IMG/VR virus record: IMGVR_UViG_3300032665_000070
Location: 1-43,517 of that record
Length of the DNA stretch: 43,517 nt
Source of the DNA: a virus
Reading direction: 5' to 3' (one strand)
Shown here: piece by piece, positions 1 to 43,517 of the stretch
How the letters are laid out: the number at the start of each line of letters is the position of its first letter
How positions within the stretch are numbered: position 1 is the first letter of the stretch
Position numbers and translations under genes: made by a program
Notes under the pieces: model-generated
What the model was told of the DNA's origin: nothing
The model's database searches: none
The model's input: only the letters and a program-made list of their open reading frames with translations

Positions 1-30
1 GGTGGGCCCGTTAAGGGTGGAACCCATACC
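1..30 (-). repeat. 3'-flank hairpin repeat, copy 1
   Basis: About 30 nt that recur at 4290-4317. The ends pair as GGT/ACC, then GGG/CCC, across a two-base AT bulge. The other copy is shorter by one base on each side (GG/CC), so the length change is compensatory. It lies a few bases past the stop codon of the leftward gene ending at 42, so it probably acts on the 3' end of that RNA. There is no T-run, so a classical terminator is not shown. Confidence 0.5.
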
Positions 31-41
31 CTACTGCATTA

Positions 42-617
42 CTACAGATTACAAACGCTGTCGTCTGCTGCCCACTCGGGGTAGAAGCCGCTGTTGCGCT
101 TGTAGAACCACACAGCAACACGGGACTGCTGATCACCAGTTGCTAGCGCAGCTGATGCTGGCAATCCACGCAGTTGCGTGGTCGCATACCACCATATGTA
201 CGGTGTAAACTGATACCAACCAGCAGCGTGACTGTGTATCTCAACAGACCGCACGTGGTTTCGGCTCTCGTGATAACGAATGCAAGCAAATTTTACTTGC
301 ACTGCCATCGGCAATTGCCTTGTAGCATCAGTGACATCAGGCCATGAAGCTGTTGAGTCGTATGGTTCCGTGTCCCATCGTTGCAACGTAGCTGGTAGAA
401 CCAGTGGGCGAGTATTGCTATACCAATTAAGGTTAGCTGCAGTGATATCTTGCACCTGATAAGCGGGAGCATGATAACTTATTAGCTTACTCACCAGTGG
501 CTTGACCTCTGATGCCTGGGTCTGCCCAGACACATAGGTGAAGTTACCTGGTTGTAACACAACTACTGATGTTACAGCAATGGCACCAAGAACACACATC
601 TTTTTCAGTGTACTCAT
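42..617 (-). CDS. Exported Rpf/lysozyme-like cell-wall lytic protein
   Basis: A 191-residue protein. The start is the ATG at 617, preceded by a purine-rich GGAAGG site; an upstream extension lacks one. Residues 1-35 are a lysine-rich start plus hydrophobic stretch, consistent with a signal peptide or membrane anchor. The C-terminal part (about 108-190) resembles resuscitation-promoting-factor and lysozyme-fold domains: Cys112, a glutamate in CIRYHESRNH (Glu117, candidate catalytic acid), an AAGWYQFTP core and a terminal Cys189 that could pair with Cys112. Rpf-type enzymes cleave peptidoglycan glycan strands and are typical of Actinobacteria and their phages. An exported copy outside the late genes could act on the host wall early or serve as an endolysin. 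The family call rests on motifs only. Confidence 0.75.
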   Translation of the reverse strand: MSTLKKMCVLGAIAVTSVVVLQPGNFTYVSGQTQASEVKPLVSKLISYHAPAYQVQDITAANLNWYSNTRPLVLPATLQRWDTEPYDSTASWPDVTDATRQLPMAVQVKFACIRYHESRNHVRSVEIHSHAAGWYQFTPYIWWYATTQLRGLPASAALATGDQQSRVAVWFYKRNSGFYPEWAADDSVCNL

Positions 618-639
618 GTACCTTACCTTCCTACTTGTA

Positions 640-700
640 CTGCATGTGGGATTGCTAATCCCCTCGGCCTTACCACCCAATGTTCCGAGTGGTAAAGCCT
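640..700 (-). other. Intergenic stem-loop
   Basis: Between the genes ending at 714 and starting at 617, TTACCAC pairs with GTGGTAA, flanked by GGC/GCC and by an outer GATTGCT/AGCAATC-type pairing. It is consistent with a structured leader for the 617 gene. No T-run is present. Confidence 0.4.
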
Positions 701-713
701 GAGCAATCAGCAA

Positions 714-1091
714 TCAATCCTCTTCAAGCGTCCAGGGCTCACCGTCCTTGTAACTGTGAAGACAACAGTTGCAATCATATTCTAACCCACCAAAGGTGAA
801 GGTTTGTGAAGGGAACGTCTGTTCAACCATCTCGTCGAGCGTGGGCCTTGGCTCATTCAACTCAACGATGAAGAACCGAGTGGTACACGTACCATCTTTA
901 GCCTGGATGTAGTTGTAGAAACCAAACTGGTTGTCTAAATCAGACACGAGTTCCCAAACGAGTTGATTGTCGAAGCCTCGTTCACCCATGCGGGCTACAT
1001 TGACTGCAGCAATCGCATCGACTTGACTATCAAACGTTCCGTAGTCAATCGCCCTACTCAGGTGATTACCAATGACCATGAACTTACTCAT
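714..1091 (-). CDS. Unrecognised 125-residue protein
   Basis: The start is the ATG at 1091 (MSKFMVIGNH), chosen because a clear GGAGG lies just upstream inside the end of the preceding gene; the longer reading frame overlaps that gene and has no site. The gene follows the 1093-1350 gene with the stop and start almost touching, so translation is probably coupled. The protein is soluble and acidic, with a Cys-Asn-Cys-Cys cluster near the C-terminus (DCNCCLHS). I do not recognise a family. Confidence 0.75.
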   Translation of the reverse strand: MSKFMVIGNHLSRAIDYGTFDSQVDAIAAVNVARMGERGFDNQLVWELVSDLDNQFGFYNYIQAKDGTCTTRFFIVELNEPRPTLDEMVEQTFPSQTFTFGGLEYDCNCCLHSYKDGEPWTLEED

Positions 1092-1092
1092 A

Positions 1093-1350
1093 TTACTTGC
1101 CCTCCTCAAAAGAGTCGATCCATGCAGAGAAAGCGCCAATGGCTTTGCTCGTCCTGTATGAATCAATCTTCTCCAAGATCTCATTGGATACTCCAAGAGC
1201 ACCCGAGACTTGGTCATCAGTGAAGGGAAGGTCATCGATAATAGCAACCTGTGCAGCGAGTTGCTTACCGATCACTTCGAATGCATACAGAATAGTATCC
1301 ATGTCCTCATCGGTGAAGCCAGCGCTGGTTAGCCTGTCAACGTTTAACAT
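1093..1350 (-). CDS. Unrecognised 85-residue helical protein
   Basis: The ATG at 1350 is preferred over an in-frame GTG at 1392 because AGAAAGG lies about 8 nt upstream of it and nothing comparable precedes the GTG. The product is short, acidic and probably all helical, with GFTDEDMDTIL near the N-terminus. No catalytic motif is visible. It is the first gene of a coupled pair with the gene at 714-1091. Confidence 0.7.
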   Translation of the reverse strand: MLNVDRLTSAGFTDEDMDTILYAFEVIGKQLAAQVAIIDDLPFTDDQVSGALGVSNEILEKIDSYRTSKAIGAFSAWIDSFEEGK

Positions 1351-1408
1351 ATAATTGCCTTTCTTGTTTTGTTTTAGATTAATCAATTTCACAATTGTTT
1401 AATCCATC

Positions 1409-1438
1409 GGTAGCCCGATGATGTTCCTTCGGACTACC
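1409..1438 (-). repeat. Intergenic RNA hairpin family, copy 1
   Basis: A 10-bp stem, written on the plus strand as GGTAGCCCGA and TCGGACTACC. The single mismatch on plus becomes G-U on the minus strand, the transcribed strand here. Outer bases TCCA/TGGA extend it. Related stems occur at 1938-1968 and 2871-2904. It sits between the gene ending at 1453 and the gene starting at 1350. Confidence 0.6.
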
Positions 1439-1452
1439 TGTGGATGAATCAA

Positions 1453-1869
1453 TTACTGATACTGAATAGCACCATCCCTGTCTGGATCGTACAGATCAAC
1501 TTGTTGGTTGACTAATAGGTGGTAGAATGAACGGTCAATCCTTGTGGACTGACAAGTATCAAGGTGCTTAACATCAAGGAACTTGTAACTCCTACGTTCT
1601 TCTGCCTTGATAGTGCGGAAGACATGTGTTACTTCCCAGAGGTCATCCTCGGCAACTGTTGTGTCCCAAAAGTGGGGGATGAATGACTTCCTCGTGGGTG
1701 TGGTGTACAGATGATTCCATGTACCACCCTGAGGGTTACCTTCAATCTCTACAACCGCAAGGACATCCCACAGATCAAACACAGCCAAGTGGATGTGACG
1801 ACCAGCTATCGGGGAATCTTCTTCAGTACTCTCGTATTTCCAACAAGCACTGAAGTATGACTTTAACAT
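1453..1869 (-). CDS. Unrecognised 138-residue protein
   Basis: The start at 1869 is preceded by AAGGAG with good spacing. The protein is tryptophan- and aspartate-rich with alternating strands, and ends DPDRDGAIQYQ. No signal peptide, membrane segment or known motif is seen. Its leader carries a small GNRA-type hairpin (1915-1924) and the larger intergenic stem at 1938-1968. Function unknown. Confidence 0.75.
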   Translation of the reverse strand: MLKSYFSACWKYESTEEDSPIAGRHIHLAVFDLWDVLAVVEIEGNPQGGTWNHLYTTPTRKSFIPHFWDTTVAEDDLWEVTHVFRTIKAEERRSYKFLDVKHLDTCQSTRIDRSFYHLLVNQQVDLYDPDRDGAIQYQ

Positions 1870-1914
1870 AACTTACTCCTTTTGTTTGGTTGATACTGCT
1901 TACTTGGTTAATCT

Positions 1915-1924
1915 ATCTCCCGAT
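1915..1924 (-). promoter_or_regulatory. Leader GNRA-tetraloop hairpin, copy 1
   Basis: On the minus strand ATC-GGGA-GAT, 46 nt upstream of the 1869 start. The stem is only 3 bp here, but the loop and flanking TC/GA match three other left-arm leaders (4221-4234, 5558-5571, 5901-5914). Confidence 0.4.
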
Positions 1925-1937
1925 TGTTTAACCCATA

Positions 1938-1968
1938 GATAGCCCGAATCGCGGGGACCCGGACTACC
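1938..1968 (-). repeat. Intergenic RNA hairpin family, copy 2
   Basis: GATAGCCCG pairs with CGGACTACC, with wobble pairs on the minus strand. It is homologous in position and sequence to the stems at 1409-1438 and 2871-2904, and lies in the leader of the 1869 gene. Confidence 0.5.
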
Positions 1969-1988
1969 TAGGATCAATCAAGGGATAT

Positions 1989-2027
1989 GCTCAAGCCCAC
2001 CCAGCGGGGGACTGGGTGAGCCTGAGC
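1989..2027 (-). other. Long stem-loop
   Basis: A 16-nt arm at 1989-2004 and its partner at 2012-2027 match at 14 of 16 positions. Both mismatches become G-U on the minus strand, so the leftward RNA would fold into an unbroken 16-bp stem with a 7-nt loop. It follows the gene ending at 2079. No T-run follows, so it may be a processing or stability element rather than an intrinsic terminator. Confidence 0.6.
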
Positions 2028-2043
2028 AACCCTTAGTTACTGC

Positions 2044-2064
2044 CTGCTAGATAATACCTAGCAG
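2044..2064 (-). other. Perfect 7-bp hairpin after stop codon
   Basis: CTGCTAG and CTAGCAG around a 7-nt loop, 15 nt beyond the stop codon at 2079. Together with the stem at 1989-2027 it forms a double-hairpin 3' end. It lacks a T-run. Confidence 0.5.
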
Positions 2065-2078
2065 TTCCACTGCTTTTG

Positions 2079-2375
2079 TTACTGCACCTTGCGCTTTGAG
2101 ATGCGCACTAAATGCGCTTCTTGACCCATCTTCTCACCGTCGATGATGTCATACTCGATGAATGAGGCGACGTAGTCACCATCTTCATCAAGATCCCACC
2201 CCTTGCTAATGGGCAAGACTTCCTTGCCGGGCCGGGGGGTTGAGTACCACTTCTCCACCGCAATTTGGGCATCCTTCAATTCCTTGAAGAGACCAAACCA
2301 ATGGATGGACAAGATATTGATACCCTGTTCGTGAGCGTGGGCGCTAACCGTCATTTCTACTGCCCATACCTTCAT
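2079..2375 (-). CDS. Unrecognised 98-residue protein
   Basis: The ATG at 2375 (MKVWAVEMTVS) is chosen over the ATG at 2381 because AGGAGG is only one base from the latter and 7 nt from the former. The start also overlaps the stop of the small ORF 2375-2458 as TGATG, a typical coupling arrangement. The product is mixed alpha/beta with an acidic centre (DLDEDGDYVASF). The family is not recognised. Confidence 0.75.
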   Translation of the reverse strand: MKVWAVEMTVSAHAHEQGINILSIHWFGLFKELKDAQIAVEKWYSTPRPGKEVLPISKGWDLDEDGDYVASFIEYDIIDGEKMGQEAHLVRISKRKVQ

Positions 2376-2458
2376 CAGCATTCCTCCTGTTCAATTGTTT
2401 CATCCTCATCAAGCAAGTAATACTCACCACACTTGCATAGCGTTGAGTTATGGTACAT
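2375..2458 (-). CDS. 27-residue zinc-ribbon-like micro-protein
   Basis: A very short ORF fitting exactly between two genes. Its ATG overlaps the upstream stop as TAATG, and its TGA overlaps the next start as TGATG. The peptide reads MYHNSTLCKCGEYYLL and then an acidic tail ending in EEC. CKCGEYY resembles the CSACDGEYYELE stretch encoded at 2918-3097. The double coupling argues that it is translated. It might instead be a translational bridge with no product function. Confidence 0.55.
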   Translation of the reverse strand: MYHNSTLCKCGEYYLLDEDETIEQEEC

Positions 2459-2823
2459 TACTGCTCAGCCTTAGCAACGTAGTTGGGATTCTCCTCAACA
2501 ATTGCTACACGCTTGCTAGCCTTCTTCAGATTACGCTTAGCCTGGCTGGGCAACCCGTTAATATCAATGGGCGTGAGTTCGTAGCGATAGACTTTCCACG
2601 ATTCATAGGCGTTAAAAGTCCTTGGTACAAGAACTAAGCGGAAACCCTCCATCACTCCACCAGTATCCATTGTGTACCACTGGATATCGTGGTGGGCTAG
2701 GGCTTCCTCTCGCTTGACCCAATAAGTCCTGTCACGGTCCTCTAGGTCATTGCACTTAGATACCCTTGTACTAGATCTCGTGCACTCGGTACGCTCAAGC
2801 ATCCAAACAGTGAATGTATTCAC
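2458..2823 (-). CDS. Unrecognised 121-residue basic protein
   Basis: It starts with GTG at 2823, preceded by AAGGAG and a 6-nt spacer. The initiation region is identical over 29 nt to that of the gene starting at 3560. The C-terminus is lysine/arginine-rich (SQAKRNLKKASKRV), suggesting nucleic-acid contact. No recognised domain. Its stop overlaps the start of the micro-ORF at 2458. Confidence 0.75.
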   Translation of the reverse strand: MNTFTVWMLERTECTRSSTRVSKCNDLEDRDRTYWVKREEALAHHDIQWYTMDTGGVMEGFRLVLVPRTFNAYESWKVYRYELTPIDINGLPSQAKRNLKKASKRVAIVEENPNYVAKAEQ

Positions 2824-2839
2824 TAGTAACTCCTTACTT
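2811..2839 (-). repeat. Duplicated translation-initiation region, copy 1
   Basis: 29 nt identical to 3548-3576, covering the ribosome binding site AAGGAG, the spacer and the first codons (GTG AAT ACA TTC). Two unrelated genes therefore share the same initiation cassette. Confidence 0.8.
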
Positions 2840-2870
2840 TAGAGGTTGGTTAGTCCTCGGTTGAACCATA

Positions 2871-2904
2871 GGTGGCACGAACAAATACTCCTGCTCGTAC
2901 CACC
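2871..2904 (-). repeat. Intergenic RNA hairpin family, copy 3
   Basis: GGTGGCACGA pairs with TCGTACCACC, with an outer CCTCGG/CCGAGG pair (2855-2860 and 2903-2908). Compared with copy 1, base pairs change on both sides (A-T to G-C, C-G to A-T), while the same single C/A position is kept as G-U on the minus strand. Confidence 0.6.
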
Positions 2905-2917
2905 GAGGGACAATCGA

Positions 2918-3097
2918 TTACTTACTATCTTTACAGCAGCAAGGTGTGAACTCCCCGCCTTCAAGCTCGTAGTACTCACCATCGCAAGCACTGCAGTAAT
3001 GATCCGCTACAGCTTCGGGGAATGGGTGGAATGGTTCTTCCTGAGCAGTTCCATCAAAGGCATAACCTGAAGCATGGACATCATGCTGGTTGAACTG
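2918..3097 (-). pseudogene. Start-less zinc-ribbon coding segment
   Basis: An open frame of 59 codons ending at TAA (2918-2920), bounded upstream by TAA (3098-3100), with no ATG, GTG, TTG, CTG or ATA/ATC/ATT codon. Its end looks like real protein: HYCSACDGEYYELE, then CCCKDSK. It overlaps the tail of the HTH gene 3007-3261 in the -1 frame. The simplest reading is that the HTH gene once continued into this zinc ribbon and a frameshift (mutation, assembly error or programmed slip) separates them. I see no convincing slippery heptamer. Confidence 0.45.
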
Positions 3098-3261
3098 TTA
3101 AACAATGCGTGAACAGAACTAACTGGCATGTCCAACTCTTCAGCCAATGCCCGGTAATCCATATTGGATTTAGCCAACGCTTGCTTAAGCATCAGCTGGT
3201 ACGTAGCACGCAACTCTGATTCTTTGCGTTCACGTACTGGGTTCTTGGCAGGCTTAGGCAT
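3007..3261 (-). CDS. Small helix-turn-helix protein
   Basis: 84 residues from the ATG at 3261, five bases after the stop of the upstream gene. The ribosome site is weak, so coupling is likely. A lysine/arginine-rich N-terminus (MPKPAKNPVRERKESE) precedes DYRALAEELDMPVSSVHALF (about 44-63), which fits the Cro/XRE-type helix-turn-helix pattern. It is probably a DNA-binding regulator. The last 18 residues look less convincing than the -1 frame, which encodes a zinc ribbon, so the annotated end may be a frameshift product. Confidence 0.65.
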   Translation of the reverse strand: MPKPAKNPVRERKESELRATYQLMLKQALAKSNMDYRALAEELDMPVSSVHALFNSSTSMMSMLQVMPLMELLRKNHSTHSPKL

Positions 3262-3266
3262 ACGTA

Positions 3267-3560
3267 CTACTTGAAACGGTGAGCACCGCCGTGGCCGGAG
3301 ACAAGAACGCAATCCCCACGGTAACTGCAGGACTTATCTGCTGCAAGGCGGGCAAACAGCAAATCGTTCCTACTGTAGAACACAACTACACTCTCAAGCA
3401 ATTCCCTCTCCACTTGCAAGCATTGCCAGAGCTGGCGGGCATCGTACATCTTCTTGTGATACTGCTCGTCAAGCTCACGTTGCTTCTGCTCTTCAAACTT
3501 CAGCAAATCAATGCGTGCTTTGATCTTCTTGAGTTGAGCGGTCGTCATGAATGTATTCAC
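3267..3560 (-). CDS. Coiled-coil protein of unknown function
   Basis: 97 residues from GTG at 3560, or about 93 from an internal ATG (MTTAQLKK). The GTG shares its AAGGAG and first codons with the gene at 2823. Residues 5-60 are rich in Lys, Glu and Leu in heptad-like spacing (KKIKARIDLLKFEEQKQRELDEQ), suggesting a coiled coil. The C-terminus has two cysteines and ends GHGGAHRFK. No known family. Confidence 0.7.
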   Translation of the reverse strand: MNTFMTTAQLKKIKARIDLLKFEEQKQRELDEQYHKKMYDARQLWQCLQVERELLESVVVFYSRNDLLFARLAADKSCSYRGDCVLVSGHGGAHRFK

Positions 3561-3576
3561 TAGTAACTCCTTACTT
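3548..3576 (-). repeat. Duplicated translation-initiation region, copy 2
   Basis: Identical over 29 nt to 2811-2839. See that entry. Confidence 0.8.
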
Positions 3577-4046
3577 AGGGTAGGACTTGCCCCTTATAGT
3601 TTGTCCCAATAGCACCGCCATCCACTCACTAGATGATGATGCTATTGCAACCAACTATATAAGTATAAGAATATTTGTAACTGGGGGGAGTAGCTTATGC
3701 GTCAACATAAGACATTTTTTATAACACCCACATTTATAAGCTATTAATATATAACCCCCCCCACTTAACCCCCATAAGTTACCCATATAATACCTAATAA
3801 CCTATGAGTTTATGAGTTTATGAGTTTATGAGTTTACTAACTTATGAACCCACTTATCAGCCACCTAGTAGCCTACTTAAGGGTATATTAGTGATTAATT
3901 ATGCACTCGAGTGATTAAAGGCACTCCTATAGAGGGGGTAAATACAAAAGCTATGCAATTTTAATCACTAATAGCTAGCATTACCCCTACTCTATAGGTT
4001 ATTAAGTTGAAAGCATGCGTGTATAATGTATACTTGTCATTACAAC
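3561..4046. promoter_or_regulatory. AT-rich repeat region, possible operator or origin
   Basis: About 490 nt without a convincing gene. It holds four tandem copies of TATGAGTT (3803-3834). It has three copies of GTGATTAA: 3891-3898, 3911-3918 and, inverted, 3961-3968; the first and last lie in a perfect 12-bp inverted repeat (3887-3898/3961-3972). A 9-bp inverted repeat CCTATAGAG/CTCTATAGG (3926-3934/3990-3998) interleaves with it, and runs of C occur near 3755-3775. Such clustered repeats in AT-rich DNA are typical of replication origins or repressor sites. No protein or transcript evidence is available. Confidence 0.5.
3803..3834. repeat. Four tandem 8-mers
   Basis: Exact TATGAGTT x4 in the AT-rich gap. 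Possibly iterons or slippage. Confidence 0.9.
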
Positions 4047-4169
4047 CTACATGGTACCTTTCAACCCCTGAGGTTGTGCCCTATCCTTACAAGACACAAC
4101 CTCAGGTCCGTGTTCTTTGTCACAATCAAGGGCCACACAGATGGTTTCTCCGGCATTGATTACATACAT
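4047..4169 (-). CDS. 40-residue cysteine-containing protein
   Basis: A small ORF from ATG 4169 to TAG 4047 with AAGGAG 10 nt upstream and a GNRA-type leader hairpin at 4221-4234, the same architecture as neighbouring left-arm genes. The peptide starts MYVINAGETICVALDCDKE and has three cysteines (11, 16, 27). A perfect 12-bp inverted repeat (4067-4078/4095-4106) lies inside the coding sequence. Function unknown; possibly a small host-takeover protein. Confidence 0.6.
   Translation of the reverse strand: MYVINAGETICVALDCDKEHGPEVVSCKDRAQPQGLKGTM
4067..4106. other. 12-bp perfect inverted repeat
   Basis: CCTGAGGTTGTG and its exact complement CACAACCTCAGG, 16-nt loop, inside the 40-codon ORF. It may fold in the mRNA or bind a dimeric regulator. 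It lacks a T-run. Confidence 0.6.
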
Positions 4170-4220
4170 AGTACGTATGCTCCTTACTCGCTTAGTTAGT
4201 TGTTTAGTTAATTAGCTTTG

Positions 4221-4234
4221 ACATCTCACGACGT
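4221..4234 (-). promoter_or_regulatory. Leader GNRA-tetraloop hairpin, copy 2
   Basis: Minus strand ACGTC-GTGA-GATGT, 52 nt upstream of the 4169 start. Its stem differs from copies 3 and 4 by changes that keep pairing. Confidence 0.5.
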
Positions 4235-4289
4235 GGTCCCCCACTTAAGCTATGAACTTAAGGACATACTTCGCCGGTACATACCTGGG

Positions 4290-4317
4290 GGTGGCCCGTT
4301 AGAGGTGGAACCATACC
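4290..4317 (-). repeat. 3'-flank hairpin repeat, copy 2
   Basis: Matches 1-30 with one base lost from each arm. It lies about 18 nt beyond the stop codon at 4336. Confidence 0.5.
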
Positions 4318-4335
4318 TTACAGCTTATTGCTTTG

Positions 4336-5130
4336 TTATGCTTCGAGGAGAACTTCGTCCTCGGACTGAACCTGAGCCTCGAGAGAGCTCAAGAGCCCCT
4401 TGTAGGTGCTCAGGAACAGGAACTGCTGGGCGCTACGCTTGCCGCTGCGGACAATGTCCTCGAAGACGTCCTGATCGATGGTGTTCAGGATCTCCTCGTA
4501 GGCAGCTACACGACCGTACTCGTAAACGAAGTCCACGTGCTGGTCGTAGGAAGACGGGTCTCCAAGCGTGAGCTTGACCTGCAGGCCGTTCTTCATGGTG
4601 AAGAACTGCTGCTTGTCCATGTCACGGATGTACAACTTGTCTCCGATCCAACCACCGAACTTGGCAGTGCCCTTACCGGTCCAGGGACCAGGGATGCTTG
4701 AGGTGGCAGACTGACTACGACGCTGGAATCCGAAGTACTCACCGACCGTGTCCTGCTGCAGGCCAGTAACGATCTGGAGCTGACTGCGGTTGGTCTTGTA
4801 CTTCTTGGAGTCAGGGTACAGCATTGGTCCGCTGATCACGGAGTCCGAAGACAACCGAGTCATGACTGATTCCACGTGGTCACCGTAGTTGAGCTGTTCG
4901 TCAGTGAACACGTCGAAGATACCGTCGATACCGATGGTCTTCTTGTGCGCACGCCGACGAGCGATTGCCACTACTTCGTTGAGTGTGTACCCACCGAGTG
5001 CGAGGACCTGGACGGAGTCGATGAAGGCACTCCGCTTTTGGTCACCAGCTTCAGTGCGCAGCTCACGACGCATGGCCGTGATCTCCTCTGCAGTGACAGC
5101 TTCTACGGTGATGAGGTTGAACTGTGACAT
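4336..5130 (-). CDS. 264-residue protein, probably highly expressed, family unknown
   Basis: The start is the ATG at 5130 (MSQFNLITVEAV), 8 nt after AGAAAGG; the in-frame GTG at 5139 sits too close to it. The sequence has an acidic N-terminal helix, a basic ARRRAHKK patch (about 58-65) and a central segment rich in Gly and aromatic residues. No membrane segment or catalytic motif is recognised. Codon use is strikingly GC-ending and uniform, like the capsid gene at the right end and unlike the AT-ending genes at 7-41 kb, suggesting abundant product. It stands alone between structured intergenic regions. It could be an early, abundant nucleic-acid-binding protein; that is a guess. Confidence 0.8.
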   Translation of the reverse strand: MSQFNLITVEAVTAEEITAMRRELRTEAGDQKRSAFIDSVQVLALGGYTLNEVVAIARRRAHKKTIGIDGIFDVFTDEQLNYGDHVESVMTRLSSDSVISGPMLYPDSKKYKTNRSQLQIVTGLQQDTVGEYFGFQRRSQSATSSIPGPWTGKGTAKFGGWIGDKLYIRDMDKQQFFTMKNGLQVKLTLGDPSSYDQHVDFVYEYGRVAAYEEILNTIDQDVFEDIVRSGKRSAQQFLFLSTYKGLLSSLEAQVQSEDEVLLEA

Positions 5131-5163
5131 TAGTGTCACCTTTCTGTTATTTTGGTTTTAGCT

Positions 5164-5290
5164 CAGATCCGCTGAGTTACCGGCTTACTACATGCTCCTG
5201 CATCCCTGCAGTGGCGCACCCAGTGAGGGAATGACCCCTCACCCAGCCCACAACTGAATGTGGACTAGCCTAGATGGATTGTCTAGGTGG
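5164..5290 (-). other. Structured leader of the 5130 gene
   Basis: On the leftward strand it holds CCTAGA/TCTAGG (6 bp, near 5268-5286), GTGAGGG/CCCTCAC (7 bp, near 5222-5241) and CTCAG/CTGAG (near 5163-5177). The last lies just before the ribosome site. The three successive hairpins resemble the structured leaders of its neighbours. No promoter could be fixed. Confidence 0.45.
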
Positions 5291-5303
5291 GTTGATGCCT
5301 TCG

Positions 5304-5525
5304 CTACTCGTTGCTGAGTGCTGCCCGAATCATCCTGGTGAGTTCGTCACCAGACTGTGCCTTAGGAGCACGCTGAATGATTCCGAGCTTTGCGACTGCC
5401 TCGAACTCTTCCTCACGCTCCCTGAACTCAGACATTGCACTCTGGTTGACAGTGATGGATGGTGCTGTCTTCTTAACAGCCTGCCCGATCACCCACTCAA
5501 CTGGAGCGAATTCAGTCTTACTCAT
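5304..5525 (-). CDS. 73-residue unrecognised protein
   Basis: The ATG at 5525 (MSKTEFAPVEWVIGQ) has AAGGAG 7 nt upstream; the longer frame has none. The product is helical and charged, with REREEEFEAVAKLG in the middle. A GNRA leader hairpin lies at 5558-5571. Function unknown. Confidence 0.7.
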   Translation of the reverse strand: MSKTEFAPVEWVIGQAVKKTAPSITVNQSAMSEFREREEEFEAVAKLGIIQRAPKAQSGDELTRMIRAALSNE

Positions 5526-5557
5526 GGTCTTACTCCTTACTTGGTTGTTTGTATTCA

Positions 5558-5571
5558 ATGTCTCCCGACAT
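5558..5571 (-). promoter_or_regulatory. Leader GNRA-tetraloop hairpin, copy 3
   Basis: Minus strand ATGTC-GGGA-GACAT, a perfect 5-bp stem with a GNRA loop, 33 nt upstream of the 5525 start. Confidence 0.55.
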
Positions 5572-5628
5572 GCCTCCACCCACCAACCGATGTATAGTCA
5601 GTTGATGAGTGCGAGCCTGTGGAGAGCC

Positions 5629-5865
5629 TTACCACATATCGTGCTTCGGTTCAGAGCAGTACCACTTGTCCTCGTCCTTAACGATCTTGACCTTGACCAC
5701 GACCCCTGGAGCTATCTCTTCGTAGTCCCAGCAGTCGTCCTCAAAGGGACCGTATGCGTACTCAGCCCAAGCAACCCAGTTCTTAATCTCAACCTCGTAC
5801 TGCTTGAAGAACTGAGCGAAGGCGACCTTGATTTCGGCCACCTGCTCATTCACGGCTTCACCCAT
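5629..5865 (-). CDS. 78-residue acidic protein, first clear gene of the leftward block
   Basis: The ATG at 5865 (MGEAVNEQVAEIKVAF) follows AAAGGGAG at 6 nt. The protein is rich in Trp, Tyr, Asp and Glu (WVAWAEYAYGPFEDDCWDYEE), reminiscent of small acidic phage inhibitors, but no family can be named. A GNRA leader hairpin sits at 5901-5914, and TCAGGT/ACCTGA forms a perfect stem at 5925-5941. Confidence 0.7.
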   Translation of the reverse strand: MGEAVNEQVAEIKVAFAQFFKQYEVEIKNWVAWAEYAYGPFEDDCWDYEEIAPGVVVKVKIVKDEDKWYCSEPKHDMW

Positions 5866-5900
5866 GATGTACTCCCTTTCTTGTTTGGTTTGGTTTGTTG

Positions 5901-5914
5901 ATGTCTCACGACAT
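5901..5914 (-). promoter_or_regulatory. Leader GNRA-tetraloop hairpin, copy 4
   Basis: Minus strand ATGTC-GTGA-GACAT, a perfect stem with a GNRA loop, 36 nt upstream of the 5865 start. A second perfect 6-bp hairpin (5925-5941) lies immediately upstream. Confidence 0.55.
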
Positions 5915-6036
5915 AGGCCACACGTCAGGTAACGCACCTGATCTGTCCCTGAGCTGGAACAGTCCACTAGGACGCGGATCATACGTAGTAACGCTGTGGT
6001 AGAACACCACCACAACACCACCAGGTTGGAGAGAGA

Positions 6037-6147
6037 ATGTTCAAGCAATGGTTTGTTGCCTTCGCTTACTTATACAAGCTTCTATCATCAGCTCGTTGCA
6101 ATCTACAACATCCAATTACATGTGCTTATCATCTCCGTACTTCGTAG
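6037..6147 (+). CDS. Possible 36-residue peptide
   Basis: ATG at 6037 preceded by GGAGAGAGA. It reads MFKQWFVAFAYLYKLLSS, a hydrophobic helix that could be membrane-active, then an unremarkable tail. It is the only plus-strand ORF with a plausible ribosome site in the turn-around. It may be chance. Confidence 0.25.
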   Translation: MFKQWFVAFAYLYKLLSSARCNLQHPITCAYHLRTS

Positions 6148-6381
6148 CAATGGCCTAAGAACCATAAAGAAGTTCATAACCTTTTTGCATCCTTGTTCAT
6201 TTGCTCAATCTAAGCTTTATACTAGGATGCTGAGTTTTGCCATTTCCAGAACTACTGGGTTGTAGAGGAATCGACGGAGAGGGGCCTAAACGGGGCTATG
6301 GGGCTCTCTAATGGCTTTCTAATGGGTTGCTCTATGGGACCCCTTTTACAGCGTAAAAAACGCCTTTAAAAAATAGCGCGG

Positions 6382-6398
6382 GGGCTCTAAGCCCTTTT
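6382..6398 (+). terminator. Weak intrinsic terminator
   Basis: GGGCT, CTA loop, AGCCC, then TTTT. The stem is only 5 bp, so efficiency is doubtful. Confidence 0.4.
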
Positions 6399-6431
6399 GC
6401 AATACTAAGTGCACGTAAGTATGATGCATAC

Positions 6432-6474
6432 GAAAAGAGAAAACCCCTCCTCAGGGGTTACCTAAAGAGGGGTT
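6432..6474 (-). terminator. Terminator with competing stem (attenuator-like)
   Basis: On the minus strand AACCCCT-gagg-AGGGGTT (6442-6459) is a perfect 7-bp stem followed by a pyrimidine run ending in TTTT (6432-6441). A second upstream arm AACCCCTC (6467-6474) could pair with the same right arm, giving mutually exclusive folds. Confidence 0.5.
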
Positions 6475-6480
6475 CAATCT

Positions 6481-6540
6481 TTAATCATCGGCACCGCAGC
6501 AGATGTCATCAGAGTTTTTCTGATACTTCCACTCTAGCAT
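6481..6540 (-). CDS. Possible 19-residue (or slightly longer) leader peptide
   Basis: Minus-strand ATG at 6540 to TAA at 6481, reading MLEWKYQKNSDDICCGADD. It can be extended to a TTG at 6558 (adding LYLHCR). No ribosome site is seen. It ends just before the attenuator-like hairpin, as leader peptides do, which is its main support. Confidence 0.25.
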   Translation of the reverse strand: MLEWKYQKNSDDICCGADD

Positions 6541-6611
6541 CCGGCAATGTAAATACAAGCACTTTTTGAAGTAGTTGTCAGATAAGAGTCAAACTGCTGA
6601 ATGGGTCGTCG

Positions 6612-6914
6612 ATGCATACATTTTATTGGGTACTGTTCTACTCATTCATTGGTTGTCTATGCATGATTGCACGAGATATATTAAATACTATTTTAACCGA
6701 TGCCATTGCCAATGGCCACCACAAGCTGGCTGGCAACATGGATGGCCTCTCAGACGTGGTTAATATCGTCTTAGCGGCGTTCTCTGGCGTTAACCTTATC
6801 CACCTGGGGTGGATGGGTTGGCTAGGCATTCTACCAATTGGTATCGTAGGGAAGATTACGACTGAAAAGGCCACAAAGTGGTCCCACAAAAATATAAAGG
6901 CAGAAACAGAATGA
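6612..6914 (+). CDS. Two-helix membrane protein
   Basis: 100 residues. Hydrophobic helices at about 4-22 and 47-79 separated by a polar loop, with a lysine-rich C-terminus. It could be holin-like, but there is no lysis partner next to it. No ribosome site precedes the ATG, so the start is uncertain; an overlapping frame from TTG 6575 also encodes a hydrophobic segment but is short. Its stop overlaps the next start as ATGA. Confidence 0.6.
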   Translation: MHTFYWVLFYSFIGCLCMIARDILNTILTDAIANGHHKLAGNMDGLSDVVNIVLAAFSGVNLIHLGWMGWLGILPIGIVGKITTEKATKWSHKNIKAETE

Positions 6915-7465
6915 AGAACTGGAACAATCGCTACGCGCACGAAGTTGATCCAAACGATGAGCACACCAGTCTCGAACTGCACCTCCACGGAGATAACCGA
7001 AACAATAGCATAGATGAACTCAAAGATTTTATAAATGGTATCAAGGTTGATCATGCAGGAGTTTCGAATGCACTTAAGCTCGATCCTGCGGGCATTGCCA
7101 ATGCATCTGAGCTCGATGATCGTCATAACGTTGAACAAGCGGGACACGCCGAAGCTTTGCAGAGATTGCAACAAATCATTCAAGGACTTGGCGGGGCATC
7201 TAACCGTTGCAAGCACGGTATCAGCAGGGGTGCAGAGTTCTTTGGAGCTAATTGCCCCCTTTGCTCCGAGGAACAGAGTGATAAGAACTTCTTCAAGGGT
7301 GCAAGCGGAGATTGGGACGATGCTCCACGACGCAGCGAACCAATGGGTGAACGCGGCAATGCATGGGGCAAGCGTTGTGACTGGTGCGGTGAGCGTGATG
7401 ACCTCGTAAGAGACCTTAGCCAAGAGTACGGTACTGGTTACAAGTGCCGATTAGGTTGCTTGTAA
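6911..7465 (+). CDS. Zinc-ribbon protein with N-terminal WNxRYA motif
   Basis: 184 residues, ATG overlapping the upstream stop. It starts MKNWNNRYAHEVDP, a motif shared with the proteins at 9910 and 10332. A helical region with an Asn/Ala/Leu-rich near-repeat (about 48-70) follows. The C-terminal part carries Cys100/His102, CPLC (115-118), CDWC (156-159) and Cys179/Cys183, consistent with two zinc sites. Likely DNA-, RNA- or protein-binding. Family unknown. Confidence 0.8.
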   Translation: MKNWNNRYAHEVDPNDEHTSLELHLHGDNRNNSIDELKDFINGIKVDHAGVSNALKLDPAGIANASELDDRHNVEQAGHAEALQRLQQIIQGLGGASNRCKHGISRGAEFFGANCPLCSEEQSDKNFFKGASGDWDDAPRRSEPMGERGNAWGKRCDWCGERDDLVRDLSQEYGTGYKCRLGCL

Positions 7466-7468
7466 CTT

Positions 7469-7496
7469 TTGACGTAATAGCTAGAACCCTTATATT
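7469..7496 (+). promoter_or_regulatory. Sigma70-like promoter
   Basis: TTGACG, a 16-nt spacer, TATATT, in the 105-nt gap before the 7571 gene. A 5' leader of about 65-70 nt would follow. Confidence 0.6.
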
Positions 7497-7570
7497 ACAC
7501 GGGAAATTTGGAAATTCGGTAGTATTTTATTGGGCGCGAGTCCTGCGGTACAACAAACAAAAAGGTTTAT

Positions 7571-8956
7571 ATGACAACCAATGGTAAAAAAGCAGTTTTT
7601 AACAGTAAATACACTTCTAAAGAAGAAAATTTAGCTGATAGAGTCGATTCAGATTATAAAGACGACTCTGCCAGCACTGGCCTAAGTCTTGTTTACGATA
7701 AACACAGTGGTTATGTGACCCAGAGAGAAGATCCTGAGTATAGTCAATCTCCAAAAGACGCTAAGAGAGCCGCTAAGTCGTATATCAAGAGTTTGGCTCC
7801 TGGTGAACAACCGCATCCAGATGCTGTTAGCCTGTTTGGACTTAAAAAGAATAGACTTGGTCAATGGAGTCATGATCGTGGTTCCTCGAGGCTTGCGAAC
7901 GTAAATACTCTAGCAGATTATGCAGAGACGCCTGTCATTCCAAAGGCTCGTTCAGGCATGACGGGGTACTCAAGCGATTTCCGCTTTGGTGTAAAGCCAA
8001 ACCTTACCATCGGTGATGGCATTTTGGCCCCTCACATGCATATTGGTTATAAAACTAATGAAGAGTCTGGCGAGATAGAGCCAATTACTGCTGGTGAGTA
8101 CCAAAGCCGTGGTAAAAAATACACGGCACAACCCGTTAAAACAATTGGTGCCGCCAAACAGTACCGTGAAGGCCTCATTGAACGTCTATTCAATAGTGGT
8201 AGAGACGTTACCGGCAAAGATTACTGGGAAGAAGTTCATAAGCCTGCGACACTTTTAACGCATGGTCGTAGGATTACAGAAAATGATCCTGCCACAGAAG
8301 GTTCAGAGAACAAAAACTGGCATGGTTTTGGACCAGAGGGTTCTCCTTTGCATGCACAGCTTCAAATTAACCCTGTTGTCCAAACTATGTGCAACCATAC
8401 CATCCTTGATCATGAAGAATTAGGCCGAGAAGAAGACGTTGTTAAGCGTTTTGGTGAAGGTAGTGCTTCAAAAAAAGCTTTAAAATCTTTGGGAGAGCTG
8501 AAAGCTTCTAAGGCACAACTGCTCGAGGATGGTAAAACAGCAAATTTTGTGATGTGCCATTGTCCACACTGTGCTGTTGACCAACAAGCCAATGGTTTTA
8601 ACAGCATTTTTGACATGCAACACCACCAAAAAGCTGCTACCCATGAAGATAAGAAAATCAGAGAAGCTTATTTCAAAGGTTATCCAGTTCCAATTCACTC
8701 AGAATTGGGTAGAATCTCCGATTTAGGACCAGTTGGCAAACTTTGTCATCACAGAACATTCGCTGGAACTGCTTCATACAATAGATTCGTTAGTCATATT
8801 CTTAAATTTCATAAAGAAAGAAAAGAAGGCAAAACTCTTCCACCAATTCCTACCTTTAGAGGTACTAGTACGGGTGCTGGAATTGGTGTTCAATTCGATC
8901 CATTGGTTATGAGTCGTAGATTACCTGAAGTATTGCCAGAACTTGATGATGACTAA
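7571..8956 (+). CDS. 461-residue Cys/His-containing protein, unknown
   Basis: AAAGG lies 5 nt before the ATG. The N-terminus (MTTNGKKAVFNSKYTSKEEN) has the FNSK motif also seen at 24485 and 28794. The body is hydrophilic and basic. Possible metal ligands occur in MCNHT (about 275), CHCPHC (about 328-333) and KLCHHRT (about 391). No enzyme motif or membrane segment is seen. It has its own promoter upstream and another promoter follows it, so it looks like a single-gene unit. Shared motifs with the large proteins at 24-31 kb suggest a related role. Confidence 0.85.
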   Translation: MTTNGKKAVFNSKYTSKEENLADRVDSDYKDDSASTGLSLVYDKHSGYVTQREDPEYSQSPKDAKRAAKSYIKSLAPGEQPHPDAVSLFGLKKNRLGQWSHDRGSSRLANVNTLADYAETPVIPKARSGMTGYSSDFRFGVKPNLTIGDGILAPHMHIGYKTNEESGEIEPITAGEYQSRGKKYTAQPVKTIGAAKQYREGLIERLFNSGRDVTGKDYWEEVHKPATLLTHGRRITENDPATEGSENKNWHGFGPEGSPLHAQLQINPVVQTMCNHTILDHEELGREEDVVKRFGEGSASKKALKSLGELKASKAQLLEDGKTANFVMCHCPHCAVDQQANGFNSIFDMQHHQKAATHEDKKIREAYFKGYPVPIHSELGRISDLGPVGKLCHHRTFAGTASYNRFVSHILKFHKERKEGKTLPPIPTFRGTSTGAGIGVQFDPLVMSRRLPEVLPELDDD

Positions 8957-8989
8957 TAAAAAGTTTAACTAATTCTTATGAAAATAGAC

Positions 8990-9019
8990 TTGACAAGAAC
9001 AAAAAATCTCTTATATATT
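8990..9019 (+). promoter_or_regulatory. Strong sigma70-like promoter
   Basis: Consensus TTGACA at 8990-8995, then TATATA with a 16-nt spacer (9012-9017) or TATATT with an 18-nt spacer (9014-9019). It precedes the 9036 gene and the coupled genes after it. Confidence 0.7.
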
Positions 9020-9035
9020 ATATTAAGGAAAACTG

Positions 9036-9428
9036 ATGACTAATCATTCAGAAAACTTCTCTAATAACACAGAGAAAAATGATAAAGAGTTACTTAATAC
9101 CTCTCGGTTTAAGGAAAATACTCACAATACACGTTTATTAGTTGATAAGAGCATAGAAATGCTCTCAGCTGATAAAGAGTATTCATCAGAAGGCAAAATT
9201 TATCGTTTAACTATGTCTGAATATGACACTAGTGATGGATACTGCGTTGAGTATTCAAAGAATATTGAACTTTTTGACTTTTCAATGATCCTTTTTGAGA
9301 TCTTTGGTATAGATCTTGACGAATATGAAGACTTTTCTACTTATCCAGAGTCTGAAGAAGACGTAATGGTATTTAATAGCATTGAAGAAGTCATTGATTA
9401 CTTAAAAGATAAGAAAGACAACGACTAA
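9036..9428 (+). CDS. Acidic 130-residue protein
   Basis: AAGGAA lies 8 nt before the ATG. It is strongly acidic, especially residues 95-130 (EYEDFSTYPESEEDVMVF). The overall charge suggests a DNA mimic or a partner for a basic protein, but nothing specific supports that. It is the first gene after a strong promoter, and its stop overlaps the next start (TAATG). Unrecognised. Confidence 0.8.
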   Translation: MTNHSENFSNNTEKNDKELLNTSRFKENTHNTRLLVDKSIEMLSADKEYSSEGKIYRLTMSEYDTSDGYCVEYSKNIELFDFSMILFEIFGIDLDEYEDFSTYPESEEDVMVFNSIEEVIDYLKDKKDND

Positions 9429-9913
9429 TGTCAATAGAGGAGCATAACCAGAATGTCACTCATCATTATCTTGTTCATTTTCCTGAGCATCCTGAGCGCA
9501 CCTCCGATCCACATTACAAGGATTTTAACGCTTACCGACGTAGAACGAAAGACTCTGCTGTTTGTGCTATCGGTGCTCGTAGGAATGATTTTAGCGAGTG
9601 CACTTTAGATAAGCCTTTGGAACTACACCACTCGCACATTGAATTCTCACTCCAAAATGGCGTCGATCTCAAGTGGCTTGAGGTGGATTACCCCGGTGTT
9701 TCTGATCCTGACAACGTTGGTGAATGGGTAGAGAGTGCAGCGAACCTTGTATGGCTTTGCTTGTTCCACCACAGAGGCTTCGGAGGTGCCCATACAGCCT
9801 CTGCAAGTGATTATGAAGCAGAGAAGTACGTGCGAGGTCTTATCGCGGCTCCTGGGGCAATACAGGGGGCAATGAAGGCAAACCTGCCAAACCCACCGGA
9901 GACAATTATATGA
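9428..9913 (+). CDS. HNH-like endonuclease domain protein
   Basis: 161 residues. Cys46 and Cys58 precede LELHHSHIEF (65-73), and ANLVWLCLFHHRG (105-117) with a further His at 122 completes an HNH-like pattern: His pair, central Asn, final His. HNH enzymes use this beta-beta-alpha metal site to cut DNA. Phage copies are either homing nucleases or packaging/replication factors. The gene is coupled to its neighbours on both sides rather than free-standing, which argues for a phage-maintained function over a selfish homing gene. Confidence 0.65.
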   Translation: MSIEEHNQNVTHHYLVHFPEHPERTSDPHYKDFNAYRRRTKDSAVCAIGARRNDFSECTLDKPLELHHSHIEFSLQNGVDLKWLEVDYPGVSDPDNVGEWVESAANLVWLCLFHHRGFGGAHTASASDYEAEKYVRGLIAAPGAIQGAMKANLPNPPETII

Positions 9914-10335
9914 GCTGGAACAAAAGATATGCTTCTGAGCATCCAAATTCAGAATATATAATCAATCAACTTCTTGAAGATTATCCAAAAAACTCATTCG
10001 GTTGGATCCGTGATGCTCAGTGGTCTCACCCTATGTCGATTCCTCTTGAAAATATCGATTATTCAAACGAAAAAACTTGGAGAGCTTTTCATGAGCCTGA
10101 AAAAGTAAAGAAATTTGAAAAGAAAATAAAAAAGAATAAATTTATGCCAGTCATACTGGTCCAAACGCCAAAGAACAAAAAATTAATTGTTATTGATGGG
10201 CATCACCGAGCTTTAGCATTCGAGAACCTTAATCGTCCAGTGGTTGCTTGGGTTGGCAAAGTCGATAAAGAGGTTGGCCCTTGGGATGCATTCCATGACA
10301 AGCAAAATCGAGTTGAAGCTGTAGATAAGCAATGA
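9910..10335 (+). CDS. ParB-like domain protein
   Basis: 141 residues, overlapping the previous gene as ATGA. It starts MSWNKRYASEHPN (shared motif). Residues 43-118 fit the ParB/sulfiredoxin-like fold: IPLENID, then a lysine-rich helix, MPVILVQTP and the signature VIDGHHRALAF (94-104). ParB-like domains bind or cut DNA or hydrolyse nucleotides; short single-domain phage versions are poorly characterised. Which activity applies here is not visible. Confidence 0.7.
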   Translation: MSWNKRYASEHPNSEYIINQLLEDYPKNSFGWIRDAQWSHPMSIPLENIDYSNEKTWRAFHEPEKVKKFEKKIKKNKFMPVILVQTPKNKKLIVIDGHHRALAFENLNRPVVAWVGKVDKEVGPWDAFHDKQNRVEAVDKQ

Positions 10336-10622
10336 ATTGGTCTGAGCGATACGCTGCTCAAGGTGACGATATGCCCACTGTCATCAAAAAAATACGTGAC
10401 AATGTCACAAAATATAAAGATGCTCGTTCGGCACCCCATACTTGGTTAAAAAACTATGACAACGCTATTGCAAATGGTGCTAATCATCGTAATTTGATGA
10501 CTGTTTGCAGAGATAATGCCAGCCAAGCTCACCAAATGGCACAGACTAATAGCAGCAGGTATTATTCGAACAAAAATTTGTGGAATGAACTTGGTGATCA
10601 TCACATGCGTGAATCTCATTAA
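10332..10622 (+). CDS. Small protein with WSxRYA N-terminus
   Basis: 96 residues. It begins MNWSERYAAQGDDMP, matching the proteins at 6911 and 9910 and, more loosely, MKYAEQGNG at 11841. The rest is helical, polar and His/Asn-rich. Its start overlaps the preceding stop as ATGA. Unknown function. Confidence 0.75.
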   Translation: MNWSERYAAQGDDMPTVIKKIRDNVTKYKDARSAPHTWLKNYDNAIANGANHRNLMTVCRDNASQAHQMAQTNSSRYYSNKNLWNELGDHHMRESH

Positions 10623-10633
10623 GAAGGAGAGCA

Positions 10634-11362
10634 ATGAAAGACAGAATCGTCGGTAAATTAGGAAAATTAGATGCGCGGAGGCCTTCAGGGTTGCACATGT
10701 TGGCTTTTTATCAGCAAAATCCACTTCCTAAGGCTCCAGAAAGTGTTCCAGTTCCAAATGTTAGCAATTGGGGAGTTTTAGGGAACGACAAGTATGGTGA
10801 TTGTACGTTCGCAGGCATTGTCCATGCGAAAATGGCCAACGCAGCTGTGCTAGGCATCCAAGAAGCTTTCCCAAGTGACGATGAAGTTGTGCAAGCATAC
10901 CTTGGCTATACTAATGGGCAAGACCATGGTGCTGTAGAAGCCGATTTGCTTCAATCTTGGCAAACGAATGGATTTTTTGGATCAAAGTTAACAGCTTATG
11001 CTCCAACTGATCATGCAGATTTTGATGAGCTGCGCAGTGTCATTGATAGTTATGGCCTTGCTTACATTGGTGTTCAACTCCCAGTTACTTTCCAGCAACA
11101 ATTCATGCAGAATCAACCATGGGATTTAACAGGAACTCCAGCGGATAACCAAATCGAAGGTGGGCACTGCATCATTCTTGTTGGATACGATCAAGATCAT
11201 GTCCAATGTATTACCTGGGGTAAAGTGCAACAGATTACGTGGAGATGGTTGCAAAACTACATGGAAGAGAGCTGGGCTCTAATCACTCCAGAAATTGTTG
11301 AAAAAGGTGCTTATGGTGACATGCGCATCGATGACTTGACCGCTGATTTAGGAAAATTATAA
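10634..11362 (+). CDS. Papain-like cysteine peptidase
   Basis: 242 residues after a good AAGGAGAG site. GDCTFAG places a candidate nucleophile at Cys57 at the head of a helix, and EGGHCIILVGYD places the catalytic His at 178, followed by a Trp-rich strand region (ITWGK, ITWRWLQN). The order and spacing fit C1/C39-type papain folds. There is no signal peptide. It may process a virion protein or cleave a peptide cross-link if carried in the tail. The substrate is not inferable. Confidence 0.7.
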   Translation: MKDRIVGKLGKLDARRPSGLHMLAFYQQNPLPKAPESVPVPNVSNWGVLGNDKYGDCTFAGIVHAKMANAAVLGIQEAFPSDDEVVQAYLGYTNGQDHGAVEADLLQSWQTNGFFGSKLTAYAPTDHADFDELRSVIDSYGLAYIGVQLPVTFQQQFMQNQPWDLTGTPADNQIEGGHCIILVGYDQDHVQCITWGKVQQITWRWLQNYMEESWALITPEIVEKGAYGDMRIDDLTADLGKL

Positions 11363-11805
11363 TGACTATACCCAAAAGAACTGATGAAATTCTGGATGAA
11401 AGAAAATTAGCATTTGCTCCAATGACAACTGTTCCTATGACTGAGGGTCTTACAACCTCCTTGACGACACCTTTTAAAACTGAGAATAGTAATTCTGGTA
11501 ATAGTAGTAGCGGTGCTACTGTATTCCATCCAGGTATTCCGGGTGGTATTGGTAAACCTCCTATTGCTCCAACAGCAACTGGGTCCGAAGAAGCACCCGA
11601 AGAAGAAGACGAAGAAGCACCCACGCAGAATAAATCGAAGGGGTTAAACCTAAGTGTCGATATTCCTCGTCCTATGCTGGATGTAGCAACATCAGCTAAC
11701 CCAAGAAATTCAAGCGTTAATAGCAATAGATTGTTTGAACTAATCCAAGAAGATCATAATGAGCGTATTGCTAGCTTTGATGATTATTCTACGACTTGGT
11801 CATAA
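11362..11805 (+). CDS. Low-complexity acidic protein
   Basis: 147 residues, mostly disordered: Ser/Asn/Thr-rich, Pro/Gly-rich, then EEAPEEEDEEAP. The C-terminal SNRLFELIQEDHNE resembles SKRLAELIQDDLGP in the protein at 12743, suggesting a shared binding motif. It overlaps the peptidase stop by one base. A small AAGAGT/ACTCTT hairpin follows the stop. Unrecognised. Confidence 0.75.
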   Translation: MTIPKRTDEILDERKLAFAPMTTVPMTEGLTTSLTTPFKTENSNSGNSSSGATVFHPGIPGGIGKPPIAPTATGSEEAPEEEDEEAPTQNKSKGLNLSVDIPRPMLDVATSANPRNSSVNSNRLFELIQEDHNERIASFDDYSTTWS

Positions 11806-11840
11806 GAGTTAAAATGACTCTTGGAGTGCAGTAGCTACTG

Positions 11841-12743
11841 ATGAAATACGCTGAGCAAGGCAACGGTAACTATGGGGATGATGCTTCCCTACAAGGTATC
11901 GAAGCGCCTACCGAAGATGAAGAGGAAACTGGCTTTGGCCTGCCTGGTCAATCTGCTGTAGGAACTGTTGGTTTTTTTAGAAAAGCTGATATTGGTAATG
12001 AAGATGAGAACTCTACTGAACTTGTTGCACCAAAGCGTGAAAATACTACTGATGTAACTGGTGAACCACCTATCGTAAGCAACGAAGGCCTTGCAAGCGT
12101 TGCCCCAGGTTCACTCTCAACAATTATTGGAATTGGAGCAAAAAAAATGAGTTTAGACGCACGAATCGCTTATGTGATGGGAAATGGTGAGCCAAGTTGC
12201 AACCACTGTGAGCGAACTTTTATCCCAGAGGTTCTGGGTGCTCGTATGGCTTGTACAAATTGTGGGTGTGATCAACCTAATAACGATCATGGCCTTGGTG
12301 CTAACAATTTTAGCAATGTTGAAGGGCCAACTGCGGGCGATTTAGACGCTGGCAAAGATATTGTTAAAGAAGAAGTTAAGACTGGAAGCACCGAAGAATT
12401 TATGTCATTCTTTGCAGTTTCAGGCGATGCTAGCAAACTTTATTACCAGGGCTATAACGACGCACAGGCTGGAAAACCTCTTGATGAAGATCTTGCTCTA
12501 TTAAGCAAAGATTACTATCAGGGGTATGAACAATACAAGTTTTATAATAAGACTCCTCAACAGAGTGAGGGCCAAAAATTATTTGATATTAAGCCCAATA
12601 GTAACTCTTTGCCACGACCTGGTGTCATGAAGACTGACGAAGTCGATGCTGGCCCAGCTGAGTTAACTGATGGCATGTATCGAGCTACAGCTAGCAAGAG
12701 CATTTTCCCAATTGATGTCATTCAAAAGTTCTTCGAGGTCTAA
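11841..12743 (+). CDS. Zinc-ribbon protein, 300 residues
   Basis: MKYAEQGNGNYGDD opens the protein. A disordered acidic region precedes CNHC (about 119-122) and CTNCGC (about 137-142), a probable four-Cys zinc ribbon. Later YYQGYNDAQAGKP and YYQGYEQYKF form an internal near-repeat. The C-terminus MYRATASKSIFPIDVIQKFF carries a TAS-type motif frequent in this region. It is tightly coupled to the next gene. Likely a virion or morphogenesis component by context only. Confidence 0.75.
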   Translation: MKYAEQGNGNYGDDASLQGIEAPTEDEEETGFGLPGQSAVGTVGFFRKADIGNEDENSTELVAPKRENTTDVTGEPPIVSNEGLASVAPGSLSTIIGIGAKKMSLDARIAYVMGNGEPSCNHCERTFIPEVLGARMACTNCGCDQPNNDHGLGANNFSNVEGPTAGDLDAGKDIVKEEVKTGSTEEFMSFFAVSGDASKLYYQGYNDAQAGKPLDEDLALLSKDYYQGYEQYKFYNKTPQQSEGQKLFDIKPNSNSLPRPGVMKTDEVDAGPAELTDGMYRATASKSIFPIDVIQKFFEV

Positions 12744-13330
12744 TGATGAATAAGTGCTTGATTTGTAAGAGTGGTTCACTTGTTGTAAAAACAAGTAATC
12801 GTGGTAGAGAAGCATATTGCAAAGATTGTCGTCGTATTAATGAGAGCGCGACTCTTGGATTTAAATTCGCTGCTATAGAGCCAGACCCATGCAAGACTGA
12901 AGATGGTCGGCCTGGATTCAAGGGCCCTGGATTAAAAGCAGTCTGCCATCCTTATACAAACGATGAAGAAAAAGAAGACGCTAAGAAAAAAGCTACCGAA
13001 TCTGTCTATGCTTTTGAGCACCGTCGTGCTGCTACTAAGCTTGTAAACGGTACTGCTTATTTCACAGGATTACCTGCGTACGCTTCTGATGGATCACAAC
13101 AGTCTTCACCAGATTATACTGATCCTCAAATTAATCCCCAATTGGATCAAAGCCCAATAGGTGAAGTAACAGCACCAGGTGGAATGCAACCCGGTGAACT
13201 CAATGGTGCAAACCCATTAAACAGCGGTACTACAGCTAGCAAAAGATTAGCTGAATTAATCCAAGATGACCTTGGCCCAGGATTTTGTACAGAACATATG
13301 TCCTACGATGAATGTAAACATGACAAGTAA
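12743..13330 (+). CDS. Zinc-ribbon protein, 195 residues
   Basis: The N-terminal CLIC...YCKDC ribbon (residues 5-29) is followed by a disordered Pro/Gly/Gln-rich middle. TASKRLAELIQDDLGP lies near the C-terminus, similar to the end of the 11362 protein. The start overlaps the previous stop (TAATG); ATG 12746 is an alternative. Function unknown. Confidence 0.75.
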   Translation: MMNKCLICKSGSLVVKTSNRGREAYCKDCRRINESATLGFKFAAIEPDPCKTEDGRPGFKGPGLKAVCHPYTNDEEKEDAKKKATESVYAFEHRRAATKLVNGTAYFTGLPAYASDGSQQSSPDYTDPQINPQLDQSPIGEVTAPGGMQPGELNGANPLNSGTTASKRLAELIQDDLGPGFCTEHMSYDECKHDK

Positions 13331-13366
13331 TCGCAATAGTCATTAAGGAAAAAGAAAGATTCCATC

Positions 13367-14077
13367 ATGAACTACGAAAATATTGAATTAGAAGCTAAGA
13401 CAGCTGCTGCTGATACTCGCTGGTTTAACGGCACCTCTGAAAGCATCCTCATACGCCTAGACAGACTACAGGACATCCTTGACAGAACAAGAGTCGCGGC
13501 GAGCAACCCCAACACAACTGACCGAGAGCTCGAGCGTTATGCAGGAGTATTGGCAGAGCTTGGTGCAGAAAAAGAACAGCTTGAGAAGCTTGCCTCCGAG
13601 TATGTTGATTTTGATGCTGAAGACTACCTCAATAGTTTGCCTGGTGGAACAATCGCTAAAGAGTACCGCGTCAGCAGTGCTGGTACGAGTGATCTCGGTG
13701 CTGATGATGGCAGCTTACTTTATCGCACGGCTGCATCCATCGAAAATGAATTCGAAGATGCTGACTGGATTAATTTTGTAACTGCGGGTGCTGAAGTCTG
13801 GATCGAAGACCAAAACAATCGCTTGCTGAAGAGCCAATCGAATACTCGTGAAGCAGCTGTGTTCTACGTCGAGAAGAAGACTCTGCCTATCCTTGATTCA
13901 GCAAAGCGTGCATCCATCATTGATAACTTTGTAGACAATGTAGAAATCTGTCGCCGTGCTAAGAATGATGGCAATGAATTCCGTAGTATCAAGAGTGCCG
14001 GTAAGAATAAGCTTGCTGCATCTTTTGTCCAGGATGCGATCGATGATTCATTCGGGAACGACTTGAACTGGCTATAA
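13367..14077 (+). CDS. Helical 236-residue protein
   Basis: An AAGGAA-type site precedes ATG 13367 at some distance. Residues 25-80 form a probable coiled coil (LDRLQDILDRTRVAAS ... AEKEQLEKLASEY). Two Ala-rich motifs (KTAAADTR, YRTAASIENEF) resemble motifs elsewhere in the block. It ends SFGNDLNWL. Unrecognised; a structural role is plausible. Confidence 0.75.
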   Translation: MNYENIELEAKTAAADTRWFNGTSESILIRLDRLQDILDRTRVAASNPNTTDRELERYAGVLAELGAEKEQLEKLASEYVDFDAEDYLNSLPGGTIAKEYRVSSAGTSDLGADDGSLLYRTAASIENEFEDADWINFVTAGAEVWIEDQNNRLLKSQSNTREAAVFYVEKKTLPILDSAKRASIIDNFVDNVEICRRAKNDGNEFRSIKSAGKNKLAASFVQDAIDDSFGNDLNWL

Positions 14078-14080
14078 TTT

Positions 14081-14599
14081 ATGCCTGAAACTTGGAATGG
14101 GTTCAGATTCGTAGGCGCCGTAGAAGACGACACTAGAAAACCAGAATACGAAGAAAATGCTAGTGATTTAATCACTGCTTTAAAAAGGATGCTTGCTGAA
14201 GCGTACGTCCTTTACCACACTATTCATGGGTTTCATTGGAATGTTATTGGCAATGACTTCTATCAATATCATAAATTCTTTGATGAAATTGTAGATGATA
14301 TCTATGAGAACATTGATCCCATTGCAGAAAACATTAGAAAACTTGATGCTAAAGCTCCTTTTGTTATGAGCCAATTGATTGGACTTAGTAGGATTAAAGA
14401 AGTAGGTTATATCGATGATGATTCACAAAAACTTGCTAAACAATTTCTTGATATGAATAACGAGTATATTGATCATATTAAAAAAGCCTTTATTCTTGCT
14501 AATAAAGAAAACCAACAAGGCATAGCAAATTTTATTGCTGAAAGAATAGATGCTCATCAAAAGTGGGCTTGGTTCTTGAAATCATCTACTGAGGGATAA
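14081..14599 (+). CDS. dps: Dps-like mini-ferritin
   Basis: 172 residues. The ferroxidase residues of Dps are all present with near-standard spacing: His52 in FHWNV, His64 in YHKFF, Asp79 and Glu83 in IDPIAEN. A second helix pair follows (about 109-170, ending ERIDAHQKWAWFLKSS). Dps proteins form 12-mers that oxidise Fe(II) with peroxide, and many bind DNA. In a phage this could protect DNA from host oxidative damage or sequester iron. No ribosome site is obvious, so translation may be coupled to the upstream gene four bases away. It overlaps the next gene by one base. Confidence 0.85.
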   Translation: MPETWNGFRFVGAVEDDTRKPEYEENASDLITALKRMLAEAYVLYHTIHGFHWNVIGNDFYQYHKFFDEIVDDIYENIDPIAENIRKLDAKAPFVMSQLIGLSRIKEVGYIDDDSQKLAKQFLDMNNEYIDHIKKAFILANKENQQGIANFIAERIDAHQKWAWFLKSSTEG

Positions 14600-14829
14600 T
14601 GGATTCTACATCTGAGTACATCGGTAAGGTAGTTGCTTTGCTGACTGCTATTTTAAGTGAGCAAGAAAATTTAGCTTATGAAATGGTATTGGAAAGTAAT
14701 CCTATCGAGTTGTTCAGCGCATTGGCCGGAGTACTTTTGAGTGCCTTGGGTAAGTTGGCAACTATAAATGATAAAAAGTTAGAGGACTACCTAAAAGACT
14801 TAGGTATGCTTGCTATTAGATCAGAATGA
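14599..14829 (+). CDS. 76-residue protein, unknown
   Basis: A coupled start (TAATG) after the Dps gene. A moderately hydrophobic helix (ELFSALAGVLLSALGKLA, about 38-55) suggests membrane association or helix packing. No family recognised. Confidence 0.7.
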   Translation: MDSTSEYIGKVVALLTAILSEQENLAYEMVLESNPIELFSALAGVLLSALGKLATINDKKLEDYLKDLGMLAIRSE

Positions 14830-15125
14830 GTATGCAAGAATTACCAGAGGGCATAACGTTTAATAACGTTGAAGCTGACCCCGTTGAGATTGAGTTAGAA
14901 TACGAAGTAATAAATAACACAAAATGCAATGCTTGTGGAGTAACTTTTGAGAGTGTCTTGTTCGATAACTTTGGCAGATATAAAGGCATAATCAAAGTAC
15001 TGCCTAAAAATAGTGTTGTTTGGGAAAATTCTTTACCAAAAGATAAAACACGTTCAATAAAAATATTAGATGATAATCTAGTTATGAAGCTTGACAAACA
15101 CAAAGAAAGGCATAAAAATGATTAG
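14826..15125 (+). CDS. 99-residue protein with CxxC
   Basis: ATGA overlap with the upstream stop. A beta-rich N-terminus is followed by CNACGVTFES (about 36-45), half a zinc ribbon, and a charged C-terminus ending HKERHKND. Unrecognised. Confidence 0.7.
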   Translation: MSMQELPEGITFNNVEADPVEIELEYEVINNTKCNACGVTFESVLFDNFGRYKGIIKVLPKNSVVWENSLPKDKTRSIKILDDNLVMKLDKHKERHKND

Positions 15126-15288
15126 GTATAGTACCCAACCATCCAAAAACGCCGATGTGATTACTAATAGCCCAACATCAGAAATTAAGACCACAAAAGA
15201 TCGTGGCAATCTTAATGGTGCTGATGATGGCAATGACCAATCGATCAGCGCAGTCGAAGACCTTCGGGTTGATGACGATAACGATTAA
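15118..15288 (+). CDS. 56-residue acidic-tailed protein
   Basis: The ATG at 15118 (MIRYSTQPSKNAD) has AAAGG upstream and overlaps the preceding stop by 8 nt. It ends in a run of Asp (DDGND, VDDDND). Probably disordered. Function unknown. Confidence 0.6.
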   Translation: MIRYSTQPSKNADVITNSPTSEIKTTKDRGNLNGADDGNDQSISAVEDLRVDDDND

Positions 15289-15296
15289 GGAAAAGC

Positions 15297-16925
15297 GTGT
15301 CCTCTAATAAAAGAGAGCAAGACCCCGCAACACACATTGTTATTCCAGATACTCAAGCCAAGAATGGTGTCCCAACTGATCACCTTACTTGGATCGGTAA
15401 TTACATTGTAGAAGAGTTCCATAACCAAGATGTAAAGATAATTCATCTTGGTGACCATGCTGACATGCCAGCCCTTTCAATGTACGACAAGGGTAAGAAG
15501 AGCATGGAAGGCCGCAGAGTAAAAGCAGACATCGAAGCTGCTAATGAGCACTGGCATATTCTTAATCAGCCTCTTTATGATTATAACGAGACCAAACGCA
15601 AGAGTAAGCACGCAATCTGGAACCCTGAGCGTCATATCCTACTTGGGAACCACGAAGATCGAATCAATCGTGCTACTGAAATGGATGCTCAGATCGATGG
15701 TTTGTTTAGCACTGATGATCTTGACTATGCTAAGAGCGGTTGGAGAGTTAGCCCATTCAAGAAGATTCTATGGTTGGATGGAGTAGCTTATAGCCATTTC
15801 TTCTATAACCATATGACGGGTATCCCATACGGTGGCAACATCGATACTCGATTAAAGACTATTGGCCATTCATTCACTATGGGTCACCAACAGACATTCT
15901 TGTATGGTATGCGCTATGTCAATGACAGTGTTGAACCATACTCACAGCATGGTCTTGTTGCTGGTGCTTGTTTAACATTAGATCATAAAGTCCTTACTGC
16001 TGACTTGCGGTACATACCAATCGGTGATTTGCAAGTCGGTGATCAATTGGTTAGCTTCGATGAACATGTTACTGATAAAAGATCGCGTAGATTTAAGACA
16101 GGAACAGTTCTTGCCCTTAAGCCAGAAGAGCAAGAAGTCTTTGAAGTTACTATGGATGATGGTAAAACATTCAAAGCAACTGCTGATCACTTATGGCTTA
16201 CCCGATGCGGTGGCCAAACTTCTGTAAAAGAAGGTGCTGCCTACCAATGGAGAACAACTAATTCTTTAAGAGTTGGTACAAAGATGGCAAAGCCGCTTGA
16301 CTATTGGGAAGAAGATAAGTCCTATGATGGCGGGTACCTTGCTGGTATTCTTGATGGTGAAGGCTGCTATTATAAGAGAGAAACAACTGGCGGCGTTGTT
16401 GGTCAGCTGACGATTGCCCAAAAACCAGGTTATGTTCTTGATAAAATTAGATGCATTCTTTTAGATAAATATGGGATTAATACAACGAGTGACTTGAACA
16501 ATCGTGGAGTCGTGTCTTTACGATTAAAGGGCGGTCTTGTAAAAATTGCCAAGGCTTTGGGTGAACTTAGACCTGTTAGGTTACTGCCAAAATTTAAGCC
16601 AGAAGATCTTGGCACCATGACTATATCTAAAAAAAATGCGCCTAAGGTTGTCTCAATCAAATCAGCTGGCGTTCAAACTATCATGAGAATTGATATCGAT
16701 GCTAAAACTATGATTGTTGAGGGTTACGCTCATCATAATTGTTACCTGCATGACGAAGATTATAAGGGCCCACAAGGCAATGCTCACTTTAGAGGCATCG
16801 TCGTGAAGCATGGTGTTCGTAACGGTAGTTATGATATCCAACAGATCTCACTTGATTTTTTGTGCCGTAGGTATGAAGGCATGAGTCTAGAACGGTTTAA
16901 AAAGCTCAAGTACCCGCTTATGTAG
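15297..16925 (+). CDS. Intein-containing calcineurin-like metallophosphoesterase
   Basis: 542 codons from GTG 15297, preceded by AAGGA. The exteins form a metallophosphoesterase: IPDTQ (Asp18), GDHAD (52-56), GNHED (117-121) and GHSFTMGHQQ before the insertion. The usual DxH is DxQ here, a known variation in phage relatives. Residues 225-481 are an intein. Splicing would leave a 285-residue enzyme joined as ...VAGA-CYLHDED.... The family hydrolyses phosphomonoesters, diesters or nucleic-acid ends; phage members are mostly uncharacterised. The insertion lies beside conserved active-site sequence, as inteins usually do. Confidence 0.85.
   Translation: MSSNKREQDPATHIVIPDTQAKNGVPTDHLTWIGNYIVEEFHNQDVKIIHLGDHADMPALSMYDKGKKSMEGRRVKADIEAANEHWHILNQPLYDYNETKRKSKHAIWNPERHILLGNHEDRINRATEMDAQIDGLFSTDDLDYAKSGWRVSPFKKILWLDGVAYSHFFYNHMTGIPYGGNIDTRLKTIGHSFTMGHQQTFLYGMRYVNDSVEPYSQHGLVAGACLTLDHKVLTADLRYIPIGDLQVGDQLVSFDEHVTDKRSRRFKTGTVLALKPEEQEVFEVTMDDGKTFKATADHLWLTRCGGQTSVKEGAAYQWRTTNSLRVGTKMAKPLDYWEEDKSYDGGYLAGILDGEGCYYKRETTGGVVGQLTIAQKPGYVLDKIRCILLDKYGINTTSDLNNRGVVSLRLKGGLVKIAKALGELRPVRLLPKFKPEDLGTMTISKKNAPKVVSIKSAGVQTIMRIDIDAKTMIVEGYAHHNCYLHDEDYKGPQGNAHFRGIVVKHGVRNGSYDIQQISLDFLCRRYEGMSLERFKKLKYPLM
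15969..16739 (+). mobile_element. Intein in metallophosphoesterase, one visible LAGLIDADG motif
   Basis: 257 residues, from Cys1 (CLTLDHKVLTADL) to a terminal HHN followed by extein Cys. Block B reads ATADH. The endonuclease region has one clear motif, YLAGILDGEGC. A second motif is not obvious, so the endonuclease may be reduced or inactive, whereas the splicing residues (Cys1, TxxH, His-Asn, Cys+1) are intact. Confidence 0.88.
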
Positions 16926-16928
16926 TAT

Positions 16929-18020
16929 ATGGATAAACTAAAATCTACCCGAAAGAACTTTCGTTGCGTATTCAATAATTATGTGACAGAGTTCAACAAG
17001 GATAGCATTATCCAATCAGTTATCTCACAATTTCAAGGCTATTTTGCTGACCCAGAAGTCACGTTACATGATGAAGGTTTTATCATAACTCTAACCTTGG
17101 GCGATAGTTTATCCGCTACTATGGCAAGAGACAAAATCTTATGGAATAGTTTTATCGAAAGCGTTACTGCTCAAGATATTATACGAAAGATACAGATTCT
17201 ACGTTTACCAAAGGCAGGCCTTATGGATTTTGGTGAGCGTGTAACTGGAGCCGGTAGTGTAGGCGGGTTTGGTCCAGAAGTTGATCCTATGACTGGTGAT
17301 ACTGGTGTCAATGAGAAATTGAACAATCCAAGAACTACAAAGCCACCGAAGTACCAAATCGATGGTGAACCAGATGATCCATTGGGGCACTTTGCAAGCA
17401 TTCGTTTAGCTGACCCCACCGATCTCCCATCTGAAGACCAAACCTTTGTCCAGGGGTTGACGCCAGAAGGCCTTGATAGCAAATCAACAGTCCTTCAAGA
17501 TGAACCAGGAGACTCATTGGAATCTGGTAAAAGACAAGTACCACGTGTATTCAACGCTGGTTTCAAAAGACTGTCATTCGAAAGCGACATGGCTGGTTCA
17601 TTTACTTTAACACAACCTAATGGTTTTCAAAGTGTAAATGATTCTCCCCGTGATGGTGGGCTGCATGAAGAAGCAGGCGCTGCGACCGGTATTGGTGGTG
17701 GAGCTCCTATTAGCGGTGCTAGCTGGTATGTAACTCAGCCTGGGAACGAACAAGGCACTGATCTTGGAACTGAGCGAAACCGTGGTGATGCTTCAAGCGC
17801 ACCATTCGGGAATATATCTGCTAGCAACACCACAAAAGCAGAAGAATATTCATCAGATGAGCTTGACCCAACCCACAATATTAGAGGTGAATATGGTTCC
17901 ACCCTTGATGTCCTAGGTGTTGGTGATGACCCAATTGGTGGTGCATCTTATGGTTCTCTGTACTTTGGTTTAAACGAATTTTATGATTATGAAGGTGATG
18001 TAGATGACTACGACATATAA
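16929..18020 (+). CDS. 363-residue probable virion-associated protein
   Basis: The N-terminal 90 residues look folded (FNKDSIIQSVISQFQGYF, then a beta-rich stretch). The rest is Gly/Pro/Ser/Asp-rich and probably disordered, with GLNEFYDYEGDVDDYDI at the end. Motifs like HFASIRLADP recur in neighbours. The start lies just after the phosphoesterase stop without a clear ribosome site. Unknown function; low-complexity composition resembles scaffold or tether proteins. Confidence 0.7.
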   Translation: MDKLKSTRKNFRCVFNNYVTEFNKDSIIQSVISQFQGYFADPEVTLHDEGFIITLTLGDSLSATMARDKILWNSFIESVTAQDIIRKIQILRLPKAGLMDFGERVTGAGSVGGFGPEVDPMTGDTGVNEKLNNPRTTKPPKYQIDGEPDDPLGHFASIRLADPTDLPSEDQTFVQGLTPEGLDSKSTVLQDEPGDSLESGKRQVPRVFNAGFKRLSFESDMAGSFTLTQPNGFQSVNDSPRDGGLHEEAGAATGIGGGAPISGASWYVTQPGNEQGTDLGTERNRGDASSAPFGNISASNTTKAEEYSSDELDPTHNIRGEYGSTLDVLGVGDDPIGGASYGSLYFGLNEFYDYEGDVDDYDI

Positions 18021-18549
18021 AGTGTATGCCGCCGGAGAAGACTCCCCAAAGTATGTTCCTGGAGATTTCCTTCTCGTTTCTACAGTTGGTGTCTTGGCTA
18101 AGCTTATTAGATTTGGACAATTTATCCGTTACCACGGTAGAATGAAGCCTTTCTCTCATTGGAACCATGCGGCAATGGTGGTTGATGAGGATGGCACTCT
18201 CATAGAAGCAGTAGGGCGTGGTGTCGTATATGGGCACGTAAGCGAATATAAGAACGTAGAATATTACTACGTCAGTACAAAGCTGAATAAGCAAAGTAGA
18301 GATCAAGTCATAGCAGCATGCAAAAGTTTCTTGAAAGATAAGTATGGTTGGTTTACCATAGCTTCTATCGCTCTAGAACTTATTACAGGTATAAAATTTG
18401 AATTCTCACAAAATAATCGAATGATTTGCAGCGCAGTTGTCGCACAATCACTTTGGGCTGGTGGAGTCATATTTGATTCAAATCCTTATCAAATGATGCC
18501 AGCAGATTTGGCAGCTTCTTTCGATATTTTATGCAAAACACTGATTTAG
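18004..18549 (+). CDS. Permuted NlpC/P60 (YiiX/LRAT-like) cysteine hydrolase
   Basis: 181 residues, overlapping the upstream gene by 17 nt. WNHAAMVV (His55) comes before RMICSAVVAQSL (Cys142), the reversed His-then-Cys order of circularly permuted papain folds. Family members cleave peptide or ester bonds in the cell wall or in lipids. Residues 8-11 read YAAGE, one of three N-terminal AAGE sites in the window. It lies two genes before a holin-like protein, so a lysis or wall-entry role is possible. Confidence 0.75.
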   Translation: MTTTYKVYAAGEDSPKYVPGDFLLVSTVGVLAKLIRFGQFIRYHGRMKPFSHWNHAAMVVDEDGTLIEAVGRGVVYGHVSEYKNVEYYYVSTKLNKQSRDQVIAACKSFLKDKYGWFTIASIALELITGIKFEFSQNNRMICSAVVAQSLWAGGVIFDSNPYQMMPADLAASFDILCKTLI

Positions 18550-18557
18550 TGATAGAA

Positions 18558-18592
18558 TTGACTTTTTGACTTTTTGATCATAATGTTATATT
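18558..18592 (+). promoter_or_regulatory. Promoter of a probable leaderless transcript
   Basis: TTGACT (18558-18563), 17-nt spacer, TAATGT (18581-18586). The expected start of transcription, about 7 nt on, is the A of ATG 18593. A second pair, TTGACT (18566) with TATATT (18587), has a 15-nt spacer and would start inside the gene. No ribosome site fits before the ATG. Confidence 0.6.
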
Positions 18593-18763
18593 ATGAAAAA
18601 AGTAACGATTGTTATTAGTTATGATGCTATGAACGCACAAAGCGATGAGCTCGCAAGCCAAGAAATCAGTGAAACTATTGCTGGACTTATGAATAGTTTG
18701 CGAACCCAAGTTAATGGCGTACAAGTATCTGTCAAATTTCAAAACAATAATAAGGAGAAGTAA
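18593..18763 (+). CDS. 56-residue protein, probable leaderless gene
   Basis: ATG 18593 to TAA 18763, starting MKKVTIVISYDAMNAQSDE and ending FQNNNKEK. It is alpha/beta-like with a leading strand. The promoter lies directly against the ATG. Its last codons contain the AAGGAG that serves the next gene. It is short and unrecognised, but the context supports expression. Confidence 0.65.
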   Translation: MKKVTIVISYDAMNAQSDELASQEISETIAGLMNSLRTQVNGVQVSVKFQNNNKEK

Positions 18764-19108
18764 ATGAATACTGTAGAACAGAATTATATCCGTAATGTTG
18801 TACGTACAGGAGTACCTCTTGCTGTAGGCGCAGTTGTAACATGGTTGACGAGCAAGGGTATTAACCTTAACGCTGGCCAGTTCGCTGCGCTTACGCCCGT
18901 ATTTGGTACTGTGTACTATGCTGTCATCCGATTCTTGGAGACAAAGTTCCCCAAGCTTTCTTGGCTGCTTGGTGCATTGCCTGCCGAGGCTACGACTGAT
19001 GTAACCCCAACACCAGTTCCCGTATTGCCTCCTCTGGTGCCGGTGGTCCCTACGCCTGCTCCTGCTCCTGCAGCAGCTGCTAAGAAGCCTACGCCTAAGA
19101 AGAAGTAA
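18764..19108 (+). CDS. Holin-like membrane protein with Pro/Ala/Lys tail
   Basis: 114 residues after AAGGAG. Hydrophobic segments at about 16-30 and 38-58, an amphipathic SWLLGALP stretch, then a Pro/Val/Ala-rich stalk (70-105) and a KKPTPKKK end. This arrangement is common for actinophage holins or other small membrane-anchored virion proteins. With the hydrolase at 18004 it could form a lysis pair, but membrane topology alone does not prove holin activity. Confidence 0.65.
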   Translation: MNTVEQNYIRNVVRTGVPLAVGAVVTWLTSKGINLNAGQFAALTPVFGTVYYAVIRFLETKFPKLSWLLGALPAEATTDVTPTPVPVLPPLVPVVPTPAPAPAAAAKKPTPKKK

Positions 19109-19118
19109 CTTTTAAAGG

Positions 19119-19190
19119 TTAGAACTATCCCTGCACCGAGCAGATAGCTAACCCAACGTTGCAGAGTACGTCCTCGGGTTTGGCGTACTC
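19119..19190 (+). other. Two hairpins between the holin-like gene and tRNA-Asp
   Basis: GGTTAG/CTAACC (near 19119-19153) and the perfect 7-bp GAGTACG/CGTACTC (19164-19190). They may end the upstream message or present the tRNA 5' end for processing. No T-run follows. Confidence 0.4.
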
Positions 19191-19194
19191 ACTT

Positions 19195-19268
19195 GGTCCG
19201 TTAGCTCAGGTGGTTAGAGCATTAGCTTGTCAAGCTAAGGGTCATGGGTTCGAGCCCCATACGGATCG
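19195..19268 (+). tRNA. tRNA-Asp (GTC)
   Basis: Full cloverleaf: acceptor GGTCCGT/ACGGATC (one G-U), D stem GCTC/GAGC, anticodon stem TTAGC/GCTAA with loop TTGTCAA, T stem ATGGG/CCCAT with TTCGAGC, discriminator G. No CCA is encoded. The next gene starts two bases later, so 3' processing would leave it almost leaderless. Confidence 0.93.
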
Positions 19269-19270
19269 CT

Positions 19271-19852
19271 ATGGAAACATTACAAAGCATATTAGAAAAT
19301 AACTTTTATATGACGTGGGAATCAGAACCCGGTATAGGCACTGATAAAGGTGGTTATATTGGAGAACATGATTATGTAAAAGGATTTTATGAGCAAGAGT
19401 TCGTTAGATATCAAGACAAAGATGTTACTTTGTTAGAGATTGGTATCTTTGGTGGTGCTTCGCTCGACCTATGGAGCCGTTACTTTACAAAAGCTCAAAT
19501 CACTGGGATTGATGTTGCCGATAACATTGATTCTAAGTATCGGAACCTTGACCGAGTTACTCACATAATCAACGATGCTTATGACCAAAATTTTAGTGAT
19601 ACTCTGCCAAATTTTGATATTGTTATTGATGATGGTCCACATACTTTAGACAGCATGCTTAAGTGCATTGATTTATATCTTCCTAAAGTTAATGATGGTG
19701 GTGTATTTATCATTGAAGACGTACAAGATACTTCTTGGTTCACTGTTCTGACTGATAGAGTCCCTGAAGAACTTAAATCTAACATCCAATATTTAGACAT
19801 AAGAGAGAACAAAGGCCGTTGGGACGACCTTATGTTCATTATCCGTAAGTAG
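19271..19852 (+). CDS. SAM-dependent methyltransferase, sugar O-methyltransferase type
   Basis: 193 residues from ATG 19271, two bases after the tRNA. LEIGIFGGASLDLW (55-68) is the SAM-binding loop, GIDV (79-82) the acidic ribose-contacting strand, and IDDGPHTLDSM (119-129) and FIIEDVQD match TylF/MycF-like and rhamnosyl O-methyltransferases that methylate sugar hydroxyls. It opens the sugar cassette, suggesting that it caps the transferred sugar. There is no ribosome site. Confidence 0.8.
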   Translation: METLQSILENNFYMTWESEPGIGTDKGGYIGEHDYVKGFYEQEFVRYQDKDVTLLEIGIFGGASLDLWSRYFTKAQITGIDVADNIDSKYRNLDRVTHIINDAYDQNFSDTLPNFDIVIDDGPHTLDSMLKCIDLYLPKVNDGGVFIIEDVQDTSWFTVLTDRVPEELKSNIQYLDIRENKGRWDDLMFIIRK

Positions 19853-19857
19853 TATCA

Positions 19858-20694
19858 ATGGGACCAAAGATTTTAATTACAGGTAGTGAAGGCTTCATGG
19901 GTCAGCACCTAATGAATAAGTTCCCAGGCTCACGTGGTATGGACAAGAAGTCCGGTGAATCAACTTCAGATTTTGCTCTACTCAGCCAGATTTGCATTGA
20001 TTATAAACCCGATATGATTGTTCATTTGGGCGCAAATTGCTCAAGCCAAATTTCATTGAGACAACCAGACCTTGATTTCTATGATAACGTAGTAGGAACT
20101 TTTAATGTATGCGAAATTTCTCGTATTTTTAAAATTCCTGTGATTTTTAATTCAACCATGAAGGTATACCCTGGTGAAGATGGGATTGTTCCACCGTATG
20201 GTGTATCGAAGCAAGTTGGTGAAGATTACTTAAGAATGTATCATGAGGTCTATGGTACCAATTATGTAATCAATCGCCCCTCAAGCGTATATGGGCCACT
20301 CCAGGATGGTTCTGAAGACGGTGGCTGGTTCACTTGGTTTATTGATGCTGCTGTTAACAACAAGCAGATTACTCTGTTCGGAGATGGTTCTCAGAGCCGT
20401 GACGTTCTATATATTGATGACTGCATTGATATGCTTGCAGACCAGGTCAACAACTTTGATTTGTACAAGAATCAAGACTACGACTGGGGTGGTGGCAGAG
20501 AGAACTTAGTATCTCTTAACGAGTTACTCGGCGTACTCGATTACCACAACACTGTTGAAGCTCCAAGACTTCCTGGTGATGTTATGGAGTTTGTAACAGA
20601 CAATACAAAAGCATCATCTATTAACAATTGGGCACCAAAGGTTCACTGGACCGAAGGACTTGAAAGAACACGCGCATGGCTAAAATCATTGTAG
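19858..20694 (+). CDS. NAD-dependent sugar epimerase/dehydratase (extended SDR)
   Basis: 278 residues. GSEGFMG (9-15) is the Rossmann GxxGxxG, with ST (99-100) and YGVSK (Tyr114, Lys118) the catalytic set. NRPSSVYGP and RDVLYIDD are typical of nucleotide-sugar 4-epimerases/dehydratases. It probably prepares the nucleotide sugar for the next enzyme, for example a UDP-pentose 4-epimerase step, though substrate choice cannot be read from sequence. It overlaps the next gene by 19 nt. Confidence 0.85.
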   Translation: MGPKILITGSEGFMGQHLMNKFPGSRGMDKKSGESTSDFALLSQICIDYKPDMIVHLGANCSSQISLRQPDLDFYDNVVGTFNVCEISRIFKIPVIFNSTMKVYPGEDGIVPPYGVSKQVGEDYLRMYHEVYGTNYVINRPSSVYGPLQDGSEDGGWFTWFIDAAVNNKQITLFGDGSQSRDVLYIDDCIDMLADQVNNFDLYKNQDYDWGGGRENLVSLNELLGVLDYHNTVEAPRLPGDVMEFVTDNTKASSINNWAPKVHWTEGLERTRAWLKSL

Positions 20695-21638
20695 TTATAC
20701 CTAATCATCTTCCTCATCTTGATTTTCTCAAAGAATGGGATGAATTAAAAAACGTTGAGTTGATCATCGTCCAAGATATCGGTGATAAACCTGCTATCCC
20801 AGAGGGATTTAATGGCACAATTTACGACCATGCTGATATTAAGAAGGATCTTGGTAAGAATGATTGGATTATCCCTACTCGTTCGAGCGCGTGCCGTAGC
20901 TATGGTTACTATAAAGCTTGGCAGGCTGGTGCAGATTATATCTACACGCTTGACAACGATTGTTTCCCTGACGGTAGCCAATTCCTTTCAGGGCACCTTG
21001 AGAACCTAGAGGGAAGCACAACGCTCGGTTGGGTTACAAGCACACTCCAGCACCCATTTACACGAGGATTCCCATACGGTATGCGTGGTAAGAACCCGAT
21101 TGGTGTTAGCCATGGCCTTTGGAGCAAGGTTCCTGATCTTGATGCTGCCACAAGCCTACACAATCCTGATCTCCGGTTTACTCCTGTAACTGAAGATGAT
21201 TCTTTCATCATTCCTCTGCACAACTATTACCCAATGTGCGGTATGAACCTTGCATGGAGAGCTGAGCTTACTCCTGTAATGTACTTTGGTATCTTTGGCC
21301 CTGACTATGGGTTTGACCAATATGATGACATCTGGGCTGGTGTTCTTTCCAAGAAGGTCATGGATCACCTTGGCTATGCAGTACTTTCAGGGTATCCTTC
21401 TGTTGAGCATCGTAAGCAAAGCAATGTTTATGTCAATCTTAAGAAGCAAGCACCAGGCCTTGCTATGAATGAGACATTCTGGAAAGCTGTAGACGCTACC
21501 GAGCTTACTAGCACTGACATTGTTGGTAGCTATAAGGAGCTCATCGAAAAGCTTCCAGATAAGTTTGACACAGAACCAGAAGGCTGGACCGCTAAGTTCA
21601 AGGATGCTGCTCTTAAATGGATTAATTTGTTCTCATGA
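20676..21638 (+). CDS. RGP-family UDP-arabinopyranose mutase-like protein
   Basis: 320 residues strongly resembling plant reversibly glycosylated polypeptides. IVVIPNHLPHLDFLKEW opens the fold. DND (93-95) in TLDNDCFPDG is the metal/UDP motif. TRGFPYGMRGK (Arg130, Arg137) matches the RGYPFSLR segment that holds the glycosylated arginine. VSHGLW, YPMCGMNLAW, the aspartates of FDQYDDIWAG and VNLKKQ follow in order. Plant enzymes interconvert UDP-arabinopyranose and UDP-arabinofuranose. In this cassette it would supply a furanosyl donor. Activity on arabinose specifically is inference. Confidence 0.85.
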   Translation: MAKIIVVIPNHLPHLDFLKEWDELKNVELIIVQDIGDKPAIPEGFNGTIYDHADIKKDLGKNDWIIPTRSSACRSYGYYKAWQAGADYIYTLDNDCFPDGSQFLSGHLENLEGSTTLGWVTSTLQHPFTRGFPYGMRGKNPIGVSHGLWSKVPDLDAATSLHNPDLRFTPVTEDDSFIIPLHNYYPMCGMNLAWRAELTPVMYFGIFGPDYGFDQYDDIWAGVLSKKVMDHLGYAVLSGYPSVEHRKQSNVYVNLKKQAPGLAMNETFWKAVDATELTSTDIVGSYKELIEKLPDKFDTEPEGWTAKFKDAALKWINLFS

Positions 21639-22462
21639 TCAAAGCAACACTAAAAAGAGAATACAATTATAAAGTAGTTGTGGTGATTCCTGCAGGCCGT
21701 AAAAGATACATGGAACTTGTCTTACCCAGGCTTCTTAAAGAGACCGATGTTATTGATGAGATCAGATATTGTATAAATACTAATGTTGCAGAAGATATTG
21801 AATGGATGAATCAAGTTGCTGAACAATATCTCCCACTCATCACGCTTGACAAACGCTTAGGCATCGAAAGTTATCAGGCGTATAGGCTCAGAGATTTCTG
21901 GAGCGATTTAAGAGATCCTAATACTATCTATATCCGTTTAGATGATGACATCGTCTGGTTGGAAGATGATTTCTTTAAAAAAATGCTTGAATTTAGGGTG
22001 AAGCATCAAGAATACCTTTTTGTGTTACCAAACATTGTAAATAATTCAATCACTGATTATATCCACCAACACATCGGTGCTTTTAATATTCCAGAGTTTA
22101 TTAATTATGATTGCCTAGATAAGGTAGGTGTTCTTGATGGTGAGGTCGCTATAAAGAAGCACGAGAATTTTATCGAACATTATAACAATGATACATTGGA
22201 AAGTTATAAGTTTGATAAATGGATCTTGAGAGAATATGAGCGAATTTCTATTAGCTCTCTCTGCTGGTTTGGTAACGATCTTATTGATGTAGAAGTAGAC
22301 CCAGATGAAGAGAATTTTATTGCTTGTGAACTCCCCAAACGTTTAAATAAACCAAACATCATTAATGGTAATGTTCTAGCTGTTCATTTCGCTTTCCACA
22401 CGCAAAGAGAACACATTGAGACTACCAATACATTAGAAAAATATGTTAAGCTAGCAAAATGA
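21635..22462 (+). CDS. GT-A glycosyltransferase-like protein
   Basis: 275 residues, ATGA overlap. VVVVIPAGRKRYMELVL is a typical first strand-loop, and YIRLDDDIVWLE (99-110) gives the DxD metal site. WFGNDLIDVEVDPDEENF may form the acceptor lobe. Probably transfers the sugar made by the upstream genes to protein, DNA or glycan. The acceptor is unknown. Confidence 0.75.
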   Translation: MIKATLKREYNYKVVVVIPAGRKRYMELVLPRLLKETDVIDEIRYCINTNVAEDIEWMNQVAEQYLPLITLDKRLGIESYQAYRLRDFWSDLRDPNTIYIRLDDDIVWLEDDFFKKMLEFRVKHQEYLFVLPNIVNNSITDYIHQHIGAFNIPEFINYDCLDKVGVLDGEVAIKKHENFIEHYNNDTLESYKFDKWILREYERISISSLCWFGNDLIDVEVDPDEENFIACELPKRLNKPNIINGNVLAVHFAFHTQREHIETTNTLEKYVKLAK

Positions 22463-23118
22463 TTAAAATAGCCATTAGTTCTGTAGTAAATTACAGCAAT
22501 ATGACTCTACCAGTTGTTATCCCATCTTTACTAAATTCTGGAGTAGATCCTAAAAACATCTATATTTTTGAAGGTGGTTATTATGAAAGATCCGTCGGTG
22601 AATATCTTGGAGCTAATCATATTAAGGTCGATCATAACTCATTTGACTATACCGCTCTTATTGACATCGTAGAGAATGAAATTGAATCAGAATATTGGTT
22701 CTTATTGCATGATACATGTGTAGTTGGTGCAGAGTTTAATTCTCTGCTCCAAAATATCCCAGAGAATAAACCAAATGTAATCTGTATGTTGGGTCATCAT
22801 CCCGGAACTATGAATATATGCAGCTATAAATACTCATATCTTTTAGAAAAAAAAGAACAAATTATAAAATTAAAAAATCATGATTATAGTGCAGAAGGCA
22901 CAATGCAAGCTAAGATTGTAGCAATTGAAGCAGAAAATTCGCTACAAGGTGGATCAGTTATCTATAATCCCGATAGGTTTACTGATATTTGGACAGAAAA
23001 AGTTGAAAACCCCTATAAAGAAGATGGCATTGAAAGAAACTTGCGTTATTTTAACAATCTAGATGTTTATAAATATCAAGCAAATTATGGTCAATGGCCT
23101 AGAATAATAGAATTATAA
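22459..23118 (+). CDS. Second glycosyltransferase-like protein
   Basis: 219 residues, ATGA overlap. A beta-alpha start (MIKIAISSVVNYSNMTLPVVIPSLL trimmed: motif VVIPSLLNSG) and YWFLLHDTCVVG (79-90) in the place of a GT-A DxD strand, then GHHPG and a Lys-rich helix. The DxD is not classical (HDT), so it may be a divergent transferase or an inactive partner of the preceding one. Last gene of the cassette. Confidence 0.55.
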   Translation: MIKIAISSVVNYSNMTLPVVIPSLLNSGVDPKNIYIFEGGYYERSVGEYLGANHIKVDHNSFDYTALIDIVENEIESEYWFLLHDTCVVGAEFNSLLQNIPENKPNVICMLGHHPGTMNICSYKYSYLLEKKEQIIKLKNHDYSAEGTMQAKIVAIEAENSLQGGSVIYNPDRFTDIWTEKVENPYKEDGIERNLRYFNNLDVYKYQANYGQWPRIIEL

Positions 23119-23121
23119 TTA

Positions 23122-23148
23122 GTATCTGTATAAATTGTGCCCAGATAC
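23122..23148 (+). other. Perfect 7-bp inverted repeat after the sugar cassette
   Basis: GTATCTG/CAGATAC with a 13-nt loop, just past the stop at 23118 and before tRNA-Asn. It is a candidate end-of-operon or processing hairpin, without a T-run. Confidence 0.4.
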
Positions 23149-23183
23149 AAATACAATCAGCTATACTTGAATTAGTTTTACAA

Positions 23184-23255
23184 TGCTCGGTAACTCAGAG
23201 GCAGAGTACTCGCCTGTTAAGCGAAGTGTCGTAGGTTCGATCCCTACCCGAGCAG
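23184..23255 (+). tRNA. tRNA-Asn (GTT)
   Basis: Acceptor TGCTCGG/CCGAGCA, D stem ACTC/GAGT, anticodon loop CTGTTAA (GTT), T stem GTAGG/CCTAC with TTCGATC, discriminator G. The lowest anticodon-stem pair (C-A) is mismatched. No CCA. Confidence 0.88.
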
Positions 23256-23338
23256 CGGAGCATAGGTCCAGGTTCAATTCCTGGTCGCCCAACAACGATG
23301 GGTGATGGTGTAACGTTAGCACAATGTTCATGAATTTA
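23256..23338 (+). tRNA. Circularly permuted tRNA-like element (3' half before 5' half)
   Basis: The 3' half comes first: AGCAT (23259-23263), AGGT, T arm CCAGG-TTCAATT-CCTGG (23268-23284), TCGCCCA (23285-23291). After seven bases the 5' half follows: TGGGTGA (23299-23305), TG, D arm GTGT/GCAC (23308-23322), A, ATGTT (23324-23328), C. Acceptor halves pair 7/7 (one G-U), and anticodon-stem halves ATGTT/AGCAT pair 5/5 (one G-U). The element fills exactly the gap between tRNA-Asn and tRNA-Ser. The anticodon loop is broken and no anticodon can be read. It may be a recombination relic or a processed two-piece RNA. Confidence 0.6.
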
Positions 23339-23423
23339 GGATCGGTGGCTGAGTGGCCGAAAGCAACGGTTTGCTAAACCGTCGTACCGCGAGGTACCGG
23401 AGGTTCGAATCCTCCTCGGTCCG
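23339..23423 (+). tRNA. tRNA-Ser (GCT)
   Basis: Acceptor GGATCGG/TCGGTCC (two wobble pairs), anticodon stem ACGGT/ACCGT with loop TTGCTAA (GCT), long variable arm with GTACC/GGTAC pairing, T stem GGAGG/CCTCC with TTCGAAT, discriminator G. Confidence 0.92.
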
Positions 23424-23450
23424 CTGTATACTAGACATAAAGGAAGTATT

Positions 23451-23603
23451 ATGGATAAGAAAGAAATAAAGTTCAATATTCCTCTTCGTTTGTACCAGAG
23501 AATCAATCGTGTCTCTGAAACCTTGGGCTATACTGATGTAGAGAAGTTTATTAGTTATTATATGAGTCTTAGCTTCCAGGCATTTGATACGCCTGAAGAG
23601 TAG
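23451..23603 (+). CDS. Small ribbon-helix-helix-like protein
   Basis: 50 residues with AAAGGAAG 6 nt before ATG 23451. MDKKEIKFNIPLRLYQRINRV fits a beta strand followed by a helix, and GYTDVEKFISYYMSLSF the second helix, as in Arc/CopG/MetJ DNA-binding dimers. It sits between tRNA-Ser and tRNA-Gln, so it may regulate the tRNA unit. It ends six bases before tRNA-Gln. Confidence 0.7.
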   Translation: MDKKEIKFNIPLRLYQRINRVSETLGYTDVEKFISYYMSLSFQAFDTPEE

Positions 23604-23608
23604 CGCAA

Positions 23609-23679
23609 TGAGGGATCGTCCAATGGCAGGACAACAGATTTTGGTTCTGTGAATCGGGGTTCGAGTCCCTGTCCCTCAG
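23609..23679 (+). tRNA. tRNA-Gln (TTG)
   Basis: Acceptor TGAGGGA/TCCCTCA, D stem GTCC/GGAC, anticodon stem ACAGA/TCTGT with loop TTTTGGT (TTG), T stem CGGGG/CCCTG (one wobble) with TTCGAGT, discriminator G. Confidence 0.92.
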
Positions 23680-23684
23680 CAAAT

Positions 23685-23765
23685 CGATGGGTGGCGGAGT
23701 GGCCAAACGCGGCTGGCTGTAAACCAGCTCCTTCGGGTACGGGAGTTCGAATCTCTCCCCATCGA
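23685..23765 (+). tRNA. tRNA-Tyr (GTA)
   Basis: Acceptor CGATGGG/CCCATCG, anticodon stem GCTGG/CCAGC with loop CTGTAAA (GTA), long variable arm around CTTCGGG, T stem GGGAG/CTCTC with TTCGAAT, discriminator A. Confidence 0.92.
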
Positions 23766-23943
23766 CCAGTGGCAAGGAAAGTAAACGGAGAATGGGCAAC
23801 AAGGGTTTGGCAGACGTGCTGGTAATTCCTTTGTGTATACCTCACCGGCCATTAAAACGAAGTAGCGACCAGTAGTAAACTTAAGCTAGGTTGGTTAGAA
23901 AATAATAAGGAAAGCATTTTTAAGTATTTAAATTTATAAATAA
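23766..23943 (+). other. Spacer inside the tRNA cluster
   Basis: No complete tRNA or gene is visible. AAGGAA/TTCCTT could pair across about 50 nt (near 23774-23830). A D-arm-like AGCTAGGTTGGTTAGA lies near 23885-23900, possibly a decayed tRNA. The end is AT-rich. Confidence 0.4.
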
Positions 23944-24018
23944 GCGGGGGGACGCAGACGGTGACGCGGGAAAGCTTATATCTTTCTGATTGAGTGGGTT
24001 CAACTCCCACCCCCCGTA
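23944..24018 (+). tRNA. Probable divergent tRNA-Ile (TAT)
   Basis: Acceptor GCGGGGG/CCCCCGT, 3-bp D stem CGC/GCG, anticodon stem GAAAG/CTTTC with loop CTTATAT (TAT), 7-nt variable loop, T stem GTGGG/CCCAC with TTCAACT, discriminator A. Position 8 is G instead of U and the D stem is short, so scanners may score it poorly. It would read AUA. Confidence 0.55.
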
Positions 24019-24035
24019 CAATGATCTTCGACTAC

Positions 24036-24063
24036 GTATGTTCGATTCGTACTGCCCGGACCA
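24036..24063 (+). tRNA. tRNA 3'-end remnant with CCA
   Basis: T arm GTATG-TTCGATT-CGTAC, then TGCCCGG, A, CCA. No matching 5' acceptor (CCGGGCA) was found nearby, so only the 3' third remains. Confidence 0.45.
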
Positions 24064-24094
24064 TTTAAAACCACCTTTGATTCATAAGAGATAA

Positions 24095-24124
24095 TAGGCA
24101 ATAAAGCCTAATGTCCAGCGTTCC
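24095..24124 (+). other. Twin hairpins before 24152 gene
   Basis: TAGGC/GCCTA and GTTCC/GGAAC in the leader of the 24152 gene; no T-run. They may protect the 5' end after tRNA processing. Confidence 0.35.
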
Positions 24125-24151
24125 TATGGGAACATAATGAGGAGTAACACG

Positions 24152-24454
24152 ATGACTTCGATGTTCGACTATGATGACACAGTAAACTTAGCTTTTGATG
24201 CCAAGATTGCTGGTAAGAATTTGGTGATTGCCAAGCATGAACTACTTACTAAGACTGGTGACTTTTTGTTCCTAGCGCACAGTGATCGTGAACTTGCTCT
24301 CCGTATGGGTATGGTTGAAGAAGATATTGAGAAGGCCGCTCATCGTAAGATGGCTAATATCAGTGACTCTAAGGCTAAGTTAGTCCGTGCTGTCTATGAG
24401 GAATGGCAACTACGTCACGCCAAGTGCACAACTTGCGTCAAGCAGGTTAAGTAG
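24152..24454 (+). CDS. 100-residue helical protein with CxxC
   Basis: ATG 24152 (MTSMFDYDDTV) has AGGAG 7 nt upstream; the earlier ATG 24137 overlaps that site. Helical and charged, ending HAKCTTCVKQVK with a CxxC. Unrecognised. It is the first gene after the tRNA cluster. Confidence 0.75.
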   Translation: MTSMFDYDDTVNLAFDAKIAGKNLVIAKHELLTKTGDFLFLAHSDRELALRMGMVEEDIEKAAHRKMANISDSKAKLVRAVYEEWQLRHAKCTTCVKQVK

Positions 24455-24484
24455 TATTAATCTACTATTATAAGTTAGGTTAAT

Positions 24485-25942
24485 ATGGATAATAAGTTTA
24501 ATTCTAAGAATGCTGTTGACGCTATTGATAGCGATCGCTTTAACTATAGAAAAATTATTGCATCAGAGATTGGGTCGCAAGATCCTAATAAAATAATGCA
24601 CCCCGGTGCCATGCCGCTCTTCGAGAATGATGACGAAGCTTACCAGTATTTATTAAGTGAGATTAAGAACGATAAGCTTCGAAGAGAAAATAAGAAGCAA
24701 GAGATACAAACAAAGATAGAAAAAGGGGAAGCTACTGTACTTCAGCCAAGCCCCGGAATGTATCCAATAAATTTCAGGGAAGAGCCTAGAGACATAAAAG
24801 TGGCTTTAGACCCAAGAATTAGTTCTACTAGCTATGATGACCATTTCCATGATTATAATTCAGAGTTTGATCCAGATGACTATGAGCATCAACAAGGTAT
24901 TGATGATAGATTCATAGGCGATTATGCTAGAGAATCAGACGGATTTGGCGATGATGATAGCTTAGAACAAATGCTTAGAACAGAAAGCTGCGAGTATTGT
25001 AAGGGTCGTGGATGCGATAGCTGTAAAATCCCAGAAGAAACTTCAGAAGATTCCACCCATGAACTACATGGTTTTCATGAAGATGAAGATGAAGGCGCCA
25101 CAGATGATGACAACGAGAGCATAGACGAAGATAAAGTCGTTTGTCCTTCATGCGATGGTATGTCAAGTATCAATAAGCTAGAAAAGCATGTTTATAATGA
25201 CACTCATTGCTCTGGATGCAAGACTAAAGACTGTGGTTCAGACAAGAGCAATAGAGCTCCTCATTGCCGTGGATGTGGGAATGTTGAAGGATGCGAAGGT
25301 AGATCACGTCAAGAGTGGACAAACAAAGACAAAGATGGCAACCTAGTAAACGTCTGTAAAACATGCGGCAATGAAGGTGAAGTCACTCCAAACGTTGCTT
25401 ACTCCATTGAGAGAAATGATGAATCTACCGAGGACGAAACAAGCGGGGCTCCAAAGGGCAAAGGCAGTGTTCAGCCAAAAGAGATCACTGTAAAACATGA
25501 TACTAACGCAGAAGATTTTAGTGATCCAATTTTACCTGATGATGAAAATAATCCAGCAGTTTCTTCTGCCATGGATAAATTAAAGAGCTTAAAAAAGATT
25601 AAAAAACCTTCAAAATCATCAAGACCGAGCACGGCTTTTTCTAACCTATTTGAATCACGATCGTTGGAAAGAAATTTAGATGATTCAGAGTCTGAAGAAG
25701 TACCCAAGGTAGAAGAGCCATCGATTAGTGCAAAGAAACATCCAAAAGATTGCATACTTTGCAAGGGCACTGGAATCTTACCAGATGATGAAATAGCTAA
25801 AGTGAATAAAAGTGATGAATACAAAGAAGGCATCGCTGAGATCAGAAGAAGCACGCCAGATAAAACTGAAGCTAGAGAAAAACTCAACGATTTCATGGAA
25901 GACCAGTACGCATGCAAAGGGATGACTGATGTCGGACGCTGA
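24485..25942 (+). CDS. Acidic Cys-rich protein with DnaJ-like zinc knuckles (A)
   Basis: 485 residues. It begins MDNKFNSKNAVDA (FNSK motif). CEYCKGRGCDSC (169-180) is a compact CxxCxGxGCxxC. More Cys pairs follow at about 220-223, 242-250, 261-270 and 291-294, and CILCKGTG at 423-430. Between them are long Asp/Glu and Ser-rich linkers. DnaJ zinc knuckles bind unfolded protein in the chaperone; there is no J domain here. It is upstream of the portal and co-directional with the head genes, so a morphogenesis or virion role is likely. It overlaps the next gene by 14 nt. Confidence 0.8.
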   Translation: MDNKFNSKNAVDAIDSDRFNYRKIIASEIGSQDPNKIMHPGAMPLFENDDEAYQYLLSEIKNDKLRRENKKQEIQTKIEKGEATVLQPSPGMYPINFREEPRDIKVALDPRISSTSYDDHFHDYNSEFDPDDYEHQQGIDDRFIGDYARESDGFGDDDSLEQMLRTESCEYCKGRGCDSCKIPEETSEDSTHELHGFHEDEDEGATDDDNESIDEDKVVCPSCDGMSSINKLEKHVYNDTHCSGCKTKDCGSDKSNRAPHCRGCGNVEGCEGRSRQEWTNKDKDGNLVNVCKTCGNEGEVTPNVAYSIERNDESTEDETSGAPKGKGSVQPKEITVKHDTNAEDFSDPILPDDENNPAVSSAMDKLKSLKKIKKPSKSSRPSTAFSNLFESRSLERNLDDSESEEVPKVEEPSISAKKHPKDCILCKGTGILPDDEIAKVNKSDEYKEGIAEIRRSTPDKTEAREKLNDFMEDQYACKGMTDVGR

Positions 25943-26609
25943 ATACGATCCAAACGCTAATTGTTGGTTGTACGACTTAAAGAAAACGCTCCCTAGCCGT
26001 ACGTTTAAAAAACTTTATGGTGATTGGGGCCCCTGTGATGATCAGGATAGAACGACGCCTGATTTCTTAGCGCAAAGGAACGAACGTCGTGGTGACCCAG
26101 ATTATGAAGAAAGCCTGAAAAGAGATAAGCCAAAAGGTCGTATCTTGCTTCAACGTACTGGAACAGATGTAGTGCATTGCTGTGATAACCATGCTAATCC
26201 AACAAGAAAAACTCATGTTTTTATGGAAAATGTTATGAATTCTTTAAGGCCATTGAACCAAGACGAGTCTCCAGAGATGCAGAGACGAATCAGTGCTCGT
26301 GGTGATATAGAAAAAGAATCGATTCTTAGAAGGTATAATAATTCTATTAAACAAAAAACTAAAGAAAAGTTTAATAGTAGGAGTTTAAGCATTGATCCAT
26401 CGGAGCATGACTGGAGTTCTGACCCAATCATAGGTTTCGATGATATAATACCAGATATTGATGTCCCAGATGAAGTCCCTACACCAAAGCCATTAATTTC
26501 TCCTAAGAAAGATATAATTCCTGAGCAGCAAGAAGTTGCTGTTACTCCCTCATCGGTTCCAGAAGAAGATATTGTTCAGAAACCAAAACCAAGACTTTGG
26601 GATAAATAG
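25929..26609 (+). CDS. 226-residue companion of the zinc-knuckle proteins
   Basis: Four scattered Cys (CWLYD, GPCDD, HCCDN). MENVMNSLRPLNQDESPEM matches LRP motifs in the next two proteins, and KFNSRSLSID repeats the FNS[KR] motif. The C-terminus is Pro-rich, ending KPKPRLWDK. It overlaps the upstream gene. Function unknown. Confidence 0.75.
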   Translation: MSDAEYDPNANCWLYDLKKTLPSRTFKKLYGDWGPCDDQDRTTPDFLAQRNERRGDPDYEESLKRDKPKGRILLQRTGTDVVHCCDNHANPTRKTHVFMENVMNSLRPLNQDESPEMQRRISARGDIEKESILRRYNNSIKQKTKEKFNSRSLSIDPSEHDWSSDPIIGFDDIIPDIDVPDEVPTPKPLISPKKDIIPEQQEVAVTPSSVPEEDIVQKPKPRLWDK

Positions 26610-26623
26610 GTAGATACTAAACT

Positions 26624-28801
26624 ATGTTTAAATTCATTTTTGCACAAAAAAAGACCGCTGCTGGTGAGAGAATCGTTGTTAACATGCAACAGCATGATAA
26701 TGAACAAAAAGAACTAGAAGCTCAGGCTCTGCGTAAGCCATCTAAGGGTAATACGCCGACAGAAACGATCATCAATAAACCTACACCTAGAACGATTAGT
26801 AGATCTATGTCAACGGTTCTTAGATTGCTTGATCAGTCTAACATTCGTGATAATAAAGGCACAAATGTTGGTCAGACCGCTACGAGTAAAGACCTAGAGC
26901 CAGATGATTTTACCAGTCTGATTAAGACTCATGGTGGTAAAGAATCTTTGCATAAAATCATTGGTTCATTATCAGACATTCCTTATACCGTTGGCGATGG
27001 GTTATGTGTTTGTGGCAATACACGAGATAAGCATGTCGATAGAGAGACTGCTGCTTCTTTCAATACTAGTAACCCAGATAACCATTTAGAAATCCATGAG
27101 TTTACACCACAAAGAATTGGTGGACAACCAGGTAACAAGTTCAGAGCAAGCCAATCAAAACTACTTGATATGCTTCGACCAGTAAAGCAAGAAGATGGTT
27201 CTGAAAAGAGTGATTTCGCGAAAGTGTTTGACTCTAAAGACGTTGAGGGTGATTATCTCCCGATGACGCGTGTTGGTACAAAAGGTATAAAGTTCAATCG
27301 TTATGAAACTTGGGCTGATGCACAAAGAGGCCGTGGTCAACAAACTCAGAACTTTTTAACAAAATATGCTAATAAATTATCTAAGTGCATTTACTGTGGA
27401 TTCAATGGTAAAAAAGAGCCTAACCAGCGAGATAATAGTACATTATGCGGTGATTGCGAAAAAGGTAAAATAACGCTTAGAAGCAAAGTGGGTGCTGACG
27501 GTAAAAAGACAAGAGTTCCTTTTACGATTGGCCTCGGTGGTGGTAAGCAAAAGTATTTCGATGAAGAAGATGCCCCAGCCTGCAAGAGTTGCGAAGGTAA
27601 GGGTTCTAGGACCAATAGCTACAAAACTGGTGAAACACAAGTAGAATGCTCTTCTTGTTCTGGCTCTGGTAAAGATACTTCTGCTTTTTCTTGTACAAAT
27701 TGCCATTCTGATAAAGGCAGTATTCCTTTAACGCCCGATAACACGTGCCCAAATCCTAAATGCAATGAAGGTTATGTTCTCAACGAAGGTAAAGCTATTA
27801 AGCCTAGGCCTAGAGTCAATGAGTTCGCAAAATCTTTCATGGGTAACCCACGTTTTGCTACACTTTTTAGAAGTTCTATGCCTGCTAATACTGGGGTGGA
27901 CACTTGGAAAGCCCATGGCGATAAAGATTGTACACGTTGCCATGGTGATGACGAACATCAGACAGAGCACGGTCTACCATGCAACTGTAGGATTGGAAGT
28001 TTCGAAGATACAGACACCTTACCAAGTGGTATGAGACTGATTCACCCTGAGCATGTAGATATCCCAGATTTTCATTATTTACGAGCGATGAGCGATGCTT
28101 ATGACGGTGATCTTGCGTCTAGCCCACATGAGATCCATCACATGCCTAACCTTGAGGACCCCGAAACAAATAAAACACCATTTGAGCAATATGGTACTGG
28201 TTCGCGACAGGAGTACGGTCAAGGACAACGACCAATCGATCAAAGAATGTTTCTTGGAGTCTATTCAAACGGTAAAAGAGTTCCTAAGTCTGTGATCGAT
28301 AGATTGAATGTGAAAAGTAAAAAGAATTGGTCTAGTGCCAATGCAAAGTACTGTGCTTCTAGCGCAGACCTCGCTGACTTGAAAGAAGAGCTTAAAGATA
28401 TTAAGAGTTGGCCTGATGTCGTTGCTGAACGTAAGCCATTGAAGCTTAAGTTGCGTAAGACTAGGGTGAACGAAGATGACTTCCCAGAGTCTATAAAAAC
28501 TCCTGTAAGTTCTCTAGAGAGTGCTGTAGGAAGCTTATCCGACTCTGCCACTGGTAAATATAATGATCTTCTTGATACCATGCACAAGCATTTAACAAAA
28601 GCAGCTATCCCAAGCAACCCCAATAAGGTTGAAGACATGACACGCTGGCGTAAACTTAGTCAGACTCTTTTATCAGAAGTTGGCAGAAGCCATGGAGAAT
28701 CTTCAAGAAAATCTATCGAAGAATCAATCTCTAATTTCCCCTCAATGAGCCCTAAGGGTGCAACATCCACAGAAAGCGAAGAGGCCACTCAGAATGTCTA
28801 A
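26624..28801 (+). CDS. Cys-rich protein with DnaJ-like zinc knuckles (B)
   Basis: 725 residues. The start MFKFIFAQKKTAAGERIVV carries an AAGE site. Cys clusters: CVCG (about 127), CIYC...CGDC (254-275), CKSCEGKG (318-325), CSSCSGSG (341-348), CTNC (356), CPNPKC (373), CTRCH (435) and CNC (about 452). KLLDMLRPVKQEDGSE is the shared LRP motif. The C-terminal third is Cys-free, helical and Ser/Lys-rich. The knuckles resemble DnaJ or tandem zinc ribbons. It is almost the same length as the next protein, suggesting paralogy. Confidence 0.8.
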   Translation: MFKFIFAQKKTAAGERIVVNMQQHDNEQKELEAQALRKPSKGNTPTETIINKPTPRTISRSMSTVLRLLDQSNIRDNKGTNVGQTATSKDLEPDDFTSLIKTHGGKESLHKIIGSLSDIPYTVGDGLCVCGNTRDKHVDRETAASFNTSNPDNHLEIHEFTPQRIGGQPGNKFRASQSKLLDMLRPVKQEDGSEKSDFAKVFDSKDVEGDYLPMTRVGTKGIKFNRYETWADAQRGRGQQTQNFLTKYANKLSKCIYCGFNGKKEPNQRDNSTLCGDCEKGKITLRSKVGADGKKTRVPFTIGLGGGKQKYFDEEDAPACKSCEGKGSRTNSYKTGETQVECSSCSGSGKDTSAFSCTNCHSDKGSIPLTPDNTCPNPKCNEGYVLNEGKAIKPRPRVNEFAKSFMGNPRFATLFRSSMPANTGVDTWKAHGDKDCTRCHGDDEHQTEHGLPCNCRIGSFEDTDTLPSGMRLIHPEHVDIPDFHYLRAMSDAYDGDLASSPHEIHHMPNLEDPETNKTPFEQYGTGSRQEYGQGQRPIDQRMFLGVYSNGKRVPKSVIDRLNVKSKKNWSSANAKYCASSADLADLKEELKDIKSWPDVVAERKPLKLKLRKTRVNEDDFPESIKTPVSSLESAVGSLSDSATGKYNDLLDTMHKHLTKAAIPSNPNKVEDMTRWRKLSQTLLSEVGRSHGESSRKSIEESISNFPSMSPKGATSTESEEATQNV

Positions 28802-30974
28802 GAAGAAATTTAATTCAAAGATCGTTGTAGCAGCCGGTGAGTATGAGGGTCTTAGTACTGAAGAATTAAAATCAATGGGCATGCAAGTCCATGAACCAAA
28901 GCCTCGAGAAACTTCTAGTTCAGAAGAGGCAGGTGGTAGGCCACAGTTCTCGCAACTGCGTACTGTCAGTAGAGAACCTCTTCAAAGAGACCCTATAATC
29001 AATTATAGACCCGATCGAAACTTATCTGCTGAAGAGCGAGTCGAAGTATCACGGGTTGATCCTGAGGAATTTGAAGCTAAAAAACGTAAGATTTTAGAAA
29101 ACAAGAATCCTGAATCTATCGCTAGAACTAGCAGACAACGTCAGAATAGAAGTGATATGCACTTGAAGAGAGCTGTGCTCTCTTTGATCGATCGAACAGC
29201 TAGAGAAGCTTATCCATGCACCGATTGTAATGGTGCTAAAAACGGTGGTAAGCCAATTGTGCCCACCGAAAGTGACCAAACACCAGAATTCTGTAGTTGT
29301 GGTAATACTGGTACTTCTTTAAAAAATCCGTTAAGAGATGTTTTTAATTTAAAGAAGTATGCTAAAAATCACAATAAAGCAGCAGCTTACCACGAGAAAT
29401 ATTGCACAGAAAGAGCTTGTGGTACAAGATGTGTTCTAAACGCTCACCCATTGTGTGGTCACACTGATTCACAATGCAATAGCAGCTGCAAACACTATGC
29501 TGAACCATGTGGGCATATAGAAGAAAACCCAGAAGATAATTGTAAATCTTGCAAAAATAGAGGCATGATTGATAGGTTCCGTGCCCGAGCAATTAATTCT
29601 GGCGGTGAAGAAAAGCTGGATGAAAAACAGACGCACAGTAGACCTGGGTCTAATCCTGATGTTGCTAGCGTAACTGCACCGATCTCAGTAGTAGATGGCT
29701 TTAAACCGATTGCTACTGCATGGGATATGTTGGGTGGTAGGGAAGATAGCCCCATCCAAAAGTTTACACCAATAACTTTTACAAACCATGATACGTCTAA
29801 CCCAGATGCTGATACAAGAGAAGGTGAACATCAACCTAATTTTGAAACTTATTACACATCAACTGCAGACCAATACACGGGTGTTCCTAGGACTCCTAAG
29901 AATGAGCATGGAATATCTCGGATCATGCCATCGCATAATACACCAGAAAACTGGTTTAAATCGATTTTTAAACAAAAGCTGATAAGAGATGATTCATCGT
30001 CTGTACGTGGTTATAAAGACAAACAGATGTGTGGTGTGGTCACGCACGTTAATAGAAGAGGTACAAAGTGCCATATTCTTGTCCGTGGCAATAACCAAGA
30101 AAATATACGGTCAGAACGCGGTACCCGTACACTTGGTCGACCAGATAGGAATATAGCCCTCGATGCTGGTGAGGGTATTAATCAATCATTCGATCGTGAT
30201 TCTTCCGCCGAAGATAATCTGAAGAGATCAAAATTCCAACAGCATGTTTCTAATTTGTTCGATCATCTAAGGCCAATGCATGGCGAGCTGTCACCCGAGG
30301 ATAGAGGCAATTGGATCTATTTGCGCAACGTTCCGATCGATAAGGTTGCTCGAATCAGCGATGTTACAGCACCACTGTTAGCAACTTCGGGGCATGTTAT
30401 GCAAAATATAGACAAAAGTAAAGTAATCGATGGCTATAAAGGTAGTTCAAAGATTAAAGCTAAGACGATCTATAGAAGATCTTTGGGTATTTCAGCGCAA
30501 GAGTTTAGAGAAGGTGCCATTACTACACCCAGTAACTATGCTCGTAAAGCTATGAAATATTTGGGTAAAGATGCTCATAAGGCGCTCGATAAACTTGGAA
30601 TCGATATAAAGCCTGGTCATCCTGAAATCCTATTGCCCGACGTTCTTGGTGCTGATTCTATCCCAAGCGTTAAGAAGCCTACTGACCGTGAATTAAAACC
30701 AGTAGAACCAAGTGGCAAGCAATTTAGCCAAACGGAGCTTCCAAAGTTTAAGATTGACATGCCTATACCAGATATGCCTGACGAAGTCGATTCTATGTCA
30801 TCTGAAGAAAGTCAAAAAGACTTGCACGACACTTTGAGGAAGCACCTCAGAAGGAACCTGAGTGAAAAAGAAATGAATACTGCTATCGAAGGTTTTACTG
30901 AACAAGGTGGCATTCGCGGTGCTCTAAAGAACCTGGGAGAATCCTCGGGCGTAGACGAAGATGAGGATTATTAA
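28794..30974 (+). CDS. Cys-rich protein with zinc knuckles (C)
   Basis: 726 residues from ATG 28794 (MSKKKFNSKIVVAAGEYEG), which overlaps the upstream stop by 8 nt and follows GAAGAGG. FNSK and AAGE occur together at the N-terminus. CTDCNGAKNGG (about 141), CSCGNTG (166), a Cys/His-rich stretch (CTERACGTRC ... CKHYAEPCGH, about 205-240) and CKSCKNRG (249) follow. NLFDHLRPMHGELSPEDRG is the LRP motif. The C-terminal half is Cys-free. Likely paralogue of the 26624 protein. Confidence 0.8.
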   Translation: MSKKKFNSKIVVAAGEYEGLSTEELKSMGMQVHEPKPRETSSSEEAGGRPQFSQLRTVSREPLQRDPIINYRPDRNLSAEERVEVSRVDPEEFEAKKRKILENKNPESIARTSRQRQNRSDMHLKRAVLSLIDRTAREAYPCTDCNGAKNGGKPIVPTESDQTPEFCSCGNTGTSLKNPLRDVFNLKKYAKNHNKAAAYHEKYCTERACGTRCVLNAHPLCGHTDSQCNSSCKHYAEPCGHIEENPEDNCKSCKNRGMIDRFRARAINSGGEEKLDEKQTHSRPGSNPDVASVTAPISVVDGFKPIATAWDMLGGREDSPIQKFTPITFTNHDTSNPDADTREGEHQPNFETYYTSTADQYTGVPRTPKNEHGISRIMPSHNTPENWFKSIFKQKLIRDDSSSVRGYKDKQMCGVVTHVNRRGTKCHILVRGNNQENIRSERGTRTLGRPDRNIALDAGEGINQSFDRDSSAEDNLKRSKFQQHVSNLFDHLRPMHGELSPEDRGNWIYLRNVPIDKVARISDVTAPLLATSGHVMQNIDKSKVIDGYKGSSKIKAKTIYRRSLGISAQEFREGAITTPSNYARKAMKYLGKDAHKALDKLGIDIKPGHPEILLPDVLGADSIPSVKKPTDRELKPVEPSGKQFSQTELPKFKIDMPIPDMPDEVDSMSSEESQKDLHDTLRKHLRRNLSEKEMNTAIEGFTEQGGIRGALKNLGESSGVDEDEDY

Positions 30975-31417
30975 TGAATAAGAAGATAAGTTATATAGAG
31001 CCAAAGGATGCTCCAGCTGGAGTTCCTTGCAGATTCTGTGATATGCCTGCTAACACCGATGGGCTTGGACCAGTCTTTATTGATGGAACAGCTGTTGATA
31101 AGAAAAGGCCATTATTCTCACACGCCTATTGCCTGTTGAATTCTGGTGGATTAAAACAAGATAATCAAGATTTCTCTCTGCAAAATTTATTGCCTAACAA
31201 TCTAAAGAGTGACAAAACGAATAATTTAGATGGTATTGCACCAAAGCCAATAATGACTGCTAGCTCAGAAGAAGATATCTGGGCTTTTGCTAACAAAAAC
31301 CGTTTTTTTACTGCAAATGGTAACAAAATAGATGGTGTTGACCCAGCTGTTCAACCCGACGCCAAAGAAGAATACGCGGACGATGGTACTGGTGCTCCAA
31401 TACCTCCAAGCAACTAA
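30974..31417 (+). CDS. 147-residue protein with CxxC
   Basis: One-base overlap with the upstream gene. CRFCDMPANTDGLGP (about 19-33) followed by HAYCLL (about 50) forms a possible Cys3His zinc site. MTASSEEDIWAFANKNRFF near the C-terminus contains the TAS motif. Unrecognised. Confidence 0.7.
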   Translation: MNKKISYIEPKDAPAGVPCRFCDMPANTDGLGPVFIDGTAVDKKRPLFSHAYCLLNSGGLKQDNQDFSLQNLLPNNLKSDKTNNLDGIAPKPIMTASSEEDIWAFANKNRFFTANGNKIDGVDPAVQPDAKEEYADDGTGAPIPPSN

Positions 31418-31475
31418 ATAATGTAATTTATAACAGTACATACCATAGAGTGTGTATCCTCGTATAGGAGAAAAC

Positions 31476-32036
31476 ATGGAACCTCGTTTAAACATCAAAG
31501 TAGCTAGCCTTTTCGATAAGAAAGCTGACGCTTCGCCAGACAATAACTTTCAAGACCCAAGCCAGCAATGGATTGGTGACTTTATTGACGAAGACAGCAA
31601 CCACTTCGATAAGAACATGCAGGCTTACGAAGAGCAGCGTCAAGGCTTAGGTGATCAGATCCAACGTTACGTTGATGAATCTCACATGCACGCCACTGAC
31701 GCGAACCCTGCTTCAGACCCAGTACTTATGTCACAGAATCCTGCTTTAGTCAACAGTCGTGATCTCCAAGATGTGCCTACTAAGGCTGCTAGCAAGATTG
31801 CTTCACAATCTAAGGGTTTTCGTAATAGCCAAGCACGACCTGATTTTACAATGGGTGTTGTAGCTAACACGAACAAGGGAACGATTGTAGAATCACGTGT
31901 TGTTGCTGAGACACCAACTACTAAGATTGCTGGAACCGTTATTGCCGTAGGTGACCGTGAGTTCGCTGTTGTTTGGGATGACCGCACTGCCTCTGTAGAA
32001 CGCAAGAGCGATTTCGAATTGGTAATTGCCGAATAA
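31476..32036 (+). CDS. 186-residue probable virion protein
   Basis: ATG 31476 follows AGGAG. MEPRLNIKVASLFDKK opens it, followed by a Gln/Asp-rich helix. The C-terminal 60 residues form a small beta domain (KGTIVESRVVAETPTTKIAG, VGDREFAVVWDDR) resembling an SH3-like barrel. Unrecognised. Confidence 0.7.
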   Translation: MEPRLNIKVASLFDKKADASPDNNFQDPSQQWIGDFIDEDSNHFDKNMQAYEEQRQGLGDQIQRYVDESHMHATDANPASDPVLMSQNPALVNSRDLQDVPTKAASKIASQSKGFRNSQARPDFTMGVVANTNKGTIVESRVVAETPTTKIAGTVIAVGDREFAVVWDDRTASVERKSDFELVIAE

Positions 32037-32040
32037 CGAC

Positions 32041-32673
32041 ATGTTTAGAACTAAAAAAACTAAGATCATTTCTACCCCTGTAGAAGAGGTCCTTGAGGTT
32101 GAAGACCCATTTGTTGAGGAAGTAAAAAATGTTGTGCTTCCTCAACAAGTGGCCAATATAGAATTTTTGACTGTTGATAGCAACAATGGTGACATCCATT
32201 ATGGTACATTGATTGATTATGACGAAAATCTTTATCATTATCAATGGGATAATAAATCGAAACGTATAATGCGTTTAATCGGTGTAGAGATCAACAAGTT
32301 AACTTGGGATCTTTGTGATGATGTGTTGCAGAAGTATTTTGTAAAAGCTAAAAAGCCAAAAGCTAAAGAGCCCATCGGACCACAAATCGAATCGATAATC
32401 AAGGATGCTTTGGTCCCAGTATCAAATGCGTTTAAGAATATTGATAATAAGTTGGATAAAGCATTGATTGCAAAAACAACGCCAACTCCAATTCAGCCTC
32501 CAATGCGAACGCAGCAACCACAACAGGTTCAAAGACCACAAACTATTCAAGCATCATCGAACCATGATGCACCCGCTATCAATGTCGCAGACGATGATAT
32601 CAGTATTAACGCGTTGAGATTTTTAGAAAATTCACAAGATGATGGCCTAGGTATAGATTACATGAGCCTCTAG
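32041..32673 (+). CDS. 210-residue protein with Gln/Pro linker
   Basis: ATG 32041, five bases after the upstream stop, weak ribosome site. A beta domain (IEFLTVDSNNGDIHYGTLID) and coiled-coil-like helix (ESIIKDALVPVSNAFKNID) are followed by a Gln/Pro/Thr linker, then an acidic C-terminus with QASSNHDAP and NALRFLENSQDDGLG. Unknown; possibly structural. Confidence 0.7.
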   Translation: MFRTKKTKIISTPVEEVLEVEDPFVEEVKNVVLPQQVANIEFLTVDSNNGDIHYGTLIDYDENLYHYQWDNKSKRIMRLIGVEINKLTWDLCDDVLQKYFVKAKKPKAKEPIGPQIESIIKDALVPVSNAFKNIDNKLDKALIAKTTPTPIQPPMRTQQPQQVQRPQTIQASSNHDAPAINVADDDISINALRFLENSQDDGLGIDYMSL

Positions 32674-32681
32674 GAGAGATT

Positions 32682-33446
32682 ATGAACGTCGCAGAAGGTA
32701 AAGGCCCAAAGCAAACAAAAAAGACTTGGCCATTGGGCCAGTTCGTTACTATCTACGGTAATGATAGCACCCCAGGAGCGGTAAACCCAGCGATTGTTCC
32801 ATTCCCCACCTCATTTAGTGCTAGTGGTGTTGGCTACTCGACTACGAGCGGCAACGTTGGCTATGCTCAACCAGGTGCATTAAACCCAGGACTCAACCTC
32901 AACGTCAACGGCAATGGTGGCGTCGATGTAAGTTTTGTTTGTGCTCCTGATGCCCAGACAGCTTTAACAGACATACAAGCTATAACTGTCGTGCTTAATG
33001 CAGAAGCGAGTTGGTCTGGTACGTCTTCCTTGGCTTTGCAAGGAACCTATGATAGATTCACACCAAACTCATATTTCTTGAATGCAGCAGCATTATCTGG
33101 AAGCTATTCATCCACTAACTGGGCAACCATAGTAACTGGTACTATCACGACTGCGAATACTCCTGTACTGATGAAAGTTCCATCAACAAGCGGTTATTAT
33201 TATAACGCTTATAGAGTTATAGCTTCAGGTGGCACAGGGATTATTGATTGGGCTATCCCTGGTATGTTTGCTGACCTCAGTGCTATGCAAGTTGGTCAAG
33301 AAGCGAACTGGATCGATGGTGGTATTGGTCAACCCAATATTGCTAGTAATAGCAACATCACTGCGTCTGGTGGTTCTGTAACCAGCTCAACTAAGTCCTC
33401 AGTAGCTTATTCGAACATAAAGTCTAACGAAGATTACATAGGATAG
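32682..33446 (+). CDS. Beta-rich virion structural protein
   Basis: 254 residues after TAGGAGAG. Gly/Ser/Thr/Asn-rich throughout, low in charge, with repeated short beta strands, typical of head-fibre or decoration proteins. No Cys cluster apart from FVCAPD. The position before the portal supports a head or neck role. Family not named. Confidence 0.7.
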   Translation: MNVAEGKGPKQTKKTWPLGQFVTIYGNDSTPGAVNPAIVPFPTSFSASGVGYSTTSGNVGYAQPGALNPGLNLNVNGNGGVDVSFVCAPDAQTALTDIQAITVVLNAEASWSGTSSLALQGTYDRFTPNSYFLNAAALSGSYSSTNWATIVTGTITTANTPVLMKVPSTSGYYYNAYRVIASGGTGIIDWAIPGMFADLSAMQVGQEANWIDGGIGQPNIASNSNITASGGSVTSSTKSSVAYSNIKSNEDYIG

Positions 33447-33453
33447 GAATACC

Positions 33454-33642
33454 ATGGAACGTGAACAGAATATAAGAACAGCCAAGATTCGTCTAGTTGG
33501 TGCTAACTTCGATTTCAATGGTAACCCAATCATCCAGAACAAGGGTGGCGGAGTAGTGCGCTTCAGTGGTAACATAGATCAATACCCATGTGGTCACCAG
33601 TCTATCCCAGGCGTAAATGCCTGTAGCTGCACACTTTACTAG
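33454..33642 (+). CDS. 62-residue protein, Cys-rich end
   Basis: AGGAA precedes ATG 33454. A beta-rich domain ending QYPCGHQSIPGVNACSCTLY, with three Cys and a His that could bind metal. Unrecognised. Confidence 0.65.
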   Translation: MEREQNIRTAKIRLVGANFDFNGNPIIQNKGGGVVRFSGNIDQYPCGHQSIPGVNACSCTLY

Positions 33643-33654
33643 AAAGATCCTTTA

Positions 33655-36600
33655 ATGGCATCAAAAGACTGGAGTGCTTCAACGGAATTAAACCGTATGA
33701 AGACAGCTGGTATCACGCTACCAAAGAACCCTATCGCTGGACGTGTTGCCGCACGAGACATGCTTGACAGGGCTAAGACCAGTGGATCAATGCTTAATGA
33801 AATTGGTCCAATGGCTACAGCTTTGGGTGGTCCGCCAGAAGGACGCCAACGTCTAAACAACTTAAAGCAAGGTTTTAATCTAGAGGGTGTTGCTAACACT
33901 CCTAATAGAAGATTAGCTGCAGCGACTGGATCAGATGCCCAATGGGCGCTTCCTAAGCTGCATGATCCATTTGAATACTGGCGTGAGCGTTGCGTTTTAC
34001 CGGGGGAAGAAATTACTCTCCTAGATGGTCCAAAAAAGATTGAAGACGTTACCTACGGTGATCGAGCTCTTACCCACATGGGTAGATATCGTCGTGTACT
34101 TGATCTTGGCAACCAAGAGTATGAGGGTAAAGTTTATCAACTGAAGCCTCGTTACCGTACTGCTATCAACGTTACCGCTGACCACCCCATTTGGACACTT
34201 CGTGAAGATGGTGGACAATTTATTCATGTCCAGGATTTAAAGCCAAACGACAAAATTCTTTTCCCAGTAGACCGCCGTATCGAAGATAAAGAATTCATTA
34301 ATCTTACAGAAATAATTGATCATTCTGATTTGGTTATCGAGAATGGTTATTTCACTCGCAAGTTAAGCGAAAAGTATGGTGCAGCACCAAAGCGTCTTCG
34401 TGGGAAACCAGGACGACCAATTAATTCATTGCCAGTAGAGATTGAATTAACTGATGATTTCCTATGGTTTCTTGGTCTATATATTGCTGAAGGATCTACT
34501 GGTGGACCGGACAATAAGACAATTCACATTGCTTTGTCCACAAAAGAAACAGATTTAATAAATAGAACAGTAAATGTCCTTGAAAAACTCACTGGCAAAG
34601 TAGCAGATATTCGTGATCATACAAAATATGGTGATAATTCTGTAATTGTTGAATTAGCGAATCTTCCATTGTCTCGTGCTCTACCAATTCTTTGTGGTAA
34701 GGGTTCATATAACAAGCATTTCCCAGAGTGGGCACAATTTTTGCCAGAAGAGAAGCAGAAAGCCCTTCTTCGTGGGTACTTCGATGGAGACGGCTGCTAC
34801 CAGCCAGATATCTCTTCTTGTTTTACTTCTTCTAACCATTTGCGTGATCAAATTCTTCAAATGATGGCCAGAAATGGTTTCTTCCCTTCTGTGTATCACA
34901 GAACAACTAAGTCATTCTCAAAGAAGATTGACGGCAAGAATATAGTACTCAGCCGAACAGAAAATAGTGCATTCCTTAACTGGATGGACATCCACATTTT
35001 TGATGAGATCGATGATGATGTTATTGTCAAGCGTGGACGCAAATACCCAATCGAACACGTTGCGGAAGGTGTATGGATTCCAGTTGAAGAAGTAATCGAA
35101 TCGGATTACAAAGGTACTATTTATAGTCTGACCATTACAGAAGACCACTCATACTGTGTTTCTGGTATTGCCACGAGAAACACATGGTGGTTCAACATGG
35201 AGGACCCTGATGAACAAACTCGTAAGATTCGTGACTGGGCTAGATTACTCTATTCTACTCACCACCTTGTACCTAGTTTAATTGATATCTATACTAGATT
35301 CCCTCTCCTAGATATCGAATTGGTTCACCCAGATAAGCGGATCGCTGATTTCTATAATGAACTATTCTTTGATAGCTTAGACTACCAAGAATTTCTTTTT
35401 GACCTTGGCCGTGAGCACTGGACTGTTGGTGAAGTATTCGCTATGGGTTCTTGGCATGATGGTATTGGTGCTTGGGAAGAAGATGAGATCATCAACCCCA
35501 ATGATGTTATCGTCGCTAAAAATCGTGCTCTCAGAACTTATCAATATCATGTTAAGGTCCCTGAAGAAATTAAGCGCCTTATCGAACGTCGTGATCCTCC
35601 GCAAGAGTATGCAATGCTTATGCAACTCTACCCAGATGTTGTAGCCTGGGCACGACAAGATAAAGAGATTCCTGTTTCAGATGTAATTATGAAGCAGATT
35701 AAATTTAAGTGCGTTGTTGGTTCTACTGATATAATGACCCCAACTGGTCCTGTCCAGGCAAGAGACCTTGCTGTTGGCGATGAAGTGCTCGCATGGGATG
35801 AGACTACGAATAAGATTGTTCGCAGTACCGTTAGTCACCAAGGTATTAATGAACCAGAACCAATCTATTGGATCACAACTAAGCAAGGTCGAAAGATTGG
35901 TGTTAACTCGGAGCACCCATTCCTTACTGATAATGGCTGGGTAGAAGCTGCCGATCTTTCTATCGGAACAAATTTGTTGGTCGGCCATTCGTATAATCCT
36001 GAGATGATTAGCAATGTATCGACCGATGAAGCAAGATTCTTTGGTTTAATGGTTGGTGATGGTAGCTATGGCCATAAAACGATTATGTTCCACAATGAAG
36101 ACAAAGAAATACTAAATTGGATGAATGAATTCGTTGCCGGATATAGTTGCAAACTATCGCAAGCCGGTGACCGTGAGATATCATTCGTTATTTCACAGGG
36201 TGAACAAACAAAAAATCCTAATTTAATCAAGAAATTAATCGTAGATGCTGGTATCAAGGGGCAAACTACTTATACAAAGAGAGTCCCGTCTTGTATTTGG
36301 GATGGTGGGCCTGAAGTTTGGGGAGCTTTTCTTGCTGGTTATCTAGATACTGATGGTCATGTTGACTCAAATGGCATGGTTGTATGGACTAGTATGAACC
36401 GTTCACTGCTTGAAGATTGTCAAACATTGTTGTCATTCCTCGGAGTAGAATCAAGAATCTATGACGTGCCTAAATATGACTATGCACCGGATTCTGGTTA
36501 TGGTCACCGTCTAATTGTTGGCAAGCAAGAGGCTAAGTCTTTGCTATCTCATTATGTGCAACCGCTTTGTTCAAGAAAGCAAGTTCCTAACACTACGCCT

Positions 36601-38217
36601 ATTAGAAATACACGCCCATCTAAATTCCCATATGATCAAATTGTAAAAATTGAAATGGGTATTGATGAAGAAACAATGGCCATTGGAATTGATGAGCACC
36701 ATACCCACATTACTGCTGGCCTTGTAACGCACAATACCAACCCGTGGAGCGAGCATGGTACTCCTATCCTTCTTCGTGCTTTTCGTATGCTTATGCTTGA
36801 GGAGTCCCTTAACGCCGCGCAAGATGCTATTGCCGACCGTCTGTATTCTCCTCTTATTCTGGCTACTCTGGGTCTTCCTGACGTAGACCAAGACGGTCCA
36901 TGGATCCCAGACGCCATGGAACTTCAAAGCCTGAGAGATGACCTCTCCATGGCTATCAACTCTGACTTCCGCTTGATGACCTACCACCACGGTTTGCAGA
37001 TCCAAAACGCTTTTGGTCGTGAAAGTATGCCACGACTAGACCAGGATTTCCTCAGAGTTCAGACTAATGTCATGGGTGTATTCGGCATTGGTTCAGACCT
37101 CATTCAGGGCGGTCAAGGCGGCACTTACGCCAGTGGTGCTCTCAACCGTGAACTTATTACTCAAATGCTTAGCACCTACCAGCATAAGATTGAGAAGTTT
37201 ATTCGTAGCCGTATGGAACCAGTCGCAGAAAGACAAGGTCACTATGAAATGCGTAACGTGGGCGGTCAGATGGTTCCTGTTATGGAAACTGTCCTCATGG
37301 TTGATGAAGAGACTGGTGCTGAATATGTTGAAGAACGACCCAAACTAGCAATCCCCGAAGTTAGATTCCGTAGTATGAACCTACGTGATGAGACCGTAGA
37401 ACGTGGTTTCTTGCAGCAATTGAGCGCAGCTGGGTTCCCAATCTCTCTTAGCACTCTTGCTGTCAATATACCAATTGACTTCGACGATGAAGTTTCAGCA
37501 CGAAAAGAAGAGAAGATTAAGACAGTCGTCGCTGAGCAACAATTTAAGAAGGAACTGTTCGACCGCTTGTACACGTTACAGCTTCCAATACCACCAGAAT
37601 ATGTGCAGGAATACCAGGCCTACCTTGCGATGCTTGAAGACCCATCGCTTGGTGCACAGCTTGCTCCAGGAGCTATGGCTGGCCTTGTAACGCCTCCAAG
37701 TGCTCCTAACATGACTGGCAATACCGCAGGCAATAGTGATGCCGCAGCTGGTGCTCAAGTGTACCCTAGCATCAATCAAGAAGCTCAACAGCGTCAACGC
37801 CCAGAAGAAAGCTATGAGCAGCGCAAAAATCAGCCTAAGCCTTCTAAAAAGGGTCCAAAGAATGGTCCTAAGAAGAAGACTGCATCTGTGTCCGGCTGGG
37901 ATGAAGACGATGAGTTCGATGAGTTCACAGGCCGAGTTGAATACGGTGATCGTATGAAGTTTGCAGTGCCTTTTGAACAGAAGAAGCGTAAGCGTATGAA
38001 GCTCGCTTCTGGTATGAAGATTATTGTTGATGATAGCTATGAGAAGTTTGATGAAGATCAATTCAAACAAAATCTTGCATCATTGATCGATGATCCAATG
38101 ATCACAGAACCAACAGACTTGAATGAACACAGTAGTGGTGAAGGCGGCATGGACCAGCCTGCACGAAAGCAAATTGATCCTACTGTAGAAGAACCTTTCC
38201 CAGCAAACGATTTATAA
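33655..38217 (+). CDS. Portal protein interrupted by two inteins
   Basis: 1520 codons encode a portal of 781 residues after removal of inteins at residues 113-509 and 686-1027. Extein features: WWFNMEDPDEQTRKIRDW, a helical body with HLVPSLIDIYTRFPLLD, RAFRMLMLEESLNAAQDAIADRLYSP, IQGGQGGTYASGAL, and a long acidic/basic C-terminus. The portal is the dodecameric gate for DNA packaging. The position before protease, scaffold and capsid genes supports the call. The C-terminal KTASVSGWDEDDEF and KLASGMKIIVDDSY carry the recurrent AS motif. A T-tailed hairpin follows. Confidence 0.88.
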   Translation: MASKDWSASTELNRMKTAGITLPKNPIAGRVAARDMLDRAKTSGSMLNEIGPMATALGGPPEGRQRLNNLKQGFNLEGVANTPNRRLAAATGSDAQWALPKLHDPFEYWRERCVLPGEEITLLDGPKKIEDVTYGDRALTHMGRYRRVLDLGNQEYEGKVYQLKPRYRTAINVTADHPIWTLREDGGQFIHVQDLKPNDKILFPVDRRIEDKEFINLTEIIDHSDLVIENGYFTRKLSEKYGAAPKRLRGKPGRPINSLPVEIELTDDFLWFLGLYIAEGSTGGPDNKTIHIALSTKETDLINRTVNVLEKLTGKVADIRDHTKYGDNSVIVELANLPLSRALPILCGKGSYNKHFPEWAQFLPEEKQKALLRGYFDGDGCYQPDISSCFTSSNHLRDQILQMMARNGFFPSVYHRTTKSFSKKIDGKNIVLSRTENSAFLNWMDIHIFDEIDDDVIVKRGRKYPIEHVAEGVWIPVEEVIESDYKGTIYSLTITEDHSYCVSGIATRNTWWFNMEDPDEQTRKIRDWARLLYSTHHLVPSLIDIYTRFPLLDIELVHPDKRIADFYNELFFDSLDYQEFLFDLGREHWTVGEVFAMGSWHDGIGAWEEDEIINPNDVIVAKNRALRTYQYHVKVPEEIKRLIERRDPPQEYAMLMQLYPDVVAWARQDKEIPVSDVIMKQIKFKCVVGSTDIMTPTGPVQARDLAVGDEVLAWDETTNKIVRSTVSHQGINEPEPIYWITTKQGRKIGVNSEHPFLTDNGWVEAADLSIGTNLLVGHSYNPEMISNVSTDEARFFGLMVGDGSYGHKTIMFHNEDKEILNWMNEFVAGYSCKLSQAGDREISFVISQGEQTKNPNLIKKLIVDAGIKGQTTYTKRVPSCIWDGGPEVWGAFLAGYLDTDGHVDSNGMVVWTSMNRSLLEDCQTLLSFLGVESRIYDVPKYDYAPDSGYGHRLIVGKQEAKSLLSHYVQPLCSRKQVPNTTPIRNTRPSKFPYDQIVKIEMGIDEETMAIGIDEHHTHITAGLVTHNTNPWSEHGTPILLRAFRMLMLEESLNAAQDAIADRLYSPLILATLGLPDVDQDGPWIPDAMELQSLRDDLSMAINSDFRLMTYHHGLQIQNAFGRESMPRLDQDFLRVQTNVMGVFGIGSDLIQGGQGGTYASGALNRELITQMLSTYQHKIEKFIRSRMEPVAERQGHYEMRNVGGQMVPVMETVLMVDEETGAEYVEERPKLAIPEVRFRSMNLRDETVERGFLQQLSAAGFPISLSTLAVNIPIDFDDEVSARKEEKIKTVVAEQQFKKELFDRLYTLQLPIPPEYVQEYQAYLAMLEDPSLGAQLAPGAMAGLVTPPSAPNMTGNTAGNSDAAAGAQVYPSINQEAQQRQRPEESYEQRKNQPKPSKKGPKNGPKKKTASVSGWDEDDEFDEFTGRVEYGDRMKFAVPFEQKKRKRMKLASGMKIIVDDSYEKFDEDQFKQNLASLIDDPMITEPTDLNEHSSGEGGMDQPARKQIDPTVEEPFPANDL
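33991..35181 (+). mobile_element. Portal intein 1 with two LAGLIDADG motifs
   Basis: 397 residues, Cys1 (CVLPGEEITLL) to ...GIATRN, then Thr+1. Block B VTADHPIW is intact. LAGLIDADG motifs: WFLGLYIAEGS and LLRGYFDGDGC. The penultimate residue is Arg instead of the usual His, which may slow C-terminal cleavage; an upstream His (EDHSYCV) may compensate. Confidence 0.92.
35710..36735 (+). mobile_element. Portal intein 2 with two LAGLIDADG motifs
   Basis: 342 residues, Cys1 (CVVGSTDIMTPTGPV) to ...LVTHN, then Thr+1. Block B is NSEH instead of TxxH. LAGLIDADG motifs: RFFGLMVGDGS and FLAGYLDTDGH. It is unrelated in insertion site to intein 1 and has the canonical His-Asn end. Confidence 0.92.
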
Positions 38218-38228
38218 CAACATGAATT

Positions 38229-38257
38229 ATGCATTAATTAATAGATAATGCATTTTT
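38229..38257 (+). terminator. AT-rich hairpin with T-tail after portal
   Basis: ATGCATTA/TAATGCAT, perfect 8-bp stem, then TTTT, 11 nt after the portal stop. Low GC makes it a weak or partial terminator that could lower expression of downstream genes or protect the portal 3' end. Confidence 0.5.
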
Positions 38258-38271
38258 AATCAGGAGTTTTA

Positions 38272-38463
38272 ATGAGCACTCTTTTCAACAATGAGGCACC
38301 TCGCATTCTTCCTAAGTCAGCTTTTAATAAGAAAAGCTTTCTTGAAATTGTTAGTCCTTTAATTAAGCTTGACATTATAAAAGAGGGCGAGGGACTTAAG
38401 TGCCGCAATTCTCACAAGTTGGACCTAACAAATAGTATCTATGAAAAGATTGATGAAGAGTAA
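38272..38463 (+). CDS. 63-residue protein
   Basis: CAGGAG precedes ATG 38272. SAFNKKSFLEIVSPLIKLDII and a basic/acidic C-terminus. No motif known. The stop overlaps the next start. Confidence 0.65.
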   Translation: MSTLFNNEAPRILPKSAFNKKSFLEIVSPLIKLDIIKEGEGLKCRNSHKLDLTNSIYEKIDEE

Positions 38464-38840
38464 TGCTTGCTTCATTTTTCAATACCAGCAATACTTGGTC
38501 CGGTTATATAACCAACATCTTCTTCGCTGCAGGTGGTATTTTTACTACCATCAAACTTACAGAAAAGTGGCTTAATAGACACAATTCTAAGAAGATGGAA
38601 ACTTTAACTAAGCAGTTCGAAGAGTACAAAGAAGATATGGACGATAAGTTCGATCGACTTCTTGCTCAACACGAGACCAATGGTGGGAGCACGAGTAAAG
38701 ACCAGTGGAACCGTGTGGAATCTATGGTGCGTGACATTAAATATGGTCAAGAAGAGCTACATAACCAAGTTGATGAAATTAAACAAAATTTTGCTGAACA
38801 CAAGGGTTATCACAAAGGTCTCGTAGATAGAGAAGATTAA
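38463..38840 (+). CDS. Membrane-anchored coiled-coil protein
   Basis: 125 residues. One probable membrane helix (about 12-32), then a basic KLTEKWLNRHNSKK stretch and a long heptad-rich helix (KQFEEYKEDMDDKFDRLL ... EELHNQVDEIKQNF). The topology resembles spanin-like or membrane-tethered phage proteins. It is coupled to the DUF1003-like gene, so the two may form a membrane complex. Confidence 0.65.
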   Translation: MLASFFNTSNTWSGYITNIFFAAGGIFTTIKLTEKWLNRHNSKKMETLTKQFEEYKEDMDDKFDRLLAQHETNGGSTSKDQWNRVESMVRDIKYGQEELHNQVDEIKQNFAEHKGYHKGLVDRED

Positions 38841-39241
38841 TGCGTACTTTTAAAAAAGTAAGCCACTGGGATTTTCATCCTCATGTAAGAAGTGGTGATG
38901 AACGCACTCTAGGCGAAAAAGCAGCAGATGCAATGCGTCATGGTATGGGAAGTTGGCCATTCGTATTCTCGTTCATGATAATAATGTTTGTATGGATGAC
39001 TTATAACGGTAGTAATAGTTCTCCGTTTGATCCTTATCCATTCATATTGCTTAATCTTGCTTTATCTACTCTTGCAGGTTTGCAAGGCGCGATACTTTTG
39101 ATAGCAGCAAAGAGAGCTGACCGTATCTCTTCTGAACTGGCTTCTTACCATCTAAAGGTAAGTGAAGACCACAAAAAAGATTTAGAAGATCACAGAATCA
39201 TGCTTGAAGAGCTTACAAAATTATTAAAAGAAAAATATTAA
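38840..39241 (+). CDS. DUF1003-like membrane protein
   Basis: 133 residues. GEKAADAMRHGMGSWPFVF leads into two helices (about 39-56 and 66-90), with FDPYPFILLNLALSTLAGLQG, the hallmark of DUF1003. A charged C-terminal helix follows (DRISSELASYHLKVSEDHK). The function of DUF1003 is not established. Its place inside a head module, coupled to another membrane protein, is odd. Confidence 0.8.
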   Translation: MRTFKKVSHWDFHPHVRSGDERTLGEKAADAMRHGMGSWPFVFSFMIIMFVWMTYNGSNSSPFDPYPFILLNLALSTLAGLQGAILLIAAKRADRISSELASYHLKVSEDHKKDLEDHRIMLEELTKLLKEKY

Positions 39242-39293
39242 TAATTCCAAAACATTACAACGATGTAAAAGCGTTGTTAAGACAAAATAGGTT

Positions 39294-39959
39294 ATGAAGA
39301 TGATTAAATTTGGCGCACCTACTGTAACCTTAATGGGAAGAGAGACCCTCGCTGGCAACTCTCAAAACATTGAGCTTCATAACGTTAATTTTGATGACTT
39401 CAATTTTAAACCTGAACCTGGTTATGTTTACGCTGTTTCTAGAGCTATCTCCTCTAGAGTGAATGCTAACTATGATGGTTGGCCTGTAGATCAAATTAAA
39501 AAGAGCTATAAGACTTTTGTTGGTCGTCCAATCTACGTAGAGCACAATAATAGTGACCCTGATCGTGCTCGTGGTGTAATCCTCGATGCTGTTTACCGTG
39601 AAAGCAAATTAGCTAGTGGTATAATTGATGCCAGCGTTTACTGCCTCATGGAAGTTGATGCACAAACATTTCCTAAGCTAGCTAGCTCAATCATGGAAGG
39701 CCAGCTCAACGCAGTCAGCATGGGAGCTGATGTAGAGGGTACTCAATGCTCGGCATGCGGAAAGTATGCCAGCAAGCCTTCCGAATATTGCACACACATC
39801 CCTCGTATGAAGGGTAGAAACGTAACTGTTTATAAAGAAGGCAAACGTATCGAGAGCCTTGTTTTTGAAAGTTGCATCAAGCCAAACTTCTTCGAGCTCA
39901 GCTTTGTATTCGAACCCGCTGATGAATCAGCTTGGTTACTTCACACGAAACGTTATTAA
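39294..39959 (+). CDS. Prohead (head maturation) protease
   Basis: 221 residues. GRPIYVEHNN with His84, LNAVSMGADV with Ser142, and ELSFVFEPADESAW (201-214) match the His-Ser and E-x-S-x-V-x-x-P-A pattern of the herpesvirus-fold prohead proteases (S78-like). CSAC (152-155) with YCTHI (Cys166, His168) forms an inserted zinc site. The position between portal and scaffold/capsid fits. It would digest the scaffold and trim head proteins during maturation. It overlaps the next gene. Confidence 0.75.
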   Translation: MKMIKFGAPTVTLMGRETLAGNSQNIELHNVNFDDFNFKPEPGYVYAVSRAISSRVNANYDGWPVDQIKKSYKTFVGRPIYVEHNNSDPDRARGVILDAVYRESKLASGIIDASVYCLMEVDAQTFPKLASSIMEGQLNAVSMGADVEGTQCSACGKYASKPSEYCTHIPRMKGRNVTVYKEGKRIESLVFESCIKPNFFELSFVFEPADESAWLLHTKRY

Positions 39960-40657
39960 TGCCAATCCTTAAATTATCTAACGAGATAAAGAAGATCGCC
40001 CTAGAAGTCGCTAGGGTGCCTATCTCTATTTTAGGTAATTGCCCTCAGTGCCAAAGCAACGCTTATAGAGATGGTATTTGCCCAGACTGCAGCTACATTG
40101 ATCCACGAGTTCAAGAGGCAATCGCTGAATGGCAAAATGCAATGGGTATTCAACAAACGATGAAGGAACAGCAGCAGAGTCTTGCTGAGCAAAATCCTAG
40201 AGCTAAAGCAGCTTATCGTAGCTTATCTTTTGTCGATGTATTACCCGATATTTCTAGATCTAAAGTCAAATGTCCTGATTGTGGAGAGATGACTTTCAAC
40301 AACGATTCTATGAAAAAGGGTGAATTATCGGGTTCTTGCGATAATCCTAAATGTAATAAAGAAATTGCTGGTGCCTTAGGATTTAAAAGACCTAAGTTCC
40401 TGGGCATAGATCCTAGGATGCTAAAAAAAGTACAACGCAACTTTTTAAGCCCAGCTGCAACAAAGATCGAAGATACTAAAAAAAAGCTTAAAAAGAGTGC
40501 CAAGGAACAATTTGATCCAGGTGCGATGCAAGACGATTCAATGAATGCAGCAATGGATGGCACCACAAGAATGTGGGAACTGCTTAAAGGCACTGCCGAA
40601 GTTGATGCACAGAATAAAAACGACGAAAACGCCAAAAATAATGAGGAGCTAACATGA
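39959..40657 (+). CDS. Zinc-ribbon head-module protein
   Basis: 232 residues from ATG 39959 (TAATG overlap). CPQC...CPDC (about 27-44) and CPDC...CDNPKC (about 106-133) give two zinc ribbons, followed by a lysine-rich helical C-terminus. It sits between protease and scaffold; a role in assembly or DNA contact is inferred. Not recognised. Confidence 0.75.
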   Translation: MPILKLSNEIKKIALEVARVPISILGNCPQCQSNAYRDGICPDCSYIDPRVQEAIAEWQNAMGIQQTMKEQQQSLAEQNPRAKAAYRSLSFVDVLPDISRSKVKCPDCGEMTFNNDSMKKGELSGSCDNPKCNKEIAGALGFKRPKFLGIDPRMLKKVQRNFLSPAATKIEDTKKKLKKSAKEQFDPGAMQDDSMNAAMDGTTRMWELLKGTAEVDAQNKNDENAKNNEELT

Positions 40658-41973
40658 GCCGTTTCGATGACGAGCTAATCAAGCAGGCAGAAAATGCTTA
40701 TCAAGAGCGTGGTTTACCTGAGCCAACTACACCTGGTCTTAATTATGATCAGACATCAAACCTTAACTTAGATGGTCCTTACGGCCTTTCTAGCCAGGCT
40801 CCTGCTCCAGCAGAAGAAATTGCTGATTGGGAAGCTAACCAGCCTGCTACTCGTTTGCTCGATGTACGTGATCTTGATGCTGCTGACCCACCCACCAATG
40901 CTCCTGGTGAAATTGTTGGTGGACCTGGTTCTAGCGCCGTTTATTCAGAAGGTCAACCCATGTATGCTAGCATCAACCCCTTAGATGAGAGCCTGTACAA
41001 TGTTTACAAGGCTAGTCGTGAGATCCGTGATGCAATCAACGATCAAGTTGATTTTGATTTTACTAACTTAGTCACAGCATCCAATGATGCTTCGACTGTA
41101 TTTCGTTTTGCAAGCACCAACAGTGATGTAAAGCAAGTCGTTGGTACGATTGCTAGCATCGTCGTAGACATCGAGAATGACCTCTCGAACAATGGTGATT
41201 TCCGTCAGGCTTCTGCCGACCTTAAGCAGCTTGAGAGCCTTCTCGAGGATATTAAGAAGGTTGCTACCGCTGATTCAGATGACGACGCCGATGAAGAGTC
41301 AGATGAGAAGACTGCTTCTTCTAAGACTTGCAAGAAGTGCGATGGCGATGGATGCAAGAAGTGTGACAACACTGGCAAGAAGCTGAAGAAGAAAGCTACT
41401 AACGGTAACCAGGAAACGCTCCAAGTAATCGATGTCCGTGACCTTGATGACCAAGCTGGCGTTTTCGACCGTGACCGTGTTATGCAACCTGACCACAACA
41501 CGAACGTGCTTGTACCTGAAGAGGTAAATGGTGAGGACGCTGGTTACGTACCCTTCTATAACGATGGTGCTGAGACTGGTCTTACTCCACAAGTAGATCA
41601 CGACCGCAACCCATTCCCATACGATGGTACTAATCCTGCCTTTGTGCCTTACCAAAAGGCCGCTGCTGTAACACAGGCTGCTCGCGAGAAGATCTTTGAG
41701 AGTCTTCAAATCGTTGAGCGCCTTGAGAAGCTGGGCATGGTCCAACACGATGACCGTGCCAAGCACATTGCAAAGTTTGAGCAAATGTCTGATGCGAAGC
41801 TTGCTGGTTTCAAAGCTAGCTTAGAGATGCTCGAAGAGTCTGGGGCACGTCAACCTCGGAGCCAGAAAGTGGCAAGCGGTAATAACCGTATGCCAGAAAT
41901 GGGTCGTATGACAACGGCCTCAACAGCGACTCGCCAGGACATCATGTCTGACGATTTTCTGATGACACTTTAA
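40654..41973 (+). CDS. Scaffold-like protein with DnaJ-type zinc knuckle
   Basis: 439 residues just upstream of the decoration and capsid genes, where a scaffold is expected. RLLDVRDLDAAD and QVIDVRDLDDQAG form an internal repeat. A helical core (about 110-205) precedes CKKCDGDGCKKCDNTG (about 226-241). The helical C-terminus ends RQDIMSDDFLMTL, as scaffolds often bind capsid through their C-terminus. Several AS motifs are possible protease or docking sites. The scaffold call is from position and composition only. Confidence 0.65.
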   Translation: MSRFDDELIKQAENAYQERGLPEPTTPGLNYDQTSNLNLDGPYGLSSQAPAPAEEIADWEANQPATRLLDVRDLDAADPPTNAPGEIVGGPGSSAVYSEGQPMYASINPLDESLYNVYKASREIRDAINDQVDFDFTNLVTASNDASTVFRFASTNSDVKQVVGTIASIVVDIENDLSNNGDFRQASADLKQLESLLEDIKKVATADSDDDADEESDEKTASSKTCKKCDGDGCKKCDNTGKKLKKKATNGNQETLQVIDVRDLDDQAGVFDRDRVMQPDHNTNVLVPEEVNGEDAGYVPFYNDGAETGLTPQVDHDRNPFPYDGTNPAFVPYQKAAAVTQAAREKIFESLQIVERLEKLGMVQHDDRAKHIAKFEQMSDAKLAGFKASLEMLEESGARQPRSQKVASGNNRMPEMGRMTTASTATRQDIMSDDFLMTL

Positions 41974-42001
41974 CCAAATCCCCTACTAAGGAGAAAGAAA
42001 A

Positions 42002-42520
42002 ATGCTGCAACTCAATAGCGTAGCCAACGTTGGGGTTCACCGTACGTGCACCCCACTGTACGAAAAGTACGAGGCTACACCATACAACACGTTCCTTGAC
42101 CCCAATGACACGACAAACATCTACTCGGGTATGGTCATGTACCGTACCGGTCCAGATACTGTTGCTAATGCGGGTACAGTCGCTACGGTTACTGGTGCCA
42201 AGCCCTTCGGTCTTTCGGCTCTCGACCGCAACCCTAACATCGATGATGTTACTCAGGTTGGCGTCAACACATGGGCTGTCTGGATTGGTGGAGGCAACGC
42301 CTTCTTCACCCTGACTGCTCCTGCCTTTGACACCACTCAGAGTTACTCGATCAGCACCACTGGCGCTCGTACAATCTTGTACACCAACGCTAACGGTCAG
42401 ATCACTTCGGTTTCTGGTTCCGCCAATACTCTTAGCGCCACCCCGGTTGCTGAGCTTATCGACGTTATCAGCCCCACACAGGTTGTTGTTCGTCTCATCC
42501 CATTCGGCGCTACAGCCTAA
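42002..42520 (+). CDS. Head decoration-like protein
   Basis: 172 residues after AAGGAG. Beta-rich, low-charge, Thr/Ala/Asn/Gly-rich, with VRLIPFGA at the end. Position directly before the major capsid gene and composition fit capsid decoration/stabilisation proteins. Codon use is shifted toward C-ending codons, matching a high-copy virion protein. Confidence 0.7.
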   Translation: MLQLNSVANVGVHRTCTPLYEKYEATPYNTFLDPNDTTNIYSGMVMYRTGPDTVANAGTVATVTGAKPFGLSALDRNPNIDDVTQVGVNTWAVWIGGGNAFFTLTAPAFDTTQSYSISTTGARTILYTNANGQITSVSGSANTLSATPVAELIDVISPTQVVVRLIPFGATA

Positions 42521-42543
42521 GGTATTTGAAAGGAAATATAATA

Positions 42544-43517
42544 ATGAGTACTATCCTTCCCAATGGCGCAGTTGCCGAGCACCTCGCTCCGCGTACGGCC
42601 AAAAAGTCGGACGACTATGTCGCCAATATCTTAGAGGCGCAAGACCGTCTCGAGAAGTCGGCTGGTCGTAAGATTGCCACACGTGAAGAGAAGCAGCGTC
42701 GTCTGGCCGGTATTCTGGCCGACAAGGACAACTACATGGTCCGTCTGGGTCAGGGTATGATTGGTCCTATCCAGCTGAAGCTTCGTTACCAAGGTATGAC
42801 CCGTAACGTTCTCCTGGAAGACCCATTAACCCCTGGTGTACCTGTCATGTACGACGTACTTGACGAGTATGGTCAGGCTTACATCTTGTCTGGTAACGAG
42901 GGTGAAGTTCGTGTCACTCCGTTCGAAGGCAAGAAGGTTCCAGTCCGTCTGTTCCGTATCGCCACCTTCCCTCAGATTAAGAAGGAAGACCTCTGGTACC
43001 TGCGTGTAAACATCGTTGAATACGCTCAGGACATGTCCAAGCAGGCTATCATGATGCAGGAAGATGCCCGTTTGATCACGGTCCTCGAAGCTGCCATCAA
43101 CAACTATGCGGTTGACCCCAACCACGTTGTATCGCCTAACCACATCGTTAACGAGCTCTCGGGTTACATTACCCCTGACTCGATGTACGACCTGGTTGCC
43201 CTCATCGAAGTTCACCAGTTGGAAGCCAGCCGTTTGCTGTTCAACCCAATTGACTACCGTGACCTTTACAAGTGGGACATCAACCAGACCGGTTGGGCTT
43301 TCAAGGACCGTGTTGTTGCCGGTGAGCGTATCGTTCAGTTCGGTGGCTTCCAGGTTCAGCGTTCGATCGAAGTACCTCAGGGTACTGTCTACATGACCCC
43401 AAGCCCCGAGTTCCTCGGTGTCTTCCCAGTTATGTACTCACTCGACGTAGAAGAGAACCACACCCCAGAGAAGTTCCACAAGGGTTGGGTCATGGACGAG
43501 CTCGTTAGTGAGATAGT
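42544..43517 (+). CDS. Major capsid protein (5' part, cut by window edge)
   Basis: ATG 42544 follows AAAGGAAA; the frame stays open to the window end (324 codons). The N-terminal helix-rich region (MSTILPNGAVAEHLAP ... EEKQRRLAGILADKDN) precedes long beta/alpha segments (LRVNIVEYAQDMSKQAIMMQEDARL, DSMYDLVALIEVHQLEA), consistent with an HK97-fold shell protein. Codon use is strongly C-ending, unlike the AT-ending genes upstream, as expected for the most abundant virion protein. Downstream of protease, scaffold and decoration genes. Confidence 0.8.
   Translation, partial: MSTILPNGAVAEHLAPRTAKKSDDYVANILEAQDRLEKSAGRKIATREEKQRRLAGILADKDNYMVRLGQGMIGPIQLKLRYQGMTRNVLLEDPLTPGVPVMYDVLDEYGQAYILSGNEGEVRVTPFEGKKVPVRLFRIATFPQIKKEDLWYLRVNIVEYAQDMSKQAIMMQEDARLITVLEAAINNYAVDPNHVVSPNHIVNELSGYITPDSMYDLVALIEVHQLEASRLLFNPIDYRDLYKWDINQTGWAFKDRVVAGERIVQFGGFQVQRSIEVPQGTVYMTPSPEFLGVFPVMYSLDVEENHTPEKFHKGWVMDELVSEI

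Follow-up and report, generated by a model that had tools for sequence, protein, structure and literature searches.

A circularly permuted tRNA-like element between tRNA-Asn and tRNA-Ser of a phage tRNA array, most likely a recombination relic

The gap between the tRNA-Asn and tRNA-Ser genes of a phage tRNA array consists of 83 bases, positions 23256-23338 of the window (the whole stretch of DNA analysed, IMG/VR record IMGVR_UViG_3300032665_000070, here G000, with 43,517 bases, classed as linear and probably a fragment), and these bases form a tRNA 3' half, a 7-nt linker and a tRNA 5' half, in that order. The permuted order is real and unusual, and the reading that we favour, with reasonable confidence, is that the element is a non-coding relic of recombination in a tRNA array, the source tRNA presumably having been duplicated and being probably Gln-like. 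The features of the element and of its surroundings are as follows.

23184..23255, + strand: intact tRNA-Asn(GUU), called by ARAGORN and Rfam, ending at 23255/23256
23256..23291, + strand: tRNA 3' half, from the sequence and an orphan T-arm scan; it starts with CGG, followed by the anticodon-stem 3' strand AGCAT (23259-23263) and the variable AGGT
23268-23284, + strand: T arm of the 3' half, CCAGGTTCAATTCCTGG (CCAGG-TTCAATT-CCTGG)
23285-23291, + strand: acceptor 3' strand of the 3' half, TCGCCCA
23292..23298, + strand: linker ACAACGA, discriminator A and CA..., then spacer
23299..23338, + strand: tRNA 5' half, from the sequence, with acceptor strand TGGGTGA, TG, D arm, A26, ATGTT and tail
23308-23322, + strand: D arm of the 5' half, GTGTAACGTTAGCAC (GTGT-AACGTTA-GCAC), without G19
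23324-23328, + strand: anticodon-stem 5' strand ATGTT, preceded by A26
after 23328, to 23338, + strand: tail of the 5' half, CATGAATTTA, made up of CATGAA (anticodon-loop remnant) and TTTA
23339..23424, + strand: intact tRNA-Ser(GCU), called by ARAGORN and Rfam
23451..23603, + strand: 50-aa ORF, conserved beside the array in comparison with relatives
23609..23680, + strand: intact tRNA-Gln(UUG) of the same array
23856..23939, + strand: open stretch with what is left of the C-terminus of a homing endonuclease of the Endonuclease VII type (..LGWLENNKESIFKYL..)
23944..24019, + strand: tRNA-Ile(UAU), the displacing copy, of the same type as the Ile of L118/L124
24020..24063, + strand: 3' part left over from the older tRNA-Ile that was displaced (T arm GTATGTTCGATTCGTAC, TGCCCGGACCA)

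The swapped halves had been described in an earlier note, and the order, the coordinates and the 7-nt linker are borne out by the sequence. After rotation the acceptor stem forms with 7/7 pairs and the anticodon stem with 5/5, each including one G-U pair, exactly as had been claimed, and the T stem (5/5 pairs) and the D stem (4/4 pairs) are likewise complete. The fit of the element between the ends of Asn and Ser is also exact, with intact tRNAs called on both sides by ARAGORN and Rfam, and neither program made a call between them when run on the array. The length of the linker resembles that of ordinary tRNA spacers in the same phage family. When positions 23257-23338 are folded without rotation, the permuted cloverleaf emerges as the minimum free energy structure and as the centroid; it has -24.1 kcal/mol and accounts for 39% of the ensemble, with the closing stem lengthened to 6 bp and a z of -1.8 relative to shuffled sequences.

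In a pairing control the halves of 107 well-formed tRNAs of the phage family were combined in every way. The 12/12 acceptor and anticodon-stem pairs of the element were reached by 51 of 1,112 same-isotype ordered half pairs and by none of the 10,230 mixed-isotype pairs, and both halves of the element thus go back to a single tRNA or to near-identical copies; chance pairing of two unrelated halves is ruled out by the mixed-isotype control. A strict scan for the anatomy of the element matched nothing in 100 windows simulated with a Markov model; in loci totalling 1.46 Mb it returned only the window element, Microbacterium phage Magritte (L158) and the viral contig L156. The family isotype nearest to the 5' half is Gln, a weak assignment with a best local score of 13 over 25 nt, and tRNA-Gln(UUG) is already intact in the array. 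The element can be described as two half-tRNA scars of one tRNA type, lying back to back.

A search with the portal protein gave 63 related loci, apparently from freshwater metagenomes as judged by the sample identifiers, and the tRNA clusters of these records were collected and read. The window itself encodes the portal protein in a 1520-aa ORF (33655-38217) with two apparent intein-like insertions. Asn and Ser stand only 2-4 nt from each other in 13 records, which represent 6 distinct arrays, and no further feature lies in the gap; the search for the same permuted order in related phages, proposed in the earlier note, found none; a strict scan of the family loci gave no other family copy. 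The closest syntenic relative, G015, has an upstream ORF with 51% identity, tRNA-Asn and the 50-aa ORF with 92% identity, and here the 50-aa ORF directly follows Asn, with neither the element nor Ser. The tRNA-Asn of the window is 73/73 identical to that of G029 (L074/L122), the only other phage found with an identical Asn gene, and there too Asn is followed by a broken tRNA, a Gln 5' half of 36 nt cut in the anticodon loop (TGGGAGAT...TTTGA). The 5' half in the window (TGGGTGAT...CATGAA) has the same length and is identical to the Gln half of G029 at 21/36 positions. The portal proteins of the two phages are about 85% identical and the sequences just upstream of Asn are unrelated; given the complete identity of the Asn genes, Asn seems to have moved alone.

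Broken tRNAs are frequent in the family, where many are interrupted by an inserted complete tRNA of the same isotype, often together with an endonuclease gene, and the arrays read as follows.

L108: Gln 5' remnant, HNH ORF, new Gln, Gln 3' remnant
L099: Gln cassette of the L108 type that has lost the ORF
L106: Asn interrupted by a new Asn
L117: Leu 5' half, new Leu, HNH ORF, T arm of the Leu 3' half
L131/L134: EndoVII ORF, new Asn, then the 3' half of the old Asn
L118/L124: EndoVII fragment, new Ile, then the 3' part of the old Ile
L110, L115, L122, L125 and L136/L138: further arrays with the broken-tRNA pattern

Pfam supports HNH in L108 and L117, and Endonuclease VII in L131 and L118. The 5' remnants of the family stop near tRNA nucleotides 23-39 and the 3' remnants start near nucleotides 26-56, placing the breaks in the region from the D stem to the variable/T region. 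Cassettes of a tRNA and an HNH or EndoVII gene inside resident tRNAs of the same isotype would, on the evidence of these arrays, constitute a recurrent system of tRNA replacement in this phage family. The window holds a second scar 0.6 kb downstream of the element, at 23856-24063, where an EndoVII remnant is followed by a complete Ile and then by the 3' end of an older Ile. The remnant shows 52% identity to L131 over 23 aa, and the same domain (Pfam PF02945) precedes the displacing Ile in L118; the site is a scar of the cassette-insertion kind found in the family. The EndoVII remnant adjoins Ile and not the permuted element.

The proposed origin of the element is as follows. One tRNA, probably Gln-like, would have been present as two adjacent copies. 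These would have been cut through both strands in the anticodon region, as could be expected from the tRNA-targeting homing endonucleases of the family, and the outer half of each copy would have been lost. What was left would be the 3' half of copy 1, the natural spacer and the 5' half of copy 2, joined to Asn at the left and to Ser at the right. We infer the tandem duplication, the identity of the cutting nuclease and the sequence of events; a Gln-like tandem copy cut in this way would give exactly the order of the element. In published work, T6 SegB cleaves within tRNA genes and causes a tRNA-containing segment to be amplified in tandem (PMC13096335), T4 SegB acts on the tRNA region (PMC2988022), and duplication with loss of the outer segments has been hypothesised for permuted tmRNA and rRNA and is one scenario for permuted tRNA genes (PMC3978253). 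The element should be co-transcribed with the array and trimmed away as spacer during processing of Asn and Ser, and it would not be expected to take part in decoding.

A recombination relic had been offered in the earlier note as the fallback reading, and it fits the tRNA halves of the family that are broken around the anticodon arm. On both sides of the element such a half lies beside an intact tRNA, and both G19 and U33 have been lost. Other observations speak against a relic. A tandem-copy intermediate of this tRNA was not found in the relatives, and the isotypes do not match, the Gln-like element lying between Asn and Ser, whereas the other scars of the family match the adjacent intact tRNA. 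The isotype call is weak and the identity to the G029 half is modest. Finally, no stem is broken despite the loss of two loop signatures, a combination that may point to a structural constraint or to a very recent event.

The permuted order is not new in phages. A permuted tRNA in a phage was thought in the earlier note to be novel, and the open-licence papers searched yielded none, but the architecture already occurs in phage Y RNAs. YrlA RNA holds a tRNA-like domain, according to the account of Chen 2014 given in PMC7790460, and the Rfam YrlA model (RF02553) has the same permuted architecture. Three other viral contigs came up when the permuted order was sought with a looser pattern scan, and BLAST added Magritte; the three modules of the scan, considered as copies of the element, proved to be Y-RNA-like. 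The YrlA scores are 49.7 bits for L156, 38-45.6 for L157, 27.8 for L155 and 36.6/24.6 for L158, all under the gathering score of 69 bits. TROVE/Ro proteins are encoded by G053 (L157) and by Magritte (L158), and flanking motifs are repeated in L155 and L157; for these reasons we read the permuted modules of L155-L158 as Y RNAs.

In L157 (IMGVR_UViG_3300020020_000028) positions 776-3070 contain some ten repeats of an RNA unit flanked by GGGTCG...TTATC...CTTATCC motifs, and permuted tRNA-like modules are enclosed by several of these, for instance a Leu-like one at 2036-2180; the record also has a TROVE gene, and the array corresponds to phage Y RNAs that fall below the Rfam gathering score. On the minus strand of L155 (IMGVR_UViG_3300010413_002075), at about 6200-6900, four units surround tRNA-like sequences, one of them permuted, with AAGCTTACATAC-like and ACAGCTT-like flanks; the YrlA match is weak and no TROVE gene was found in the 62.8 kb record. 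The module of L156 is located at 13478-13579 on the minus strand of a tRNA-rich viral contig that also carries cow-rumen-3 RNA. Magritte (OR553905) has at least three unannotated Y-RNA-like units at 2960-3375, upstream of an annotated Ro-like protein, and its record annotates a tRNA-Arg (3239-3315) within one of them.

The element could alternatively be a selected, structured tRNA mimic, a YrlA-type tRNA-like module without the Ro-binding stem that is released by processing of the flanking tRNAs and acts as a scaffold or as a decoy, e.g. for host anticodon nucleases. We regard this as unlikely, but it deserves consideration because the stems are intact, the fit between the mature ends is exact and the permuted cloverleaf is the minimum free energy structure. 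The order is that of YrlA, namely T arm, capped acceptor helix, D arm and closing stem, and the best match of the unrotated element in the phage database is an unannotated Y RNA of Magritte (75.8% over 66 nt, E 5e-3). The modules in this order in other phages match the YrlA model, but the window gave no YrlA match (Rfam, E up to 5, and a second search with E up to 1), even though scores of up to 27.9 bits are reached at junctions inside intact tRNA arrays. TROVE was not found in G000 or in 29 relatives, some of about 130 kb, and a Ro-binding stem does not flank the module, the intact Asn and Ser abutting it directly without GGTCG/TTATC flanks. In addition, the loss of G19 should weaken the contact between the D and T loops, and the phage Y RNAs examined keep GG.

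That the element is a functional circularly permuted tRNA gene is quite improbable. In such a gene the acceptor end would be generated by RNase P together with 3' trimming between the two halves, and the anticodon-loop ends by processing of the flanking tRNAs; an RNA ligase of the host would then seal the latter. All 12 critical pairs form, and since the element fills the space between Asn and Ser, processing of the flanks could set its ends. The D-loop GG is however present in 117/117 parsable family tRNAs and U33 in 115/117, and the element has a D loop, AACGTTA, without G19 and no proper anticodon loop, the raw joined loop being about 13 nt and lacking U33. The trailer after A73 is CA instead of CCA (ACA with A73 included), and an intact Gln already stands in the array. 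The rotated sequence was accepted by ARAGORN, a check suggested in the earlier note, but only with trimmed loops, and the isotypes were then inconsistent. No second copy of the element came out of pattern scans, exact or degenerate, over viral and genome contigs, and BLAST of the rotated sequence in phages returned T-arm or chance matches alone. No RtcB turned up in 22 family records, and the RNA ligase domain PF09414 gave one match, below the cut-off, across the same records; as some of these may be incomplete, the missing ligase is weak evidence. The interpretation as a permuted tRNA holds for the geometry of one permuted tRNA in the gap, and a functional gene is unsupported because the element has lost G19 and U33 and is absent from the relatives, and neither RtcB nor a ligase above the cut-off was found in the 22 records.

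A misjoin of short tRNA repeats during metagenome assembly is very improbable: the site is covered by a single contig and the other contig from this phage (L002/L003) has its start inside the array, at about window position 23882, but both halves of the element occur once in the window and are not copies of assembled repeats, and similar broken halves are present in many independent contigs of the family. The start of L002 (IMGVR_UViG_3300013094_000268) within the array perhaps reflects strain variation there.

As a recombination relic the element shows a plausible route in a phage from a normal to a permuted tRNA, by duplication, nuclease cuts around the anticodon arm and loss of the outer halves, a path that has been proposed for permuted tRNA, tmRNA and rRNA genes and is rarely seen. 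The comparison also reveals a phage family where cassettes of tRNA and endonuclease genes appear to enter and replace tRNA genes, with halves remaining, and matches to permuted tRNAs in phages need to be checked for Y RNAs first.

Two-piece tmRNA encoded by permuted ssrA shares with the element a permuted tRNA domain with a short intervening segment, but the break of the element is in the anticodon loop and there is no tag reading frame; Rfam run over the array at a low threshold gave no tmRNA match to the element. The YrlA module (RF02553) has the arm order, the closing stem and the capped acceptor helix in common with the element, which differs in lacking a Ro-binding stem and any YrlA score; a TROVE gene was not found in the family records searched. 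SegB of T4 and T6 is likewise a nuclease of tRNA genes, and it drives replacement and tandem amplification of tRNA segments (PMC2988022, PMC13096335). In contrast to SegB, the predicted nucleases of the present family belong to the HNH and EndoVII types, and its scars consist of whole tRNAs inserted into tRNAs. Compared with the permuted tRNA genes of algae and archaea, the element has no BHB motif by eye, and its anticodon and D loops are degenerate. A splicing endonuclease is not expected in a phage. Both nevertheless consist of a 3' half, a short linker and a 5' half, rotation restores the acceptor and anticodon stems in both, and the algal and archaeal genes, too, have been proposed to descend from duplicated copies that lost their outer halves (Soma 2007; Chan 2011; PMC3978253).
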